From: Pedobacter zeae
Lineage (GTDB): Bacteria > Bacteroidota > Bacteroidia > Sphingobacteriales > Sphingobacteriaceae
DNA: 64,000 nucleotides
NCBI RefSeq assembly: GCF_014196715.1
Contig: NZ_JACIEF010000001.1
Span: 1,346,872-1,410,871, forward strand
Direction: 5' to 3'
The translations under genes were made by a program, and so were the position numbers. A model generated the notes under the pieces. It was not told the DNA's origin. It was given only the letters and a program-made list of their open reading frames with translations, and made no database searches. Below, in pieces: positions 1 through 64,000 of the stretch (position 1 is the first letter of the stretch; each line of letters starts with the position of its first letter).

Positions 1-490
1 TTGATATCTCGCTAAGTAAGGTACTGCTATGTAACACATCCCCTTTTTGCAATGCCCTTCCCTTAAAACCTCCAAAAGCAGCGGTAAGATAAGTGCTTTT
101 ACTTTCCATTACATCAGGTACATCCCATCCACCGGCAATAGCCAGATAGGTACGCATCCCCAAGGGGTTATTAATCAATGTTATAACAGAGCCTGCCAAA
201 AATAACAAGGGCTTTTCAGCGGGCATTACTTCACTATTGTAAAGCAAGAAAGCACCATCGCCAGAATAAGAAATCAAAATTGTTGTTTCTGCTTTAAATG
301 AGGCATCGGCATAGGTAAATTCGATAGTAGCATAATGATCATCGTTGCCAACGGCTTTGTTGGCTAACCGGTGAGCCAGCTCATCCATCGCCCCTGAAAC
401 CGGTACCGCTTGCGCGAGATACCGGTACCGTCCCCTGTCCTGAATGGTACTTAATAGGCCTGGTTTAATGATGCTGATCTTCATACTCAT
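1..490 (-). CDS. pxpC: 5-oxoprolinase subunit C (PxpC/KipA family), partial
   Basis: Biotin-dependent-carboxyltransferase-like (KipA/PxpC) subunit of the ATP-dependent 5-oxoprolinase that opens 5-oxoproline to glutamate. Only the N-terminal ~163 residues are in the window; the gene runs off the left edge. The visible start reads MSMKISIIKPGLLSTIQDRG, and further on come LINNPLGMRTYLAIAGGWDV and SKSTYLTAAFGGFKGRALQKGD, all typical of this family. The start ATG at 490-488 overlaps the stop of pxpB in an ATGA arrangement, so the two are probably translationally coupled; a second in-frame ATG lies at 484. Order pxpB then pxpC is the usual one. The family call is firm; the physiological role is inferred from family knowledge. 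Confidence 0.9.
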   Translation of the reverse strand, partial: MSMKISIIKPGLLSTIQDRGRYRYLAQAVPVSGAMDELAHRLANKAVGNDDHYATIEFTYADASFKAETTILISYSGDGAFLLYNSEVMPAEKPLLFLAGSVITLINNPLGMRTYLAIAGGWDVPDVMESKSTYLTAAFGGFKGRALQKGDVLHSSTLLSEIS

Positions 491-1227
491 ATTTCAACAT
501 AAGCATTAAACTCGTTTAGATCAATGGCTTTAAAAGTAACCTTGTCGCCTCCCTGTAAAAGCGATGGCTGCGAACGGTTTACATCAAACATCTTTAAGGG
601 GGTTTTTCCGATAATCTGCCATCCGCCAGGTGTTTCCATAGGATAAATACCGGTTTGGTTGCCGGCAATACCAACCGACCCTGCAGGGATCTTAGCATTC
701 GGAACCGCTTTTCTGGGCGTCGATAACCTGGTATCCATGCCACCCATATAGGCAAAACCTGGTACAAATCCGATCATAAAAACGGTATATTGCCCTGCTG
801 TATGTATATCAATTACCTCGGCTTCGGAAAGGTTATTGGTGCGGGCCACAGTTAAAAGATCCCGGCCAAAATCGCCCCCATAATATACCGGAATAAGCAC
901 TTCATTGGCTGTTGTTTTAGATTTTTCCCTTTCAGTCTGTGCAATTCGGTTTAAATGTGCCGATACCTTTTCGAAACCACTTACGCCCGGAAGATCGGAT
1001 AGCATGACGGTTAATGGATCAAAAAAAACAGTTAACGTTGTATATGCCGGAACGGTGGTTATTAAACCGGAAAAAGGATTTCGCAACAGCACACGGTTAA
1101 AATCGGTAATCAGGTCCAGCAAATCGTTTTCAATTGTGGTTCCGAATATTATTGTAACCGATTTTTCACTCAATCCGTAAATTTTTATGGGAATGTTTGT
1201 TCCAAAAGGCCCTACCCGCTCATTCAT
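487..1227 (-). CDS. pxpB: 5-oxoprolinase subunit B (PxpB/KipI family)
   Basis: 246 residues, normal length for the KipI/PxpB family (cyclophilin-like fold). It partners PxpC and PxpA in cytoplasmic ATP-dependent hydrolysis of 5-oxoproline, a damage product of glutamine and glutamate; in Bacillus the homologue was first described as an inhibitor of kinase KinA. Family signatures seen: IPVYYGGDFGRDL at 112-124, GFVPGFAYMG at 153-162, and the long PAGSVGIAGNQTGIYPMETP stretch from 181 followed by GGWQIIG. It is the first gene of a leftward operon and overlaps pxpC by 4 bases. PxpA is not in view and may lie beyond the left edge. Confidence 0.93.
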   Translation of the reverse strand: MNERVGPFGTNIPIKIYGLSEKSVTIIFGTTIENDLLDLITDFNRVLLRNPFSGLITTVPAYTTLTVFFDPLTVMLSDLPGVSGFEKVSAHLNRIAQTEREKSKTTANEVLIPVYYGGDFGRDLLTVARTNNLSEAEVIDIHTAGQYTVFMIGFVPGFAYMGGMDTRLSTPRKAVPNAKIPAGSVGIAGNQTGIYPMETPGGWQIIGKTPLKMFDVNRSQPSLLQGGDKVTFKAIDLNEFNAYVEI

Positions 1228-1587
1228 ACAACAACAGTAAGATTTAACAATTAATAATCTTCATAAAAACTGGCTCGACAACTAAACTGCCGCTATAAAA
1301 ATGGTTATATATTATCAAACTCGCAAAGATTTTGATGTTAGACCGCTTAAAACTATTTTGCTGGCAACAAATTATTAAATTAAACCAAATAACAGGCAAT
1401 TTTTTTTGCCTCAAAACACTTTTACCAATTGTAATAGTTCTCGTTGTTTGTAATTTCGATTGGAATACCAGCCTATGGCAGGCTTTAGCGTTATATTGTT
1501 TTTGAGATAAAATTTGGATTTTCTATTATAAAACTATAATTTCTCCTTTGTAATAAGTCATCCCAGCTTTTTTACATTGGTTAATTA
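1228..1587. other. Divergent intergenic region, pxpB / 7TM-DISM gene
   Basis: 360 bp between divergently transcribed genes, so it should hold promoters for both. It is very AT-rich. I found no exact TAnnTTTG box at a convincing spacing and no strong palindrome or gene. Confidence 0.5.
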
Positions 1588-3174
1588 ATGAAGACCATTT
1601 TTATTCTCATTGCCTTCGTATTAGAAGGTGGCTTTTGCGTAGCTCAACCCTTAATTCAGGTAGAAAAACAAAGTTTTGTTAACGTTGGTAAAGCAGGATA
1701 TTTTTGGCAGGATACGCTCAAAACAACATCCTTTGAAAAAGTAGCGCAATTAAAGGCAGAAGATTTTTCGAAAGGCAGGTCAGCAATTTTTAATGGCGGA
1801 TCCAGTGGAAAAGTATGGTGGATGAAACTCCGTTTTACAGAGAACAGCCCAACCACTCCCTATCTTTTTATCGATTACGCTAATATTGATACCATCAACG
1901 TATTTTACCGTGATGAAAGCGGAAGAGTAAACCAGATTAACGCAGGTATGTTTAACCTAAAGGAAAATGATAACATTCTGGGTACCGGTTTTGTATTTCC
2001 TTTAAAACAAGTGAAAACACCCGTTGGCGAAGTGTATGTAAGGATGCGGGCAATGAACACTTTACTTGTACCCGTTAAGCTGGTTACCGAATCGGTATTA
2101 AACCACGGTTTATTTAAAGCACATAGCGTACAGCCTATTTATATAGGAATTGCACTGATGATTGTTATTTTCCATGTTTTTATGTTTGCTGTTACCCGGA
2201 GTAAGCTCTTTGCGCTTTATATAGCACGGATCATTTTGCTTTATTTCATCGTAATGGTGTGTTACCTTCAGGGCTATGGTTTATTGCTCGGTGTACCAAT
2301 AGCCAGGTTTATTCTGGTGCATGCCCATTTTTTTATTGCAGTGGGTTACCTTGTAACGATTTTGTTTAACAGTTATTTCTTAAAGCTTAAGCGTCAACTT
2401 CCTCAACTCGATAAATTCTTTAAGGCTTTAATGTTTGGATGGGGTTTAATCCTGATCTGCTCTTTATGGGACGCCAGAATCCTCACGAATATACTCACTC
2501 ACGTTTTATTTTTATTCACCTCATTGCTTTTTCTGTTTAGCAGTGTTAAAGTGATTATTGTTCGCGGCTATGCCAAAAACAATCCACTCATCTGGTGTTA
2601 CGTACTGGGGTGGATTCCGGTAGCCGTTGCTTCCATTTACCTTGTTTTTTGTTTATCGAGATTTATTCCCTTTCAATCATACAGTTATAATTTACTCTCT
2701 TTAGCCGGAATAATTGAAGGTATACTCATCAGCCTTGGTCTTTATGGACAGCGGCTGAGGTTGTTAACGAGGCATAACGCCCATTTTCGGAAACAACGCA
2801 TCCTGCTCCAGGAACAGGTAGAAGGCTATCGTAAACAACTCGATGCAACAAAAGAAAAAGTCCATGAACCGCTCTCTTTAAAAGCGCTGATCGAACTCGC
2901 CCATTCCGGAGACCCATCATTTATGAAGCGGTTTAACGAAACCGAACCGGTCTTTATCGAAAAACTCCTTCAGATCGCTCCTCAACTGCTACCGGCAGAA
3001 TTAGTGCTTTGTGCTTATATCAGGCTAAATTTCGATACTAAAGAAATTGCCAGATCCTGTAAGCTCAGTGTACGTGCGGTAGAAAGCAGAAAATACAGAA
3101 TCCGTAAGAAGCTGGGAATAGACAGCGAAACAAATGTGCACAGCTGGATGTCGGCGATCGCCAAAACGTCCTAA
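1588..3174 (+). CDS. 7TM-DISM receptor with C-terminal LuxR-type HTH
   Basis: 528 residues. Signal peptide about 1-19 (MKTIFILIAFVLEGGFCVAQ), then a periplasmic beta-rich domain about 25-170 like 7TMR-DISM extracellular 2 (contains the typical WWMKLRF run), then seven or so hydrophobic helices about 185-400, a short coiled-coil linker, and a C-terminal helix-turn-helix about 471-515 (LVLCAYIRLNFDTKEIARSC followed by KLSVRAVESRKYRIRKKLGI) that resembles LuxR-type DNA-binding domains. This would make it a membrane-bound sensor that binds DNA directly, with no kinase domain. Ligand is unknown; DISM domains are thought to bind carbohydrate-like ligands. It is transcribed alone, with long spacers on both sides. 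Confidence 0.8.
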   Translation: MKTIFILIAFVLEGGFCVAQPLIQVEKQSFVNVGKAGYFWQDTLKTTSFEKVAQLKAEDFSKGRSAIFNGGSSGKVWWMKLRFTENSPTTPYLFIDYANIDTINVFYRDESGRVNQINAGMFNLKENDNILGTGFVFPLKQVKTPVGEVYVRMRAMNTLLVPVKLVTESVLNHGLFKAHSVQPIYIGIALMIVIFHVFMFAVTRSKLFALYIARIILLYFIVMVCYLQGYGLLLGVPIARFILVHAHFFIAVGYLVTILFNSYFLKLKRQLPQLDKFFKALMFGWGLILICSLWDARILTNILTHVLFLFTSLLFLFSSVKVIIVRGYAKNNPLIWCYVLGWIPVAVASIYLVFCLSRFIPFQSYSYNLLSLAGIIEGILISLGLYGQRLRLLTRHNAHFRKQRILLQEQVEGYRKQLDATKEKVHEPLSLKALIELAHSGDPSFMKRFNETEPVFIEKLLQIAPQLLPAELVLCAYIRLNFDTKEIARSCKLSVRAVESRKYRIRKKLGIDSETNVHSWMSAIAKTS

Positions 3175-3721
3175 ATAATATACAAAAAAAATGGCTGGTT
3201 TTTTTTAACGATAAGTTAACCAATAAATCGCATAACTTATGCAACATGCTTTAAAACAAATACTTGTGAACTCTTGCGTAGAAATGCGTATAATCAAAAA
3301 CAACCTGCCGCACCCTCTTTGCATATAAGCATTAGAGTGCAGGCGGTGCGATGCCGTTATTTAAACAAACAAGCTTAATGCTTTTGTCTGATTTGTACTT
3401 ACATTTTAGCCATGTCGACAGAAACGGTCTTTTCCGGGATGATTTGTTACACGCCTGGCGGCATGGCTTATTTAAAATGCTAATTGATCAAAACACATAT
3501 ATAATGAAACGAACAACAATCACAATTTATTTCCTGCCTTAAATCCAAACATTTAAAGCTTAGGCGTAATGCGTGGACAAAAACTTTCGTAGGCCATAGT
3601 GCGCTATCTTTTTGTCCCCCATCATTAAAAAGAAAACATTTAAAATAAAATATTGTGCTGCAGGAGGCCTGGATATGGGTCTGTATAACCCTTCTGCACA
3701 ACAGCATTTGTAAAACCAAGC
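3175..3721. other. Intergenic region without a supported gene
   Basis: 547 bp between two plus-strand genes. It starts with an A-run/T-run (about 3183-3208) that could form a weak AT hairpin. The short frames here lack a family match or recognisable start context, and I see no repeat or RNA gene. Confidence 0.5.
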
Positions 3722-4039
3722 ATGAAAACGAATAACACCCCTGCTATAATTATTGGTAGCATACAAGAATTTTATAACGGTAGAGAACCCGAGGAAATTT
3801 ATACCGCATTAGAAATAGATAAAAATTGCTTTGATGGCTGGATTAGAGATTTTGGCGATATCGCTAATGAACTTTTAAAGCTCAAAGATGAAAATGAAAC
3901 ACTGAGAACCATGTTTACCAATTTAAGCCTGGTCAATCATAGCCTACGCAACTCTCTCGATAGCCTTACCAGAAAAGATGCGAGTGTATTTGATCTATTG
4001 CTAAAAAAACGGGGCAAAGGTAATCTTAGCTATCCTTAA
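3722..4039 (+). CDS. Small protein resembling IS3-family OrfA (HTH plus coiled coil)
   Basis: 105 residues. The layout matches the OrfA protein of IS3-type elements: a helix-turn-helix region (IIGSIQEFYNGREPEEIYTA, then LEIDKNCFDGWIRDFG) followed by a leucine-rich coiled coil with the characteristic LKDENETLR...NLSLVNHSLRNSL spacing at about 54-80. The positions usual in OrfA (an Ile/Gln start helix, a Gly, F/Y..W before the coil, LK.EN..L) are kept, but many basic DNA-contact residues are missing. No OrfB integrase or terminal inverted repeats follow; instead a response regulator begins 13 bp downstream. Probably a domesticated or decayed OrfA-type protein; function unknown. The resemblance is by eye and moderate. 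Confidence 0.6.
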   Translation: MKTNNTPAIIIGSIQEFYNGREPEEIYTALEIDKNCFDGWIRDFGDIANELLKLKDENETLRTMFTNLSLVNHSLRNSLDSLTRKDASVFDLLLKKRGKGNLSYP

Positions 4040-4052
4040 TTACTACTAAAAA

Positions 4053-4436
4053 ATGTTCTCACTATCCCAACCAAAAATATTAATTATCGAAGATCACCTT
4101 GCAACGCTTGATGCCATCAGGATGATCTTCGAATTTGAAGGCTATTTTACGATGAATCTTTCTGATACGATAGATTTACATGCCAAAATTGCTGCCTTTC
4201 AGCCCGACATTATTTTAATCGATACTTTGCTTGGTATGACTGATGGAAGGGCGATTTGTACAGAGCTAAAATTATCTGTTCATGCCTCTATTCCTATTTT
4301 ACTTATGTCGGCACGCAATGGCATTAATAATAGCACTTACTATAGAACACATTGGGATGATTATATAGAAAAACCCTTTTCAATGGATGCCATTACCCAA
4401 AGGGTCCGGATGCTTTTATCAAAAAAGGCCCATTAA
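4053..4436 (+). CDS. Single-domain response regulator (REC)
   Basis: 127 residues forming only a CheY-like receiver domain with no output domain. The key residues are present: acidic pair E13-D14, phospho-acceptor D57 in LIDTLLG, S86 in MSA, and K107 in EKPF. Without an output domain it probably acts by protein-protein contact or phosphorelay. It starts 13 bp after the OrfA-like gene, in the same direction, so the two are probably co-transcribed. No histidine kinase lies alongside, so the partner is not identifiable here. Confidence 0.85.
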   Translation: MFSLSQPKILIIEDHLATLDAIRMIFEFEGYFTMNLSDTIDLHAKIAAFQPDIILIDTLLGMTDGRAICTELKLSVHASIPILLMSARNGINNSTYYRTHWDDYIEKPFSMDAITQRVRMLLSKKAH

Positions 4437-4452
4437 GATTAATAATTTTTGC

Positions 4453-5325
4453 TCAACCAAAAAGATCGCTGCTTAGGTAGCGATCGCCCCGATCGCAGGC
4501 GATAAAGACAATGGTTCCCTGATCCAGTTCGCCAGCGAGTTTCAGCGCAGCTGCGCAGGCACCACCGGAGCTCATGCCGGCAAATAAACCTTCTTCTTTA
4601 GCCATTCTTCTCGACATTAAGGTCGAATCTTCCTGTGCAATATCGATTATCCGGTCTACCCGTAACGGATCAAATATTTTTGGCAGGTATTCTTCAGGCC
4701 AGCGCCTGATACCTGGAATGGAAGAGCCTTCAGTAGGTTGGCAACCCACAATCTGAATATTGTTATTTTTCTCCTTGAAAAATCTCGAGCAGCCCATAAT
4801 GGTTCCTGTTGTTCCCATGGCACTTACAAAATGTGTAATCTGCCCCTTGGTATCTCGCCATATTTCTGGTCCGGTTGTCTTATAATGAGCCATATAATTA
4901 TCCGGATTAGCGAATTGATTTAATAAAAAGTACCCTTTTGAACTGCCTTTTTCCTCTGCATAATCCCGGCATTCCTCGATACTTTCCAACAGGGTAACTT
5001 TTGCACCAAAGGCTTCCATCGTTACTTTACGTTCGCGTGTTGAATTGGCTGGCATAACCAGTTCGATTTCCAGGTTAAATAAACCCGCAATCATGGCCAG
5101 TGCAATACCGGTATTACCACTTGTTGCCTCCACCAGTTTGGTTCCCGGAGTTACCTCACCGCGCTCTATCGCACTCCTGATCATATTGAGCGACGCTCTG
5201 TCTTTAACACTGCCACCCGGGTTGTTTCCCTCTAATTTGGCAAATACCCGCACAGCCGGATTAACATTCAGCTTTTGAAGTTCAGCCATTGGCGTATTCC
5301 CGATCAGATCTATTATTCCTGCCAT
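4453..5325 (-). CDS. cysM: Cysteine synthase B (O-acetylserine sulfhydrylase)
   Basis: 290 residues. Pyridoxal-phosphate enzyme that makes cysteine from O-acetylserine and sulfide (or thiosulfate) in the cytoplasm. Seen: start MAGIIDLIGNTPMAEL, the PLP lysine K41 in GGSVKDRAS, the substrate loop EATSGNTGIAL, a phosphate-cradling GTTGTIMG loop and the SSGGA motif near the C-terminus. The length and the C-terminal FIACDRGDRYLSSDLF end fit CysM better than the longer CysK. It lies 12 bp downstream of cysE, which supplies O-acetylserine, so this is a two-gene cysteine operon. It converges with the response regulator gene, with a gap of only 16 bp. Confidence 0.93.
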   Translation of the reverse strand: MAGIIDLIGNTPMAELQKLNVNPAVRVFAKLEGNNPGGSVKDRASLNMIRSAIERGEVTPGTKLVEATSGNTGIALAMIAGLFNLEIELVMPANSTRERKVTMEAFGAKVTLLESIEECRDYAEEKGSSKGYFLLNQFANPDNYMAHYKTTGPEIWRDTKGQITHFVSAMGTTGTIMGCSRFFKEKNNNIQIVGCQPTEGSSIPGIRRWPEEYLPKIFDPLRVDRIIDIAQEDSTLMSRRMAKEEGLFAGMSSGGACAAALKLAGELDQGTIVFIACDRGDRYLSSDLFG

Positions 5326-5337
5326 ATTTTTTTGTAT

Positions 5338-6150
5338 TTAATTCGTTTCCTTATGGTTTCTGATGTTAATTATTGGCGAATGATAAGCTGTTGAAAAAGC
5401 GGGTATACTTTCGGTAAGCCACACGTTACCCCCAACAATGCTATCGTGGCCGATAATGGTTTCGCCACCCAATATCGTCGCACCGGAGTAAATCACAACC
5501 CGGTCTTCTACTGTTGGATGGCGTTTGCTCCCGGCTAATGTTTTCTTAACACTCAATGCGCCCAGTGTTACCCCCTGGTATAATTTTACATAACGTCCAA
5601 TTGTGCTGGTCTCGCCGATAACAATCCCGGTCCCGTGGTCTATATGAAAGTATTCTCCAATGCTGGCTGCAGGATGGATGTCAATGCCGGTTTTAGAATG
5701 GGCATACTCGGTAAGTATTCTCGGGATAAGCGGTATGCCGAAATTATACAGCATATGTGCAATCCTGTAAAAACAGATCGCATAAAAACCCGGGTAGGTT
5801 CTAATTACTTCATACCTGCTCTGTGCCGCCGGGTCGCCTTCGTAAATGGCTACGATATCGGTATTTAAGATCCGGTACAGTTCAGGCAGCCTTTCAAAAA
5901 ACTGACCAGCAGCATTTTTACATTCATTGTTCTTAAGTTTGCAACTGGCTGATATAATATCGTAAAGCTCAAGCTCCAAAAGGGCTATGTATTCCTTTAC
6001 TTCTGCGATGGTTAAAAATACCCTGGGGGAATTTTCCTGAAAAAGTACCTGGATTAATTTTTCGGCCCAAAGCGATACCGTTTCATTGGATGGAATATTT
6101 GGTTGTTCAAGAGGATTCCTGATAATTTGTTCAAAAAAATGGTCTTCCAT
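5338..6150 (-). CDS. cysE: Serine O-acetyltransferase
   Basis: 270 residues. Transfers acetyl from acetyl-CoA to serine, the committed step to cysteine. The N-terminal ~150 residues are helical; the C-terminal part is a left-handed beta-helix of hexapeptide repeats (GIDIHPAASIGEYFHIDHGT, then GIVIGETSTIG), with the catalytic His in DHGTG, then GATILGGETIIG and GGNVWL. The plasmid/EpsC-type N-terminus is longer than the minimal enzyme. It is the first gene of cysE-cysM. A candidate promoter with operator-like sequences lies just upstream at 6181-6237. Confidence 0.93.
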   Translation of the reverse strand: MEDHFFEQIIRNPLEQPNIPSNETVSLWAEKLIQVLFQENSPRVFLTIAEVKEYIALLELELYDIISASCKLKNNECKNAAGQFFERLPELYRILNTDIVAIYEGDPAAQSRYEVIRTYPGFYAICFYRIAHMLYNFGIPLIPRILTEYAHSKTGIDIHPAASIGEYFHIDHGTGIVIGETSTIGRYVKLYQGVTLGALSVKKTLAGSKRHPTVEDRVVIYSGATILGGETIIGHDSIVGGNVWLTESIPAFSTAYHSPIINIRNHKETN

Positions 6151-6180
6151 AACTGGTGGTCTTACCTATCCGATCTGCTC

Positions 6181-6237
6181 ATCGACTAGGTATATAGATT
6201 TAATCGCTAAATGTAAGTTTTGTTTTTTTAAACCAAA
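6181..6237 (-). promoter_or_regulatory. Candidate cysE promoter and operator
   Basis: Reading the minus strand: TTTG at 6237-6234 (-33-like), an 18-base spacer, TACATTTA at 6215-6208 (one mismatch to the Bacteroidota -7 box TAnnTTTG), then an operator-like TTTAGCGATTAAA at 6211-6199 overlapping the -7 box, and ACCTAGTCGAT at 6191-6181. Very similar sequence overlaps the promoter of the TlpA-like gene at 60677-60705. A repressor of sulfur/cysteine genes of the Rrf2 (CymR/IscR) type would fit, but the regulator identity is inference. Confidence 0.5.
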
Positions 6238-6372
6238 ACAACTGGCGCATTTTTATGATAAAAATTGCCCGGTGATAACAATAAATATCGATCAGTATAA
6301 TTTTTAAAAAGAATTATCAGTAAAATCAGGCCTTAGCACGCTGAGCTGAAATACATCAGCAATTATGCTTAG

Positions 6373-8265
6373 TTATTTTTTAGGCCAGCTGGCTATAGGT
6401 TTAGCAGATAAGTTTTTTTGTGGCAGATTTTCAGCATTCAGAAAAACAGATATGGCCTGTTTACTATCCGCTTTGAGTTGTACTTCGAATCCTACAATAG
6501 AGGTTCCCGGATTTTTGGCATCATAAGAGGTACCCGGGTCTGTTGACCAGGTTTTCAGTTTAACTGCGCTTTCGGTATCTACGTAGAGGTAACATTTTTT
6601 GTTTTTATAACTTAATTCGAGGGTATGCCCGTTAATAATTTGCACTGTTGCCGGTGTAACCATCGACCACCGGAGTGTAACATCCGCATTTCCTACCGTT
6701 ATTTCATCCCTGATGAGCACCATAGTCTGATCAACCAGGGCTACACCCCGAATTGATTTTTTTAGTTTACCGGCATATAAGGTACTCAGATCGGCAACGG
6801 CGTTCATAAAATGGGGATCATCAGCATGACTGATAAAAGCAGCATCTCCCTGAACATTCTGCAGAGTGCTGTCAATTGAAAGGGTATTGTGTGCAAGATT
6901 ATTATAACGGAATATTTTCCAGCGTTGCGAATTTTGTTTACTGTCCCAAAGGTTAATGCCTTTTGATTCGAGCGATTCGTAATCCTGCATCCCAAAATCC
7001 ATTGCCCAGCGCACACCTTGCGATTCCATGATGAAAGACCCTGCATCCATATGACCATGACTAACAGATGGCGAACCACCTTTAAAACCTACAAAAGTAG
7101 CCAGCGGATCGGTCCACGAGCTTCGCATCAACGCAACCGGGTTCGGACCATTTCCGATCCAAAATTTAGCATTTTCTGGTTGAATGTTGTTAAGCGATAG
7201 TTTTGCACCCCAAATCATTGCTGATGGCAATAACCTATTCTTTAATGGCATTTGCTTATCAAGTTGTTTTTGGGTTATCCAGAGTAAAGCAGGATCGTTC
7301 AATTTTGATGCAAACCAAAAAAGTGCAGGATTAAATTCAGCATTGGTCCCGCAGTCAGAATAGTTAAAGGGTTTGCCCGTAGGCGCCATCATATTATCCA
7401 GATAATTAGCTGTTTTAAGAAAACCGGGCTGAGCACTTAAGCCAAAATCCTTATGAAAAATATTTTCCAATGCACTGATAAACATTACATTAAATGTAGT
7501 TCCGTATTCCCAGTACCCATAACCCTCCGGGTAAGCACCGTCGGGAGCATACTGTTTCATAGGCAGGGTTATGCTTTTTATTGCGCGGTTAAGAAGTTTG
7601 GCCGATAAGCTTGGATGTTCTTCAAAAGTAGCTATTGCCCCAAATGAAATGCCCGCATTGCATACCTGATTCCAGTTATTGGTAACCTTTAACCAATTAT
7701 TGTATTTATTATCAGTTGAAGGCTGTATTCCTTTTTCGAGAATGGCAAGGGCAACTGTATTTCGGGTTGATTGGGATAAATCCTGATATAACCAATCGTA
7801 ACCTATTGACAAAGCCATTGTCATTTCGCCCACATCAAGAAAATGACTGGGGTTCCAATCTTTAAAGCCAGATACAGCAATCAGTTCTTTTTCTGCCCTG
7901 GCAATATACTTTTTATCTTGGTTGAGCCTAAAAGCATAAGAGAGGTAATAAATCCTTTTAAGTGCTTCTCTCGATACATCCAGCAAACGTTTACCGATCA
8001 TTACCCGTTCCAATACAGCTTTATTTAAAACATCATCTGCTCCTGATAATATGGCCTGATGGATTTGTTTAAACTTCAGATCGTGCTTTACATTTTCTAA
8101 AAGCTGTTTTTCAAGATCAGGACTTATCAATAACCTCGGATGTGAAGGCATTTTAAAAGTCGAATCAATTTCCTTGTTTTGCCCTACTGCAAGCGTGGGG
8201 CAAAACAAGGTTATACTGATCCATATGAGGGTGACAAGCTGATTTTTTTTAAGAAACTGTATCAT
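6373..8265 (-). CDS. Heparinase II/III family protein (secreted polysaccharide lyase-like)
   Basis: About 630 residues from the ATG at 8265; an in-frame GTG at 8274 would add three residues, and I prefer the ATG. Signal peptide about 1-30 (NQLVTLIWISITLFCPTLAVGQ). The N-terminal two thirds is an alpha-toroid with the family motif NNWNQVCNAG and DGAYPEGYGYWEYGT; the C-terminal part is the beta-sandwich of the heparinase II/III domain (SVSHGHMDAGSFIMESQGVR, AHNTLSID). Relatives cleave uronic-acid polysaccharides by beta-elimination, or only bind them; the exact substrate cannot be told. It lies 22 bp after the cytochrome/beta-propeller gene and is probably co-transcribed with it. There is no SusCD beside it. 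Confidence 0.83.
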   Translation of the reverse strand: MIQFLKKNQLVTLIWISITLFCPTLAVGQNKEIDSTFKMPSHPRLLISPDLEKQLLENVKHDLKFKQIHQAILSGADDVLNKAVLERVMIGKRLLDVSREALKRIYYLSYAFRLNQDKKYIARAEKELIAVSGFKDWNPSHFLDVGEMTMALSIGYDWLYQDLSQSTRNTVALAILEKGIQPSTDNKYNNWLKVTNNWNQVCNAGISFGAIATFEEHPSLSAKLLNRAIKSITLPMKQYAPDGAYPEGYGYWEYGTTFNVMFISALENIFHKDFGLSAQPGFLKTANYLDNMMAPTGKPFNYSDCGTNAEFNPALFWFASKLNDPALLWITQKQLDKQMPLKNRLLPSAMIWGAKLSLNNIQPENAKFWIGNGPNPVALMRSSWTDPLATFVGFKGGSPSVSHGHMDAGSFIMESQGVRWAMDFGMQDYESLESKGINLWDSKQNSQRWKIFRYNNLAHNTLSIDSTLQNVQGDAAFISHADDPHFMNAVADLSTLYAGKLKKSIRGVALVDQTMVLIRDEITVGNADVTLRWSMVTPATVQIINGHTLELSYKNKKCYLYVDTESAVKLKTWSTDPGTSYDAKNPGTSIVGFEVQLKADSKQAISVFLNAENLPQKNLSAKPIASWPKK

Positions 8266-8287
8266 ACTTACCACATTTCATTAGAAA

Positions 8288-10894
8288 CTATTTTTTCTGT
8301 TCAGATAAGAAAGAAACCAACGACGCCAGTTCTTCGTATGATAACGAATTGGCCAAACCTTCTGGCATCATCGAGTTTTCCATTTCTTTGCGCGATAAAA
8401 TATCGCCTGTTTTAATCGTAAAAACTTCGCCGGCAATATTGCGCAGAACTACTTTAGCGGCAGTTTCTTCAGTAATAAAGCCCATATAGGTACGGTCGCC
8501 TTTTGCACTGATCATTACAGTAGCAAAACCCTGAGAGATTGAAGCACTAGGTTTTAAAATCGATTCAGCAATCTGTTCGCGGTTCATGATCGAACCGATC
8601 TGTCCCATAAACGGACCCTTCATTTTTTCGGTTTTACTTAAGCTGTGGCAGGCAATACATCCCTGGTTATTAAAGATATTTCTGCCTTTTAAAGGATCAC
8701 CCTGTAATTTATTGATCGCTAAAAGCACATCTTCGATTGATGATTTACCAACCTGTCCCTTTTTGTTTTTAATTTTCTCCAAATCAATTTTGGGCTCTTC
8801 TACTGCAGCAACTTTTTCTTCTACGGTAAATTCGGGAATCTCCATCCTTTGACGGGAATTTAAATCAACATAAAATTGTTTTCCCTGGGCACCTGCTTTT
8901 GCAGCCTCTTCTTTCAAAAATTTCTCAATAGCAGGAGAACCTTCCCATGAAACGGCCTTGAAATAAGGGCCATGAGAGTCAGGGCGCGTGCCCCACCACC
9001 ACGAGGCATCGTAAGCAATTTCTTTTTTATACAAACGCCCCAAAGTAACCAGGATCTGTTGTTTTAATTTCTCATCTGTTGATTGTTTGTAGCTGGCAAT
9101 TAAACCATTAACTACTTTTTCATCATGCATGTAACGCAATGCCCAAAGTGCGAGGGTTGCGTTCTCAGTTTTAAGAGCAGCAAGTAGTGCATCAACGGCA
9201 TTAAGCTCAACCAAAGCGCGTACTGCCAGGTGCGGCAAAATAATGGCTGCGTTTGGTGTGGCATGCGGTCCTTCTGTACCTTTTGCAGGGGCTACAAATG
9301 AAGCCGGAACCTTGGTCTGTAAAAGTGCATTGGCAACTTCCGGCCTGCCTAAACGGTTTAAACCAATAATCGCAGCAGCATGAACACGCGGTGAAGCATC
9401 TTTTAGTCCTTCTAAAAAAGGTTCAACAGGTACTTTAGCTATGTAGGTTTTACGGTCGGCAAGTGCTTTTAACGCAAACTCTTTTAACGCGCTATCTTTG
9501 GTAAATCCGATTAAAGTTTCAATGCCGTTTTCTTTGGTCAGCTGTGCATAAGTATAAAGGCCGGCAATACGTACGTCGAGTGCTAAACTTTGGTCGGCAG
9601 CAGTTTTTAAAGCCGCTTCGATTGCCTGTTTATTGTTCCGCGAAACCAGTTCCTGCGAGGCATTTAACCGCGCCACTGCGCTGTTCGATTTTAATAATTC
9701 TGCCAGTTTTTTAATGGAAAGCTCCTTCACATCCGGAAAAGCTTTATAAGTCCAGTTGTTTGGTACAGCGCGAACGATATAACCTTTATCCGGGCTTCCT
9801 GAATAACCTGCACCATCCCATGCTGAAAGGTAAAGCCTTCCTGATCCATCTACATCCAGATCGGTAATCTGCGCAAGTTTGATAAATTCTTCGTCTTTTT
9901 GCGTAAAAGTTGGCCCATCGGCTGTAACCCTGTGGATATAAAGCATGCTTCTGCCCCAATCGGCCATCATGGGTACATGGTTGTATTTTTCAGGCCAGTT
10001 TGGTTCATCCATAAATAAGGCACCTGTTCCCGACCCTCCACCTAAATCGGCAAGTGCCGGAATAATTTCATCGGTAAAATTCTGGAACAGAACCGGGTAG
10101 CCATATTCTCCTGATTGGATATGATGCGAAAAGCGTACGTTCCATCCCCCGCCATCGTTGGTATTTTCCCTGGTAAAAACATTCATGTATGGATCGATGG
10201 CTACATCATATACGTTACGCGTGCCGTGTGTAAATACCTCCATCTCCGTTCCATCAGGACGTACACGTAAAATACCGCCCCCTAACATGGTCAGTTTTTT
10301 ACCCGAGCGGTCTACTGCATCATGAAAACCAAAATCTCCGACAGAAATGTAAATCCACCCGTCGATCCCCATCCTGATACCATTGGTGGCATGGTCGGTA
10401 CCGCGCTCGCGGATATATTTTGCATTACTAATGTGTTCAATAAGGGGTTTTTCAGGACCATCGGCTTTTCCATCGCCATCTTTATCTTCGAAAACAACTA
10501 AATTCATGCCTGTGGCCTGCTTAGTTTCTTTTGAAAAAGTGGTATGTAATACAAATACCTGGCTTCCCTGTACAATGATTCCGCGGGGATTATCTACTTC
10601 AGCAAAATCGATATGCTGATCCATTTTACCATCATTGTCTTTATCAATGAGTTTAAGAATATGGCCTTTGCCGGGCTCTTTACCCAGCGAGCCGATCATA
10701 TCAACACCTACATACACCTCACCTGTAGGGGCAACTGCCAAACAAGCAGGACTGGGCGTAACATCGGGACCTGCAAAGTTGGTTATGGTTAATTCTGATG
10801 GTGGTACAGGCTGTACCTTTGGTTCGTGAAAAAAGCTTTTTATTCCAAAAAAGAACAAAGCGAAAGAAATTAAGCTAAGAGAAAATTTGATCAT
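8288..10894 (-). CDS. Beta-propeller / HEAT / cytochrome c protein (PVC-type heme-binding family)
   Basis: 868 residues. Signal or anchor sequence 1-24 (SLSLISFALFFFGIKSFF). Residues ~40-390 form a sugar-dehydrogenase-like beta-propeller with repeated DxDxDGxxD calcium-like loops (KDNDGKMD, EDKDGDGKADG). Residues ~400-640 are alanine-rich HEAT-like repeats. The C-terminus is a cytochrome c domain with C746-x-x-C749-H750 (GCIACHS) in the layout of the 'putative heme-binding domain' proteins of Planctomycetes and Bacteroidota. It is likely a periplasmic or outer-membrane dehydrogenase passing electrons to its own heme; the substrate is unknown. It is upstream of the heparinase-like gene in the same operon. 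Confidence 0.82.
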   Translation of the reverse strand: MIKFSLSLISFALFFFGIKSFFHEPKVQPVPPSELTITNFAGPDVTPSPACLAVAPTGEVYVGVDMIGSLGKEPGKGHILKLIDKDNDGKMDQHIDFAEVDNPRGIIVQGSQVFVLHTTFSKETKQATGMNLVVFEDKDGDGKADGPEKPLIEHISNAKYIRERGTDHATNGIRMGIDGWIYISVGDFGFHDAVDRSGKKLTMLGGGILRVRPDGTEMEVFTHGTRNVYDVAIDPYMNVFTRENTNDGGGWNVRFSHHIQSGEYGYPVLFQNFTDEIIPALADLGGGSGTGALFMDEPNWPEKYNHVPMMADWGRSMLYIHRVTADGPTFTQKDEEFIKLAQITDLDVDGSGRLYLSAWDGAGYSGSPDKGYIVRAVPNNWTYKAFPDVKELSIKKLAELLKSNSAVARLNASQELVSRNNKQAIEAALKTAADQSLALDVRIAGLYTYAQLTKENGIETLIGFTKDSALKEFALKALADRKTYIAKVPVEPFLEGLKDASPRVHAAAIIGLNRLGRPEVANALLQTKVPASFVAPAKGTEGPHATPNAAIILPHLAVRALVELNAVDALLAALKTENATLALWALRYMHDEKVVNGLIASYKQSTDEKLKQQILVTLGRLYKKEIAYDASWWWGTRPDSHGPYFKAVSWEGSPAIEKFLKEEAAKAGAQGKQFYVDLNSRQRMEIPEFTVEEKVAAVEEPKIDLEKIKNKKGQVGKSSIEDVLLAINKLQGDPLKGRNIFNNQGCIACHSLSKTEKMKGPFMGQIGSIMNREQIAESILKPSASISQGFATVMISAKGDRTYMGFITEETAAKVVLRNIAGEVFTIKTGDILSRKEMENSMMPEGLANSLSYEELASLVSFLSEQKK

Positions 10895-11361
10895 TTGTGT
10901 GTTATTGTTTCTTGGTTGGTTGTGTCGGTAAACTTACAAAAAAATATAACTCTCCCAATGCCACAATTTTATGATGTTCTACCCAATTATTATCCAATTA
11001 CTCCCCATTTTCATCAAATTCAAACAGACTACATGTTTTTAATCTGTCAATAGCATTACAATTCTCAATTTCAAATTAATTTTCGCTTAATTTTAAAGTA
11101 AAACCGCTTTACATACGTCTTCCAAACTAAAGCCCGATTTAAATTCAGCTTAGAACTGAAATGTAAACATTTCAGCACTCCAATCTTAAGTTATCAAGCT
11201 CTCAACCAATTAAAAAACAGATAAATGCACATAAAACATCATATAAAAGAGATAATTAAGCCATTTTATCACATTCTGGTAATTTATTTCTATAAAAAAT
11301 TGATTCTAAGGAGATATTTTATTATATTTACTAAATCCAACATTCATTAAATCAGTACGTT
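10895..11361. other. Intergenic region with a 20-bp perfect palindrome
   Basis: 467 bp, very AT-rich, between the divergent cytochrome-propeller gene and the small membrane protein. Apart from the palindrome at 11156-11175 I see no gene. Confidence 0.5.
11156..11175. promoter_or_regulatory. Perfect inverted repeat, possible operator
   Basis: CTGAAATGTAAACATTTCAG reads the same on both strands apart from the central two bases being the axis (9-bp arms around AA/TT). It has no T-run, so it is not a terminator. It sits between divergent genes, about 260 bp from the start on the left and 190 bp from the one on the right. A dimeric repressor site is a reasonable guess; no regulator is assigned. 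Confidence 0.4.
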
Positions 11362-11532
11362 ATGAAAAATATTTTTTATTTCTTCCTGACTGCCCTGATC
11401 TCCTCCATTGCGTTGTTATTGACCAGGGATTCATTTGAGCCCGAATTGGTTTACAGCACTGTGGTGTTAATATGGATTCTGTACATTTGGTACCATGTTT
11501 ATGCTGCTGATAAGAGGAATTACAGTGAGTAG
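11362..11532 (+). CDS. Small two-helix membrane protein, 56 aa
   Basis: Short frame starting MKNIFYFFLTALISSIALLL and ending DKRNYSE. It has two hydrophobic segments, about 4-20 and 29-48 (VYSTVVLIWILYIWYHVYAA), separated by a charged turn (TRDSFEPE), with a lysine/arginine-rich end. That hairpin layout, an ATG start and the lack of overlap with other genes support a real small membrane protein. I do not recognise a family. No operon partner is evident: the next gene starts 442 bp downstream. Confidence 0.55.
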   Translation: MKNIFYFFLTALISSIALLLTRDSFEPELVYSTVVLIWILYIWYHVYAADKRNYSE

Positions 11533-11974
11533 TCTTTAACCTTTCAAAGTTTAAAATCCCAGCTTAAATAGTTGAGGACGGAAACCTTGCGAGTTTAAAT
11601 GCCTATGACCGGTTAGCCCATTATTAGTTTCAATTTAGCTACATTAACTATTTCGACGATTAACTGGTTAGCAGTTTTCAATTAGCAGCTTGCAGTTAAG
11701 GAACCGCTCTGATATTTCCTTTATAATGGCGCAACAGCTAACGGTAATCAACTTCAATCTATTCCTCTATAACCATAAAAAAATCGGGGCATTAACTTTT
11801 GTTACCATCAGGGAGTTAACAAAATAGAGTTTAAACGATTGCTCTAAACAATTTGGCTATCAACGATGAACCAATGAACTAATGAACCAATGAACCCATA
11901 AACCAGCATCTGATAACATAAACTTAACCTGTAATACATTTCTTCACGAGGTATATCTTTTTATCTTTAACCGC
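11533..11974. other. Intergenic region with low-complexity repeats
   Basis: 442 bp without a gene. It includes runs of the gttagcagtt / cagcttgcagtt type near 11668-11700 and an octamer repeat at 11866-11902, both low-complexity sequence of a kind I associate with Bacteroidota spacers. Confidence 0.5.
11866..11902. repeat. Imperfect octamer tandem repeat (ATGAACCA)
   Basis: Four and a half tandem copies of an octamer: ATGAACCA, ATGAACTA, ATGAACCA, ATGAACCC, ATAAACC. It lies 70 bp upstream of the SGNH hydrolase gene. Role unknown. Confidence 0.75.
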
Positions 11975-12562
11975 ATGTACTGGTACGAAGACGAAGTTAA
12001 ACAATTGGAAAAAGCGCATCGCTTAAACCGGGAGCATCCGGGAGTTATTTTTTATGGCAGCTCATCTATCCGCTTATGGAACAGTCTCGAAGATGATTTT
12101 GATTATATGAAAGTAACTAATTTAGGTTTTGGCGGCGCTACATTAGCAGCATGTGTGTGGTTTTTTGAGCGGATCATGATCAGCTACAAGCCGAAGGCGC
12201 TGGTGGTGTATGCGGGCGATAACGACCTGGGAGATGGAAGAAATCCTGAGGAGATATTTATCTTTTTCCAGCAGTTGATGGTTAAAGTTAACCAGCAGTT
12301 TGGCGTACTGCCCTGTTATTTTATTTCCCTGAAACCCAGCATTACCCGTTGGCAAATGGCCGATCAGTTCAGGTATACCAATAACCTGATCGAAAGCGAA
12401 ATTATTAAACGCGACGGCAATTGGAAGTTTATAGATATATTTAAAAAAATGCTCGATAAGGAAGGCCAGCCAAACCCGATACTTTACGACCATGACGGGC
12501 TGCATCTGAGCGAAGAAGGTTACCGTTTATGGACATCAATTGTTAAAGAAAAACTTGGTTAA
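11975..12562 (+). CDS. SGNH/GDSL-type hydrolase
   Basis: 195 residues with no signal peptide, so cytoplasmic. SGNH family blocks: block I FYGSSSIRLW (27-36, nucleophile probably S30), block II NLGFGGATL with the oxyanion glycine, block III GDND (81-84, N83), and block V DGLHLSEEGY with D174 and H177. Relatives are esterases or acetylhydrolases acting on lipids, acetylated sugars or thioesters; the substrate cannot be told from sequence. A second esterase-like gene follows 67 bp downstream on the same strand, and the two may be co-transcribed. Confidence 0.85.
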   Translation: MYWYEDEVKQLEKAHRLNREHPGVIFYGSSSIRLWNSLEDDFDYMKVTNLGFGGATLAACVWFFERIMISYKPKALVVYAGDNDLGDGRNPEEIFIFFQQLMVKVNQQFGVLPCYFISLKPSITRWQMADQFRYTNNLIESEIIKRDGNWKFIDIFKKMLDKEGQPNPILYDHDGLHLSEEGYRLWTSIVKEKLG

Positions 12563-12629
12563 TCATTACGCTTAATTAATATTTCGATAACATGCATGCC
12601 TTAATTTTCCCCAAAAAGAATGGAAACCG

Positions 12630-13358
12630 ATGAACAGGGAATATTATAAATGGTTCAGTCATCATCTTCAACGGGAAATGGAACTCCTGGTTTTCGGTCA
12701 TGCCGGAAGAGCAGTTATCTTTTTTCCTACCAGAATGGCCAGATTTTACGATTACGAAAACTGGGGAATTATTGCTTCTTTAAGTGCACAGATTGAAAAC
12801 GGGGAGCTTCAGGTCTTTTGTGTGGATAGCATAGATGGAGAGAGTTTTTATAACGAGGACGTATTTCCATCAGCAAGGATAGACCGGCACTTACAATATG
12901 AAAAATACCTGCTTGAAGAGGTATTATTGCTTATTTACGAGAAAAATCACGGCGATTATATAGAAACCGCTGGCTGCAGTATGGGCGCTTACCACGCCAT
13001 AAACCTGGCCATGAAATACCCCTGGTTGTTTAAAAAAGCGGTTGGTATTAGTGGAAGATATGACCTTACAGACAATATAGGAGATTTTAAAGACCTGCTG
13101 AACGGATTTCATAGCGATGAGGTTTACTTTAATATGCCGGCCCAGTATATGGCTAACCTGAGCGACGACCGGTTGTTATCGGCAGTCAGGAATATGGAAA
13201 TTATCCTTGCCGTGGGTGAAACTGATCCATTTTTAAAAGGAAACCAGCAACTGAGCAGCTTATTGTGGGAGAAAGGTATTCCCAACCAGTTCCATACCTG
13301 GAAAAGTAATGCGCACCGCCCCCATTACTGGCGAAAAATGGCACCTTTATATATCTGA
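12630..13358 (+). CDS. Esterase, alpha/beta-hydrolase fold (Fes / esterase D-like)
   Basis: 242 residues, no signal peptide. Alpha/beta-hydrolase with nucleophile S117 in the elbow GCSMGAYHA (115-123), a probable acid in AVGETDPFL (about 196-204), and a C-terminal H..YWR segment (SNAHRPHYWRKMAP) carrying the catalytic histidine. This matches the putative-esterase family that includes enterochelin esterase Fes and S-formylglutathione hydrolase, but no specific substrate can be named. It sits between the SGNH hydrolase and the HAD phosphatase, all on the plus strand. Confidence 0.8.
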   Translation: MNREYYKWFSHHLQREMELLVFGHAGRAVIFFPTRMARFYDYENWGIIASLSAQIENGELQVFCVDSIDGESFYNEDVFPSARIDRHLQYEKYLLEEVLLLIYEKNHGDYIETAGCSMGAYHAINLAMKYPWLFKKAVGISGRYDLTDNIGDFKDLLNGFHSDEVYFNMPAQYMANLSDDRLLSAVRNMEIILAVGETDPFLKGNQQLSSLLWEKGIPNQFHTWKSNAHRPHYWRKMAPLYI

Positions 13359-13606
13359 TTAGCTTTTATATAAACGCCTCAGTCAGGTTTTTCGGTTGCT
13401 ACCGCAACAGGCACATCGTCTACCTGTTTTTCTGCTGAGCCTTCACGTTAATTAATTGCTTTATTTCCCTGAACCGTAGCTGGCTGCAATAAATAACCTT
13501 CAGGCACAGCGATAAGTTAGATTAAAACCGGGTGCCTGATACGTTATTTTAACATCGATTGAACAAGAAACAGTAAGTTTGCATAAAACAGATTAACCGT
13601 TAACAT

Positions 13607-14389
13607 ATGAAACAAGGATTATTAATAGATATGGATGGGGTGATTTATAGTGGAGAGGCGCTGATAACCGGAGCTGATAAATTTATTAAAAACCTGATCG
13701 ACGAGGCCATTCCTTTTGCATTTATGACCAATAACAGCCAAAGAACCCCATTGGAAGTTGTCAGAAAATTAAAAGGACTGGGGATAAAGGTTGAAGAGAG
13801 CCACGTATACACCAGCGCTATGGCTACGGCTAAATTTCTTTCAGATCAAAGCCCGAAGGGTACTGCTTATGTGTTAGGAGAAGGTGGCTTACTCAGCAGT
13901 TTGCATGATTATGGTATTACGCTGGTAAATACAGATCCGGAATTTGTGGTATTGGGAGAAGGGAGAAATTTCACATTGGAAATGGTTCAAAGAGCAGTTG
14001 ACATGATTCTTGCGGGAGCAAAATTTATCACTACAAACCGAGATCCTTCCCCTAAAAAACCGGGCTGGAATAACCTGGGTATTGCGGCCACCACAGCCAT
14101 GATCGAAGAGGCAACCGGCAGAAAAGCATTTGTTACCGGTAAACCAAGCCCGGTGATGATGCGTTCGGCCCGTAAATTTTTGGGATTGGAAACCAGCGAA
14201 ACGACCGTTATAGGCGATACCATGGAAACCGATATTCAGGGAGGTGTTCAAATGGGATATAAAACTATTTTAGTGCTTTCGGGCATATCAAGCAAGGATA
14301 CCTTAGGCCATTATGCCTTTAAGCCCGATATGATTGCAAGTTCCGTGGACGAAATTAAATTTCCGTTGACCTGGTGGGAAGATAAGTAG
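13607..14389 (+). CDS. HAD-IIA family phosphatase (NagD/UmpH-like)
   Basis: 260 residues. Cytoplasmic HAD phosphatase of the IIA subfamily: motif I DMDGV with nucleophile D8 and D10, motif II TNNS at about 42-45, a C2 cap in the middle, the K in TGKPSP, and motif IV VIGDTMETDI. Family members dephosphorylate small phosphates such as UMP/GMP or p-nitrophenyl phosphate; the true substrate is unknown here. The upstream gap is 248 bp, so it probably has its own promoter. It converges on the fucosidase gene of PUL 1. Confidence 0.88.
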   Translation: MKQGLLIDMDGVIYSGEALITGADKFIKNLIDEAIPFAFMTNNSQRTPLEVVRKLKGLGIKVEESHVYTSAMATAKFLSDQSPKGTAYVLGEGGLLSSLHDYGITLVNTDPEFVVLGEGRNFTLEMVQRAVDMILAGAKFITTNRDPSPKKPGWNNLGIAATTAMIEEATGRKAFVTGKPSPVMMRSARKFLGLETSETTVIGDTMETDIQGGVQMGYKTILVLSGISSKDTLGHYAFKPDMIASSVDEIKFPLTWWEDK

Positions 14390-14822
14390 TGTTGGATTTT
14401 CAAATTTAAATTGCTGTTTGATGTTGCCATCTGGTGTCAAAGTATGTTGAATTCTAAGCATCTCAGATAGCAATATCTCACACCACGAGCGTGGCTTCGA
14501 AATTTAAAAGCGTTGTTGATGATATCGAAAAAAGTTAAATTAAGATTGCGTAGAAACATCCATCGCTACGCAATCATTAATTAACCAAATAAATGCACTT
14601 ACCAGGGTAAACATCAGGTAACCAGACTGATACATGGTAAAGATGATAATTCAGGGACTAATCCAGACCTGTAATTATCATGTTTTTGCATTTAAATCTT
14701 CAATCAAATCCAGTTTTATATTTCCCTGGCTAATTTTTCCATTTAGCAGGCAGTATGGTTTGATCACTTATAACAGTTTTTTCTATCACTACAGAAAAGA
14801 AGCAAATAGCTTTTCATTCAGC
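14390..14822. other. Convergent intergenic region
   Basis: 433 bp between the 3' ends of the HAD phosphatase and the last gene of PUL 1. It has a short CCACG/CGTGG inverted repeat at 14485-14496 with no T-run. No gene, RNA or convincing terminator was seen. Confidence 0.5.
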
Positions 14823-16325
14823 TTACATTTTAGCATCCATTAATTTTGCTACTTTTCCTTTTGGAGCTACCAATTTCATTTTAATCACAAAGGCCTTTTC
14901 GGGTTGGAAGTCTTTTGGCAGTGTTACATCGTAATAAGTATTTTTATCCAGATCCAATCCGATGTCTGATTGTTTTACTTCCAAACTTTTACCTGTAATT
15001 AAAAGTGTAGCCGTACCCGGAACCTGTGAGGCATTTTTAGGTACTGCAATGCGTATAATGCTATTTACCGGCCTGTTAAATACAGTTAGGTATAAATTAT
15101 CATCTTTTTGTGTAAAATACCCCAATTTTGACGGTGGTAATACTGCATGCCGTACTCCATAAAGGGCTTCTGCATTCTGTTTTGTCCATTCGCCTATTTC
15201 CTTTGCGATTTTATCTTCTTCAGGATGCATGTTGCCATTGCCATCAGGGCCAAAGTTTATTACGAAATTGCCGTTCATTGATACCGAATGCATCAGCATA
15301 TCCAATAAATCGTCGGTGGTTTTGGTATAAATTGCCGACCAATCTTTCATATATCCCCATCCATTCGGCGGAATAGTCATTACAGCATCCCAATCATTAC
15401 CGTTTAGCCATTCGAACTCAGCGGGCAGTTTACGCTCCCAGCCCTGTTCATAATCGCCCAGGATATTCCCATTTGAATCGAAATGACGTGATCCATGCTC
15501 ATCATTACGAAAACGCGACCCGATGATCAATCCAGGATGTTTCTCACGGAGTTCTTTTTCCAGGTTATAAGTAAATTCATAGGCACTTTTCCATGAAGCA
15601 TCCCAGGTACCATCAAACCAGAAACCTTTAATTTTAGGGTAGTTATGCAGCTGTTCCAATAGCTGGTTACGGGTATATTGAAGAAATTTATCGAATTTCG
15701 CTTTTTCTTCGTCCGTCTTGGGCACTCTGCTCATGTAGTTTGGATTATTCCACTCCAGGATGGAAAAATACAGGTATACATCAATACCTTCGGCAGTGTA
15801 AGCATCTACAATCTGCTTTACGATATCTTTTTTATAGGGAGATGCCGCAATGTTATATTCAGAATATTTTGTAGGCCAGAGCGCAAAACCATCATGGTGT
15901 TTGGTGGTAAAAATAACATACCTGGCTCCCATCTCTTTTGCCTGTCTGGCCCAGCGTTTCGCATTGAAATTTTTAGGGTTAAACTGTTTATAAAGATTAT
16001 CGTAGGTTTTGGTCCAGTCTTTCGGCGCGGTTGGTCCACCCCAAGATCGGATCCACTCAGAAGCCGCGGCACCTCCCCTTGCACTTACTCCATTCCATTC
16101 ATTACCAGCGATGGAATATATTCCCCAATGAATAAACTGACCTAAACCATAACTTCGGAAAGCCTGCATATCTGCATCGGTACGATGAGGTGGTGTTAAG
16201 CTCCCGTATTTTACTTCAACCTCTTTGGCAGGTTGTTTTTTAGGCCCTGTCCACTGTGCATCCGCCTGGTTTACAGCAGCTGTGGTTGCAATGGCAAGCC
16301 ATATATATTTTAGTTTATTTTTCAT
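14823..16325 (-). CDS. Alpha-L-fucosidase, GH29 (last gene of PUL 1)
   Basis: 500 residues with a signal peptide (MKNKLKYIWLAIATTAAVNQ, cleaved near ADAQ). GH29 barrel: FIHWGIYS at the N-terminal side, YVIFTTKHHDGFALW, and the nucleophile D238 in GFWFDGTWDAS. Family enzymes release alpha-fucose from glycans with retention of configuration, often alpha-1,3/1,4 or alpha-1,6 linked; linkage cannot be assigned from sequence. It lies 16 bp downstream of the GH20 gene, in the same transcript as two metalloproteases. It is a different GH29 subtype from the 462-residue one at 17934-19322, with a more extended C-terminal beta-sandwich. Confidence 0.92.
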   Translation of the reverse strand: MKNKLKYIWLAIATTAAVNQADAQWTGPKKQPAKEVEVKYGSLTPPHRTDADMQAFRSYGLGQFIHWGIYSIAGNEWNGVSARGGAAASEWIRSWGGPTAPKDWTKTYDNLYKQFNPKNFNAKRWARQAKEMGARYVIFTTKHHDGFALWPTKYSEYNIAASPYKKDIVKQIVDAYTAEGIDVYLYFSILEWNNPNYMSRVPKTDEEKAKFDKFLQYTRNQLLEQLHNYPKIKGFWFDGTWDASWKSAYEFTYNLEKELREKHPGLIIGSRFRNDEHGSRHFDSNGNILGDYEQGWERKLPAEFEWLNGNDWDAVMTIPPNGWGYMKDWSAIYTKTTDDLLDMLMHSVSMNGNFVINFGPDGNGNMHPEEDKIAKEIGEWTKQNAEALYGVRHAVLPPSKLGYFTQKDDNLYLTVFNRPVNSIIRIAVPKNASQVPGTATLLITGKSLEVKQSDIGLDLDKNTYYDVTLPKDFQPEKAFVIKMKLVAPKGKVAKLMDAKM

Positions 16326-16341
16326 ATTTAAATTTTGCGTG

Positions 16342-17934
16342 TTAGTCTTTATAGTTCAGTGGCTTCTTCTGTTTTACGGGAATTTCAGGATGCAACAATG
16401 TTTTTGAAGGGTCGTAATAATATAATCCCGCTTTGCTGTATAGCGCCAAATGCCCGGTTAAATTGGTACTGAACGTTTTAAAATCTTTCTTTTCCTGAGG
16501 TACCCAGGCCGCTTCGGCAAGGGCCGCAATCCTCGGAAAAAGCAGAAAATCCAGTCTGCGGTCATGATCTACTGTTTCTGTCCACAGATTGGCCTGAATA
16601 CCTAAAATAAGTGACTTCTCTTGGTCATTTCTGGCATATGAGTAAGCATCGAAAGCGTAAACCTGCTGAATAGGATTGTATAATTTATTCCATTTACGGC
16701 CATACTGGTGTGTGCTATCCTGAACAAAATCGAAATACAGGGGCAAACGTGGGCATAAAACCGTATTATAGCCTTTACGTAATGCCGTTTGCAGTTGTTG
16801 GGGTTTTTCTTGTCGCCACCAGAACATAATGGTTTTATCTTTTGGAAGATCGGTATCGGCCATCTCATCCCAGAAAATGGCTTTTGCATGCAGCTGATAC
16901 AATGAATCGGCCATGCGTTTTATAAAATAATGTTCTACTGCAGCGTTGTCTTGCAGGTTTTCTTGTTGACGGAGTTTTAATATATCTGGATTGGTATTCC
17001 ACTTTTCATTGCCAAAACTCACTTCATCTCCCCCAAGATGAATGATTCCGGAAGGAAAAAGGATATTGGTTTCTTTTAAAATATTGGTTAGGTAAGTGTA
17101 TGTTTTCTCTAAACCGGGATTAAAAGTAAATTCGGGGTGACCTGCCGACCCGCCGCCTGAATATTCAGGGTAGGCTTTGTTGGCTGCAGTAGCATGTCCG
17201 GGCATATCAATTTCAGGAATAACCTCGATGTAACGTTCTGCAGCATAAGCAATAATTTCCTTAATATCAGCTTGCGTATAAAACTGTGCAGGCAAATCGG
17301 GATTCAGGTAATCGCCAATTCCTCCAATCAGGGCCAGTTTGGGGTATTTTTTTATTTCTAAACGCCAGGCTGGCTCATCGGTCAAGTGCCAGTGAAAAGT
17401 ATTGAGCTTGTAGAAAGCCATCCAGTTTAAGATGGATTTTACTTTTTCTTTACCAAAAAAATGACGCGATTCGTCCAGCATAAAACCCCGCCAACCGTAT
17501 GCAGGGGCATCACTTATTTCGGCAACCGGAAGCTGATTGCTTTTACCGGTTAGCGCAAGTTGAAGTAGTGAAATTGCCCCATAAAAAATCCCTTTTGGAT
17601 GATTACCTGAGATAATCACCTGATCGGGTTTAATGCTAACCTGGTAAGCATTCGGGTCGCTTTTTTTCTTTGTGGGTTTTAATACGAGCAGAATATTTGC
17701 TGAGCCGTTTTTTTGCTGGATGGTAATGCCCTTCTGGCGCAACAGTTCATACTGAAAGTAATGGGCAACTGCCTTTAATTGCTCGTCAGTGTAACCGATG
17801 GTAACTTTATTGTTCAATGTAAAAAGGCCCTTGCCGGCAACGAAACCTGCAGGCATAGGAATAATAGCTGCCTGCTGTTGTGCCTGCGCAGAAATATAAA
17901 TAAACAATGTAAATAATGTATATAAAAACCTCAT
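16342..17934 (-). CDS. Beta-N-acetylhexosaminidase, GH20
   Basis: 530 residues with a signal peptide (about 1-18, MRFLYTLFTLFIYISAQAQ). An N-terminal GH20b domain is followed by the catalytic barrel with FHWHLTDEPAWRLEI, EIDMPGHATAA and the catalytic pair D303-E304 in HLGGDEV; WWRQ and a late W in ANLWTE shape the pocket. GH20 enzymes cleave terminal beta-GlcNAc or beta-GalNAc by substrate-assisted catalysis. The start codon overlaps the stop of the upstream GH29 gene by one base (TAATG). Role in the locus: trimming HexNAc exposed after removal of fucose. Confidence 0.94.
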   Translation of the reverse strand: MRFLYTLFTLFIYISAQAQQQAAIIPMPAGFVAGKGLFTLNNKVTIGYTDEQLKAVAHYFQYELLRQKGITIQQKNGSANILLVLKPTKKKSDPNAYQVSIKPDQVIISGNHPKGIFYGAISLLQLALTGKSNQLPVAEISDAPAYGWRGFMLDESRHFFGKEKVKSILNWMAFYKLNTFHWHLTDEPAWRLEIKKYPKLALIGGIGDYLNPDLPAQFYTQADIKEIIAYAAERYIEVIPEIDMPGHATAANKAYPEYSGGGSAGHPEFTFNPGLEKTYTYLTNILKETNILFPSGIIHLGGDEVSFGNEKWNTNPDILKLRQQENLQDNAAVEHYFIKRMADSLYQLHAKAIFWDEMADTDLPKDKTIMFWWRQEKPQQLQTALRKGYNTVLCPRLPLYFDFVQDSTHQYGRKWNKLYNPIQQVYAFDAYSYARNDQEKSLILGIQANLWTETVDHDRRLDFLLFPRIAALAEAAWVPQEKKDFKTFSTNLTGHLALYSKAGLYYYDPSKTLLHPEIPVKQKKPLNYKD

Positions 17935-19322
17935 TAATTGGTTGTTATTTTTAAAACGTATATAGGGATTTGTTCTCCTTTTTTGAAATCTACTGGTAAA
18001 TTCAAGTCAAGTTGCTGATCTGTTATTCTCCAACGAACCTGGTTTTTATTGCCTAATAATTCAATATCTTTAATGCTTAAGTTCTTTTTGTTGATCTGTT
18101 TGAGCGTTACTTCTCCTGTTTGCCAACTCCTTAAAAAAACATATACGGTTTTATCTTTTGCTGTATAATACACATCGGGTGTAATGTTTTTTGGGGTACC
18201 ATCAAAAACAGCATCTTTAATGGTATTCTTACTTTCTTCTATCGGTATATTTTCTTTAACAATAGTCATATCTTCTTTAACCACCAACCATGGTTGGCTT
18301 TCGTAAATGGCTTCATGATTAACATCCATCCACTTACCAACAGCCTTGAGGCGTTCGGTAGCCCAATCAGGAAAATTTCCATCACCTTTAGGGCCAACGT
18401 TTAATAAAAGGTTACCTCCATTGGCAACCACTTCTACCAGGTGCCTCACTAATACTTCCGGCGATTTCCAAAGGCTATCGTGACGGTTGTAGCCCCAGTT
18501 CTGCCCAATGGTCAGGCATGATTCCCAGGCTTTTTTTGATGAGGGCGTTAAGGATTGTTCTGAAATGGAAAAATCGCCATATCCATTTCCAATCCGGTTG
18601 TTTACCAAACAATTGGGTTGTAATTTATTAACCAAAGCTTTAAGTTCTGCACTTTCTTTTTTACTGATGAGTTCGGGGGTATCGAACCACAATACACCAA
18701 TAGGGCCGTAATGGGTTAATAATTCTGTAATCTGTGGTTTAACCTTTCTTTCGAAATAGCGGCTAAAAACCTTTGCATCTTCATTGGGGTAATCCCAGGT
18801 GTTGCTTCTGCCCGCTTTTACGGGCCAATTGGTGGGTACATCCGGGTCTTGCCAATCCCTGCCCAGGGAGTAATAAAGACAAAGGGTAATTTTGTATTTT
18901 TTACAGGCTTTAGCAAGTTCTGCTATAGGATCGCGTTTAAACAGGCTTCTTTTTACGATATTATAATCACTACTGGCTGAATTGTACATGGCAAATCCAT
19001 CGTGATGTTTCGCTGTAAAAACAATGTACTTCATACCAGTTTCTTTGGCTTGCTTTACCCATCTGTCGGCGTCAAAATTAACAGGGTTAAACTGGCTGGC
19101 AATGGTTCCATATTCCTGCACTGGAATACGTTCGTAAAGCATAAAATGCTCACCGCCTTTTACTTTATGACCTTTCCAGTCGCCTGCAGTCTGGGCATAC
19201 AATCCCCAATGTAGAAACAAGCCGAATTTATCAGCTTTAAACTGATCCAGCGGATTCGCTTGCGCAAACAAGTTTGCTGCCAGACCTATCATCAATAATG
19301 CAAACAAGTATTTTTTCTTCAT
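17934..19322 (-). CDS. Alpha-L-fucosidase, GH29
   Basis: 462 residues with a signal peptide (about 1-20, FALLMIGLAANLFAQ). GH29 features: FGLFLHWGLYAQ, YIVFTAKHHDGFAMY, nucleophile D214 in GVLWFDTPEL, and NGGNLLLNVGPKGDG. It is shorter than the GH29 at the end of the operon and the two are only distantly alike, so they probably act on different fucose linkages. It follows the M60 protease gene by 53 bp and overlaps the GH20 start by one base. Confidence 0.92.
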   Translation of the reverse strand: MKKKYLFALLMIGLAANLFAQANPLDQFKADKFGLFLHWGLYAQTAGDWKGHKVKGGEHFMLYERIPVQEYGTIASQFNPVNFDADRWVKQAKETGMKYIVFTAKHHDGFAMYNSASSDYNIVKRSLFKRDPIAELAKACKKYKITLCLYYSLGRDWQDPDVPTNWPVKAGRSNTWDYPNEDAKVFSRYFERKVKPQITELLTHYGPIGVLWFDTPELISKKESAELKALVNKLQPNCLVNNRIGNGYGDFSISEQSLTPSSKKAWESCLTIGQNWGYNRHDSLWKSPEVLVRHLVEVVANGGNLLLNVGPKGDGNFPDWATERLKAVGKWMDVNHEAIYESQPWLVVKEDMTIVKENIPIEESKNTIKDAVFDGTPKNITPDVYYTAKDKTVYVFLRSWQTGEVTLKQINKKNLSIKDIELLGNKNQVRWRITDQQLDLNLPVDFKKGEQIPIYVLKITTN

Positions 19323-19375
19323 TAACTTATATTTTACACTCCGGAAGCAATTTTCCGGAGTGTATTATTTTTAAT

Positions 19376-20746
19376 TTAATCCCTCAGGGTTGTCAAATCA
19401 ACTGCAGGTGCCGGTAAAGCCAGCGCTGCAATTTCATCATAAACTGATTGGGTTACCGGCAAACCCCATTTTTTAAAAAAATCGCTTAAATCGTTTCCAC
19501 TAATTGTGCAGGCCTTTAACATAAAATAACGCATTTTAGCGGCATCGTTAGCTAACGATGGATTTTCGGTACGGGTTTGCTTATGAAGTGTAATATAAAA
19601 GCTGTCGCCGTATTTAAGCCATAACTGATAAAACATACCCAACCTGGTATCGTTAGCATTGGCCACTGTACCATTAAAGTTACGGTTAGCTTGAGCAATA
19701 CTAAAATAATTATCCACCGAGGCCCATTTACCATCGCGGTTCATGCGCGAAGGTGTAACACCAAAATACCGTTCTGCAGCCAGCGAATATAGGTTTACAG
19801 TAACCTCTGTTAAGCCTGTCCAGGTCCACGGTGCTTGTTGATGAATATGCCCAACCTCATGCCATAAGCCCCAGCCCGAAACCCCGCTTATATTTGCATT
19901 TTGCAGTATGCGATAGGTTAAGGAACGGACATAAAAAATACCAATCCCTGCAGCCATATAGTCGCCTGAATTTGCAGGGTCTCTAACGGTAATCAGATAT
20001 TTGTATGGTCCGGCGGTATGCAGGGATGTGGTCCCGTCAATACCACTGAATGCATCTTCTGCCTCAATAATCTGATCAATTTTATTACTTATAGCCTGCT
20101 GATCGTCGCTTTTATAGGTAATTGCATCATCCTTCCTTGCAACCACAATGGCACGGCTGGTTTCGATTATAACATCAGGCACATTACTCAGGCTATCGAG
20201 CATGGTAATCCAATCGGCATTTGAAGTAACATTTTTCTTAAAATAAGGTACAGGTTTAAAACCTTTACCGAAGCTAAGGCTTGCAGAAGCTGCCGGGGTA
20301 GCACTACTTACATATTTTACCCAGGCCATCCCGCCATATTGATCGGCTTTAATCTTATTTAAACCTACCTGTAAAGTATAATAGGTACGCACTGGCCTAA
20401 TATTATCTCTAAAAGGTGTACCTAATACCAGCTGAGGCAAGCGGGTTCCGCTTGTTTGGGCAACCGTTACATAAATAGAATCGTTTGCAGCCACATAATA
20501 TCCAGTAGGTAACATTTCGTTATGATTGGACTGAATGAGTCTGTTGGCTACAGCCTGGCTTCCTACGTTTTCGGTATAGGTCTGCGTAACAGGGGCAACC
20601 AAAGCTGATACTGGACCTGTTGCAGTAAGCTTATTTTTTAAACTTAAAGTATCGGCACTGTCAGCTGATTGATTTGCCTTTTTACAAGATAATACGGAGA
20701 GTGAAAAAGCAACGCTAACTAAGCCAATTTGATATAGATTTTTCAT
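19376..20746 (-). CDS. M60-family (enhancin/mucinase-type) zinc metalloprotease lipoprotein
   Basis: 456 residues. Lipoprotein signal with lipobox cysteine C21 (SLSVLSCKK), so it should be exposed in the envelope or at the cell surface. An N-terminal beta domain of about 150 residues is followed by the M60-like catalytic core with H296-E297-V-G-H300 and a third ligand E314 in WTGLTE, fitting the M60 pattern HExxHx(8,28)E. M60 proteases of gut and mucosal bacteria cut mucin-like O-glycoproteins. It lies 6 bp downstream of the other metalloprotease gene and upstream of two fucosidases and a hexosaminidase, which fits deglycosylation of the same target. The substrate itself is inference. Confidence 0.87.
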   Translation of the reverse strand: MKNLYQIGLVSVAFSLSVLSCKKANQSADSADTLSLKNKLTATGPVSALVAPVTQTYTENVGSQAVANRLIQSNHNEMLPTGYYVAANDSIYVTVAQTSGTRLPQLVLGTPFRDNIRPVRTYYTLQVGLNKIKADQYGGMAWVKYVSSATPAASASLSFGKGFKPVPYFKKNVTSNADWITMLDSLSNVPDVIIETSRAIVVARKDDAITYKSDDQQAISNKIDQIIEAEDAFSGIDGTTSLHTAGPYKYLITVRDPANSGDYMAAGIGIFYVRSLTYRILQNANISGVSGWGLWHEVGHIHQQAPWTWTGLTEVTVNLYSLAAERYFGVTPSRMNRDGKWASVDNYFSIAQANRNFNGTVANANDTRLGMFYQLWLKYGDSFYITLHKQTRTENPSLANDAAKMRYFMLKACTISGNDLSDFFKKWGLPVTQSVYDEIAALALPAPAVDLTTLRD

Positions 20747-20752
20747 AACTAT

Positions 20753-22192
20753 TTAGTTTATTGCGATTACTTTTATAGAGGATGCCTTATCGTTAAAGGT
20801 AGAAAGATATGAACTCGAAGAAGTTAATTCGATGCTGCTTCCGGTAAAGTTATCTCCATCATAAAGAATTACTTTCACTCCCAAACCTACATTAACGGAT
20901 GAAACATCGTTATTGCTGATGCCACGGCTGATCAGATCGGCAGTTGTATACTGGCCTACCGGTAAGGATACCCCATAACCACCGTAACTTGCATTTTGGC
21001 AAAATTTAGCCGAACCGTTTGCGCCGATCTGTGGTACACCGTTCAAAAAGGAGAAGGTATAGGTTTGAGTAATTACGTTTCCATTTTTAAGCAAAAGTTT
21101 GGCTTTTAACTCATAAGGTTCATTATTTTTATAGTAAAGCTCGCTTAGTGGAATGCTTCCGGTTATGGTATTCCCTGTTCCAGGTGTAAACCTCCAGGTA
21201 ACTGCATTATAATCTTTGTTCACCCCTGTACCTTCGTTATTCACGTTGGGATCCATATAAATCAAAATATCGCTCACATCTTTATTACTGGTAAAACTAC
21301 CCGATAAATTAAAGGCCTGCGTGCTGCTATTAAAAGTGGCATTGGCATTAATGGTAGTTGTGGCACTTTCGTAAGGAATTTCTATTGGTAAAGGGTTTTG
21401 AAAAACCTCATTACGGTTTAAAATGGCCGCATCAACCTCGGTTAAAAAGGTAGGCTGACCTTTGCTAAAACTTACGTTTCCTGATCCCATTAAAGATGTG
21501 CCTAAGGTAGGTTCTTCAGAAGCATATTTTGCATGATCGTGTGGAAGATTTAAACCGTGCCCCAGTTCGTGCAGCATTCCACCCAGATAATTAGAGTTTG
21601 GATTAGGAATTTTATCAACTGCCATGTTTGCGTTATCCAATGCAAAGCAATTTTTACCCCAGCCATAAAATGGCTGACCGCCGCCATCGGTCCTTTGCGG
21701 CAATAAAATGAGCATGTGGGATGAATTCGAAAATTCTGATGCGTGTGTTGCTTTGTAAGTATTTATCTCATTTAGGATCTTACTTGCGGATATACTCGAA
21801 TCATAGGGATAATCTGCCTGTGGTCCTGCAGCAGGAATCTCTATAAATTTAATGAGGTTGGTAGAATCGACCCTTGCTAAGCCTAAATACTTGTCGTACC
21901 CGTACCTTAACATTTCGGTATGGAACCAGTTTTGAAAATGTGTAAATAAGGTTGTTAATCTGGTTTTGTAATCAGGAAGTGCCGGGTTATCGGTAGGCAC
22001 AAACATGACGATGTTTAAGTTTTTGGTATTGGTTACAAAGCTTGGAGTGGTGGTTGAACGAAGTGCTGATTTAGGTAATTTTGCCTGATCGGTTTCAGCT
22101 TCTGAAACCGGAGCTTTTTTACAGCTACTCATTAGAATGCCGCTCGAAATCGTTAAGAGCAAGGCAAAACAAAGTTGTTTTTTGTTTTTCAT
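20753..22192 (-). CDS. Metzincin-type metalloprotease lipoprotein with beta/gamma-crystallin tail
   Basis: 479 residues. Lipobox cysteine C24 (GILMSSCKK). Zinc motif H208-E-L-G-H212-GLNLP-H218-D: the HExxHxxxxxH of metzincins with Asn in place of the usual Gly, and a Met-turn candidate in GTSLMGSGN. After a beta-sandwich-like section (~270-390) the last ~85 residues look like a beta/gamma-crystallin fold with two Greek-key motifs (KFCQNASYGGYGVSLPVGQY and ILYDGDNFTGSSIELT), which often bind calcium. The protease family cannot be named more exactly. It is co-transcribed with the M60 protease (6 bp apart); the pairing of two different surface metalloproteases inside a glycan locus is unusual. 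Confidence 0.8.
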   Translation of the reverse strand: MKNKKQLCFALLLTISSGILMSSCKKAPVSEAETDQAKLPKSALRSTTTPSFVTNTKNLNIVMFVPTDNPALPDYKTRLTTLFTHFQNWFHTEMLRYGYDKYLGLARVDSTNLIKFIEIPAAGPQADYPYDSSISASKILNEINTYKATHASEFSNSSHMLILLPQRTDGGGQPFYGWGKNCFALDNANMAVDKIPNPNSNYLGGMLHELGHGLNLPHDHAKYASEEPTLGTSLMGSGNVSFSKGQPTFLTEVDAAILNRNEVFQNPLPIEIPYESATTTINANATFNSSTQAFNLSGSFTSNKDVSDILIYMDPNVNNEGTGVNKDYNAVTWRFTPGTGNTITGSIPLSELYYKNNEPYELKAKLLLKNGNVITQTYTFSFLNGVPQIGANGSAKFCQNASYGGYGVSLPVGQYTTADLISRGISNNDVSSVNVGLGVKVILYDGDNFTGSSIELTSSSSYLSTFNDKASSIKVIAIN

Positions 22193-22406
22193 TGTTAGTG
22201 GTTTAAAGGTTTATGGTTAGTTGATTATTAGTTTAATGTTGATTGGTCATTCGTTCAATGATTGATAGTGATTGTTTAATTTTAATTCCTTAACTTCTTA
22301 ATGGTCAAAACTGTAACAGGGGTAGCGGGAGATCTATCTAAACAGCTCTCTCCGCTCCACTGCGTTTCAGTTGAGATATCCGGCATGATTTATTCCTTAC
22401 TCAATA

Positions 22407-24197
22407 TTACCACCCCGGGTTCTGTAATAGCGTAGCCGATTTATCTATCTCCGTTTGGGGTATCGGTGCCAGGTATGCCCTTGGCTGCCAGTTAACCGAT
22501 AAAGCCAGTTTTGTTCTGTCGTAGGTAAATGTTCCGTTAATTTCTTTTGAGATATAGGTTTGCATGATGTTTTTGCTTTCGGTTACTTCTGCGGTGCGCC
22601 AACGGCGGGTATCATACCAAAAATGGCCTTCAGCGAAAAACTCCGCAACCGATTCTTTTTGAAGCAGTGTTCTGAATGCAGTTTGCGATATGCCCGAAAC
22701 AATACCGTAACGGTTATCAGATCCGGCTGTGATCCCTGCACGTTTTCTGATCTTAACCAGCCATGAAACAGCCTGCTCTGTTTGCCCCAGTTCGTTCAAT
22801 GCCTCAGCATATCCCATATACATTTCGGCGAGGCGGATAACCGGCAAACATCTTTCTATACTGGCCGATGTACCGGTCGAATCGTTAGCCATTTTTCTCG
22901 AGTAGTAACCTGTTTTGGTATAATAGGCCTGTATCCCATCGGCTGCTAATGCATTGGTCGATTTGTTAAAATAAATGTCAACCGGAACCAAGGTAGTACC
23001 CGATCCACTTTTCCATAAAGGTGCCTGGTTATAAATAATAGAAAAGTAAAAACGTGGATCACGGTTTACATAAGGATTATTGGGATTATAACCCGAAGCC
23101 GGATCATCAATGGCTTTGCCCTCTTTTGTGCCAAAATTTTCTACAGCAGATTCGGTCGGGTTGCAGAACGTATAAGTGGTAGACTGGCGGCTTCTCGGAA
23201 AACGGTAAGATTCGAAATTTGTTCCACCCAAAAAACTCACTGCTCCAGACGATACCACAAAAGGAGTAATTACCTCAGTATTTTTTCTGCCTTTGATAAA
23301 CATTTTCCAAAAACCGTGTCCGGGGCGGGTTACATTATCCTCTACCAATGCATAATCCGGAAGGTCTATTACGGCTTTAAGGGCGTCAGCAGCTTTCTGC
23401 CAAAGTGTGGCATTGTAGCTTACAGAATAGGTAATATAAGGCAATAATGCAGCGTCAGTACTATGCGATTTCCCATTAAATAATGGGCTTGCAGCTGTTA
23501 ATAACACCCTCGCCTTTAAAGCAAGTGCGGCACCTTTGGTAGCATGTCCGTATTCGGCAGGTTCCTGTGCTAAGGCATTGGGTAAACCTTTTGCAGCTTC
23601 GTCCAGTTCAGCAACGGCATAATCAACACATTCTTTATAGGTATTGCGCTTGGATACTAAAATATCTTCGGCATTGAGCGGAGCATCGGGCATTAGCTGT
23701 ACTCCGCCATAAAAACGGATCAAACCGATGTAAAAGAAAGCCCTGAGGTAACGCGCTTCAGCAATTAACCTGTTCTTTCGTACTGCTGATATTGGCGTTT
23801 TACCAATATTCTGCAAAAAGAGAGAGGCCTGCCTGATTTTTCTGTAATAAGTGGTCCAATAATTATTAAGTGAGTAATTTGCAGCCGTATAGGTACCCTG
23901 GATTACGCCCGTTTGTGGCGTACTGTAATAACTTAAAGCTAGGCTTGTCTGTTCGTCAAAACAGGCCCAATCATTTCCATTCGGACTGGTAATGTAACCT
24001 GCACGCTGTAAAACAATATCCTGCCCGGTATAAGCATACATATCATTTACAAAACCAATGGTAAGCGCACTATCAGCAAAAACCTTGTCCTCGGTTAAAG
24101 TTTCTGTTTTCCTATCCAAAAAACTAGATTTTTTACATGCCGCCAGACTAATAAGCCCTACTGCGATGATATTGATGATATAATGTTTTCTTCTCAT
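22407..24197 (-). CDS. SusD/RagB-family glycan-binding lipoprotein (PUL 1, pair 2)
   Basis: 596 residues. Lipobox C21 (LISLAACKKSSF), SusD-type tetratricopeptide-like N-terminal half (ARYLRAFFYIGLIRFYGGVQ) and the conserved RLAEMYMGYAEALNELG and FAEGHFWYDTRRW motifs near the C-terminus. SusD lids the SusC channel and captures oligosaccharides or peptides. It lies 17 bp downstream of its SusC partner. A 214-bp gap separates it from the metzincin gene; I see no terminator in that gap. Confidence 0.93.
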   Translation of the reverse strand: MRRKHYIINIIAVGLISLAACKKSSFLDRKTETLTEDKVFADSALTIGFVNDMYAYTGQDIVLQRAGYITSPNGNDWACFDEQTSLALSYYSTPQTGVIQGTYTAANYSLNNYWTTYYRKIRQASLFLQNIGKTPISAVRKNRLIAEARYLRAFFYIGLIRFYGGVQLMPDAPLNAEDILVSKRNTYKECVDYAVAELDEAAKGLPNALAQEPAEYGHATKGAALALKARVLLTAASPLFNGKSHSTDAALLPYITYSVSYNATLWQKAADALKAVIDLPDYALVEDNVTRPGHGFWKMFIKGRKNTEVITPFVVSSGAVSFLGGTNFESYRFPRSRQSTTYTFCNPTESAVENFGTKEGKAIDDPASGYNPNNPYVNRDPRFYFSIIYNQAPLWKSGSGTTLVPVDIYFNKSTNALAADGIQAYYTKTGYYSRKMANDSTGTSASIERCLPVIRLAEMYMGYAEALNELGQTEQAVSWLVKIRKRAGITAGSDNRYGIVSGISQTAFRTLLQKESVAEFFAEGHFWYDTRRWRTAEVTESKNIMQTYISKEINGTFTYDRTKLALSVNWQPRAYLAPIPQTEIDKSATLLQNPGW

Positions 24198-24214
24198 TTC
24201 TTTGTCTTTTTGAA

Positions 24215-27200
24215 TTATAACCCAAACTGGATCCCAAAATTGAATATGCTCTGCTGAGGATATTCGTTCACATCGCCAAGATTTGTGGTACTGGCTGTTC
24301 CGGTAACCGACTCGGGATCGATAAATACAGGCAATGCGGTGTAAAGCAAACCAAGGTTGTAGCCATTGGCATATACCCTGATGTTATTCATATGCAGCTT
24401 TTTAGCAAATGTGGTGGGTAATCGGTACCCGATTTCTACGTTTTTCCACCGGATATAATCGCCTCGTTTTGTCCAGTAAGTAGAAAACACACCGTTTTGA
24501 GAACCACTTCCGGCCAATACCGGAAAAGTGGCATCCTGACGGGTGATTGGTGTCCAGCGGCCCAGGTTATAAGGGATCGACTGGTTCTCGGGACGGCTAT
24601 AACCGATTACCCCACGATTGATATTGATGAAATATTTAAATGAACTTTGAAATAAGGTGCTGAAATCGAAGTTTTTGTAAGAGAAACCAAAACTTAAACC
24701 AGCAATGTATTCGGGCTGATTAGTACCAATGTACCCTAAATCATACTGATCAATAATGCCATCGCCGTTTAAATCAACCAGTTTAACACCTCCAAGTGAT
24801 AAATTGCTTAATGGTGTGGCAGTAATTAACTTTGGGCTATTATATAAATCGGACAATGATTGGTAAAGCCCTGCGTCCTGATAAGCGAACAATGCGCCCA
24901 CCGGTTTTCCGGTTAAACCTAGCCAAGGATAGCGCACGGCACCTTCGTCTCTGAAAATTACTTTATTTTCTGAATGACTGATTTGCGCATTAACAAAATA
25001 AGAAAGTTTGTTCGAGAACAGGTTATCTTTATAGGTTAACTCTACCTCGTAACCCTTATTGTCAACAATGCCCAGGTTAACATAAGGCAGCGATGCGCCG
25101 AATGCGGCGGCAACAGACGCACGCTGTGTTAAAATGTCTTCACGGCGTTTCTTGTAAAAATCTACATTTAAACCTAATCTGCCCTTAAACATCCTCAGTT
25201 CCAATCCAATATTGGCATCGCGCTGGGTTTCCCAGGTAATTTCGGTATTGGCCAATGTAGGTTCAATTAAACCGCTATAGGTAGTATTGCCTGTTTCTCC
25301 AAAAATATAGCCCTTACCGCTTCCACCTACATAAGTTTTCTCGTACGAGTATACAGAAGATCCGATCCCATCGTTACCTACCATACCATAAGATCCCCTT
25401 AATTTTAAATTATCGATAAAGTTGATATTGTTTTTAAAAAAGGGTTCTTCACTGATGTTATAAGCCACACTTACAGCAGGAAAAAACTGGTATTTCTTAC
25501 TCGATTGGAATTTATCAGACCCATTATAGGCACCCTTAAAATCGAGCAGGTATTTTTGTTTGTAATTATAGCTCAATGAGGTAACAATGCCCCTTACGTT
25601 ATATGGATCGTAGGCAATGGCACTCGTTTCTTCAGTTTTTGTAGTCTGGTTAAGCAATACAAAAGCATTTACATTATGGTTGTCAAAACTTCTGTTGTAT
25701 TTTAATGAGGCCTGTAGGTTGGTTAAACGGTTAGATCCCGTATAACCGCCACTCCTTGTTAACTTGCCCAAACGGTAAAGGTTATTTACCACTGGTTGGT
25801 AACTGCTGGTATTGGCATCATAATAATAAGTAGGAATTTCTGATGAGCTCCTTTTTAACGAACGGTTAAAGCTGTAATCGCTGGCGTAGGATAATAACAG
25901 GTTTGCGGTTAACCCTTGTGTAATAAAATTCAGTTTCTGATCTACCTGTGTTACAAAACCAAGATTATTGGTGTAATCGCGGCTATAGCCCGACCACCTT
26001 AAATTGGCAATTGGGTTGATTTTTGTAGATCCGCTGGTGGAACCGCCGTAAGTACCATTGGCATTATAAGCCGGATAACCGAAAGCAGAAAGTTGCCCGT
26101 TCCACAAATACTGCAGGGTTGGTGCGCCACCGTTTCCCGGCGAATCATTGGGCGAATTGGTTACGCCAAACCTACCGGATAAATCGAAGCGGATATGCAG
26201 GGTTTTATTAGGATCCAAATCTACGTTAGAACGGAAATTGTACCGATCGAACTGATAGTCGCCATTATAACCTTCATCTTTGGTAAAATCTTTATACATC
26301 CCGCCCTGGCTGAAATAACCAAGTGAAACAAAGTATTTTGTTTTTTGTGTACCGCCGCTGATATCGAAATTGCTCCGGTTCTGCATACTGAATTTTTTGG
26401 TCAGCTCATCCCACCAGTCTACAAACGGATAATTGTATGGGTCATCCTGCAGGCGGTAATGCTCCAGGTTATTTCCCGCAAAGAACTTAGGATATTGCGA
26501 AACCGGATCCATGTACTGCTCCGTGGTATACTCATTCAGCATCTTAAGTGTCGTATAACCATCGTTGGTTTTAAAATTAACAGCCGAGCGCGTTAAACCG
26601 GTTTCCTGCCTGAAGGTTAGTTGGGGCTTGCCTGATTCTCCCCTGCGCGTACGAACCACCACAACCCCGTTGGCTCCACGTACGCCGTAAACAGCGGTTG
26701 TAGAAGCGTCTTTTAAAATGGTTAAACTTTCAATCTCATTCTGATCGAGCATGTTGATCTGATCGGCAGTTACCTCAATATCATCTACAATAATCAAGGG
26801 TGTGGTAGTTCCCTGGTAAGTGCTGATCCCACGGATCTGAAAAGCTGCACCATCTTTACCAGGCTGACCACTTCTTTGCTGCGAGAAAAAACCAGGCAAG
26901 CGTCCTGCCAATGAGTTTTGGATACTTGCGGTAGGACTTTGTCTTATTTCCCTGCCCGAAATAGAACTCACCGCACCAGTATTGGTAATTTTCTTGGCTT
27001 TTTCGCCGAAACCCAAAACCACTACTTCTTCCAGTCCCTTGGCATCTTCTTCAAGGGTAATGTTGATGCTGGTTCTGTTACCTGTGCCAATTTCCCTGGT
27101 CAGATAACCTACAGATTTAACGATTAATACACCACTGGTACTTTTTAATTTAAGCGTAAACTTACCGTCCTGATCGGAAGTGGTACCGTTGGCGGTGGCT

Positions 27201-27343
27201 TCCTTTTCGTAAATACTGGCGCCGGGTATCGGGCCGCGGTTATCGGAAATTATACCCGAAACCGTTTTTCCTACCTGCCCATAAACGGTTTGCACCAAAA
27301 GGGCAGATAATAATATGATATATGTTAAAATTTTTTTCATCAT
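24215..27343 (-). CDS. SusC/RagA TonB-linked outer-membrane importer (PUL 1, pair 2)
   Basis: 1042 residues. Signal peptide about 1-22, CarboxypepD_reg-like domain (VSGIISDNRGPIPGASIYEK), TonB box-like EEVVVLGFG at about 104-112, plug domain with LIIVDDIEV and LTILKDASTTAVYGVRGANG, then a 22-strand barrel ending in FNFGIQFGL with the terminal aromatic/leucine pattern. It imports oligosaccharides or glycopeptides together with SusD. It follows the SusD of the first pair by 12 bp, so the two SusCD pairs are in tandem on one transcript. Confidence 0.95.
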   Translation of the reverse strand: MMKKILTYIILLSALLVQTVYGQVGKTVSGIISDNRGPIPGASIYEKEATANGTTSDQDGKFTLKLKSTSGVLIVKSVGYLTREIGTGNRTSINITLEEDAKGLEEVVVLGFGEKAKKITNTGAVSSISGREIRQSPTASIQNSLAGRLPGFFSQQRSGQPGKDGAAFQIRGISTYQGTTTPLIIVDDIEVTADQINMLDQNEIESLTILKDASTTAVYGVRGANGVVVVRTRRGESGKPQLTFRQETGLTRSAVNFKTNDGYTTLKMLNEYTTEQYMDPVSQYPKFFAGNNLEHYRLQDDPYNYPFVDWWDELTKKFSMQNRSNFDISGGTQKTKYFVSLGYFSQGGMYKDFTKDEGYNGDYQFDRYNFRSNVDLDPNKTLHIRFDLSGRFGVTNSPNDSPGNGGAPTLQYLWNGQLSAFGYPAYNANGTYGGSTSGSTKINPIANLRWSGYSRDYTNNLGFVTQVDQKLNFITQGLTANLLLSYASDYSFNRSLKRSSSEIPTYYYDANTSSYQPVVNNLYRLGKLTRSGGYTGSNRLTNLQASLKYNRSFDNHNVNAFVLLNQTTKTEETSAIAYDPYNVRGIVTSLSYNYKQKYLLDFKGAYNGSDKFQSSKKYQFFPAVSVAYNISEEPFFKNNINFIDNLKLRGSYGMVGNDGIGSSVYSYEKTYVGGSGKGYIFGETGNTTYSGLIEPTLANTEITWETQRDANIGLELRMFKGRLGLNVDFYKKRREDILTQRASVAAAFGASLPYVNLGIVDNKGYEVELTYKDNLFSNKLSYFVNAQISHSENKVIFRDEGAVRYPWLGLTGKPVGALFAYQDAGLYQSLSDLYNSPKLITATPLSNLSLGGVKLVDLNGDGIIDQYDLGYIGTNQPEYIAGLSFGFSYKNFDFSTLFQSSFKYFININRGVIGYSRPENQSIPYNLGRWTPITRQDATFPVLAGSGSQNGVFSTYWTKRGDYIRWKNVEIGYRLPTTFAKKLHMNNIRVYANGYNLGLLYTALPVFIDPESVTGTASTTNLGDVNEYPQQSIFNFGIQFGL

Positions 27344-27355
27344 GTTGTTGATTAG

Positions 27356-29104
27356 CTACCAGTTTGGATTTTGAACCATATTGCTATTGGATGCCATTTC
27401 TTTAAATGGTATCGGGTAGTGGTACATTTTGGCCGCTTCGAACTTAGTGGGTGCTGCCGTTACAATAGAATAGGTCACCGTGTTGCCGTTTAGCGTACCT
27501 TTAATACCATGTAAAGTGCCGTTGAATACATTTTCGGCAATTTTCCAGCGGCGGATATCCCAGAAACGCTGTTCTTCGAAAGCCATTTCAACTCTGCGTT
27601 CGTGGCGGATACGTTCGCGCATCTGCTGTTGGTTAAGTCCTGTTGGTAAAGCAGGCATGTTTACCCTCGCCCTGATGGCATTGATGCTTTTATATACATC
27701 AGCATCTGGACCTACAGCCTCGTTTTGGGCCTCAGCAAAGTTGAGGAGGATTTCCGCATACCTGAAAATCGGAAAATTGTGGTTCTGTGCAGTATAGGAA
27801 CTCTCGCTGGTGGTACCCGTCATAAATTTACGCAGGTAGTAACCTGTCCTGGTTTCGTCTGACACGGCATTTCCATATCCTTTCGGCCTGTCTTTACCCC
27901 CATCGTAAGTTTGAACATTGCGGTTAAGCCAGAATAAGCCATCAAATGAAACTGTTCCGGCCAAACGTGGGTCGCGGTTATAGTACGGCGCTGTGAGCGT
28001 ATATCCTGAGCCCGATTCCTGAATGGCTTTACCGGCAAAAGTCTCAAACTCATCAACCAATTCCTGCGTTGGGTTAGTGAGGCCCAAACCCTGGCGGGTG
28101 TAGCCTACAGGTTCATTGTTCTGCTCTACATCTGTAGTAGTGGCCCTCAGGTAAGGAAGAATAATCTCAGCATTATACCTTGAAGAAAACACATTTAAAA
28201 ATTTATTTACCCCTGCTACATAATTGGTTAAGGATGCTGCCGGCGCCAGCGCACTCATATTGCTTGTTGTATAATGTGCTGTTGCCGTTGAAGTTGATAA
28301 ACCATAAACAAATTTACCTGTAGTTACACTATCCATTAAGGCTTTGGAGGCCAAAGCGGCCGCAGTCCATTTTGAAGCATCATTACTGGTATTATTTAGC
28401 GGACTGGCCGCATACAACAACAACCTCGATTTTAAGGCCATGGCGGCGCCCCGTGTAAACCGTCCGAAATAAATGGTCGTATAGCCACTGGTTGCATTTG
28501 GGCTCAACAAGTCAGGCATTGCAGCATCAAGTTCGGATAGAATATAGTTTACGCAGTCCTGATAGTTGTTGCGTGGCAGGTTTACCTGGTCATTCAATTC
28601 GAAAACCTTATTGCCGATTAAGGGTATACCGCCCCAGCGTTTAAGCAGTTCGAAATAAAACATGGCCCTCAAGGCACGTGCCTCTGCCTTAAAACGCTTT
28701 TTAAACCCTGCGGTCTTTATGGGCACCTGGTCGATGTTTGCGAGGAAAATATTCACCTTTCTGATGCCCGCATAATTGGCATCCCAGGTATTATCTGGCA
28801 AGGCCACCTGGTTAAAGGCACCGTTTGAATAAAACTGCACCTGTGCGGAGGTTGAAGACGGAATGGCATCATCTGTACCCGCATCAAGCATATTGGACGA
28901 TACCCGGTTGAAACCATTTGGCAGACTCGAATAGGTATTATTGAGGAAAGCCTCGGCATAAACACCAAGCGAATCGGTCGGATCAAATACAAGATCTTTA
29001 TTGGCATTTTCCAAAGGTCCATCCTCGATCATTTTTTTACATCCGCTGGCAAACAGAATGGCCAACAGAACATACATTAGGGTAATTTTATTAAAATTCT
29101 TCAT
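27356..29104 (-). CDS. SusD/RagB-family lipoprotein (PUL 1, pair 1)
   Basis: 582 residues. Lipobox C22 (LFASGCKKMIEDGP), SusD N-terminal motif RALRAMFYFELLKRWGGIPL, and C-terminal RYAEILLNFAEAQNEA and FEEQRFWDIRRWKIAE. It lies 11 bp downstream of its SusC. It shares the fold, but not close sequence, with the second-pair SusD, so the two pairs probably take different ligands. Confidence 0.93.
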   Translation of the reverse strand: MKNFNKITLMYVLLAILFASGCKKMIEDGPLENANKDLVFDPTDSLGVYAEAFLNNTYSSLPNGFNRVSSNMLDAGTDDAIPSSTSAQVQFYSNGAFNQVALPDNTWDANYAGIRKVNIFLANIDQVPIKTAGFKKRFKAEARALRAMFYFELLKRWGGIPLIGNKVFELNDQVNLPRNNYQDCVNYILSELDAAMPDLLSPNATSGYTTIYFGRFTRGAAMALKSRLLLYAASPLNNTSNDASKWTAAALASKALMDSVTTGKFVYGLSTSTATAHYTTSNMSALAPAASLTNYVAGVNKFLNVFSSRYNAEIILPYLRATTTDVEQNNEPVGYTRQGLGLTNPTQELVDEFETFAGKAIQESGSGYTLTAPYYNRDPRLAGTVSFDGLFWLNRNVQTYDGGKDRPKGYGNAVSDETRTGYYLRKFMTGTTSESSYTAQNHNFPIFRYAEILLNFAEAQNEAVGPDADVYKSINAIRARVNMPALPTGLNQQQMRERIRHERRVEMAFEEQRFWDIRRWKIAENVFNGTLHGIKGTLNGNTVTYSIVTAAPTKFEAAKMYHYPIPFKEMASNSNMVQNPNW

Positions 29105-29115
29105 CTTGGATACGC

Positions 29116-31950
29116 TTATAATTTAAGTGATAAACCACCATTGATAATCCGGTAGTTGGCAAAGCCTGATAAGCCGGTCTCGGGATCGAAATAATCGAGT
29201 TTGCTCCAGGTAAGGAGGTTATAACCATTCACAAAAAACCGCAGGTTGCTGATTTTAACTTTCGCCAGTAGCTTTACCGGCACAGTATAACCTATCTCTA
29301 CGTTTTTGAGGCGTATATAGTCGGCTCTCCTGTACCAAAAACTCGAAGTTTGGGTGTTGTACGTATTGTTGCCAAGTGTTAAACGTGGCAGTGTTGCATT
29401 TACCGGGTTTTGTGGTGTCCAGCGGTTTTCTGTAGTATAGTCAAGTACATAACCATAACCGTTGCTGAAAGCCAGCATTGAAGAAGGGTTATAATAGATT
29501 TCCCTTGGTAACCTGCCCTCAACCAATGCATTAAAATCAAAACCTTTATAGGCAAAACCGAAGTTTAATCCAAAAATAAAGAGCGGACGGGTATTAAGTG
29601 CTTTAGTGTCCAAAAAGTTGATTACCCCATCGTTGTTCAGGTCTTTGTACTTAATATCTCCAGGACTTGGGGTATAACCGGGTATGTTGGCTGTTTTACT
29701 GATATCTTCGCCTACCTGGTAGAATCCGATGGCTTCATAACCAAATGTGGTAGAAGGTTGGCCTGCGCGGTACATCCATTGGTAAGGATAATTACCTTCC
29801 TGTAAACTGATCACCTTATTTTTAGCGTAGGTAAAATTACCTTTAACGAAGTATGAAAAGTCTTTACCGTGATCGGCGAACTGAGCGGTTGCCTCTATCC
29901 CATTGTAACGGCTGCTTCCGCCGTTTACAGTTGGATAACTCTGCCCGATAATGCCCGAAGCATAGCCGTTTGCAGGTGTAATCAACTCATCCGTATATTT
30001 ATTATTATAATAGTTAACTTCTACATTTAAGCGTTTCTTTAAGAACTGTGCTTCAATTCCGGCATCAAGTTTTAAAGCTTTTTCCCAGGTGATGTTGGGG
30101 TTTTTAAGGGCATTTTCCAAACTTCCTGAAACCGCAGTAGCCGTAGCGCCGAAGTTATAACCGGTTGATCCGATGGTATAATTTTGTAGATAAGTATAGT
30201 AATTCCCCGGATCGGCCCAGGCGGTCTGACCAATGCTTCCGCGTATTTTCAGGAAATTAACTACTTTACTGTTAAACCAATCTTCTTTAGACAGCACCCA
30301 TCCTAAACCAGCCGAAGGTAAAAAGCCCCATCTTTTGCCCGGCACATAACGGTTGAATCCGCTATAAACCATCGAAACTTCAGCAAGGTATTTCTGATCA
30401 AAATCGTAATTGGCGCTAACACCAGCATTCTGATAAATCTGGTTAAGTTGGGTATAAGAATCGATCAGGTTGGTGAGGTTAAAGGTACCCAGCACATTCA
30501 AAGTGCTTTTTCCAAAGCTTCTGTCGTAACCCAACAATCCATTAACAAAGGTCTGTTTATTCTGCGTGCCCAAGGTTGGCGTACCGCTGTTAGCGATAAT
30601 GGTACCATCGCTACCCACCTTAGTATAACTGGTACCTGTGCCAGTGGTGTTGGGATAATAAATGGCAAAAGTTTTACTACGCGAAATGGTTTGCAGGTAA
30701 TAATTATTTATCGATAGCAACCCTTTTGCCCATAATCCTTTGGTTAGGTCATCCAGCTTAAATTTTAAACTTACATCGGCGTTTAAAGAGCGTTCATTAA
30801 AGCTATTATATCCTGAACTGATGGTACTGGCTAAAATGTTATTGCTGTACTGACTGCTTCCACCATAACTTCCATCAGCATTTCTTGCAGGATAGCCAAG
30901 CGGCGAAGTCTGAAAAATGCTGTTCATAATGTTCGAAGCAAGACTGCCAGGCTCATTACTGTTTTCTATTGAAGCAAAAATGTTCAGCCCCAGCTGGATG
31001 TTATCATTAAAATCGATCTGTGCATTGGTCCTTAAGTTATAACGTTTATAATAATTGGTCGTTTCGTAGGCATTATCCGGACCTGAAATAAAGTTTCCAT
31101 CCTGGTTAAAATGCTCTACCGAGGTATAATAACGGTAGTTTTTCCCATTTCCAGCTGCGTTGATGGCATAACGCTGCTGTGCGGTATTCTTTTTATAAAT
31201 GCTATTGTACCAATCGTTATTGGGCTGTAAAAATGGATTATTGGTGCCGTTTTTATAAGCAGCAATTACATCAGCAGAATAGGTTGGCACAGCGCCAGGA
31301 AAAGTATTCTGTTGCGCTTCATTATACAGCTCGGCATAATTCCCCCCGGTAATAAAGTTCGGCCTTTTAAACTGATTCAGCACGCCATTCTGTACCGAAA
31401 AGTTCAGTTCGAAAGGTTTATCAAGTGATTTGTCTTTTGTGGTGATGTAAACGATTCCGTTAGACGATCTTAAACCATACATATTGGTTGAAACCGCATC
31501 TTTTAATACCGTGATGCTTTTGATATCATCTAAATTGAAACTCGTGAACGAACGCACAACTCCATCTACCACAATTAGTGGCGACTGACCGCGAAGCGTA
31601 AAAGAAGAAACATCGAAGAGCGGACCGGTTCGTCCGGAACTCCTGTTACTGTATAAACCAGGAATTCTTCCTGAAATAGCATTGGTAACGTCGGATACCG
31701 GAGTAGTATTTACATCCTCACTGTAAATGGTGGTTGTACCGGCAACATTGCGGAGTTTCGAAATCGTTTTAAACCATTGGTCTATATGTCTGTCCTGAAC
31801 AGGCAGTTTTGCCATCACAGAATCCTTCATCAACGAGTCATTTTTTCTTTGGGCATACAACATATTATTGCCTAGTGCAAAAAGGAAACAACATATCCAA
31901 AGTGTTCTAAAACCCTTCCCCCGATTTTGAAAAGTAATTGTTTTAATCAT
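29116..31950 (-). CDS. SusC/RagA-type outer-membrane importer lacking the N-terminal CNA-like domain (PUL 1, pair 1)
   Basis: 944 residues, about 100 shorter than its neighbours. After a signal peptide (LWICCFLFALGNNMLYAQ) there is no CarboxypepD_reg domain; a short charged linker (RKNDSLMKDSVMAKLPVQDR) leads straight into the plug (NAISGRIPGLYSNRSSGRTG, LIVVDGVVRS, ITVLKDAVSTNMYGLRSSNG). The barrel ends RIINGGLSLKL. Other SusC in this window have that domain. It is the second gene of PUL 1, after the CHRD lipoprotein (23 bp gap). Confidence 0.9.
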   Translation of the reverse strand: MIKTITFQNRGKGFRTLWICCFLFALGNNMLYAQRKNDSLMKDSVMAKLPVQDRHIDQWFKTISKLRNVAGTTTIYSEDVNTTPVSDVTNAISGRIPGLYSNRSSGRTGPLFDVSSFTLRGQSPLIVVDGVVRSFTSFNLDDIKSITVLKDAVSTNMYGLRSSNGIVYITTKDKSLDKPFELNFSVQNGVLNQFKRPNFITGGNYAELYNEAQQNTFPGAVPTYSADVIAAYKNGTNNPFLQPNNDWYNSIYKKNTAQQRYAINAAGNGKNYRYYTSVEHFNQDGNFISGPDNAYETTNYYKRYNLRTNAQIDFNDNIQLGLNIFASIENSNEPGSLASNIMNSIFQTSPLGYPARNADGSYGGSSQYSNNILASTISSGYNSFNERSLNADVSLKFKLDDLTKGLWAKGLLSINNYYLQTISRSKTFAIYYPNTTGTGTSYTKVGSDGTIIANSGTPTLGTQNKQTFVNGLLGYDRSFGKSTLNVLGTFNLTNLIDSYTQLNQIYQNAGVSANYDFDQKYLAEVSMVYSGFNRYVPGKRWGFLPSAGLGWVLSKEDWFNSKVVNFLKIRGSIGQTAWADPGNYYTYLQNYTIGSTGYNFGATATAVSGSLENALKNPNITWEKALKLDAGIEAQFLKKRLNVEVNYYNNKYTDELITPANGYASGIIGQSYPTVNGGSSRYNGIEATAQFADHGKDFSYFVKGNFTYAKNKVISLQEGNYPYQWMYRAGQPSTTFGYEAIGFYQVGEDISKTANIPGYTPSPGDIKYKDLNNDGVINFLDTKALNTRPLFIFGLNFGFAYKGFDFNALVEGRLPREIYYNPSSMLAFSNGYGYVLDYTTENRWTPQNPVNATLPRLTLGNNTYNTQTSSFWYRRADYIRLKNVEIGYTVPVKLLAKVKISNLRFFVNGYNLLTWSKLDYFDPETGLSGFANYRIINGGLSLKL

Positions 31951-31973
31951 TTTGTTTGGTTTAGGTTTTTATT

Positions 31974-32441
31974 TTAGTTAAGCTGTCCACGCACCAATCC
32001 ATTTGGTTGCTGAACAGAAGAAATCTGCAGGTATATTTTTTCGCTCTGCAATTTGGTGGCTGTGGCGGCATCAACCGGAACTGATCCTTTAGTCTCGCGT
32101 TCAGCATTAAATGCAGGTGTTTTCAGGTCAATGAAAACTGCGCCCGAGGTGGTTTCGGCACCCAGATAGATCTTAGCATTTCCAGGAGTATCATTATTTT
32201 CGAGTGCTTTATCGAAATAGATATCGTAATGTACTTCCATGTTATCCATCAGGTACACCATTGCTACGGCATGGTCTGTTCTGCCACTAATAGCAGGTAA
32301 AACCTTCGATGCCGATAGGTCTACTTTCCATTGTTTCTTTACAAAAACATCAGAAGTGTAGGTGTCTTTTTTGCAACCGCTAAAAAACAGCATCGCAAGC
32401 GCAGGCATTAGGCAATACCTTTTTAATGTAATTAGGTTCAT
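31974..32441 (-). CDS. CHRD-like domain lipoprotein, first gene of PUL 1
   Basis: 155 residues. Lipobox C23 (LAMLFFSGCKKDT). The remainder is beta-rich and resembles a CHRD (chordin-type) domain: KVLPAISGRTDHAVAMVYLM, VHYDIYFDK, a glycosylation-cluster-like AKIYLGAETTSGAVFIDL, and the closing IYLQISSVQQPNGLVRGQLN. CHRD domains occur in secreted proteins of many bacteria without a settled function. Being the first gene of a SusCD operon suggests a surface-exposed accessory protein for ligand capture; that role is inference. Confidence 0.65.
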   Translation of the reverse strand: MNLITLKRYCLMPALAMLFFSGCKKDTYTSDVFVKKQWKVDLSASKVLPAISGRTDHAVAMVYLMDNMEVHYDIYFDKALENNDTPGNAKIYLGAETTSGAVFIDLKTPAFNAERETKGSVPVDAATATKLQSEKIYLQISSVQQPNGLVRGQLN

Positions 32442-32845
32442 AAAATTTAGGTGTTGATAGTTAACAATCTTTATTAACTCGTTATTCGTTTCAGTTGGCC
32501 ATTCTGCAGGAGCAGGTTATGCCGGCACATCAACGTTAAATGCCTAAATTTAAAAGGCACTGCTTTTGGTGAAAGTAATTTTTGTTTCATAATTGGTTTG
32601 GTTAATAGTTACTGTTGGCTTCCGGATAGGTACTATCAGATCTGCCTTGAGTTTGGTTGTTGTTTAAATTTGGTTAAGTCAATACAGAAATGGTTAATTC
32701 CTGTTGGTGATTGCTCCTTTTATCACCCTGTATTTGCTTTATCAAAACTAGCTGGGTGTAAAATGAAAAAGGTCGAAAATTGTAATTGAAAGGGTAGAAA
32801 AACGGCAATTCCTCCATATTTTGATCAATTCGCCCTATATTTAAA
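32442..32845. promoter_or_regulatory. Divergent control region, PUL 1 / hybrid two-component regulator
   Basis: 404 bp (to the regulator's true start, 440 bp). Possible -7 boxes: TAGTTTTG on the minus strand at 32750-32743 for PUL 1, and TAAATTTG on the plus strand at 32665-32672 for the regulator; neither has a clear -33 partner. Hybrid two-component regulators normally bind the promoter of the locus next to them, so the binding site is probably here, but I could not pick out a convincing direct repeat. Confidence 0.4.
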
Positions 32846-32881
32846 GTGAAATACAACGGTTCCATTAAAAAAATATACCCA

Positions 32882-35800
32882 ATGATGAAGCTGCGTTTAA
32901 ACGCGATAGGATTCTGTATGATGTTTTTGATATGCACATCTTTACATGCACAAATACCGATCGTATTTAATCACCTGACCATGGAAAACGGCCTTTCGCA
33001 AAATTCGGTAATGGCCATCGCGCAGGATAAAAACCAGTTTGTTTGGATGGGTACCCGGCACGGGCTCAACCGCTATGATGGTTACCGTTTTAAAATTTAC
33101 AATAGCAGCTCCGATAGCCCGAGCAGCATTTCGGATAATGTAATTACCAGCCTGTTGAGCGACAGTAAAGGGCGTTTATGGATAGGGACGGAAAATGGCT
33201 TGAATATTTATAACGAAAAAACCGACCGTTTTCTCCGCATCAATAAAAAAAGTTCAGCAAAGTCTTTTAGTTGCGATTCAGTAGAATGCCTGTACGAAGA
33301 TCAGCAGAAAAACATCTGGATTGGCACTTATAACGGCTTAAACCTGGTTTTAAATGCCGAAAAACAGCTATTCAAGAAGTTTCTTTTCGACAGGACTGAA
33401 CATAGAACAGGTGTAAACATTATTTTTTCGATTTTTAAAGATGATCAGCAAAACCTCTGGGTGGGTACATTTAATGGGCTGGTGCGTATTTACCAGGAAA
33501 AGGGCAAATATCGTTTCGAAATTTTCAGGCACAAGGCTAACGATCCGAAAAGCATCAGCTCCAACGCGGTAAAGAGCATCGTGATCGATAACCAAAAGCG
33601 GCTTTGGCTGGGTACTTATAATGGCTTAAACCTGTTCGACTACAAACATAAAACCTTTACCCGCTACCAAACCAGTGTTACAGATCCGAACTCGATTGTA
33701 AATAACGACATCCGCAAACTCATGTGCGACAGGGCCGGCAACATCTGGATCGGTACCCAGGAAGGATTGAGTATCCTCGATCCCAATAAACTGAAATTCA
33801 GCAATTACCGTTACGATCCTGAGCAGAACAGCGGACTAAGTCAAAATTCCATTCACAGTATTTTCCAGGATCTTAACGGTTCAATGTATGTAGGTACTTT
33901 TTATAAAGGTGTAAATGTAGTTTATCCATCTGCCACACCATTTACTGTATATAGGAATTCGAAAAAACAACAAGGCCTAAGCAGTAATATTGTAAGCGCG
34001 ATGGCTGAAGATAAGCTCCATAACCTTTGGATCGGTACCGAAGGCGGTGGCTTAAATTATATCAACCGCAGTACCCATACTTTTACCTATTACAAATCAG
34101 AACCGAGCAACCCTAACGGACTCAATTCTAACCTGATTAAAACGCTATGCCTCGATAAAAACGATCAGCTGCTGGTAGGCACGCACCGTGGTGGCCTGTA
34201 TGTTTTTAACCCGGCAGCCCATACCTTCAGAAAAATTACCAACGTAAAAGATGTTAAAAATACCCCAGGTGGCGCGGAAGTGATTGCGATAACAGAAGAT
34301 AGCAATGGAACGGTGTGGGTAGGCTCCAGGGATGGCTTATCTACCTTATCTAAAACAAATGGTGTGTATGCCAGCTCCACTGTGAAGAGCGTTTTAGAGA
34401 AAAACTTACGGAATAAATACATCCAGGTGATTTTTGAAGATCAAGCCAAAAACCTCTGGATCGGCACCAGGGCGGGATTATATGAATACAACCCAGCCGC
34501 AAAAAGAATTACAGCTTATTATCAGGATAAAACCAATACCAAAGGCTTAAAGTCAGAATATATCAATTGCATTATGCAATTGAAAAATGGAAATATCTGT
34601 ATCGGAACAGCTTTGGGTGGTTTGAGCATCTTCGACAAGCAAAGCAAAAGATTCAAAAATTATAATGAAGAAGATGGTTTGCCAAACAGCAATGTATTTG
34701 GAATAATCGAAGATGAGGAAAAGAACTTATGGATCAGCACGGATAAGGGTTTATCCAAACTGGTTACGAGCACAGGAAAATTTATTAACTACACCAAAAG
34801 CGATGGACTCGCAGGCAACAATTTTAACATAGGTTCTTTTTTAAAAGATAGCCATGGCGAGTTGTTTTTTGGAGGATACGACGGATTGACTGCATTTTAC
34901 CCGAAACAGATCGACATCAATAAAAATGTTAGCCCGATCACCTTCACCGGACTTAAACTATTTAATCAGCCTGTTGAGGTAAATGGTGGTAACGCAATAT
35001 TAAAGGAAGACATTAAAGATATCCATCAAATTACGTTTAAGCATGATGAAAACGATTTTACCATCGATTTTGCCCTTTTAAATTATATTAAGCCTGAGAA
35101 AAACAGCTACAGTTATATTCTTAAAGGCCATAGTAAAGATTGGGTAAAAACCGATATACCAAGTGCAAGTTATGCCGACCTGCCTTCGGGCGATTACACA
35201 TTTATTGTTAAGGGCAATAACAATGACGGGAATCCAAGCGATAAAGCTGCATCACTTAAAATCACTATACTTCCGCCCTTTTGGGCAACCTGGTGGGCCT
35301 ATTTCATTTACCTGGCCTTCTTTTCGGGGTTATTGTTCCTGATTGTACGCTATCTGTTTGTACGTGCATTGTTAAAACGTACAGAAGATATGCAGAAAAT
35401 GAAACTGAATTTCTTTACATATGTGGCCCACGAGATCAGAACCCCACTTACTCTTATCCTTGGTCCATTAGAAAATCTTTCCAGTCAATACCAAACCGAT
35501 ACCGAACTCAACCGGCAGATTATCCCCATTAAAAACAATGCGAACAGGTTAATGCGTTTGATTACGGAACTGATGGACTTTAGAAAAGCTGAAACCGGCC
35601 ACCTTAACCTGCATGTTACCGAAGATAATATCATCGCATTTATCAATGAGATTTTCATTTCCTTCGCTCACCTGGCACAGGCTAATGACATTCAGTATGA
35701 ATTTATACACGAGCAAGAAAACATTAACCTGTTTTTTGATAAACGGCAGCTTGAAAAAGTAATGTTCAACCTTTTATCCAATGCCTTTAAATTTTGTGGT

Positions 35801-36961
35801 AAAGGCGGCGAAATTTCGGTTTCTGTGCTCGAATCAAGTGATGAGGTAACCATCAGTATTTCTGACAATGGCACGGGTATTCCCGCCGAAAGCCTCAAAG
35901 GTTTGTTTAGGGATTATTTCCAGGTGGATGAGCAGCAGAGCCAAATCGGGACAGGCATTGGGCTTGCCTTATCGAAAGCAATTGTGGAGGAACACCAGGG
36001 AAGTATTGCGGTGGAAAGTACCCCTGCCGAAAATGGTTCAAGGGGTTTCACCAAATTCACTGTGAAGTTGAAAAAAGGTAAATCGCATTTTAAAACGGCA
36101 GTTTTCGATGGGATAAAAGATTATCCTGCCCAGCCCGGTCTTTATACGCAATATGCTGAGGAAGAAAATACCGCCATTAACCCTGAAAAAGAAATTGACC
36201 CTGCAGCTAAAACCGTTTTGGTAGTGGAAGATAATCCGGAGATCAGGTCGCTGATAAGCTCGGTGTTGGGTGGCCATTACCAGATCGTCCAAATGGAAAA
36301 TGGCTTATTGGGCTGGGAAACCGCTATAGAAACCTTGCCTGATCTGATTATCTGCGATATTATGATGCCGGTTATGGATGGCATTGAACTCTGTAAAAGA
36401 CTTAAAGAGGATGAACGTACCAGCCACATTCCGGTAATTATTCTTACTGCCCGATCTTCGCACATCCATCAGGTAAGCGGGTTAGAAACGGGGGCTGATG
36501 CCTATATCACCAAGCCATTTAGTCCACAATTACTTTTACTGAACGCGCGCAATCTACTGATGTCAAGAGAGATAATGCGGCAAAAGTTTTTAAAACACAT
36601 TCATCTGCAACCAAAAGAACTCACCATTAATGCTGTTGATGAGGCTTTTATGCAAAAGCTATTGGGCTACATTGATCAGCACCTTGCCGATGAAGATTTT
36701 GGGGTATCCGAACTTGCATCAATGATTGGCATGAGCAAACCGGTGCTTTATAAAAAAATCAGGCAGCTCACCAACCTTTCGGTGAATGACTTTGTAAAAT
36801 CAATCCGCTTAAAAAAAGCCATGGAGCTTTTTAAACAAAACAGGTTTACCATTTACGAAGTGGCCTACCAGGTAGGTTTTAACGATCCAAAGTATTTCAG
36901 CAGGGAGTTTAAGAAACAGTTTGGGAAAGGGCCAAAAGCGTTTATGAACGCAGAGGAATAG
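32882..36961 (+). CDS. Hybrid two-component system sensor-regulator (HTCS) of the PUL
   Basis: 1359 residues from the ATG at 32882, followed by a clean signal peptide (MMKLRLNAIGFCMMFLICTS, LHAQ); the upstream in-frame GTG at 32846 would put twelve residues before it. Domains: ~13 reg_prop beta-propeller repeats (LWIGT-type) about 25-680, a Y_Y_Y domain about 690-790, one TM about 800-826, HisKA with H850 (VAHEIRTPLTLI), HATPase (NLLSNAFKF, DNGTGI), receiver with D1159 (ICDIMMPVMDG) and an AraC-type double helix-turn-helix at the C-terminus. It senses an oligosaccharide in the periplasm and activates PUL genes. It sits divergent to PUL 1 and convergent with PUL 2, so it could serve one or both. 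Confidence 0.95.
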   Translation: MMKLRLNAIGFCMMFLICTSLHAQIPIVFNHLTMENGLSQNSVMAIAQDKNQFVWMGTRHGLNRYDGYRFKIYNSSSDSPSSISDNVITSLLSDSKGRLWIGTENGLNIYNEKTDRFLRINKKSSAKSFSCDSVECLYEDQQKNIWIGTYNGLNLVLNAEKQLFKKFLFDRTEHRTGVNIIFSIFKDDQQNLWVGTFNGLVRIYQEKGKYRFEIFRHKANDPKSISSNAVKSIVIDNQKRLWLGTYNGLNLFDYKHKTFTRYQTSVTDPNSIVNNDIRKLMCDRAGNIWIGTQEGLSILDPNKLKFSNYRYDPEQNSGLSQNSIHSIFQDLNGSMYVGTFYKGVNVVYPSATPFTVYRNSKKQQGLSSNIVSAMAEDKLHNLWIGTEGGGLNYINRSTHTFTYYKSEPSNPNGLNSNLIKTLCLDKNDQLLVGTHRGGLYVFNPAAHTFRKITNVKDVKNTPGGAEVIAITEDSNGTVWVGSRDGLSTLSKTNGVYASSTVKSVLEKNLRNKYIQVIFEDQAKNLWIGTRAGLYEYNPAAKRITAYYQDKTNTKGLKSEYINCIMQLKNGNICIGTALGGLSIFDKQSKRFKNYNEEDGLPNSNVFGIIEDEEKNLWISTDKGLSKLVTSTGKFINYTKSDGLAGNNFNIGSFLKDSHGELFFGGYDGLTAFYPKQIDINKNVSPITFTGLKLFNQPVEVNGGNAILKEDIKDIHQITFKHDENDFTIDFALLNYIKPEKNSYSYILKGHSKDWVKTDIPSASYADLPSGDYTFIVKGNNNDGNPSDKAASLKITILPPFWATWWAYFIYLAFFSGLLFLIVRYLFVRALLKRTEDMQKMKLNFFTYVAHEIRTPLTLILGPLENLSSQYQTDTELNRQIIPIKNNANRLMRLITELMDFRKAETGHLNLHVTEDNIIAFINEIFISFAHLAQANDIQYEFIHEQENINLFFDKRQLEKVMFNLLSNAFKFCGKGGEISVSVLESSDEVTISISDNGTGIPAESLKGLFRDYFQVDEQQSQIGTGIGLALSKAIVEEHQGSIAVESTPAENGSRGFTKFTVKLKKGKSHFKTAVFDGIKDYPAQPGLYTQYAEEENTAINPEKEIDPAAKTVLVVEDNPEIRSLISSVLGGHYQIVQMENGLLGWETAIETLPDLIICDIMMPVMDGIELCKRLKEDERTSHIPVIILTARSSHIHQVSGLETGADAYITKPFSPQLLLLNARNLLMSREIMRQKFLKHIHLQPKELTINAVDEAFMQKLLGYIDQHLADEDFGVSELASMIGMSKPVLYKKIRQLTNLSVNDFVKSIRLKKAMELFKQNRFTIYEVAYQVGFNDPKYFSREFKKQFGKGPKAFMNAEE

Positions 36962-36975
36962 TTTGCAGTCTTTAG

Positions 36976-37004
36976 TTGGGCGTTTGGAGCAGTCCTACGC
37001 CCAA
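36976..37004. terminator. Inverted repeat between convergent genes, possible terminator
   Basis: TTGGGCGT (36976-36983) and ACGCCCAA (36997-37004) form an 8-bp stem with a 13-base loop, 15 bp after the HTCS stop codon. There is no clear T-run, so it is only a candidate terminator or an RNA end-protecting hairpin. Confidence 0.4.
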
Positions 37005-37251
37005 AGTTACCAGTGCACAGCAGGTGGTTCTTGTCTTCACAAATTTCGGAAGGCATTGGTTTCTAATTTCGTCACAAATGGGCCATTGCCCAATAGAACT
37101 TTAAGGAAATAAATCTTCTAAAGAAATCACCATTGCGAGAAGGCCTTTTCAGCCAACAACATTCGCCGATTTCCGGTGAAGTAATTGTTAAAGCAGGAAT
37201 CGTCAGCATGAAAGATCTCTTGTCCTTTCCTCCCCGCAATGATGAATTTTA

Positions 37252-39462
37252 TTATTTTACTTCCACAAACTTCAACACCACACTTGTCCGGTTATTGTTT
37301 ACTATTGGGTTAAACCCAACTTTCATTAAAAAATCGCCGGTATAAACTTTAGTGCTGTCAATTGGCGATTTAGTGCCAGGAAATAAGTTAATCTCTTCGA
37401 TCCGATATTTTTTAGTAGCATCCAAACCATTTAATTTAACCGGATATTTACTGCTCTCGTCATAACGGTAATTCACGAGGTAGTTGAAAATTACCCCCTC
37501 CGTTCTCTGCTCATTTATGTATAATATGGAGGCCAGGTTTCCGGTGCGGGGATTGGCCAAACGGTACTGTTCGCCCTGCCATATAATGGCTTTCACGTCA
37601 TTATAGTTTTTAATGGCCATCTGGCAGAACTCAAGTTCTTTTTCGGGCAATTTACTCACCACAATATCAAAACCCAGTTTACCCATCATGGCTACATCAG
37701 TCCGGAATTTAATCGGTTGTTTGCCCCAATCGGTAACATGGTTAGCACTGCTGATTGCCGGATAGAAATAAGAATATTCCCACTGTATAAATATCCTTTC
37801 CAGGGGGTCGGTATTATCGCTGGGCCAAAATTCGGTAAAATACTGAAGGGCTGCATAATCTACCCTGCCGCCTCCTCCGGAGCACAACATCATGGGTACG
37901 GTCGGGTACTTAGCACGGATCCGTTGTAAAACACGGTATAATCCCCGAACGTAATCGATATAAAAATGCGATTGATTTTTTAAATGCGCAGAATAAGCGT
38001 TATAAATCACCGCGTTACAATCCCATTTGATATAAGCCAGTTCCGGATTTTTGGCAAACAGATCGTCAACAACGCTGAAAACGAAATCCTGTACTTTCGG
38101 ATTCGAGAGATCAAGTTCCAACTGGTTTCTGAAATAATATTCTTCACGGTTGGGTTGTTTTACTACCCAATCAGGATGTTTTTCATATAGTTCGCTTTTA
38201 GGGTTCACCATTTCGGGTTCGATCCAGATCCCGAACCTGGTTCCAACCTTATCTGCTTCCTTTACCAGCGAAGCGATACCATTAGGTAGCTTCTTTTTGT
38301 TTTCCTGCCAATCGCCCAAGCCTGCACGGTCATTATCCCGCGGATATTTATTCCCGAACCATCCATCATCCAATAAAAAGAAATCGACGCCCAGCTTTTT
38401 GGTATCTTTCAATAATTCGGCCAGTTTTTGTTCGTTAAAATCGAAATAAGTAGCCTCCCAATTGTTTAAGAGGGTTAGCCGGCTGCCTTTACCGTCTAAT
38501 ATTTTATAGTTTCGTGCCCAGTTTTGCAGTTTCCTGCTTGCATCGCCTTTTCCATGGTCAGAAAAAGTATATAAAAAGGCCGGTGTGGCAAAAACCTCTC
38601 CCGGTTTTAAACTGTAAGGCGAAGCATAATTGTTCATCCCTGCAATAATGCGCAGGTTATCCTGATAATCGAGTTCCAGATCGATCTTGAAATTACCGCT
38701 CCACTCCAATGCACCATATAAAACATTACCCTCGTTCTCTCCGGCAGGTTTATCCATCGAAATCATAAAAACAGACGGCTGGAAAAGGTTGGCCCTGGTA
38801 CCCAACTTGCTGTCTAACGTTTTAATCCCATGGGTAATTTCACTTTGTTCAGGCTGCATTTCCTTTGCCCAATCGCCATGATACTGGTTCAGCCAAAAAT
38901 GTGGCGATTTTAAGTGTAGGTTTGCTGACGCATATTTATGCAGTACCACATTACCTTTTTCGCTGTGTTTAATTTCCGTCCACTGCTCTATTACATCCTG
39001 TTTGTAAAAAGATTTGTAAAACAAGGTTACTTCAAAGTTGTAAACCGGGTCTTTTAGCCTGATTTTTAGCAGGCTCACATTATCATCAATTGAGCTAACC
39101 GTATGATCTATATATTTCAGATCAAGCGAATTATTGCCATCGGCATGGGTAACACTAATGGCCGGCTCTACCAGGTTTCTTGTTCCGGATGGTGTATAAA
39201 CTGAATTTAACTGGCCGGTATAATCTTCTGTTTGTTTGTACTGCCCACTAACCTGTGCGTATTCTTCTTTATTGGCGAGTTTTTTTCCAAAAAATATGGT
39301 GTTTACATCTTTTTTTGCATTGGCCTGTAAAACCAGGGCATTGTTCGCGGTTTCGATGGGGATGATGGTTTGCGCATTTAGCTTGGTCAGGGCCAAGAGC
39401 GAAAGGGCAATGGCCCATGCGCCCTGCCTGATGTAGCCTGTAGATTGATCTGATCTTTTCAT
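37252..39462 (-). CDS. Alpha-galactosidase, GH36 (last gene of PUL 2)
   Basis: About 736 residues from the ATG at 39462, which precedes a signal peptide (GYIRQGAWAIALSLLALTKL, NAQ). ATGs at 39483 and 39552 are in frame, but the latter lies inside the upstream gene. GH36 supersandwich N-domain, then the barrel: FFLLDDGWFG, GIWIEPEMVN, nucleophile D481 in YIKWDCN, CSGGGGRVDY and acid/base D549 in PSDNTDP. It removes terminal alpha-galactose with retention. It is downstream of another clan GH-D enzyme, so the locus carries two alpha-galactosidase-like enzymes. Confidence 0.93.
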   Translation of the reverse strand: MKRSDQSTGYIRQGAWAIALSLLALTKLNAQTIIPIETANNALVLQANAKKDVNTIFFGKKLANKEEYAQVSGQYKQTEDYTGQLNSVYTPSGTRNLVEPAISVTHADGNNSLDLKYIDHTVSSIDDNVSLLKIRLKDPVYNFEVTLFYKSFYKQDVIEQWTEIKHSEKGNVVLHKYASANLHLKSPHFWLNQYHGDWAKEMQPEQSEITHGIKTLDSKLGTRANLFQPSVFMISMDKPAGENEGNVLYGALEWSGNFKIDLELDYQDNLRIIAGMNNYASPYSLKPGEVFATPAFLYTFSDHGKGDASRKLQNWARNYKILDGKGSRLTLLNNWEATYFDFNEQKLAELLKDTKKLGVDFFLLDDGWFGNKYPRDNDRAGLGDWQENKKKLPNGIASLVKEADKVGTRFGIWIEPEMVNPKSELYEKHPDWVVKQPNREEYYFRNQLELDLSNPKVQDFVFSVVDDLFAKNPELAYIKWDCNAVIYNAYSAHLKNQSHFYIDYVRGLYRVLQRIRAKYPTVPMMLCSGGGGRVDYAALQYFTEFWPSDNTDPLERIFIQWEYSYFYPAISSANHVTDWGKQPIKFRTDVAMMGKLGFDIVVSKLPEKELEFCQMAIKNYNDVKAIIWQGEQYRLANPRTGNLASILYINEQRTEGVIFNYLVNYRYDESSKYPVKLNGLDATKKYRIEEINLFPGTKSPIDSTKVYTGDFLMKVGFNPIVNNNRTSVVLKFVEVK

Positions 39463-39517
39463 CTTTGTCTTCAATAGTATCATGTGTATTTTTTTGTAGA
39501 TAGTGGGTTCATAAAGA

Positions 39518-41560
39518 TTATTTTTCGGGCATAATTTTAAGAATAAGGGCATCTTTTCCAGCCAGATTGATGGTTTGGTTGTTTTTAAAAGCTGCTGTTT
39601 TCTGGTTAATCAGGTTTTGGGCATGATATTGCTTATTTGCTTTCAAACCAATCCTCGAAAAATCGACAGTAAGATATTTTGCCTCCTCGCCATAATTAAA
39701 TGCGGCCAGGTATTTCACACTACCAAGGTCTTTTACAAATAATTGCGAAGCCGATTTCCCCTTGTTCCCTTCAACCGGAACAAATGCTTTTCCATCCTCC
39801 AGGATCTTTAAAATTTCGGTTTGATTTAATAATCGCTGTGCCGTACTTGTCCATTTCCCCTCGCGCGAAAAATCATCACCTGTAATACAGGTGCCCGTTA
39901 CAATGGCAGATAAAAACCTGGCGGTGTTTTCGCCATCTGATTGATCAGAAAAAACCACATGATCGGCATCGATATAATCGTACAAGTAACTTTGCCACCA
40001 GCCATTGCTCACGCTGTTTAAAGTATATTCGGTATCTTTTATCGATTTAAAGGCATCACAGGCAATGCGGCGAACGTGTACGTAACGGCCAGAAGCCAGG
40101 TTTGGTGAAATGGCTGCGTAAACCAGCATTTTACCATCAAGCTGTTTCAATAAAAATTCCATACCGGTTTTATAAGCCTGCATCCCGGTTGTAATTTTAG
40201 GATCAAAAAAATGATCCGATTCTATGGCCGCATGGCCCAAAAAATCAATCTTGATCATTTCGAAACCACATTCCTTAAACTTATTAATTACGGTTGCAAT
40301 ACGCTGCCGTGTACCCGGATGTGTAGGGTCTAATGCCCTTGCACCATCTATATCGTGGTAACCGGTACTCACTTTCGTCCACAACTCACCAAAAGTGTAA
40401 TCTGTTCCTTCAGCTTTGCGGTTACCTCCCCCGGCAAAACCCCAATCAACAAAAGGTGCCCAGTAAATACCCGGCTTTAATCCTTTTGATTTGGTATGAT
40501 CGGCAAAGGCTTTCAATTTGGAATAATCGCCCACCAAACCACCTTTTAGCAGGTTGTCCCAATACGAATCAAGATCGATATAAGCCACTCCCCCGCTCCT
40601 GAAACTTTTCAGGCTGTCGGCAAAAAAATCGCTTACCTGATTGGCTTTTTCGAGTGTGATTTTCTCCTGCATGGCACCCCAGCTGTTCCAGCCTACAGGC
40701 GTGGCATTATTCCAGTTAAAAATGATGGGTGGTTCCGAAATCCTGTTTAGTTTAGCGTAGGTTTCCATACCCCAACGCCAATCATCAAAAGCACCGAAAA
40801 ATACTTTCGCCGAACTTACCGAATTGCCCTTTAAATAACCATGCGCAATTTTATCGCGGGTAATACTTTGTTCTGTGTAACCGCAAATGGTCTTTATACT
40901 GATCTTTTTATCGCTATCCATGGTGGTTATAACGCCCGTTTTCCAGTTGCTATGCTCAATAGAACCGATCACAAGACCTTTTCGCGATTGGTCGTGATAT
41001 AAAGCCGTTACCTCTGCACTTGGGTTGCTTACGTTGGCTATCAAAGGCACGGTATTATAAGAAATGAAGGTATCATTATCAAAAGGGACAAATAAACTGA
41101 CAGGCACATTAGCATGTTCCTGATCGATCAGGTTTCCGAATAGGGGAACGATATGGTTAATGGATAAATCAGCACCGTTCAGGATCAGATTCATCATGAA
41201 ATAATCTTTACCGCTATAGGTATAAAATACCTGTAACATCTCCGGCAGGCCAGTTTGTTTCAACAGAAAAATGTGTTTAAATCCATTACCAAAACCATCC
41301 TTAACAGCCTGTTTACGGTAAGTAATTTCTTTGTAATCCTTAGAGCTGAACAGTTTTTTCTGGTATTCGGCCTGCGAAAAGGCTCTTAATAACAATGGCT
41401 TCGCCCCATTCACAACATTAAAAGTACCGGTTTTAAGATTATACTCTATTTTTCCTGCCTTACCAAAACCGATAATAATTGCCGAAGCTGGTTTGGGGCA
41501 AAGGAATAACAGGCTTAAAATGAAGAACGTTTGATGCCTGAATAAAAATCTAACAATCAT
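39518..41560 (-). CDS. Clan GH-D glycosidase, alpha-galactosidase-like
   Basis: 680 residues with a signal peptide (about 1-27, FFILSLLFLCPKPASA). An N-terminal beta-sandwich precedes a barrel with the clan GH-D look: PVGWNSWGAM, GVAYIDLDSYWD, GLKPGIYWAPFVDW, and a nucleophile candidate D439 in FEMIKIDFLGH. The arrangement falls between GH27 and GH36, and the later FKSIKDTEYTLNSVSNGWWQ differs from classical GH36, so the substrate may be alpha-galactose or alpha-N-acetylgalactosamine. It starts 6 bp downstream of the GH95 gene. Enzyme class is firm; the family number is not. Confidence 0.8.
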   Translation of the reverse strand: MIVRFLFRHQTFFILSLLFLCPKPASAIIIGFGKAGKIEYNLKTGTFNVVNGAKPLLLRAFSQAEYQKKLFSSKDYKEITYRKQAVKDGFGNGFKHIFLLKQTGLPEMLQVFYTYSGKDYFMMNLILNGADLSINHIVPLFGNLIDQEHANVPVSLFVPFDNDTFISYNTVPLIANVSNPSAEVTALYHDQSRKGLVIGSIEHSNWKTGVITTMDSDKKISIKTICGYTEQSITRDKIAHGYLKGNSVSSAKVFFGAFDDWRWGMETYAKLNRISEPPIIFNWNNATPVGWNSWGAMQEKITLEKANQVSDFFADSLKSFRSGGVAYIDLDSYWDNLLKGGLVGDYSKLKAFADHTKSKGLKPGIYWAPFVDWGFAGGGNRKAEGTDYTFGELWTKVSTGYHDIDGARALDPTHPGTRQRIATVINKFKECGFEMIKIDFLGHAAIESDHFFDPKITTGMQAYKTGMEFLLKQLDGKMLVYAAISPNLASGRYVHVRRIACDAFKSIKDTEYTLNSVSNGWWQSYLYDYIDADHVVFSDQSDGENTARFLSAIVTGTCITGDDFSREGKWTSTAQRLLNQTEILKILEDGKAFVPVEGNKGKSASQLFVKDLGSVKYLAAFNYGEEAKYLTVDFSRIGLKANKQYHAQNLINQKTAAFKNNQTINLAGKDALILKIMPEK

Positions 41561-41566
41561 GTATCA

Positions 41567-43900
41567 CTAAAATTTAACCGAAGTTATGGTTCTTTCTTTT
41601 CCGTTTATTTTAACTTTTACCTTTTGCGGAACCGTTGAAGCTATTTTATAGGAGGTGATTTTACCATCTTTCCATTTCATATCAACAGTAAAATTGCCCC
41701 TTGCTTTTAAGCCCTTAATTTCGCCAAAAGCTTTCCAGGCATCCGGGATGGCAGGCAAGAGTTCGATATAACCGTCATGACTCTGGATCAGCATTTCGGC
41801 AATGGCCGCAGTGGCACCAAAGTTCCCATCAATCTGGAACGGTGGTCCTGCCGATAACATATTGGGATAAACACCGCCACCGGCACCGTAATTGATATCG
41901 GTGCGTAAAGTGGGCTTTAAAATTTCCCTAAAGAGCTTAAATGCCCGGTTTCCATCCTGTAACCTTGCCCAAAATAACTGTTTATAAGCAATCGACCAAC
42001 TTGGACCATCGTCACCCCTAACTTCGAGTGTTTTTTTGGCTGCTTCGGCTAGTGCAGGGGTTGAATTTGGTGTAATTAAACCTGCCGGATAAACGCCGTA
42101 CAAATGGGAAATGTGGCGGTGTTGAGGATCGGTTTCCTTATAATCTTCCAGCCATTCCTGTATACGCCCGTCTTTACTGATTACGCCTACCGGTGGGATC
42201 GATTTTAGTTTTTCCTGCAACGACGCACTAAAAGCAGCATCAACTTTGAGCAGCCTGGCCGCAGTGATGACATGATTAAAAAGTTCCCGAACGATCTGGT
42301 TATCAATGGTTGGACCCATCGAAATACTCGCCGTTTTTCCATTGGGCAGGTAAAATGTATTCTCGGGCGAAACCGATGGCGAGGTAACCAGCCAGCCAGT
42401 TTTTGGATCTTTGATCAAGGCACTTTGATAAAATGCAGCCGATCCTTTCAAAACCGGGTAAATACTTTTCAGGTATTTTAAATCCCGGCTGTAAGCAAAA
42501 TGATCCCAAAGGTTGCTGCACAACCAGCCCGAACCTGCATTTGATGCACCCCATGAGGCACTTTCGCCGGGTTCGGTAAAACCCCAAACATTGGTAATCA
42601 CATGGGCAATCCAACCATCGGCATTGTAATAAGCTTTAGCGGTTTTTGCACCATGTCCGGTTAAATTCCTCACCAGTTCAGCTAAAGGAAGATTCAGCTC
42701 GGATAAATTGGCCGGTTCGATGGCCCAATGGTTCATCTGTACGTTAACATCCAGGTGGTAATCGCCATTCCACGGGGTATTAATCTGATTGGCCCATAAG
42801 CCTTGTAGATTAGGGGGTAAAAGTCCAACCCTGGTACTACTGATGCTCAAATAACGCCCAAATTGAAAAAACAAGGCGCTCAACGAAACATCATTTTTGT
42901 AATCTTTATAGAAATGATCCAGCCTTACATCTGTAGGTAATTTGGCCGCCTCACCTTCGCCAAGATTGATCGTTAAACGGTTAAACAGTTTGCCAAAGTT
43001 TGCGCTGTGCCTGGCCAGTTCCCCGGCGTAAGTTTTCTCCTTTGCTTCCTTTAACACTTTCTTCACCCTAGCTTCAAAATCGGTATGCTTAAAATCAGTT
43101 TCGGCTGCAACATAAACAATAATTTCTGTGGCATCTTTTATTTTCAGGTTATTGCCTTCAGTGGTAAGCGAACCGTCTTTCAATTTAGTGGTTATACGGC
43201 TGGTGTACTTCATACCTTTTCCATCTGTACCGTTATCCAATTGGCCGAACATTAACAACTCGTTGCCCTGGGTGGCCAGGGTTGCTTTTTCCGGCCGGTT
43301 GATGGAAATGTTGCAGTTTAGTTTTTTAGGCTGATCGGCTGTGATGCGGATGACATCTACATCATCATCAAAACTGCAGAAATATTCTCTTTTATATTTT
43401 ACGCCATTGAGTATAAATTCGGTTGTGGCTACGGCTTTATCCAGTGATAAAGTTCTTTTATAAGCTTCAGGTTTTACCTCTTTACTGCCCGGATATTCAT
43501 AATCGAGCTGCAAGTTACCCAATGTTTGGTATTTACCCCAGGTTGCCCCTCCGGAGCCTTGCCCCCTGCAAACAAAATCGCGGTTAACCAATTCCTGCGC
43601 TTCGTCATTTTTGCCCTCCAAGATCAATTGCCTGATTTTCGGTAGGCTTTTATAGGCTTCATAATTGTTGGCATCCTGTTTACCACCGCTCCATAAGGTA
43701 ATGTTGTTTAGCACAATATTTTCTTTCGTAATGCCACCATCCGGTGTCATGCCGAGCTTACCATTACCCAACGGCAGGGTTTCTTCCCAGATTCTGGCAG
43801 GTTTATCGTACCAGAGTACCAATGGCTTTTGCTGGGCCGAGGTGTATTCACCTATAAAAAACGAGAGTAGCGAAAAAATAATCAGTTGTTTCTTATACAT
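41567..43900 (-). CDS. Alpha-L-fucosidase, GH95
   Basis: 777 residues with a signal peptide (about 1-22, LIIFSLLSFFIGEYTSAQ). N-terminal beta domain with WEETLPLGNGKLGM and NNITLWSGG, then the (alpha/alpha)6 barrel with LQGLWANQINTPWNGDYHLD followed by VNVQMNHWAIEP (the paired Asn residues of the active site), the acid in IQEWLEDYKE, RHISHLYGVYP, and QIDGNFGATAAIAEML. GH95 enzymes mostly remove alpha-1,2-linked fucose with inversion, as from H-type glycans; a few act on alpha-L-galactose. With the two alpha-galactosidase-like genes it points to Fuc/Gal-capped chains. Confidence 0.93.
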   Translation of the reverse strand: MYKKQLIIFSLLSFFIGEYTSAQQKPLVLWYDKPARIWEETLPLGNGKLGMTPDGGITKENIVLNNITLWSGGKQDANNYEAYKSLPKIRQLILEGKNDEAQELVNRDFVCRGQGSGGATWGKYQTLGNLQLDYEYPGSKEVKPEAYKRTLSLDKAVATTEFILNGVKYKREYFCSFDDDVDVIRITADQPKKLNCNISINRPEKATLATQGNELLMFGQLDNGTDGKGMKYTSRITTKLKDGSLTTEGNNLKIKDATEIIVYVAAETDFKHTDFEARVKKVLKEAKEKTYAGELARHSANFGKLFNRLTINLGEGEAAKLPTDVRLDHFYKDYKNDVSLSALFFQFGRYLSISSTRVGLLPPNLQGLWANQINTPWNGDYHLDVNVQMNHWAIEPANLSELNLPLAELVRNLTGHGAKTAKAYYNADGWIAHVITNVWGFTEPGESASWGASNAGSGWLCSNLWDHFAYSRDLKYLKSIYPVLKGSAAFYQSALIKDPKTGWLVTSPSVSPENTFYLPNGKTASISMGPTIDNQIVRELFNHVITAARLLKVDAAFSASLQEKLKSIPPVGVISKDGRIQEWLEDYKETDPQHRHISHLYGVYPAGLITPNSTPALAEAAKKTLEVRGDDGPSWSIAYKQLFWARLQDGNRAFKLFREILKPTLRTDINYGAGGGVYPNMLSAGPPFQIDGNFGATAAIAEMLIQSHDGYIELLPAIPDAWKAFGEIKGLKARGNFTVDMKWKDGKITSYKIASTVPQKVKVKINGKERTITSVKF

Positions 43901-44030
43901 TTTTCATTTGTGTGTTGTACTATATGTGTTGGATCCGATTCATTCAGCGCTGTCATCTCCGACTGGAATCAAGTGAAATACCTGCCTATAGCGAGATTTA
44001 TGGCGCCCTATTAATCGAATCCAATTACAT

Positions 44031-45251
44031 TTACTGCTTGTTCCAGAACCTGAGCTCGCTCATATTGCTATAATTGCCATCTCCAGTAGTTACATGTTTA
44101 ATCCTGATGCGAATATAACGAATCGGTTTACCTCCGTTATCTAATTCGGAAGTAAAGGCATTTTTGCCATCATCCGATCTGATCACGTCTTTTAATAGCG
44201 TCCAGCCTTTACTGGTGGCCTCGGCTGGCCAACCGCTATTACTTGCCGGCAAGGTAGTGGCTGCATTGGTTAAATCGGCAATGCCCCAAACCTCAAAGCG
44301 ATCAGGATTATTACAGCAATCGCGGCCGGTTTCTTCAATGCGCGATAAATTATTATAAACCTTACCTAAATCGAAAGTAATCACATGTGGCATACCGCTA
44401 TTGCCTGAACTGTGGAAGATATTCGGATAACCCTGCGGACCAACGCTCCCATCCCATAACTTGCTGATACTTGTACCCGATTCGTAGGTTTGTGCATCAC
44501 CAGGCAAACGTACTTCTGCAAAAAGCGACCTGTCGCAGAGTACATAAGTGAAAATTTGAGGAAAAGTAGAAAAATCAGTTACTGAAAATATGTCTAAAGA
44601 ACCTTTACCGGGAATATAAGATGACTTATACAATATGCTGGTCCCAGCCTTATAATCCGGAAGTGTAATGGCGGTATCCTTAGGCAAAAGGATTTTATCC
44701 ACGCTGGCACCCGCTGTATTGGTGTACCTCACTATAGTATTGATGTTGATGGTATCGGGTGTATTAAAATTTAACTGTACCGATCCATTACTATTTACTA
44801 CATAAGGGTTTGTGGCATTGTAGGGCCTGTTTAACAAACCTGATTGGTATAACGGACCAAAAACCCTAACATTTCTGGCTTCGATCGGAATTGATTTATG
44901 CCCCTGTGCATCATAAGAATAAACCGTAAAAGTGTAAGTATACTCTTTTAAATTGGGGATGGTTACTTTCATGGTATCAAGCGGATTGTGCGTAGTGGCA
45001 TTAACCACTACCGAATCGGCATTGTTGTTCCAATACACCACATATTTGGTTACACTCGGGTCGGGACTTGTATTCCACCACAGAGCTGTTCTTAAATTAC
45101 CCGGTTTGGTTATAATATTGGCTACCCGGCCCGGATAAACGATCTCGCCGTCTTTTAAATATTCTTTAAAAGCAAGGTCATCTTTGGTACAGCTGATGAT
45201 TACTGTTATCAGCAGTAATAGCAGGCCACTGATTTTATATATACTTTTCAT
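44031..45251 (-). CDS. Surface lipoprotein with DUF4998-like and discoidin-like domains
   Basis: 406 residues. Lipobox C21 (TVIISCTKDD). The N-terminal ~120 residues (YPGRVANIITKPGNLRTALW, followed by WNTSPDPSVTKYVVYW) form a fibronectin-like domain of the DUF4998 type; the C-terminal ~150 residues (TYESGTSISKLWDGSVGP, HVITFDLGKVYNNLSRIE, RYIRIRIKHVT, NMSELRFW) form a discoidin/F5-8C-like jelly roll of the DUF5000 type. Such proteins follow SusCD in many PULs and bind carbohydrate at the surface. It sits between the other discoidin-type lipoprotein (33 bp) and GH95 (130 bp). Confidence 0.8.
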   Translation of the reverse strand: MKSIYKISGLLLLLITVIISCTKDDLAFKEYLKDGEIVYPGRVANIITKPGNLRTALWWNTSPDPSVTKYVVYWNNNADSVVVNATTHNPLDTMKVTIPNLKEYTYTFTVYSYDAQGHKSIPIEARNVRVFGPLYQSGLLNRPYNATNPYVVNSNGSVQLNFNTPDTININTIVRYTNTAGASVDKILLPKDTAITLPDYKAGTSILYKSSYIPGKGSLDIFSVTDFSTFPQIFTYVLCDRSLFAEVRLPGDAQTYESGTSISKLWDGSVGPQGYPNIFHSSGNSGMPHVITFDLGKVYNNLSRIEETGRDCCNNPDRFEVWGIADLTNAATTLPASNSGWPAEATSKGWTLLKDVIRSDDGKNAFTSELDNGGKPIRYIRIRIKHVTTGDGNYSNMSELRFWNKQ

Positions 45252-45284
45252 ATCTGAAAATTTATCTTTTTAAATTATCATTAA

Positions 45285-46529
45285 CTATCGGGGATCGCCA
45301 TAAAAAGCCATTTCCATGGCATGTGCAAAAGTACCGTTAGACCACGTGGTGCTTACCGAGAGCCGGATATAGCGCACTTTAGGGTTGGTTAACGGGAAGT
45401 TGAAACTTACGCCTGCTTTTACAAAATCGTTATCGGCCGTGGTATGCGCTACGGGTGTTGCGCCCGACGGCGGATTAGGATAGTTATAATTACCCATATT
45501 AATCCAGTCGCCAATTACGGTACCTTCCGGAGCTGACATAGGAAGCTGCGCATCACGCGGAGCTACAGCATCAGAGCCCCAAACCGAAAATACCTTCGGA
45601 TTGCCATGGCCATAAGCAAATTTATCGCTGCCATCCGGCCTTTCCCATAAAATAAAGCGGCTTAGTTTTGCACTCACCCCCAGGCCAAAAGTGGCAATTG
45701 CAGGCATGGCTCCTCCCGGAGCAGTATGCCATCCGTTCGAGTTACCATCGGTTTTGCCATCCCACAGGTAAGGAAGATCCCAACCGTATGCAATTACACC
45801 ATCGGAAGGAAGCCTGTATTGGAAAAATTTGGTCCTATCCAATAAAGTTTCATAGAATGGGGTAATGGTTTTGTAAGTGGTATCGGATATATTGCCGAAA
45901 TTATCGGTAACATAATAGCCAATTTTTTTAGGCACAGGCGCAAAACCCCTTACCGAATAGCCAATTACCCCGGCCTTATCGTAATGCTGATCGATAACAT
46001 CAGAGGCATTGTTATCGCCAATACCAAGCAAAATAATCCCGAGGTTGCTTTTTGCCGGGTTTGTCCCGCTAATTTTGAATCCTCCAAAATCGGGTTCGGC
46101 ATTAATGGTGGGTTTTGCAAGCAGATATGGAGGCGTGTCAGGATTAACCCTTACCACCACCGGATCTGATTTAACTTCCGCCCTGCTTACGGCGTACAAC
46201 GTTACATCATAACCCTGTTTTTTTGCAAAACCATCAACTATAATCGAATCAGAATAATAACTCGATTTCGTTTCGCGGGTGGTTACACCATTTATTTTAT
46301 ACTGTGCCAGCACATACAAAAGGTTTTTCGAATTTGGCAAAGTATAGGTAATATAGGCACCGCCATTAAAGTTATCAACTTTAATATTGCTTACCACGCC
46401 AGGCTTCGTCATATCAGATGAAGAAGGATCGTTATAGCTTTCCATCTTTTTGCAGGCAGCAATACTGGCCAAAAGGGAAACGATAAGGATGAGGTAAATA
46501 CTATTTTTAATACGTTTCATATCTTTCAT
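45285..46529 (-). CDS. Surface lipoprotein with DUF4959/DUF5126/DUF5000-like domains
   Basis: 414 residues. Lipobox C26 (LLASIAACKKMESYND). An N-terminal fibronectin-type region (TKPGVVSNIKVDNFNGGAYI, YTLP) fits DUF4959; the middle (TINAEPDFGGFKISGTNP, LGIILLGIGDN) fits DUF5126; the C-terminal part (YLWDGKTDGNSNGWH, FGLGVSAKLSRFILWER, KVRYIRLSVSTTW) fits the discoidin-like DUF5000. It starts 8 bp upstream-linked to SusD. Likely a SusE-position glycan-binding protein that helps hold the ligand for SusCD; binding specificity is unknown. Confidence 0.8.
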   Translation of the reverse strand: MKDMKRIKNSIYLILIVSLLASIAACKKMESYNDPSSSDMTKPGVVSNIKVDNFNGGAYITYTLPNSKNLLYVLAQYKINGVTTRETKSSYYSDSIIVDGFAKKQGYDVTLYAVSRAEVKSDPVVVRVNPDTPPYLLAKPTINAEPDFGGFKISGTNPAKSNLGIILLGIGDNNASDVIDQHYDKAGVIGYSVRGFAPVPKKIGYYVTDNFGNISDTTYKTITPFYETLLDRTKFFQYRLPSDGVIAYGWDLPYLWDGKTDGNSNGWHTAPGGAMPAIATFGLGVSAKLSRFILWERPDGSDKFAYGHGNPKVFSVWGSDAVAPRDAQLPMSAPEGTVIGDWINMGNYNYPNPPSGATPVAHTTADNDFVKAGVSFNFPLTNPKVRYIRLSVSTTWSNGTFAHAMEMAFYGDPR

Positions 46530-46537
46530 ATTTTAAA

Positions 46538-48469
46538 CTACCAATAAGGATTTTGCACCAGGTTTGGATTTACAACCAGGTCGTAACTTCTGATCGGCCA
46601 TAAATAATCTTTTAAACCAAAAACAGGGATAAACTGGGTGTTTGGGCGGTAATAGTTAATAGCATCCGGATTGTTGATGCTCCAACCCTGTATGGGTGCA
46701 GTTAAAACGGCCTGAAGTTCTTTCCATCTCCTTAAATCCCAACCGCTTTGCCCTTCAAAACAGAGTTCTATCCTTCGCTCCTGGTGAATAATCTGCCTTA
46801 AACCATCTTTAGTATTAAACTTATTCGGGTTTCTGGAAAAGTTTGTCCACGAGGCTTGAACACCCTGTAAACCAGCCCTTTGCCTAACCTTATCAATATA
46901 AGTAAATACTTCTGTAGTTGGTCCGTTTACCTCGTTTAATGCCTCTGCATAAAGCAGGTACAAACCGGCCAGTCTGATTAATGGTAGGCGGAATGGCGAT
47001 GCCTGGAAACCGTCATCATAAACCGAAGCATAACTAACCAGTTTTTTAGGCCAGTAACCGGTAATGTTTAACCTGATGTTATCGCTCGGTGCCGCAAATC
47101 CCGCTCCACGGGCCGAAACATAGTACAATGGATTTGACGGATCATCCTGGTTATTCCGGCCATTTCCGAACCAGATACCACCATCAAAAGCGATATCGGC
47201 ATAAAAACGTGACTCGCGCGCAAAATGGCCTTTAATGGTTTCGTACCCCTGCTGGATGTAATAGCGACTGGCATAATCACCTGTTTTAATGGTATTCCTG
47301 CCGGCATAATCCCAGGTTTTATCTTCGCTGATCGGCACACCATTAACGGTATAAAAAAGTTCCTGTGTGCTTATCGGCGCAGAAAAAGTAGAAGGGTTAG
47401 AGAAATTGTTTACCGCCGATTTTGCAGTAAGCCTTGGCGTTGAAAAACCCTGGTAGTTAAACTCCGGATTGGAAGCCCAGATAATTTCCGAGTTCAGTTC
47501 CCATTTTTCCGTCACGGCATTCTGTACATCCAGCTCTCTTTTTAACGAATCGGATAGTTTACCCACGGTAGTTGGCGATTGGAAAGTGTACAGTTTAATC
47601 CCCTGAGTTTCTGCCGCGGTTATAGCTGCTTTTGCCGCATCAGCTGCTTTTTTCCATTTTTGCGCATCGAAAGCTGCGGGAAACAGGCTTACCCCATCTT
47701 TATCTTTAAAACTGATATAATCAGGATTGCCGTTAAAAAGCGGACTCGCTGCTGTTGCCAGCACATCGGCTTTAACTGATAAGGCAATTATACTGGTGAT
47801 CCTGCCCAGTTCTGTAGCCTGACTGGTAATTGTAGCGGGTAGATTAGGAATGGCCTCATCCAGCAAAGAAACAATATAATCAACGGTTTCGTCAACTGGT
47901 GCCCTTTTAACACGTACCTCGTCGGTGCTGCTGTTAATGGCCAGGTTGGTTTTAACCAGGGGAATAGGTCCGTACATTTTAAAAAGTACGTAATGATAAT
48001 AGGCTTTTAAAAATTTGGTTTCGGCAATCCAGCGTCGTTTTTCAGCAGCGCTCAAATCAATTGGTTTGTCAATATTTTCGAGCATAATGTTACAGATCCT
48101 GATCGAACGCCACAGGCTGTAACTTCCTTCACTACCGTCCCATGCATTCAATCCAGGGTTCGCGGCTGTTTGTGTTCCCCTTAACAGGTTGAATCCGGTA
48201 CGGTTAAAACCCTGGTAATTATCGAGCGTGTTCGAATAAATCAGTTCTGATGAAGTGGTAAAACCCGGGTTCGACGCCACATCATTCATGCGCTGCAGGT
48301 AAGCATAACAAGAGTATAAATAGTTTTCGGCTTCATTTCTGTTCCTGAAGGCATAATCGAGGGTACCTAAGTTATCAGGCGTAATATCAAGGTACTTTTT
48401 ACAGGATACAAATGTGCCTAACACCATGATGATGCAGCCGAATGTAAAATATGTTTTTATCGTTTTCAT
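46538..48469 (-). CDS. SusD/RagB-family lipoprotein (PUL 2)
   Basis: 643 residues. Lipobox C23 (VLGTFVSCKKYLDITPDN), SusD motifs TKFLKAYYHYVLFKMYGPIP and RLAGLYLLYAEALNEVNGP, then RIELCFEGQSGWDLRRWKEL, ending VNPNLVQNPYW. It is the partner of the SusC immediately upstream, and its start codon shares one base with the SusC stop (TAATG), so the two are translationally coupled. Confidence 0.93.
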   Translation of the reverse strand: MKTIKTYFTFGCIIMVLGTFVSCKKYLDITPDNLGTLDYAFRNRNEAENYLYSCYAYLQRMNDVASNPGFTTSSELIYSNTLDNYQGFNRTGFNLLRGTQTAANPGLNAWDGSEGSYSLWRSIRICNIMLENIDKPIDLSAAEKRRWIAETKFLKAYYHYVLFKMYGPIPLVKTNLAINSSTDEVRVKRAPVDETVDYIVSLLDEAIPNLPATITSQATELGRITSIIALSVKADVLATAASPLFNGNPDYISFKDKDGVSLFPAAFDAQKWKKAADAAKAAITAAETQGIKLYTFQSPTTVGKLSDSLKRELDVQNAVTEKWELNSEIIWASNPEFNYQGFSTPRLTAKSAVNNFSNPSTFSAPISTQELFYTVNGVPISEDKTWDYAGRNTIKTGDYASRYYIQQGYETIKGHFARESRFYADIAFDGGIWFGNGRNNQDDPSNPLYYVSARGAGFAAPSDNIRLNITGYWPKKLVSYASVYDDGFQASPFRLPLIRLAGLYLLYAEALNEVNGPTTEVFTYIDKVRQRAGLQGVQASWTNFSRNPNKFNTKDGLRQIIHQERRIELCFEGQSGWDLRRWKELQAVLTAPIQGWSINNPDAINYYRPNTQFIPVFGLKDYLWPIRSYDLVVNPNLVQNPYW

Positions 48470-51400
48470 TATAAGGTTACATTAAGACCAACATTGAATA
48501 CCTTTTGGATAGGATAAGCAAACCCGTTTCCACCTTGCTCAGGATCCCACATTTTAAATGGACTCCAGGTAAGCAGGTTCAAACCATTAAAATAAATACG
48601 GCAAGAGTTGAGCTTGATTTTACTGGAAATGCGCTGTGGAAGCGTATAACCGAGTTCAACTGATTTAAGCCTCAATAAACGGCCATTTCTCATCCACCAG
48701 GTGCTGGTTTGTGCATTGTTTTCGAGATCTGCAGCATTTACTGCCAACCGGGGATAAAGTGCATAAAGGTTCTGGTTTTCGGGCGACCAATGGTTATCAG
48801 CAAAATCTTTAAGCAATTGTGTATTGCCATAAATATACTGCTGATCACTCGGTACAAAAGGGCTTACCTTTCTGGGATCGATGAAGAAAGTCATCCTGTC
48901 CTGTCCGGTAAAAAAGGCCGACAGATCGAAACCTTTGTAGGAAGAGCTGAAACCGAAACCATACACCACTTCAGGCGATTGCGGAAAACCGATGTAAGCT
49001 TTATCGGCATCATCTATTTTACCATCGTTGTTTAAATCGCGGTATTTGATATCGCCTGCTCTTGGGGGTTTACCACCTGTAGAGAAAATTTGCGTTGGCG
49101 AATTTTGCACCTCTTTATCATCTACAAATAAACGTTCGGCAATGTAACCGAAATTTCTGCTGATCGGCTGCCCCGTGGTATATCGGTAAGCTTCTGCCCA
49201 CTGTGGCTCTTCGTAATTGATGTATTTATTTTTGGCAAAAGTTAAGTTAGAGCGTACGGCAAAAGAAAATGCATTTACGTTAAACTTATAATCGAGCGAT
49301 AAATCGATACCCCTTGACCTGGCCTTCCCGATATTCGCACCAATATCAGGTGCGCCGGTATTGGGATCAATAGCCTCTAAACCCAGGGTAGTCGGTACGT
49401 TTTTACGGATCATGTAAATATTATAACGGTCGTTATTATATACCTCCGCAATAATGTTCATGTTTTTGAAAAGCGTAGCTTCTAAAGCCAGATTGGTTTG
49501 GCGGGAAGTTTCCCAGGTAATATCGGTGTTTTCGTAGCTGTTAATGTATACCCCAGGGCGTGTAGCGCCGCCATTATACCCAAATTGGGCATAATTACCA
49601 CCCCCATTTAAGTTTACATCCGACTGGTAGAAAAAGCGTTGCGATCCAATGGCATCATTACCCACCAGGCCAAAACTTCCCCTTAGTTTTAAACGGTTAA
49701 CCACATTGGCAATTCCGCCTGTCCAGAATTTTTCGTTCGAAACAATCCATCCCGCACCAATGGTTGGGAAAAAACCAAAACGATGGTTCTCCGAAAACCT
49801 TTCCGATCCGTTGTAACCGAAGTTGGTTTCCAAAAAGTAACGGCTTTTGTATGAATAAGTTAACCTTCCTGCCAACCCCAGGTTACGGTAAGGAAGTGAG
49901 TATTGAAGCGTACGCGTATTGGTTTTCGGATCTTTAGCATTGTTATACAGGTTCTGCTGGGCAGTACCGATCAGGGCGCCGCTTACGGTATGATCTCGTC
50001 CAAAAGTATGATCATAGTTTACAGCAGCCTGTCCGTAAAGAAAGGTACTGATGTTCGGATCGCCCGGGTAATAACTTAAATATTCCTGGGCAATGTTAGG
50101 TGCCCCACTGGTTACCGATGAATTTAACCAGTTTAACACGTAAGTATTGCTTGCTTTATCATACGAGCCAACATTATAATAAAATGGTGAGTAAGCCATC
50201 GATGAATCGAAATAAGAATACCTGTTGGTACTAAAAATCGATTTGAACGAAAGACCTTCGGTAAGGAAGTCGAGTTTCTGGTTAAGCTCTAACTGCGCCG
50301 ACATACGTGATTCGGTTGAATTTTTATGCCCACGGAGCAACGCCGCATAAGGGTTGTTATATAAAATGCTGTTTACTCCTGTGCCGCCTGTATTTCCAAA
50401 TAAAATATGCTGTGCGTTTTGATTTGCGGCATCGGCAGGGAAATAAGCGGGGAATAAAACCGGACTGGTGTGTACGGCGATATTATAAAGATCGGTAGAA
50501 AAACCGCCATCGGTAGCCAGCGGACCATTGTATTCGCTAAAATTACCCGATAAACGCACCACCAGTTCGGTGGTTTTGCCTAAATCGATATTGATATTGG
50601 AACGCAACTGGTAATTCCTGAATTTCACGTTGTTATCGTTATTGTTCCGGTCGTCCTGATTCAGCACACCATTATCCAGGTTATACGAACCGGCAATATA
50701 ATACCTGGCTACACCTCCTCCACCGCTTACGCTCATATTGGCGCGCTGGGTATTGGTCCGTTTTTTAAACAGCAGGCCCAGCCAATCAACCGCAGGGTAA
50801 ACATATTCGTTATAACCCGGGCTTTTATTTATCGTAGCCTGGGTATTGATAATCTGGTTAGGCGTAAATTTAGGATCCATTCCCCTGCCGATAGAGGCTT
50901 CGTTAAAAAGCTTCATATACGTAATGGGATCGGCAAGCTCGAGGTTCTGGGTAGACTGAGATGAAGAATTTTCCAGTCTGAAACTGATTTTGGCTTTACC
51001 TTCCTTACCGGATCTGGTAGACACTAAAATTACCCCGTTTGCCCCGCGTGCGCCATACAGTGCTGTAGCACTGGCATCTTTCAGGATCGAGAAACTTTCG
51101 ATATCATCTACCTGTAAACGCGCCAGATCAGAGCTCGTTAACTCTACGTTATCGATCAATATCAAAGGATCCTGCTTGTAACCAAAGGTAGTTACCCCAC
51201 GGATAAAAAACTGCGAGTTATCCTGTCCGGGTTGCCCGCTGCGCTGATAACCGATCACACCCGCGATCTGACCGGAAAGTGCATTGGTTAAATTGCTCGA
51301 AGGTATTTTAAGGTTGCCCACTTTTACCGTGGTAACCGAACCCACCAAAGCTTCTTTACGCTGTTTTTGCCCCAAGGCGGTAATCACCACCTCTTCCGAC

Positions 51401-51768
51401 AGCATATTTTCTTCGGTTAATTTAATGTTGATCACATTAGCCGCACCAACGGTTGCCCGCTGTTCGCGGTAACCCACATAAGAAAACCTTAATATTTCAC
51501 CGGGCGCTACATCAAGCACAAACTTTCCGTTATTATCGGTCTGTGTACCTACGTTAACCTTGTTCACAACAGCTACGGTTACTCCGGGCAGCCCTACCCC
51601 TAAAGTATCCGTAACCTTACCTGTAATGGTTTTCTTTCCCGTTTGGGAATAACCCTTTACCGGGATAAAAATCAGGAAAAATACAAGCATCGAACCTGTC
51701 AATGCCAATGCATTTTTTACCTTGTCAGACATCGTAAGGTGTCTGCAAAACAAAAATAATTGCTTCAT
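48469..51768 (-). CDS. SusC/RagA outer-membrane importer, first gene of PUL 2
   Basis: 1099 residues. An N-terminal extension (MKQLFLFCRHLTMSDKVKN) precedes the hydrophobic signal (ALALTGSMLVFFLIFIPVKG). Then CarboxypepD_reg-like ITGKVTDTLGVGLPGVTVAV, TonB box EEVVITALG, plug with LILIDNVELTSSDLARLQVD and FSILKDASATALYGARGANG, and a barrel ending FNVGLNVTL. It is the probable first gene of a seven-gene leftward operon with SusD, two surface lipoproteins and three glycosidases. A TATCC tandem repeat lies in its upstream region. Confidence 0.95.
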   Translation of the reverse strand: MKQLFLFCRHLTMSDKVKNALALTGSMLVFFLIFIPVKGYSQTGKKTITGKVTDTLGVGLPGVTVAVVNKVNVGTQTDNNGKFVLDVAPGEILRFSYVGYREQRATVGAANVINIKLTEENMLSEEVVITALGQKQRKEALVGSVTTVKVGNLKIPSSNLTNALSGQIAGVIGYQRSGQPGQDNSQFFIRGVTTFGYKQDPLILIDNVELTSSDLARLQVDDIESFSILKDASATALYGARGANGVILVSTRSGKEGKAKISFRLENSSSQSTQNLELADPITYMKLFNEASIGRGMDPKFTPNQIINTQATINKSPGYNEYVYPAVDWLGLLFKKRTNTQRANMSVSGGGGVARYYIAGSYNLDNGVLNQDDRNNNDNNVKFRNYQLRSNINIDLGKTTELVVRLSGNFSEYNGPLATDGGFSTDLYNIAVHTSPVLFPAYFPADAANQNAQHILFGNTGGTGVNSILYNNPYAALLRGHKNSTESRMSAQLELNQKLDFLTEGLSFKSIFSTNRYSYFDSSMAYSPFYYNVGSYDKASNTYVLNWLNSSVTSGAPNIAQEYLSYYPGDPNISTFLYGQAAVNYDHTFGRDHTVSGALIGTAQQNLYNNAKDPKTNTRTLQYSLPYRNLGLAGRLTYSYKSRYFLETNFGYNGSERFSENHRFGFFPTIGAGWIVSNEKFWTGGIANVVNRLKLRGSFGLVGNDAIGSQRFFYQSDVNLNGGGNYAQFGYNGGATRPGVYINSYENTDITWETSRQTNLALEATLFKNMNIIAEVYNNDRYNIYMIRKNVPTTLGLEAIDPNTGAPDIGANIGKARSRGIDLSLDYKFNVNAFSFAVRSNLTFAKNKYINYEEPQWAEAYRYTTGQPISRNFGYIAERLFVDDKEVQNSPTQIFSTGGKPPRAGDIKYRDLNNDGKIDDADKAYIGFPQSPEVVYGFGFSSSYKGFDLSAFFTGQDRMTFFIDPRKVSPFVPSDQQYIYGNTQLLKDFADNHWSPENQNLYALYPRLAVNAADLENNAQTSTWWMRNGRLLRLKSVELGYTLPQRISSKIKLNSCRIYFNGLNLLTWSPFKMWDPEQGGNGFAYPIQKVFNVGLNVTL

Positions 51769-52150
51769 TTGCCAATAAGCTTTTTAAATGATGAATTAAA
51801 AAATTGTAGATAGATGTAGATCGACAGGAATCAGCGCTCTTTATGAACCGGTAAACCTGCTGGCCATCCTTTAGCAATCGAAAGAAGGGTTTGCACTGCT
51901 GCACAATAATTTGTAAAATTTCTCATATTTTGGAATTATTTGGTTAATGGAAATTAGTTCGGGTACAGGAATGGCTAATTATTATTTGCCGTTTTATGCC
52001 CTTTTCTAAAAGAAAATCAAATGCTAAAAGGAATACGATGTAAAATTTATCCTATCCTATCCTATCCTATTATTTCCAGATACAAGTATAGTCAAATAAT
52101 TTAATATTCCAAACGCTAAACACAAATATGTAAAGAAATGAATTGCGCCT
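51769..52150. other. Upstream region of PUL 2 with a pentanucleotide repeat
   Basis: 382 bp between the 3' end of the symporter gene and the PUL 2 SusC start. It holds the TATCC repeat (52048-52070) and must hold the SusC promoter. I found no exact TAnnTTTG on the minus strand; TAAATTTT at 52049-52042 is the closest, and the repeat abuts it. No gene seen. Confidence 0.5.
52048..52070. repeat. Tandem pentanucleotide repeat (TATCC)4.6
   Basis: Four perfect copies of TATCC followed by TAT. It lies about 280 bp upstream of the PUL 2 SusC start, on the promoter side. Short perfect repeats like this can gain or lose units by slipped-strand pairing. Confidence 0.9.
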
Positions 52151-53743
52151 CTAAGCAAGTAGATAGGGAGAGAAAATAAAAAATACAAGTGCCATCAGTA
52201 AGATCAGTATGATATGGTAGTAGTACCTATTCTGCCAGGGAATAATATCAATTTTATTGGCGGGTATCAAATGGTAGGGTTCCTGATTGGGATACAGTTT
52301 TGAGATGCCCAGCATCAAGAATACCGTGCCGACGAATATAATGGCCAGCGTATGTAGATAATGCAGGTGGATGGAAAATACCCACTCGCTCATTACATAA
52401 CAGCAAATGAAGAAAAACATCCCAATTTTAGCAGCAACGGGTGGCATTTTTTTGGTGATAAAACCAATGAAGATGATGGTAAAGATCGGGAGGCTAAAAA
52501 TAGCACTGATCTTTTGCAGGTATTCATAAAAACCATGTTTCGAAAAAATAATAAAGGGCGCAAAGAACATCGCAAACAAGGATACTGAGATCTGGAATAA
52601 CCGCCCCGTTCGTAGCAAGCTTTTATCAGATAATACCCTGCCCTTTTTCTCCATCAACGGGCTATATAAATTCAGCAGAAACAGGGTGCTCGAACTGTTC
52701 AGTCCTGCATTAAAAGTGGTAATGGCTGCACCAAAAAGCACGCAGGCTGAAAGGCCCATTAATAGTGGCGGCAATACATCTTTAATCAGTAAAGGGAATA
52801 CCTGGTTGGTATTGGTTAATACAGGATACAGGTGCACCGCGATTAAACCCGGGATATTGATCAGCAGCGGACAAAGTAATTTGGCAAAACAGGTTAATGC
52901 AATACCTTTCTGCCCCTCTTCCAAACTTTTAGCCGCCAGCACCTGCTGAATAATGTACTGCTCCATGCCCCAATAATAAAGGTTTACAATGAGCATACCG
53001 GTAAATAAGGTAGAAAAAGGCACAGCGTCGTGATTACCGCCAATGGCATTGAGGTGTTCTTTCTTGGTAGAAAGTACAGTAGAAAGTCCACGGAAAAAAT
53101 CGCCGTGCCCCAGATAACGCAATCCGTAATATGGCAATGCGATAATCAGCACCAGCATACCGGCGCTCAATACGGTATCAGAAATTGTAATAGCCTTGAA
53201 ACCACCCAGAATAGTATAAATCGAGCCAATAAGCCCCATAATCCATACAAATACCCAGATGCTCTCCCAATAGGAAAGGTGAAAACCCGAAAGATCGATC
53301 AGGTTACTAAAAGCTACTGCTCCACCATAAAGTACCGCTGGCAGCAGGTTAATAATATAACTAAAGAGGAAAACCACCGAAACGAATGTTTTGGTCTGTT
53401 TATCGTAACGTTTCTCCAAAAAATCGGGAATGGTGCGGATACCCGTTTTAAAATATATAGGGATGAAAAATTCTGAAACAATAATCATGGCCAGGATAGA
53501 TGAAATTCCCCAGCCAATTACCGACATGTTATTGATATAAACCGATTCGTTTTCACCAATAAACTGGTTGGCGCTGATGTTACTGAAAAACAAGGAAGCA
53601 CCGATAATAATAAAACCATTGGTGCGGTTGGCAAAGAAAAAACCACTGATGGTAGAGCGCTGCGACCTACGGGTTTTAAAGTAAGATATCACCGCGGCCA
53701 ATACCGTGAACAAAATAAAACTGATAATGGCTATGGTACCCAC
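52151..53743 (-). CDS. Sodium:solute symporter, SSS/SGLT family
   Basis: 530 residues with about 14 hydrophobic helices. SSS-family features: N-terminal SGFFFANRTNGFIIIGASLF followed by FSNISANQFIGENES (the sodium-site region of SGLT-like transporters), GIRTIPDFLEKRYD, and the YWGMEQYIIQQVLAAKS segment. It probably imports a monosaccharide or similar solute with sodium across the inner membrane. It lies 9 bp downstream of a GntR regulator, so the two are co-transcribed. Next to two fucose/galactose loci a released sugar is the natural guess, but the ligand is not shown by the sequence. Confidence 0.9.
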   Translation of the reverse strand: MGTIAIISFILFTVLAAVISYFKTRRSQRSTISGFFFANRTNGFIIIGASLFFSNISANQFIGENESVYINNMSVIGWGISSILAMIIVSEFFIPIYFKTGIRTIPDFLEKRYDKQTKTFVSVVFLFSYIINLLPAVLYGGAVAFSNLIDLSGFHLSYWESIWVFVWIMGLIGSIYTILGGFKAITISDTVLSAGMLVLIIALPYYGLRYLGHGDFFRGLSTVLSTKKEHLNAIGGNHDAVPFSTLFTGMLIVNLYYWGMEQYIIQQVLAAKSLEEGQKGIALTCFAKLLCPLLINIPGLIAVHLYPVLTNTNQVFPLLIKDVLPPLLMGLSACVLFGAAITTFNAGLNSSSTLFLLNLYSPLMEKKGRVLSDKSLLRTGRLFQISVSLFAMFFAPFIIFSKHGFYEYLQKISAIFSLPIFTIIFIGFITKKMPPVAAKIGMFFFICCYVMSEWVFSIHLHYLHTLAIIFVGTVFLMLGISKLYPNQEPYHLIPANKIDIIPWQNRYYYHIILILLMALVFFIFSPYLLA

Positions 53744-53752
53744 GTTATGGTA

Positions 53753-54775
53753 TTAAAGTGAATTTCTCCTGATCAGTTGATTCTCCATTACATGTTTAAT
53801 GGGTTTCAGGCTGAGTACAAATTCGGCAGCGAGACGACCCATAAGTGCAAAATCGATAGAAAAAGTGGTAATCCCGTCAAAAATGATCTCTTTTACATTG
53901 TCATCATTATGCGAAAGGATACCCAGGTCTTTGCCCACTTTTAACCCTTTTACTTTCGTATCTTTCAACATTTCCCAAAGTTCGAGGTTGTGTATGGTAA
54001 AATAAACTTTATCTGGTGCAATGCTACCGGCTTCGTAACTATTTTTGACTACGCCATTGATGTTAAATTCCTTTACAAAACGTTTAAAGGAAGTTAATAC
54101 TTCCCTGGGTTCGGCAGATGAAGGTTTGAAAAAGAAAATAAATTCTGAGAATTCCTTAATCCTTGGCGCCAGTTCTAAAAAGGCATTATACGAAGCCTTT
54201 TCAAACTCCTGAACAATGTAAGAATAATCGCCCTTTAATTTTACATAACGGTCAACGATCAACAGTTTTTCTTTGGGCAACTGTTCCAGTACTTCTTTAG
54301 CTTCTTTGCTTTCTATCGGAGCAATTACATACAAACCATACTGGCCTTTATTGCTGTTGATGATGGATTCGAAAACACTGAAATTGTTGTGGTGGAAATA
54401 TACATCAACCTGGATGTTATCGCCTAAATGGTCGCGGAAGTTCTGATAAAAAGTTTCCTGGAAGGTGTCGAAAGCATAAATTAATAAACAAACCTTTAAA
54501 TGCTGTTCGGTATCATCTGTAGCGACAAAATAGCCCATTCGGTTTTTAGATTCCAGTATACCCCTGTTGATCAGCTCTTTATAGGCTTTGCCGATGGTTT
54601 CTTTGGCAAAACCGGTTTCCCTCATCATTTCATTAACGGATGGCAGCATATCACCTTTGCCAATGAATTTATGATTCAGGCCATTGATAATTCCCTGTAC
54701 CAGCTGTTCATGTTTCGAGAAAGAATTTATGATGCTTAAATCTTTTATTTCACTGAACAGCTTTTCCTTATTCAT
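53753..54775 (-). CDS. GntR-family regulator with periplasmic-binding-like effector domain
   Basis: 340 residues. N-terminal winged helix about 15-78 (HEQLVQGIINGLNHKFIGKG, DMLPSVNEMMRETGFAKET, IGKAYKELINRGILESKNRM), followed from ~90 by a LacI/periplasmic-binding-type sugar-sensing domain (LKVCLLIYAFDTFQETFYQN, GLYVIAPIES, LGILSHNDDNVKEIIFDGIT). This domain pair occurs in sugar regulators of Bacteroidota for arabinose or fucose. Co-transcribed with the symporter, which it probably controls. The effector is unknown. Confidence 0.9.
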   Translation of the reverse strand: MNKEKLFSEIKDLSIINSFSKHEQLVQGIINGLNHKFIGKGDMLPSVNEMMRETGFAKETIGKAYKELINRGILESKNRMGYFVATDDTEQHLKVCLLIYAFDTFQETFYQNFRDHLGDNIQVDVYFHHNNFSVFESIINSNKGQYGLYVIAPIESKEAKEVLEQLPKEKLLIVDRYVKLKGDYSYIVQEFEKASYNAFLELAPRIKEFSEFIFFFKPSSAEPREVLTSFKRFVKEFNINGVVKNSYEAGSIAPDKVYFTIHNLELWEMLKDTKVKGLKVGKDLGILSHNDDNVKEIIFDGITTFSIDFALMGRLAAEFVLSLKPIKHVMENQLIRRNSL

Positions 54776-55217
54776 GCAACAATATTTGGTTTAATGGATT
54801 TACCGGAGGTTAACTGGCCGAAATATATAAATTTAATAGTGATAATTGATAAAAATTTAAGAATGATTGTCTATTCGACATCAAGTGGTTGCCACGGAGA
54901 CACAAATTATCACGGAAAACTTCCTGAATAATTCTTTTACCCGTTTTGTCAGCCTGAACAGACTTGAAGGATCTTTACCGGACGAAATTATGATTTGCAA
55001 ATATGGATCTGCCGCAACAACACCTGATAGCTTACTCAACACATCAGCTGCCACGGAAACACAGATTGGTATAACAATATTTTCTGTGGCTTTCGTGCTT
55101 CCGTGAAAAAACAGAAAGGTTAATATAACGGCAATTAGCGTATTTGTAACAACTGTTATTTCGAATTGTCTAAAACTTTTAACGGTCTCAAAATGTTTAA
55201 CTAAAAAAAGAAAAAAC
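54776..55217. other. Intergenic region with a degenerate CACGGAnACACA repeat
   Basis: 442 bp between divergent genes. Contains a repeated CACGGA(G/A)ACACA(A/G)ATT unit at about 54893-54908 and 55053-55068, and inverted partners CTGTGGC and TTCCGTG near 55084-55106. Frames through it on either strand look like accidental readings of the repeats. Confidence 0.5.
54893..55106. repeat. Degenerate CACGGAnACACA direct/inverted repeats
   Basis: CACGGAGACACAAATT (left) and CACGGAAACACAGATT (right) are 14/16 identical and about 160 bp apart; CTGTGG and CTTCCGTG follow in inverted orientation. Looks like a decayed intergenic repeat element; nature unknown. Confidence 0.55.
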
Positions 55218-55418
55218 ATGGGAATTTTAAAAACAGCAATCATTGGCGCTGCAGTATATGCCGGCGTAAAATATATCACTAAGAAAGATCCGGTTACCGG
55301 ACAATCAATCGTTGATGAACTTTTAGATCGTGCACCACAATGGGCCGATAAAGCAAAAGGTTATGCAGAAAACCTGAAAACAAGGGCAAGCAATGCCGCA
55401 GAAGATTTAGCGAGATGA
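55218..55418 (+). CDS. Small YtxH-like protein, 66 aa
   Basis: 66 residues: a hydrophobic N-terminus (MGILKTAIIGAAVYAGVKYI) followed by an amphipathic, charged helix (DELLDRAPQWADKAKGYAEN). This layout is like YtxH-type and other small envelope-stress or general-stress proteins. ATG start with an A-rich leader (AAAAAAGAAAAAAC) and a strong terminator 50 bp downstream support a real single-gene transcript. Function unknown. Confidence 0.75.
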   Translation: MGILKTAIIGAAVYAGVKYITKKDPVTGQSIVDELLDRAPQWADKAKGYAENLKTRASNAAEDLAR

Positions 55419-55468
55419 ATACCGTGCAGGAATAGCGAACAGGAAGAGGCTAAATATTTATTTCTCTG

Positions 55469-55506
55469 AAAAAAAACGTCCCGGTTTAAACCGGGACGTT
55501 TTTTTA
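55469..55506. terminator. Strong intrinsic terminator, probably bidirectional
   Basis: A perfect 26-bp palindrome at 55475-55500 (arm AACGTCCCGGTTT), with an A-run on the left (55469-55476) and a T-run on the right (55499-55505). It ends the YtxH-like transcript on the plus strand and could also end the SusCD transcript, whose last gene stops at 55550, on the minus strand. Confidence 0.95.
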
Positions 55507-55549
55507 TTTAAACATGGGAAGGAAATATCCCATATCATGATAAGCTAAA

Positions 55550-56983
55550 TTAAAAAGCATCAAACCAAAGTTTGGTGGTTAATAAATCGGCACCCTGGCT
55601 GCTTACCGCGTTTTTATAATTTTGTCCGTTTAATGATTGTTCGGTACCAGGGTAAATAAAACGCACCGGAATTTTACCATTCAGAACGGTATTTACCGAG
55701 GCCGTTAACTGCGGATAATCTAACCTCCGCTGCTCGGCCCAGGCTTCTAAGCCCTGTCCGAATAAGGCGATCCATTTCTGCTGGCCGATCGATTTTTTAT
55801 AGTTGGCTGGGTCGTATTGTACATCAGCTCTACCTAAATAACCCGTAATCTGGTCATTGCCATTTATTCCATATTGCTGTAAAGAAGCGGTAATGGCCTG
55901 TTTATATAAATCTTCTGCATTTTCTGTGGTAAAACCACGGGCGGCTGCTTCTGCCCTGTCAAAAAGTACTTCAGCGTAACTTAAAATTACCGCAGGTGCT
56001 TTCGGATCAAGAAAATAAGCGCCTGGTTTTGAAGAGTTTGCCAAGCCAATGGCACTTGCCTCAGAGTTGGTAGAACCGTTTGGTATCCCTACATAACCTT
56101 GCGGTGGATTTTCAGTTCTACTGGCATAAACGGGTAGCCTTGGATCATTTAAGGAAGCAAGTTTATCTACAATTGTTTTACTGATCCTGTAATCGTTTCG
56201 CGTTTCAAATGAAGCTGCCACTGGGTTTTGCTGAGGTGAAACATCATATTTCAGCGCAGCATTTTCTGAATTACTACCGATATAAGCGCCTCCTTCTGCC
56301 TGTATTTCGTCAATCACCTGTTTGGCTTTAGCCGGATCTTTATCAGCAATCCGCAGGGCAATACGAAGCCTCAGCGAATTGGTAAACTTTTTCCATAGTG
56401 CAATATTATTGCTATAAATTACGTCACCGGCAATCGGCTTTGCTGCAGGATCTAAAGCCGCCTGCGCTGATTTCAAATCGCTTAAAATGCCGTAATAAAC
56501 ATCCTTTTGTTTGTCGTAACCAGGGGTAACAAATTGTTTAATTTTTCCTGCCTGCGAATAGGGGACATCACCATAAGCATCGGTAAGCAGTAAAAATGTC
56601 CATGACCTTAGTACAAGCGCTACAGCTTTATAATTCGGATTGCCCTGCGCATCGCCCAGTTCGATGATTTTATTAAATCCGGCAATACTTTGTGCATAAC
56701 CCGTTGACCATAAAGCTGTAAAACTACTGTTCGAGTAAATGAAGCGATCTTCTTCTGTGTATTGTACTTTGGCCCAATGTTGCACAAAAAGCAGGCTCGA
56801 GTTCATGTTATTGGTTACGCCCCAATAGCTGTCTACTGTGGCTTTGGTTGTTCCGGTAAGCAAATAATCCGGCTGTGCAACTTCGGGTGCATTGGGGTTG
56901 ATGTTCACCTCATCGAGCTCTTTTTTGCATGATGAAAAGGCAATTGCCAGGATGGCCAGTATATAGAGTTTTTTATTTTTCAT
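55550..56983 (-). CDS. SusD/RagB-like lipoprotein (SusD-like_2 type), SAM-riboswitch operon
   Basis: 477 residues, shorter than the PUL SusDs. Lipobox C19 (LAIAFSSCKKELDEVNIN). It matches the SusD-like_2 layout: NINPNAPEVAQPDYLLTGTT near the start, FLLLTDAYGDVPYSQAG, LRLRIALRIADKDPAKAK, and AVILSYAEVLFDRAEAAARG with GLEAWAEQRRLDYP near the end. It lies 11 bp downstream of SusC 56995-60159 and shares its riboswitch leader. Substrate unknown; a methionine or peptide source fits the regulation. No glycosidase is in this operon. Confidence 0.92.
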   Translation of the reverse strand: MKNKKLYILAILAIAFSSCKKELDEVNINPNAPEVAQPDYLLTGTTKATVDSYWGVTNNMNSSLLFVQHWAKVQYTEEDRFIYSNSSFTALWSTGYAQSIAGFNKIIELGDAQGNPNYKAVALVLRSWTFLLLTDAYGDVPYSQAGKIKQFVTPGYDKQKDVYYGILSDLKSAQAALDPAAKPIAGDVIYSNNIALWKKFTNSLRLRIALRIADKDPAKAKQVIDEIQAEGGAYIGSNSENAALKYDVSPQQNPVAASFETRNDYRISKTIVDKLASLNDPRLPVYASRTENPPQGYVGIPNGSTNSEASAIGLANSSKPGAYFLDPKAPAVILSYAEVLFDRAEAAARGFTTENAEDLYKQAITASLQQYGINGNDQITGYLGRADVQYDPANYKKSIGQQKWIALFGQGLEAWAEQRRLDYPQLTASVNTVLNGKIPVRFIYPGTEQSLNGQNYKNAVSSQGADLLTTKLWFDAF

Positions 56984-56994
56984 GATGAGAATAT

Positions 56995-59900
56995 TTAAAA
57001 TTTAACATTCAGGTTGATACCATAACTGCGTGTGCTCGGATTGGATAAACTTTCCAAACCCTGGCCATTACCGATATTGAAGGCTACTTCAGGATCGATA
57101 TCAACCGTATTGCGGTGAATGATCCAAAGGTTACGCCCCACAAGTGATACCGAAACCCCTTGTAAACTTAACGGACGGATCCATTTTGCAGGTAAATTAT
57201 AGCTTAATTTCACCTCACGGAGTTTAACATAAGAAGCACTGAAAATATTGGCTTCGTCTATATTTCTGAAAGATTTGTAATACTGTTGGGCAGGCAATAT
57301 TTTCTCGTTGCGTTTGCCATCGGCAGTTACCCCATCAAAAATAATCCCGTCATCGTACACGGTAACACCTGCCGGAGCAGATCCGTTTACCCTTACGGTA
57401 CCATTTTCTTTTTTGTTATCCGGGTAGTAGTAGGAAATACCGCCATATTCGGCTGCCCTGCCCGGAAGTGTTGATGCCAAAACCCCCGTATAAGTTCCGG
57501 TAGCGTAAGTACCATTGTAAATAGAACCTCCAATGCTGGCATCAATCAAGACACCTAAACTGATTCCTTTATAGGTAAACGTGTTGTAAACTCCACCAAT
57601 CCAATCAGGCGTATATTTCCCTAATACCTGTTTGGTTGGGTTTGTAGCAGGTGCGCCTGTAGCATTAACAATAATGTTTCCGTTAGCATCCCTTAAAAAG
57701 GCTGAGCCGAACAACGATCCATAAGGCTGCCCTACCGTTGCAATCACCTGGGCTGAGTTTGAGGCTACCACATAATTGGTCAGCAATTTTTCAGCATCCA
57801 ACTCAATTACCCTGCTCCTGTTCGCGGCGAAATTGAAATCAATGTCCCAGGTAAATGTTTTTTTGATTGGGGTGATGCCCAATTGTACCTCTACCCCTTT
57901 GTTGTTGATTTTACCGGCATTAAGTAATTTTGAGCTAAAACCCGTACTCTGGCTTACATCGGCAGCTAAAATCTGGTTATAACTATTGGTATTGTAAGCA
58001 CTTAAATCGAAGCGTAATCGCTTATTAAAGAAAACTGCTTCAACGCCCAATTCTGTAGATGTGGTTGTTTCAGGCTTTAAGTTAGGATTTAAGTCGATAG
58101 TGCCGGTGGTCAGCTGAGGATTGCCATAAAACGGCGCGCTGAATACATAAGTATTAATTAAACGGTAAGGATCGGCATCTTTTCCTACTTTCGACCAACC
58201 CCCACGGATTTTTAAATAATTAAGGGCTTCACTTTTAATATCGAATGCTTCGGTAGCCACAAAACTTCCGTTAAATGATGGGTAAAAGTAAGATCTGTTT
58301 TGCGCCGGCAAGGTAGACGACCAATCGTTACGTGCCGTGATGTTGGCAAAAAGGTAATTCCTGAAACCGATCTGCCCTGATGCATAAATACTATACGATT
58401 TTAACCTCGATAGATTATTGGATGAAACCAGGGGATCGCGTGAGTTTTTAAGCGTATAAAGTCCGGCAATGGCCAATTTCGGTGCACTTTGGTCGTTCTG
58501 TTCTATGTATTGCCTGCGGATGTTACCCCCACCCAATAATTCTAAGCTAAAATCATCGTTCAACTGTTTGTTAAAGTTTAAGGTGGCATCGGTATTATTT
58601 TCGCTCACCGTAAAGGCACTTTCGGTATAAGAACCAAAAGGTGTTCCGTTGGTGCCGTAAGCAATGCGGATTTTACGCCTGTCGTTGTAATAATCGGTAC
58701 CCGATCTGAAATTGAAATCAAGGCCATCAATAATTTTATAATTAAGGGCCAAACTACCTATAATGCGGCTGCGGTTTTGCGAAACCGTATTTTCGTAAGC
58801 TACCCAATACGGGTTGCTGTAATAGCTGTTGTTCCAGTTAAAGGTTTTTCCATTTTCATCCAGATAATTTTTCAACTGGTTAATATCAACCTGGCGACCA
58901 AACCAGGTAAACTGCAACATGGTACTGGTTGAACGGGAGCCGCCGGTACCCGGTAAATTGTCGGAATTAAGTTTATTGTAATTTGCATTGGCCGTTAGGC
59001 TTAATTTCGGGGTGATTCTTAAGGTGGTATTCAGTACAAATGAATTTTTCCCCTGCCCTGAATTAGGCACAATACCCACCTGTTTCAGGTTATTGTACGA
59101 AATCCGGTAATCGTATTTTTCTCCTGCATCGGCAACCGATATCCCATTGTTTAAGGAATAACCGGTTTGAAAGAAATCGCGCACATTATCCGGATGTGCA
59201 ATAAACGGAACCGCCACCCCTTTCGAATAAAACTGGGGGATCAGCCTTCCATCCAGTTTGGGGCCCCAGCTCTCATCTACCCCGTCATTTAATCCTTTAC
59301 CCGCACCATCTACGTAACTAAATTTACCTTCAGACCCCTGACCGAAAGCGTTTTGATAAACCGGGAGCGTAAGCAGGGTTTCTAATACCGCATTGGAGTT
59401 GATGGCAATACCCAATCCTTTTTTCGATTTACCTGTTTTGGTTTTAATGAGAATTACCCCCGCTGCAGCCCTCGAGCCATATAATGCAGCTGCATTCGGC
59501 CCCTTTAACACGCTCATCGATTCGATATCTTCCGGGTTGATATCCGAAATGGTATTGGCATAATCCCTTGCACCTGCCGAATTTAACTGTGAATTATCCA
59601 CAGGGATACCATCCACAACAAATAAGGGCTGGTTGTTCCCTGCAATGGAAGTTTCTCCCCTGATCACTACACGTGATGAACCCATGCTTCCCTGGCTGTT
59701 GGTAACCCTTACACCGGCAATTTTCCCGGCCAGTGCATTTACCAGGTTAGATTCTTTTGCTTCAGCTATACTCTGCCCTTTCAATTCCTGTACGGCGTAA
59801 CCTAACGACTTTTTTTCCCTCGAAATGCCCAAAGCAGTAACCACCACCTCATCGAGGGCATTATCGCTTGATTGGAGAACCACTGAAACCGGTCCGTTAT

Positions 59901-60159
59901 TACTGATCGGCATCTCTTGGGTTTTAAAGCCTATATAAGAAAACACCAAAGTGCCCTTTTCTGGTGCACTGATTGAAAAAGCGCCCTTACCATCGGTAAT
60001 GGTAGCTTGTTTGGTTTCTTTTATAATAATAGAAACGCCAGGTAATGTTTCACCATCTGCCGATTTCACCGTTCCGGTAACCGTGGCGTTTTGAGCGAAC
60101 AACTGCTGCGTGATAAAGAGCAGCAGGATAATCACTGTTGATTTAAAATTTGTGAACAT
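56995..60159 (-). CDS. SusC/RagA outer-membrane importer under SAM riboswitch control
   Basis: 1054 residues from the ATG at 60159, followed directly by a signal peptide (MFTNFKSTVIILLLFITQQL, FAQ); the in-frame upstream start is a GTG at 60216 that would put nineteen residues before it. CarboxypepD_reg-like GTVKSADGETLPGVSIIIKE, TonB box DEVVVTALG, plug with LFVVDGIPVDNSQLNSAGAR and MSVLKGPNAAALYGSRAAAG, and a barrel ending YGINLNVKF. The 5' leader, about 430 nt, carries a SAM-I aptamer and terminator. The family predicts TonB-driven import with SusD; the regulation suggests a sulfur or methionine-linked substrate. Confidence 0.94.
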   Translation of the reverse strand: MFTNFKSTVIILLLFITQQLFAQNATVTGTVKSADGETLPGVSIIIKETKQATITDGKGAFSISAPEKGTLVFSYIGFKTQEMPISNNGPVSVVLQSSDNALDEVVVTALGISREKKSLGYAVQELKGQSIAEAKESNLVNALAGKIAGVRVTNSQGSMGSSRVVIRGETSIAGNNQPLFVVDGIPVDNSQLNSAGARDYANTISDINPEDIESMSVLKGPNAAALYGSRAAAGVILIKTKTGKSKKGLGIAINSNAVLETLLTLPVYQNAFGQGSEGKFSYVDGAGKGLNDGVDESWGPKLDGRLIPQFYSKGVAVPFIAHPDNVRDFFQTGYSLNNGISVADAGEKYDYRISYNNLKQVGIVPNSGQGKNSFVLNTTLRITPKLSLTANANYNKLNSDNLPGTGGSRSTSTMLQFTWFGRQVDINQLKNYLDENGKTFNWNNSYYSNPYWVAYENTVSQNRSRIIGSLALNYKIIDGLDFNFRSGTDYYNDRRKIRIAYGTNGTPFGSYTESAFTVSENNTDATLNFNKQLNDDFSLELLGGGNIRRQYIEQNDQSAPKLAIAGLYTLKNSRDPLVSSNNLSRLKSYSIYASGQIGFRNYLFANITARNDWSSTLPAQNRSYFYPSFNGSFVATEAFDIKSEALNYLKIRGGWSKVGKDADPYRLINTYVFSAPFYGNPQLTTGTIDLNPNLKPETTTSTELGVEAVFFNKRLRFDLSAYNTNSYNQILAADVSQSTGFSSKLLNAGKINNKGVEVQLGITPIKKTFTWDIDFNFAANRSRVIELDAEKLLTNYVVASNSAQVIATVGQPYGSLFGSAFLRDANGNIIVNATGAPATNPTKQVLGKYTPDWIGGVYNTFTYKGISLGVLIDASIGGSIYNGTYATGTYTGVLASTLPGRAAEYGGISYYYPDNKKENGTVRVNGSAPAGVTVYDDGIIFDGVTADGKRNEKILPAQQYYKSFRNIDEANIFSASYVKLREVKLSYNLPAKWIRPLSLQGVSVSLVGRNLWIIHRNTVDIDPEVAFNIGNGQGLESLSNPSTRSYGINLNVKF

Positions 60160-60412
60160 GTGTATATAATTAATAATTAGATTATGGATAAAATTTTGGC
60201 AAAACGATTTACTCACGGCTGGAAGCCATGTAATACGAATGAACTAAAAGAAATGGTTAGCTTAAAAGCCTGTTAACCGTATTGATCTAACAGGACATGC
60301 ACATTCGGAAATAGGCTCGAAAATTTGCATTAATGGATTTTAGGTAGTCAGTGTTTTTCATTTCTATGATTTTCTATAAAATATATTTACTGATCAAGCA
60401 TGCATCCGGAGC

Positions 60413-60441
60413 AAAAAAGCACCCCTTTAAATCAGAAGTGC
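60413..60441 (-). terminator. Riboswitch-associated intrinsic terminator
   Basis: Minus strand: GCACTTC (60441-60435) pairs with GGGGTGC (60425-60419) across a TGATTTAAA loop, a 7-bp stem with two G-U pairs, followed by six Ts (60418-60413). It sits about 30 nt downstream of the SAM-I aptamer, as in SAM-OFF switches, where SAM binding favours the terminator. Confidence 0.8.
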
Positions 60442-60473
60442 ATCCTGTATTTTGAAGGATAACGCAAACAACC

Positions 60474-60580
60474 GACTTAACTACCCCGGATTCATCCGGG
60501 ATGGAATTAGCACCATTTCTGAAATCAGATGGTTGCTAAGGTTTCACAGGGCCATTCCCTCCACCTTTCTTGATAAGTAT
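60474..60580 (-). ncRNA. SAM-I (S-box) riboswitch aptamer
   Basis: Minus strand reads ACTTATCAAGAAAGGTGGAG, GGAATGGCCC, TGTGAAACC, TTAGCAACC, ATCTGATTTCAGAAAT, GGTGCTAATTCC and a P4 hairpin CCCGGATGAATCCGGGG, ending in TAGTTAAGT. These match the SAM-I consensus element by element: P1/P2 with the AAGA kink-turn, the GGAGGGA-type strand, GGCCC, UGAAACC, GCAACC, GGUGCUAAUUCC, and a closing P1 (ACTTA/TAAGT pair). It normally shuts off methionine/SAM genes when SAM is high. Here the first gene downstream encodes SusC. Confidence 0.96.
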
Positions 60581-60596
60581 TTTAAAATAACTGGTG

Positions 60597-60604
60597 CAAA
60601 GGTA
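60597..60604 (-). promoter_or_regulatory. -7 promoter box of the SAM-riboswitch transcript
   Basis: TACCTTTG on the minus strand fits the Bacteroidota -7 consensus TAnnTTTG exactly. It lies about 17 bp upstream of the aptamer, so the transcript would begin right at the riboswitch. No clear -33 TTTG. Confidence 0.7.
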
Positions 60605-60676
60605 TAATTAATTCCATTTATCCTATAGTTTTTATAGAATTTTATTCAACAATTTTTTCTTTGGCGATTTCGTCCG

Positions 60677-60705
60677 TATATTTGTCGACCAATTTAGTCG
60701 ATTAA
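60677..60705 (+). promoter_or_regulatory. Promoter -7 box with overlapping operator-like sequence, TlpA-like gene
   Basis: TATATTTG (60677-60684) is an exact TAnnTTTG -7 box. Overlapping and following it are GTCGAC (60684-60689) and TTTAGTCGATTAA (60693-60705), the second nearly identical to TTTAGCGATTAAA at the cysE promoter. The start codon is at 60717. A repressor site over the transcription start is likely; the regulator is not known. Confidence 0.6.
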
Positions 60706-60716
60706 CCCACATTACG

Positions 60717-61988
60717 ATGAATTTAAAATCCATATTTACCACCATACTGGCTGTATCAGGCTCCATAACCTTTGCACAACAACAGGCTGTACTGGCTAAT
60801 AATCAACAAACAGCCAAAGAAAAAAAGGCAAAAGCCTTTGTTGCAGCAGGTACCTGGCGCGGGATAGCTAAAGTTAAAGAAGGATTAAATATTCCATTCA
60901 ACTTCGAAATCAATGAAAAAAGCGGACCACAAAAACTCTATTTCCGTAATGCCGAGGAAAGATTTGAAGGTGGCTTAGTAAAACAATCGGGCGATTCCTT
61001 ATTCGTAAAGCTCGATCAGTTTGATAATGAACTGTCATTTGCTATTATAGATTCAGATCATTTAACCGGTGTATTAAGAAAACAGGATAAAACAGGCAAA
61101 CCTTTAAATATTGCAGCCGAACGTAAGAATTATCGCTTCGAAACGCTTAATAAGCCTGCCACAGCAGATTATTCAGGCAGTTATGATGTAGTTTTTAAAT
61201 CGCCTAATGGTCAGGACGAAAAAACAGTAGGCTTATTTAAACAAACAGGCAATAAACTTACCGGAACGTTTTTACGGATAACCGGCGATTCGCGCTACCT
61301 CGAAGGTGTGGTAGAAGGAAATGAATTTCAGCTGTCGAGTTTTATCGGTTCCTCTCCTGCCTATTACAAAGGTACTTTCCAGGCTGATGGCTCAATTAAA
61401 GGTGAAATTTTAAATGCAAGAGGCAGCCAGCCTTTTACCGGCATGAAAAATAAAGATGCTGCCCTACCTGATCCATATCAACTTACCTACTTAAAAAAGG
61501 GATACAAAACACTCGATTTTAGCTTTCCGGATGTTGAGGGCAAAAAGATCTCGCTAAAAGACGAAAAGTACAAGAACAAAGTCGTGATCTTAACCATTAC
61601 CGGCAGCTGGTGCCCTAACTGCGTTGATGAAGCTGGTTTTATGGCTCCATGGTATAAAGCAAACAAAAAGCGCGGGGTAGAAATTATTGCCTTACATTAC
61701 GAACGGTCAACCGAGCCGGCATATGCAAAAAAAATAATGAACCGTTTCCGCGAACGTTTTGGCATCGAATACGACCAGGTTCTGGCCGGTACAGCCGATA
61801 AACAGGTAGTAGCTGAATCGTTGCCTGCGCTCGACTCTTTTTTATCGTTTCCAACCACGATCATTATCGATAAACAGGGTAACGTAGCACAAATCCATAC
61901 AGGCTTTAATGGTCCGGCCACCGGTAAATTTTATGATGAATTTGTAAAAGAATTTAATACAGAGATTGATACGCTGTTGAAGAAATAG
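60717..61988 (+). CDS. Secreted TlpA-like thioredoxin-fold protein
   Basis: 423 residues with a signal peptide (about 1-20, IFTTILAVSGSITFAQQQ). Residues ~40-255 are beta-rich (two similar beta-barrel-like parts: GTWRGIAKVKEGLNIPFNFE, then YSGSYDVVFKSPNGQDEKTV) of unknown family; residues ~260-423 are a TlpA/ResA-like thioredoxin domain with C299-P-N-C302 (ITGSWCPNCVDEAGFM) and the cis-proline region FPTTIIIDKQGNV. It probably acts as a periplasmic thiol oxidoreductase. It is divergent from the SAM-riboswitch SusCD operon; its promoter carries operator-like sequence shared with cysE. Confidence 0.87.
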   Translation: MNLKSIFTTILAVSGSITFAQQQAVLANNQQTAKEKKAKAFVAAGTWRGIAKVKEGLNIPFNFEINEKSGPQKLYFRNAEERFEGGLVKQSGDSLFVKLDQFDNELSFAIIDSDHLTGVLRKQDKTGKPLNIAAERKNYRFETLNKPATADYSGSYDVVFKSPNGQDEKTVGLFKQTGNKLTGTFLRITGDSRYLEGVVEGNEFQLSSFIGSSPAYYKGTFQADGSIKGEILNARGSQPFTGMKNKDAALPDPYQLTYLKKGYKTLDFSFPDVEGKKISLKDEKYKNKVVILTITGSWCPNCVDEAGFMAPWYKANKKRGVEIIALHYERSTEPAYAKKIMNRFRERFGIEYDQVLAGTADKQVVAESLPALDSFLSFPTTIIIDKQGNVAQIHTGFNGPATGKFYDEFVKEFNTEIDTLLKK

Positions 61989-61990
61989 AA

Positions 61991-62348
61991 ATAGCAATTT
62001 GCACTTTGTTCTTTGCAGTACCTGTATTTTTAGCCCCGTGCGTAGCGGCATCCCTGAAGCGCAGCGAAAGGGTATAGCGGAGAACGGGAACAAACTTTAA
62101 TAGTTGCCCCCGACACTGCGCTCCATAAACATATAACATCTCCTTTTTGGAAAGCTGGTACAGTGCTATTCGGTCCGGGTAGTCCTTCTTTCCGCTTCTA
62201 TCTTTTTGTGGATGTTATTGCTGGTTGTTTGGCGCTGCACCAAAAAGGATAGCCGCTGCAATAAGGTTTAGTTAACCGAGGGCAGTGCAATAAAAATGGT
62301 ATAAAAAAAAGAGTTGTCATTCTGAACGTAGTGAAGAATCTTTTACAT
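61991..62348. repeat. Long direct repeat, copy 1
   Basis: About 90% like copy 2 at 62396-62742, offset about 405 bp. Shared landmarks: TTGCACTTTGTTCTTTGCA, GCGTAGCGGCATCCCTGAAG, CTCCTTTTTGGAAAGC, and TTGTGGATGTTATTGCTGGT, ending in TGTCATTCTGAACGtaGTGA. Internally TCCTTTTTGG and CCAAAAAGGA are inverted and can form a stem with a ~90-base loop. It may be a mobile non-autonomous element, a structured RNA or an intergenic repeat family. Confidence 0.85.
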
Positions 62349-62395
62349 GGAACACTAAGTATTGGTCGGTGAGACATTAAGCAATAAAAAAAAAA

Positions 62396-62742
62396 ATAGC
62401 ATTTTGCACTTTGTTCTTTGCAATAACTGTGTTTTTAGCCCCGGGCGTAGCGGCATCCCTGAAGCGCAGCGAAAGGATATAGCGGAGAACGGGAACAAAC
62501 ATTGATCGTTGTACAGGCACTGCGCTCCAAAAACAAATATAACGTCTCCTTTTTGGAAAGCAGGTACAGTACTATTCGGTCCGGGTAGCCCTTCTTTCCG
62601 CTTCTATCTTTTTGTGGATGTTATTGCTGGTTGTTTGGCGCTGCACCAAAAAGGATAGCCGCTACAATAAGGTTTAGTTAAGCGGGGTCAGTGCAACAAA
62701 AAATAGTTGTCATTCTGAACGCCGTGAAGAATCTTTTTACAT
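62396..62742. repeat. Long direct repeat, copy 2
   Basis: Second copy of the unit described at 61991-62348, with scattered substitutions and small length changes. It keeps the inverted TCCTTTTTGG/CCAAAAAGGA arms. Its end (GTCATTCTGAACGCCGTGAA) has an inverted partner at about 62789-62815 (AGATTCTTCACGGCGCTCAG), giving a long stem-loop near the protease gene end. Confidence 0.85.
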
Positions 62743-62844
62743 AACGTTATTGAATGGTTAGGTCCTTAGTCCTTCACTATCTGACCTGAGATTCTTCACG
62801 GCGCTCAGCACAACATTTATTTTTCGGTAAGACCGGGATGATAT

Positions 62845-64000
62845 TTATCGTGTTGCCTTCAAAACAAAATCAACGATTGTCTTTTTGGGCACCACCACTG
62901 TAGTTGTCCGGCTAAACCTGGCGATATTGATCCCGTAAAAACGACCTTCCCAGTCGAAAACGGGCGATCCGCAGGCTTTTGCTTTAATGGCGGCATCGTG
63001 CGTAAAAACAGCATTAAAGTCGTCTCTTCGTTCTGATTTTCCACCTTCAAATTTCTCTGCTGGGTGGTTAAAGACCGATTGTGCCCTTGCCTCGAGCCTG
63101 AAAGTTTTGCTCATTTTACCAGCTGCATTTGTCCACTCAAAAGTAACCTCATCATCTGCCCAGTACTTTAAGATTTCGGGAGCAAATTCACTTGCTTTAC
63201 CGATGGTTTTTCCGTTAATGCTGATCAGTTCATCGCCCACCTTTATTCCTGCTTTTTCTGCCGGGCTGCCGGCTTTAACCAAGGAAAACTGAACCGGGCT
63301 CGAGTTGTACACTACCATGGCGCCAAGATAAGGCTGGTTATTAATTTTTGGTAAATTAAATAACGTACTGCCTAAAACACTGCGCACTATTTTACCGGTT
63401 GGATTTATACTATAGAGCAGTCTGCCCATCTCTGCTTTAACGCTGGCTGTATCGGAAAAAGTTAAGTCAATCCCTCCACTTACCTGCCGTTCAAGAGCAA
63501 ATAAAACCAGGTCGTTTTCCTTGTCTTTTCCAATGAATTTGACCTTCACTGCAGTTCCATCAATATCGCATTGTGCTTCTTCTCCAACCATGGTGTTTTT
63601 GCTTAGTAAAAACTGTTTTATGGCTCCGCCTGAGGTTTTAACATTTAATAAGCAGGCAGCAATCTTTTGGTTTTGTCCTTTCATAACGCTTTTGATGGTT
63701 AAGCAACTGTTTTTAATCGTTGGCACCTCAAAATCAGGGTGCAAAGCCTTTTTTTTGCTTTCTTTCTGCATTAAGGAAAATAAGGGATCGGCTTTCACAC
63801 TATCGGTCTTTTCAGGAAAAGCGGTATAAAGTGTTTCATGGTTTAAGGCTGTCCAATAACGACGGTAAAGGTCAACAGGGACTTCGAAATTCATGTCCTC
63901 AGCAATATCAATGGCACTGTGCAAGCCAATTACACGACCATAATAATCGAACAAGGGGCCACCAGAATCGCCCGGTTCCATTTTGCAGGTGGAGCGGATA
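62845..64000 (-). CDS. Trypsin-like serine protease with PDZ domain, 5'-truncated by window edge
   Basis: At least 385 residues in view; the reading frame stays open to the right edge, with the codons before the first visible ATG reading IRSTCK, so the N-terminus with the catalytic His and Asp lies beyond 64000. The serine motif is GDSGGPLFDYYG. Next come an inserted region of unclear fold, a PDZ-like domain (YNSSPVQFSLVKAGSPAEKA followed by GIKVGDELISINGKTIGKAS) and a C-terminal segment with GSPVFDWEGRFYGINI, like a second trypsin-type core without a serine motif. It resembles HtrA-type secreted proteases, but that call rests on one half of the protein. Confidence 0.75.
   Translation of the reverse strand, partial: IRSTCKMEPGDSGGPLFDYYGRVIGLHSAIDIAEDMNFEVPVDLYRRYWTALNHETLYTAFPEKTDSVKADPLFSLMQKESKKKALHPDFEVPTIKNSCLTIKSVMKGQNQKIAACLLNVKTSGGAIKQFLLSKNTMVGEEAQCDIDGTAVKVKFIGKDKENDLVLFALERQVSGGIDLTFSDTASVKAEMGRLLYSINPTGKIVRSVLGSTLFNLPKINNQPYLGAMVVYNSSPVQFSLVKAGSPAEKAGIKVGDELISINGKTIGKASEFAPEILKYWADDEVTFEWTNAAGKMSKTFRLEARAQSVFNHPAEKFEGGKSERRDDFNAVFTHDAAIKAKACGSPVFDWEGRFYGINIARFSRTTTVVVPKKTIVDFVLKATR

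Follow-up and report, generated by a model that had tools for sequence, protein, structure and literature searches.

We analyzed a 64,000-nucleotide stretch of the Pedobacter zeae genome (contig NZ_JACIEF010000001.1, positions 1,346,872 to 1,410,871), hereafter the window, in which a two-gene operon and its leader lie on the minus strand. The first gene, susC (56995-60159), encodes a predicted TonB-dependent outer-membrane importer. Its product scored 647 bits on TIGR04056 (cut-off 368) and carries the CarboxypepD-like, plug, and barrel domains (PF13715, PF07715, and PF00593). The most likely start is the ATG at 60159 rather than the GTG at 60216, because the orthologs and the signal peptide begin there. 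The second gene, susD (55550-56983), encodes a SusD-like_2 protein (PF12771, E = 5e-114), the putative outer-membrane lipoprotein lid, whose sequence shows a lipobox-like SSC. The domain composition of SusC, together with the adjacent SusD-family lipoprotein, identifies the pair as a SusC/SusD importer, as the first-pass annotation had proposed.

In Bacteroidota, few kinds of transporter are as numerous as the SusCD pairs, most of which have no assigned substrate; they are usually discussed in the context of glycans. About 50 bases past susD, a strong hairpin followed by a T-run (55469-55500, minus strand) closes the transcription unit, indicating a bicistronic operon that consists of susC and susD only. 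The operon thus contains no glycosidases, in agreement with the earlier description, and it is not a glycan-utilization locus (PUL) on that count. Nor did the Pfam hits of SusC include an STN-type signaling domain, another component expected of a PUL, and sigma/anti-sigma control through SusC is therefore unlikely.

A promoter element and a riboswitch precede the operon. A -7 box, TACCTTTG, occupies positions 60597-60604 on the minus strand and is of the Bacteroidota type TAnnTTTG; it is invariant in all 17 close leaders (17/17). Immediately downstream lies a SAM-I (S-box) aptamer (60474-60579). Scanning with the Rfam SAM-I model, a check suggested along with the original S-box assignment, recovered a full-length match on the minus strand (cmscan, RF00162, model positions 1-108 of 108) with a score of 89.3 bits against a gathering threshold of 44.4 and an E-value of 6.2e-20 over the window. 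No second Rfam family was detected in the leader up to E = 1. Generic sigma-70 and terminator scans scored near background over the leader region, so we gave them no weight and relied on the Bacteroidota -7 box and on the comparative data. The covariance match supports the identification of the leader element as SAM-I, and both the aptamer and the promoter box had been correctly placed at first pass.

Downstream of the aptamer, the leader contains what appears to be a complete expression platform. The terminator-like hairpin T1 (GCACTTCTGATTTAAAGGGGTGC-TTTTTT, 60413-60441, minus strand) has an 8-bp stem, a run of six T, and a calculated energy of -10.6 kcal/mol, and it coincides with the hairpin and T-run that the first-pass annotation had marked. 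The 3' strand of P1 plus two bases (60472-60480) is predicted to form a 9-bp antiterminator with positions 60427-60435, which lie within the 5' half of T1. In the predicted folding path, the nascent chain adopts the antiterminator (-46.2 kcal/mol), and the longer RNA, once the 3' arm of T1 is present, adopts T1 (-49.8 kcal/mol). T1 and the antiterminator helix are found in 17/17 close leaders, and both this conservation and the predicted folds indicate that the antiterminator/T1 platform and P1 exclude each other. Because pairing is possible between the P1 3' strand and the 5' part of T1, the arrangement is that of a normal SAM-OFF transcriptional switch. With SAM bound, P1 would be held closed and T1 (60441-60413) would form; in the absence of SAM, the P1 3' strand (60480-60472) would pair with 60435-60427 and transcription would continue. 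The element resembles transcriptional SAM-I riboswitches (RF00162) in its full aptamer, its P1/antiterminator/terminator arrangement, and the promoter just upstream; it differs from the usual SAM-I in its target, a SusC/SusD outer-membrane importer.

To place this arrangement in a wider context, we scanned genome contigs for SusD relatives and obtained a set of 36 loci, which we searched with a covariance model trained on 28 SAM-I sequences from P. zeae and related genomes. SusC adjoins SusD wherever the contig extends far enough, and two of the 36 loci are cut inside SusC, leaving 34 that could be evaluated. At 28 of these 34 orthologous loci, a SAM-I reads into the SusCD operon. The positive loci comprise 19 of Pedobacter type and 7 of Mucilaginibacter, together with those of Hufsiella and Arcticibacter. 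Five loci have no SAM-I (L027, L031, L045, L046, and L047), and at L025 the element lies on the opposite strand at the contig edge. The same association is apparent from the riboswitch side: among the best 29 SAM-I loci of the relatives, 19 lead into the SusC of this orthologous group. The search for SAM-I followed by SusCD in other genomes, which had been put forward when the element was first noticed, turned out positive within this orthologous group. A transcriptional SAM-OFF layout on SusCD, conserved across the bacterial family, is supported by these data, and regulation of SusCD by SAM, presumably with expression on at low SAM as originally proposed, is well supported at the level of sequence and comparison.

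The P. zeae genome itself contains six SAM-I elements, two of which head gene strings that include SusCD. The targets are the susC-susD leader described here, metH-metF, metY-metX-hom, a cysteine desulfurase-TlpA-SusC-SusD string (L009), and a DUF4833 gene; no clear gene follows the sixth. Such multiplicity invites the explanation that the riboswitch is a met-gene leader that was duplicated into the position before SusCD and matters little physiologically, given that relatives carry up to six copies and the element evidently multiplies in the genus. This explanation is very improbable: SAM-I is kept on the operon in Pedobacter as well as in Mucilaginibacter, Hufsiella, and Arcticibacter, across orthologs with 60-96% protein identity, and the aptamer, promoter box, T1, and antiterminator are all intact in the 17 close leaders.

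Across the phylum, SAM-I was found in 209 of 248 Bacteroidota genomes. We sorted about 67 SAM-I loci from outside the Pedobacter group by their first genes, and none of them had SusC after the riboswitch. They are dominated by metY, metX, metH, homoserine dehydrogenase fusions, and cystathionine-type enzymes. Three of them lead into a gene of the TlpA type and, behind it, a class-V aminotransferase, and one (L225) into genes for a TonB receptor and for an amino-acid permease.

The first-pass annotation described the leader as a SAM-I riboswitch with its terminator. That part of the picture held; what it overlooked is a second, cysteine-type candidate attenuator between T1 and susC. There, a conserved open reading frame of 24 codons (MKNTDYLKSINANFRAYFRMCMSC, then stop; 60287-60361, minus strand) ends in FRMCMSC. 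Its length (24 codons, 75 nt) is preserved in 16/17 close leaders despite compensating indels inside the ORF and in its surroundings, and just 5 of 1000 column shuffles matched its level of amino-acid identity. The close leader ORFs end in FRMR or FRMC, with a terminal C, or alike, and those of the window's own clade carry one or two terminal Cys codons each. The end of the ORF overlaps a terminator-like hairpin, T2 (CCTGTTA...TAACAGG-CTTTT, 60261-60294, minus strand), which is present in 17/17 close leaders and whose U-run is short in the window (4 T). The 5' arm of T2 spans the last Cys codon and the stop codon of the ORF in 16/17 close leaders. A conserved short ORF with Cys codons just before SusC is the expected signature of a leader-peptide attenuator.

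More distant orthologs carry this signature in a stronger form. Of 17 more distant orthologs, 16 have a CCC-type leader ORF before SusC, compared with 0.05 expected from dinucleotide shuffles. These poly-Cys leaders occupy the same place as the leader ORF of the window and include loci without SAM-I; their ends read, up to the stop, ..MRCCC, ..MCCCCCSR, ..NHSCCCCCC, ..DISCCCCCCNCC, and ..ARCCCCC, and their N-terminal parts are poorly similar to one another. Five orthologs of about 58% identity, from another family of the class, have eight-codon RMC-type leaders (MKKRMCCR, MKKRMCSK, MKKRMHSC, and MKKRMCC). Among 21 lower-identity SusC homologues, no CCC-type leaders were found. In whole-genome scans of relatives, the TGYTGYTGYTGYTRA pattern was enriched over the reversed control. 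Within P. zeae, matches to the three-Cys pattern are mostly not clean leader ORFs; only one further clean poly-Cys leader was recovered, before another SusC (L128/L258), and a search for the RMC..C end returned the susC-susD leader and one other match.

These observations have to be weighed against a simpler account, according to which only the SAM-I matters, the Cys ORFs encode a thiol- or metal-binding peptide or aid re-initiation, and T2 is a pausing or processing hairpin. The small number of Cys codons in the window's clade would fit such an account, as would the ortholog at L021, whose leader ORF is broken by a premature stop. It could also draw on the fact that outside the close clade we found no convincing conserved terminator after the poly-Cys ORFs, so that another readout (translational, Rho-dependent, or other) would be needed there. 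However, poly-Cys ends recur in 16/17 distant orthologs at an identical place before SusC, and leaders with poorly similar N-termini behave like amino-acid attenuators rather than like functional peptides. The positioning of the stop and last Cys codon inside the T2 5' arm in nearly all close leaders argues in the same direction. We therefore regard the account without a cysteine attenuator as unlikely, albeit the most serious of the alternatives, and the second element looks like an attenuator of the cysteine type, a candidate with good comparative support. If so, when charged tRNA-Cys is scarce, a ribosome would slow at the leader Cys codon and cover the 5' arm of T2, allowing transcription to pass.

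Poly-Cys leader ORFs of mycobacteria were described as cysteine-responsive attenuators (Canestrari et al. 2020, Mol Microbiol 114:93, via PMC13236596). As far as that account goes, the leaders reported here share with them a short ORF with consecutive Cys codons, but they belong to another phylum, are not leaderless, and target an outer-membrane importer from a position downstream of a riboswitch. Compared with the mycobacterial leaders as presented there, the Cys run in the window's clade is also reduced to RMCMSC or RMRMPC, and an intrinsic terminator lies over the stop. Judging from the distribution of the two elements, the simplest history is that control of SusCD by a Cys-type leader is the more widespread of the two, and that SAM-I was added in Sphingobacteriaceae.

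The genes surrounding the importer suggest a link to thiols. Divergent from the operon lies a gene for an exported TlpA/AhpC-TSA-type thiol oxidoreductase (60717-61988, plus strand; PF00578/PF08534). A separate -7 box at 60677-60684 belongs to this gene, and we therefore rejected the idea that it shares the riboswitch. A TlpA-type gene adjoins SusCD in 27/36 loci, being divergent in 16 (Pedobacter-type), upstream in the operon in 7, and downstream in 4; since TlpA-type genes are generally common near SusCD pairs, this link is weaker than the count suggests. SAM-I is mostly followed by a TlpA-type gene, SusC, and SusD, in this order, at the Mucilaginibacter and Hufsiella loci. Two loci, L036 and the second SusCD string of P. 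zeae (L009), combine all components in a single gene string, running at L036 from SAM-I through cysteine desulfurase and TlpA to SusC and SusD.

Because of the SAM-I, the Cys-rich leaders, the TlpA-type genes, and the cysteine desulfurase, the genomic evidence suggests that the substrate of the importer is a sulfur nutrient. The first-pass annotation had favored a methionine- or sulfur-rich nutrient; the sulfur class is strengthened by the Cys-rich leaders, by the TlpA neighbor, and by a cysteine desulfurase under SAM-I. The candidate Cys attenuator lies in the same leader and, on this SusCD, is phylogenetically more widespread than SAM-I, which implies that nutrients other than methionine are involved and that methionine may not even be the main one. 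Rather, the data point to cysteine as at least as likely as methionine.

The closest solved relative of SusC is BT2264 of Bacteroides thetaiotaomicron (E = 5e-138; PDB 5fq6-5fq8). SusD matched BT2263 with E = 2e-30, and its best PDB match is a different RagB/SusD protein (5j5u). The BT2263/BT2264 complex was reportedly solved with peptide (PMC7782687). SusC is close to these peptide-associated SusCD systems (BT2263/BT2264 and RagAB), but homology alone cannot transfer a substrate. Combining the sulfur clues with the peptide-bound relative, our best guess is that the importer takes up Cys- or disulfide-containing peptides.

One could also imagine that the import serves methionine synthesis by delivering a required metal complex or cofactor (a cobalamin-like compound for MetH would be one example) and not a sulfur source. 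Another SAM-I of the genome indeed controls metH, and riboswitch-run TonB receptors for cofactors are known: in Flavobacterium psychrophilum, a cobalamin riboswitch precedes a TonB-dependent transporter (PMC9723704). The two cases are alike in that a metabolite riboswitch sits on an importer that presumably restores that metabolite; in the cobalamin case the ligand is the presumed import, whereas SAM, the ligand in the present leader, is an end product, and the import system is a SusCD pair. Importers of cobalamin are, as a rule, controlled by cobalamin riboswitches, the Cys-rich leaders, TlpA, and cysteine desulfurase indicate thiols, and the nearest solved relative of SusC was solved with peptides. 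Cofactor import is thus a rather remote prospect.

Taken together, we consider it likely that two serial attenuators, the SAM-I and the Cys leader, drive a SusCD importer for a sulfur source. The operon would be on when SAM and probably also cysteine are low, SusCD would import the sulfur source by a TonB-dependent lid mechanism, and the neighboring exported TlpA-type thiol oxidoreductase may help to reduce the imported Cys- or disulfide-containing peptides. With somewhat less confidence, we favor the fuller proposal of a tandem AND-gate on an importer of organic sulfur, in which the Cys leader is wider and probably older, occurring in several Bacteroidota families, and SAM-I was added in Sphingobacteriaceae. 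In the open-access papers that we searched, we found neither SAM-I before SusC nor poly-Cys leaders in Bacteroidota described; because the search did not extend to subscription papers and supplements, this absence is weak evidence. The closest survey covered, of the Bacteroidota, only Bacteroidaceae (PMC3766115).

If this interpretation is true, a single leader would sense two linked metabolites through two attenuators, and cysteine leader-peptide attenuation would extend to Bacteroidota. Poly-Cys leaders might also serve as an easily recognized mark in the sequence for finding further importers related to sulfur. Moreover, a leader that names the nutrient class, through SAM and probably cysteine, offers a directly testable substrate class for the whole orthologous group.

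The Pedobacter zeae genome carries another SAM-I/SusCD gene string at L009 2458-9768 (G000:C2:170457 onwards), in which the riboswitch is followed by a cysteine desulfurase-like class-V enzyme, a TlpA-type protein and, after a 357-base gap, a different SusC/SusD. At a further locus of this genome, L007, a lower-scoring SAM-I (53.6 bits; 9170-9267, plus strand; G000:C2:921169-921266) points away from a neighbouring SAM-I that precedes a DUF4833 gene; no clear gene was found downstream of the 53.6-bit element, and a comparable closely spaced pair recurs in the relatives G009, G011 and G035. The window itself also contains two almost identical Flavo-1 RNAs (RF01705), spaced by about 400 bases on the minus strand (62177-62273 and 62583-62679; 47.8 and 44.7 bits in an Rfam covariance-model scan).

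In another genome of the same class, SAM-I lies ahead of genes for a TonB-dependent receptor of 822 aa and for an amino-acid permease (L225, G266:C1:3986473-3990177), an independent instance of an outer-membrane importer preceded by this riboswitch. At three loci in another family of the class (L231, L233 and L238), the genes downstream of SAM-I encode a TlpA-type protein and a cysteine-desulfurase-like class-V aminotransferase of about 490 aa.

Regarding the leader ORF, the Pedobacter alluvionis ortholog (L021) has an early stop (..SQMR*), and its T2 terminator is complete despite the shortened ORF. In Pedobacter zeae, a leader ORF, MMPNLFIFSMQVYPSCCC*, lies about 240 bases 5' of a different SusC (L258, G000:C2:349500-362000; also L128). 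Since this Cys-containing ORF precedes a SusC outside the main locus, Cys leaders extend beyond the main-locus orthologs.
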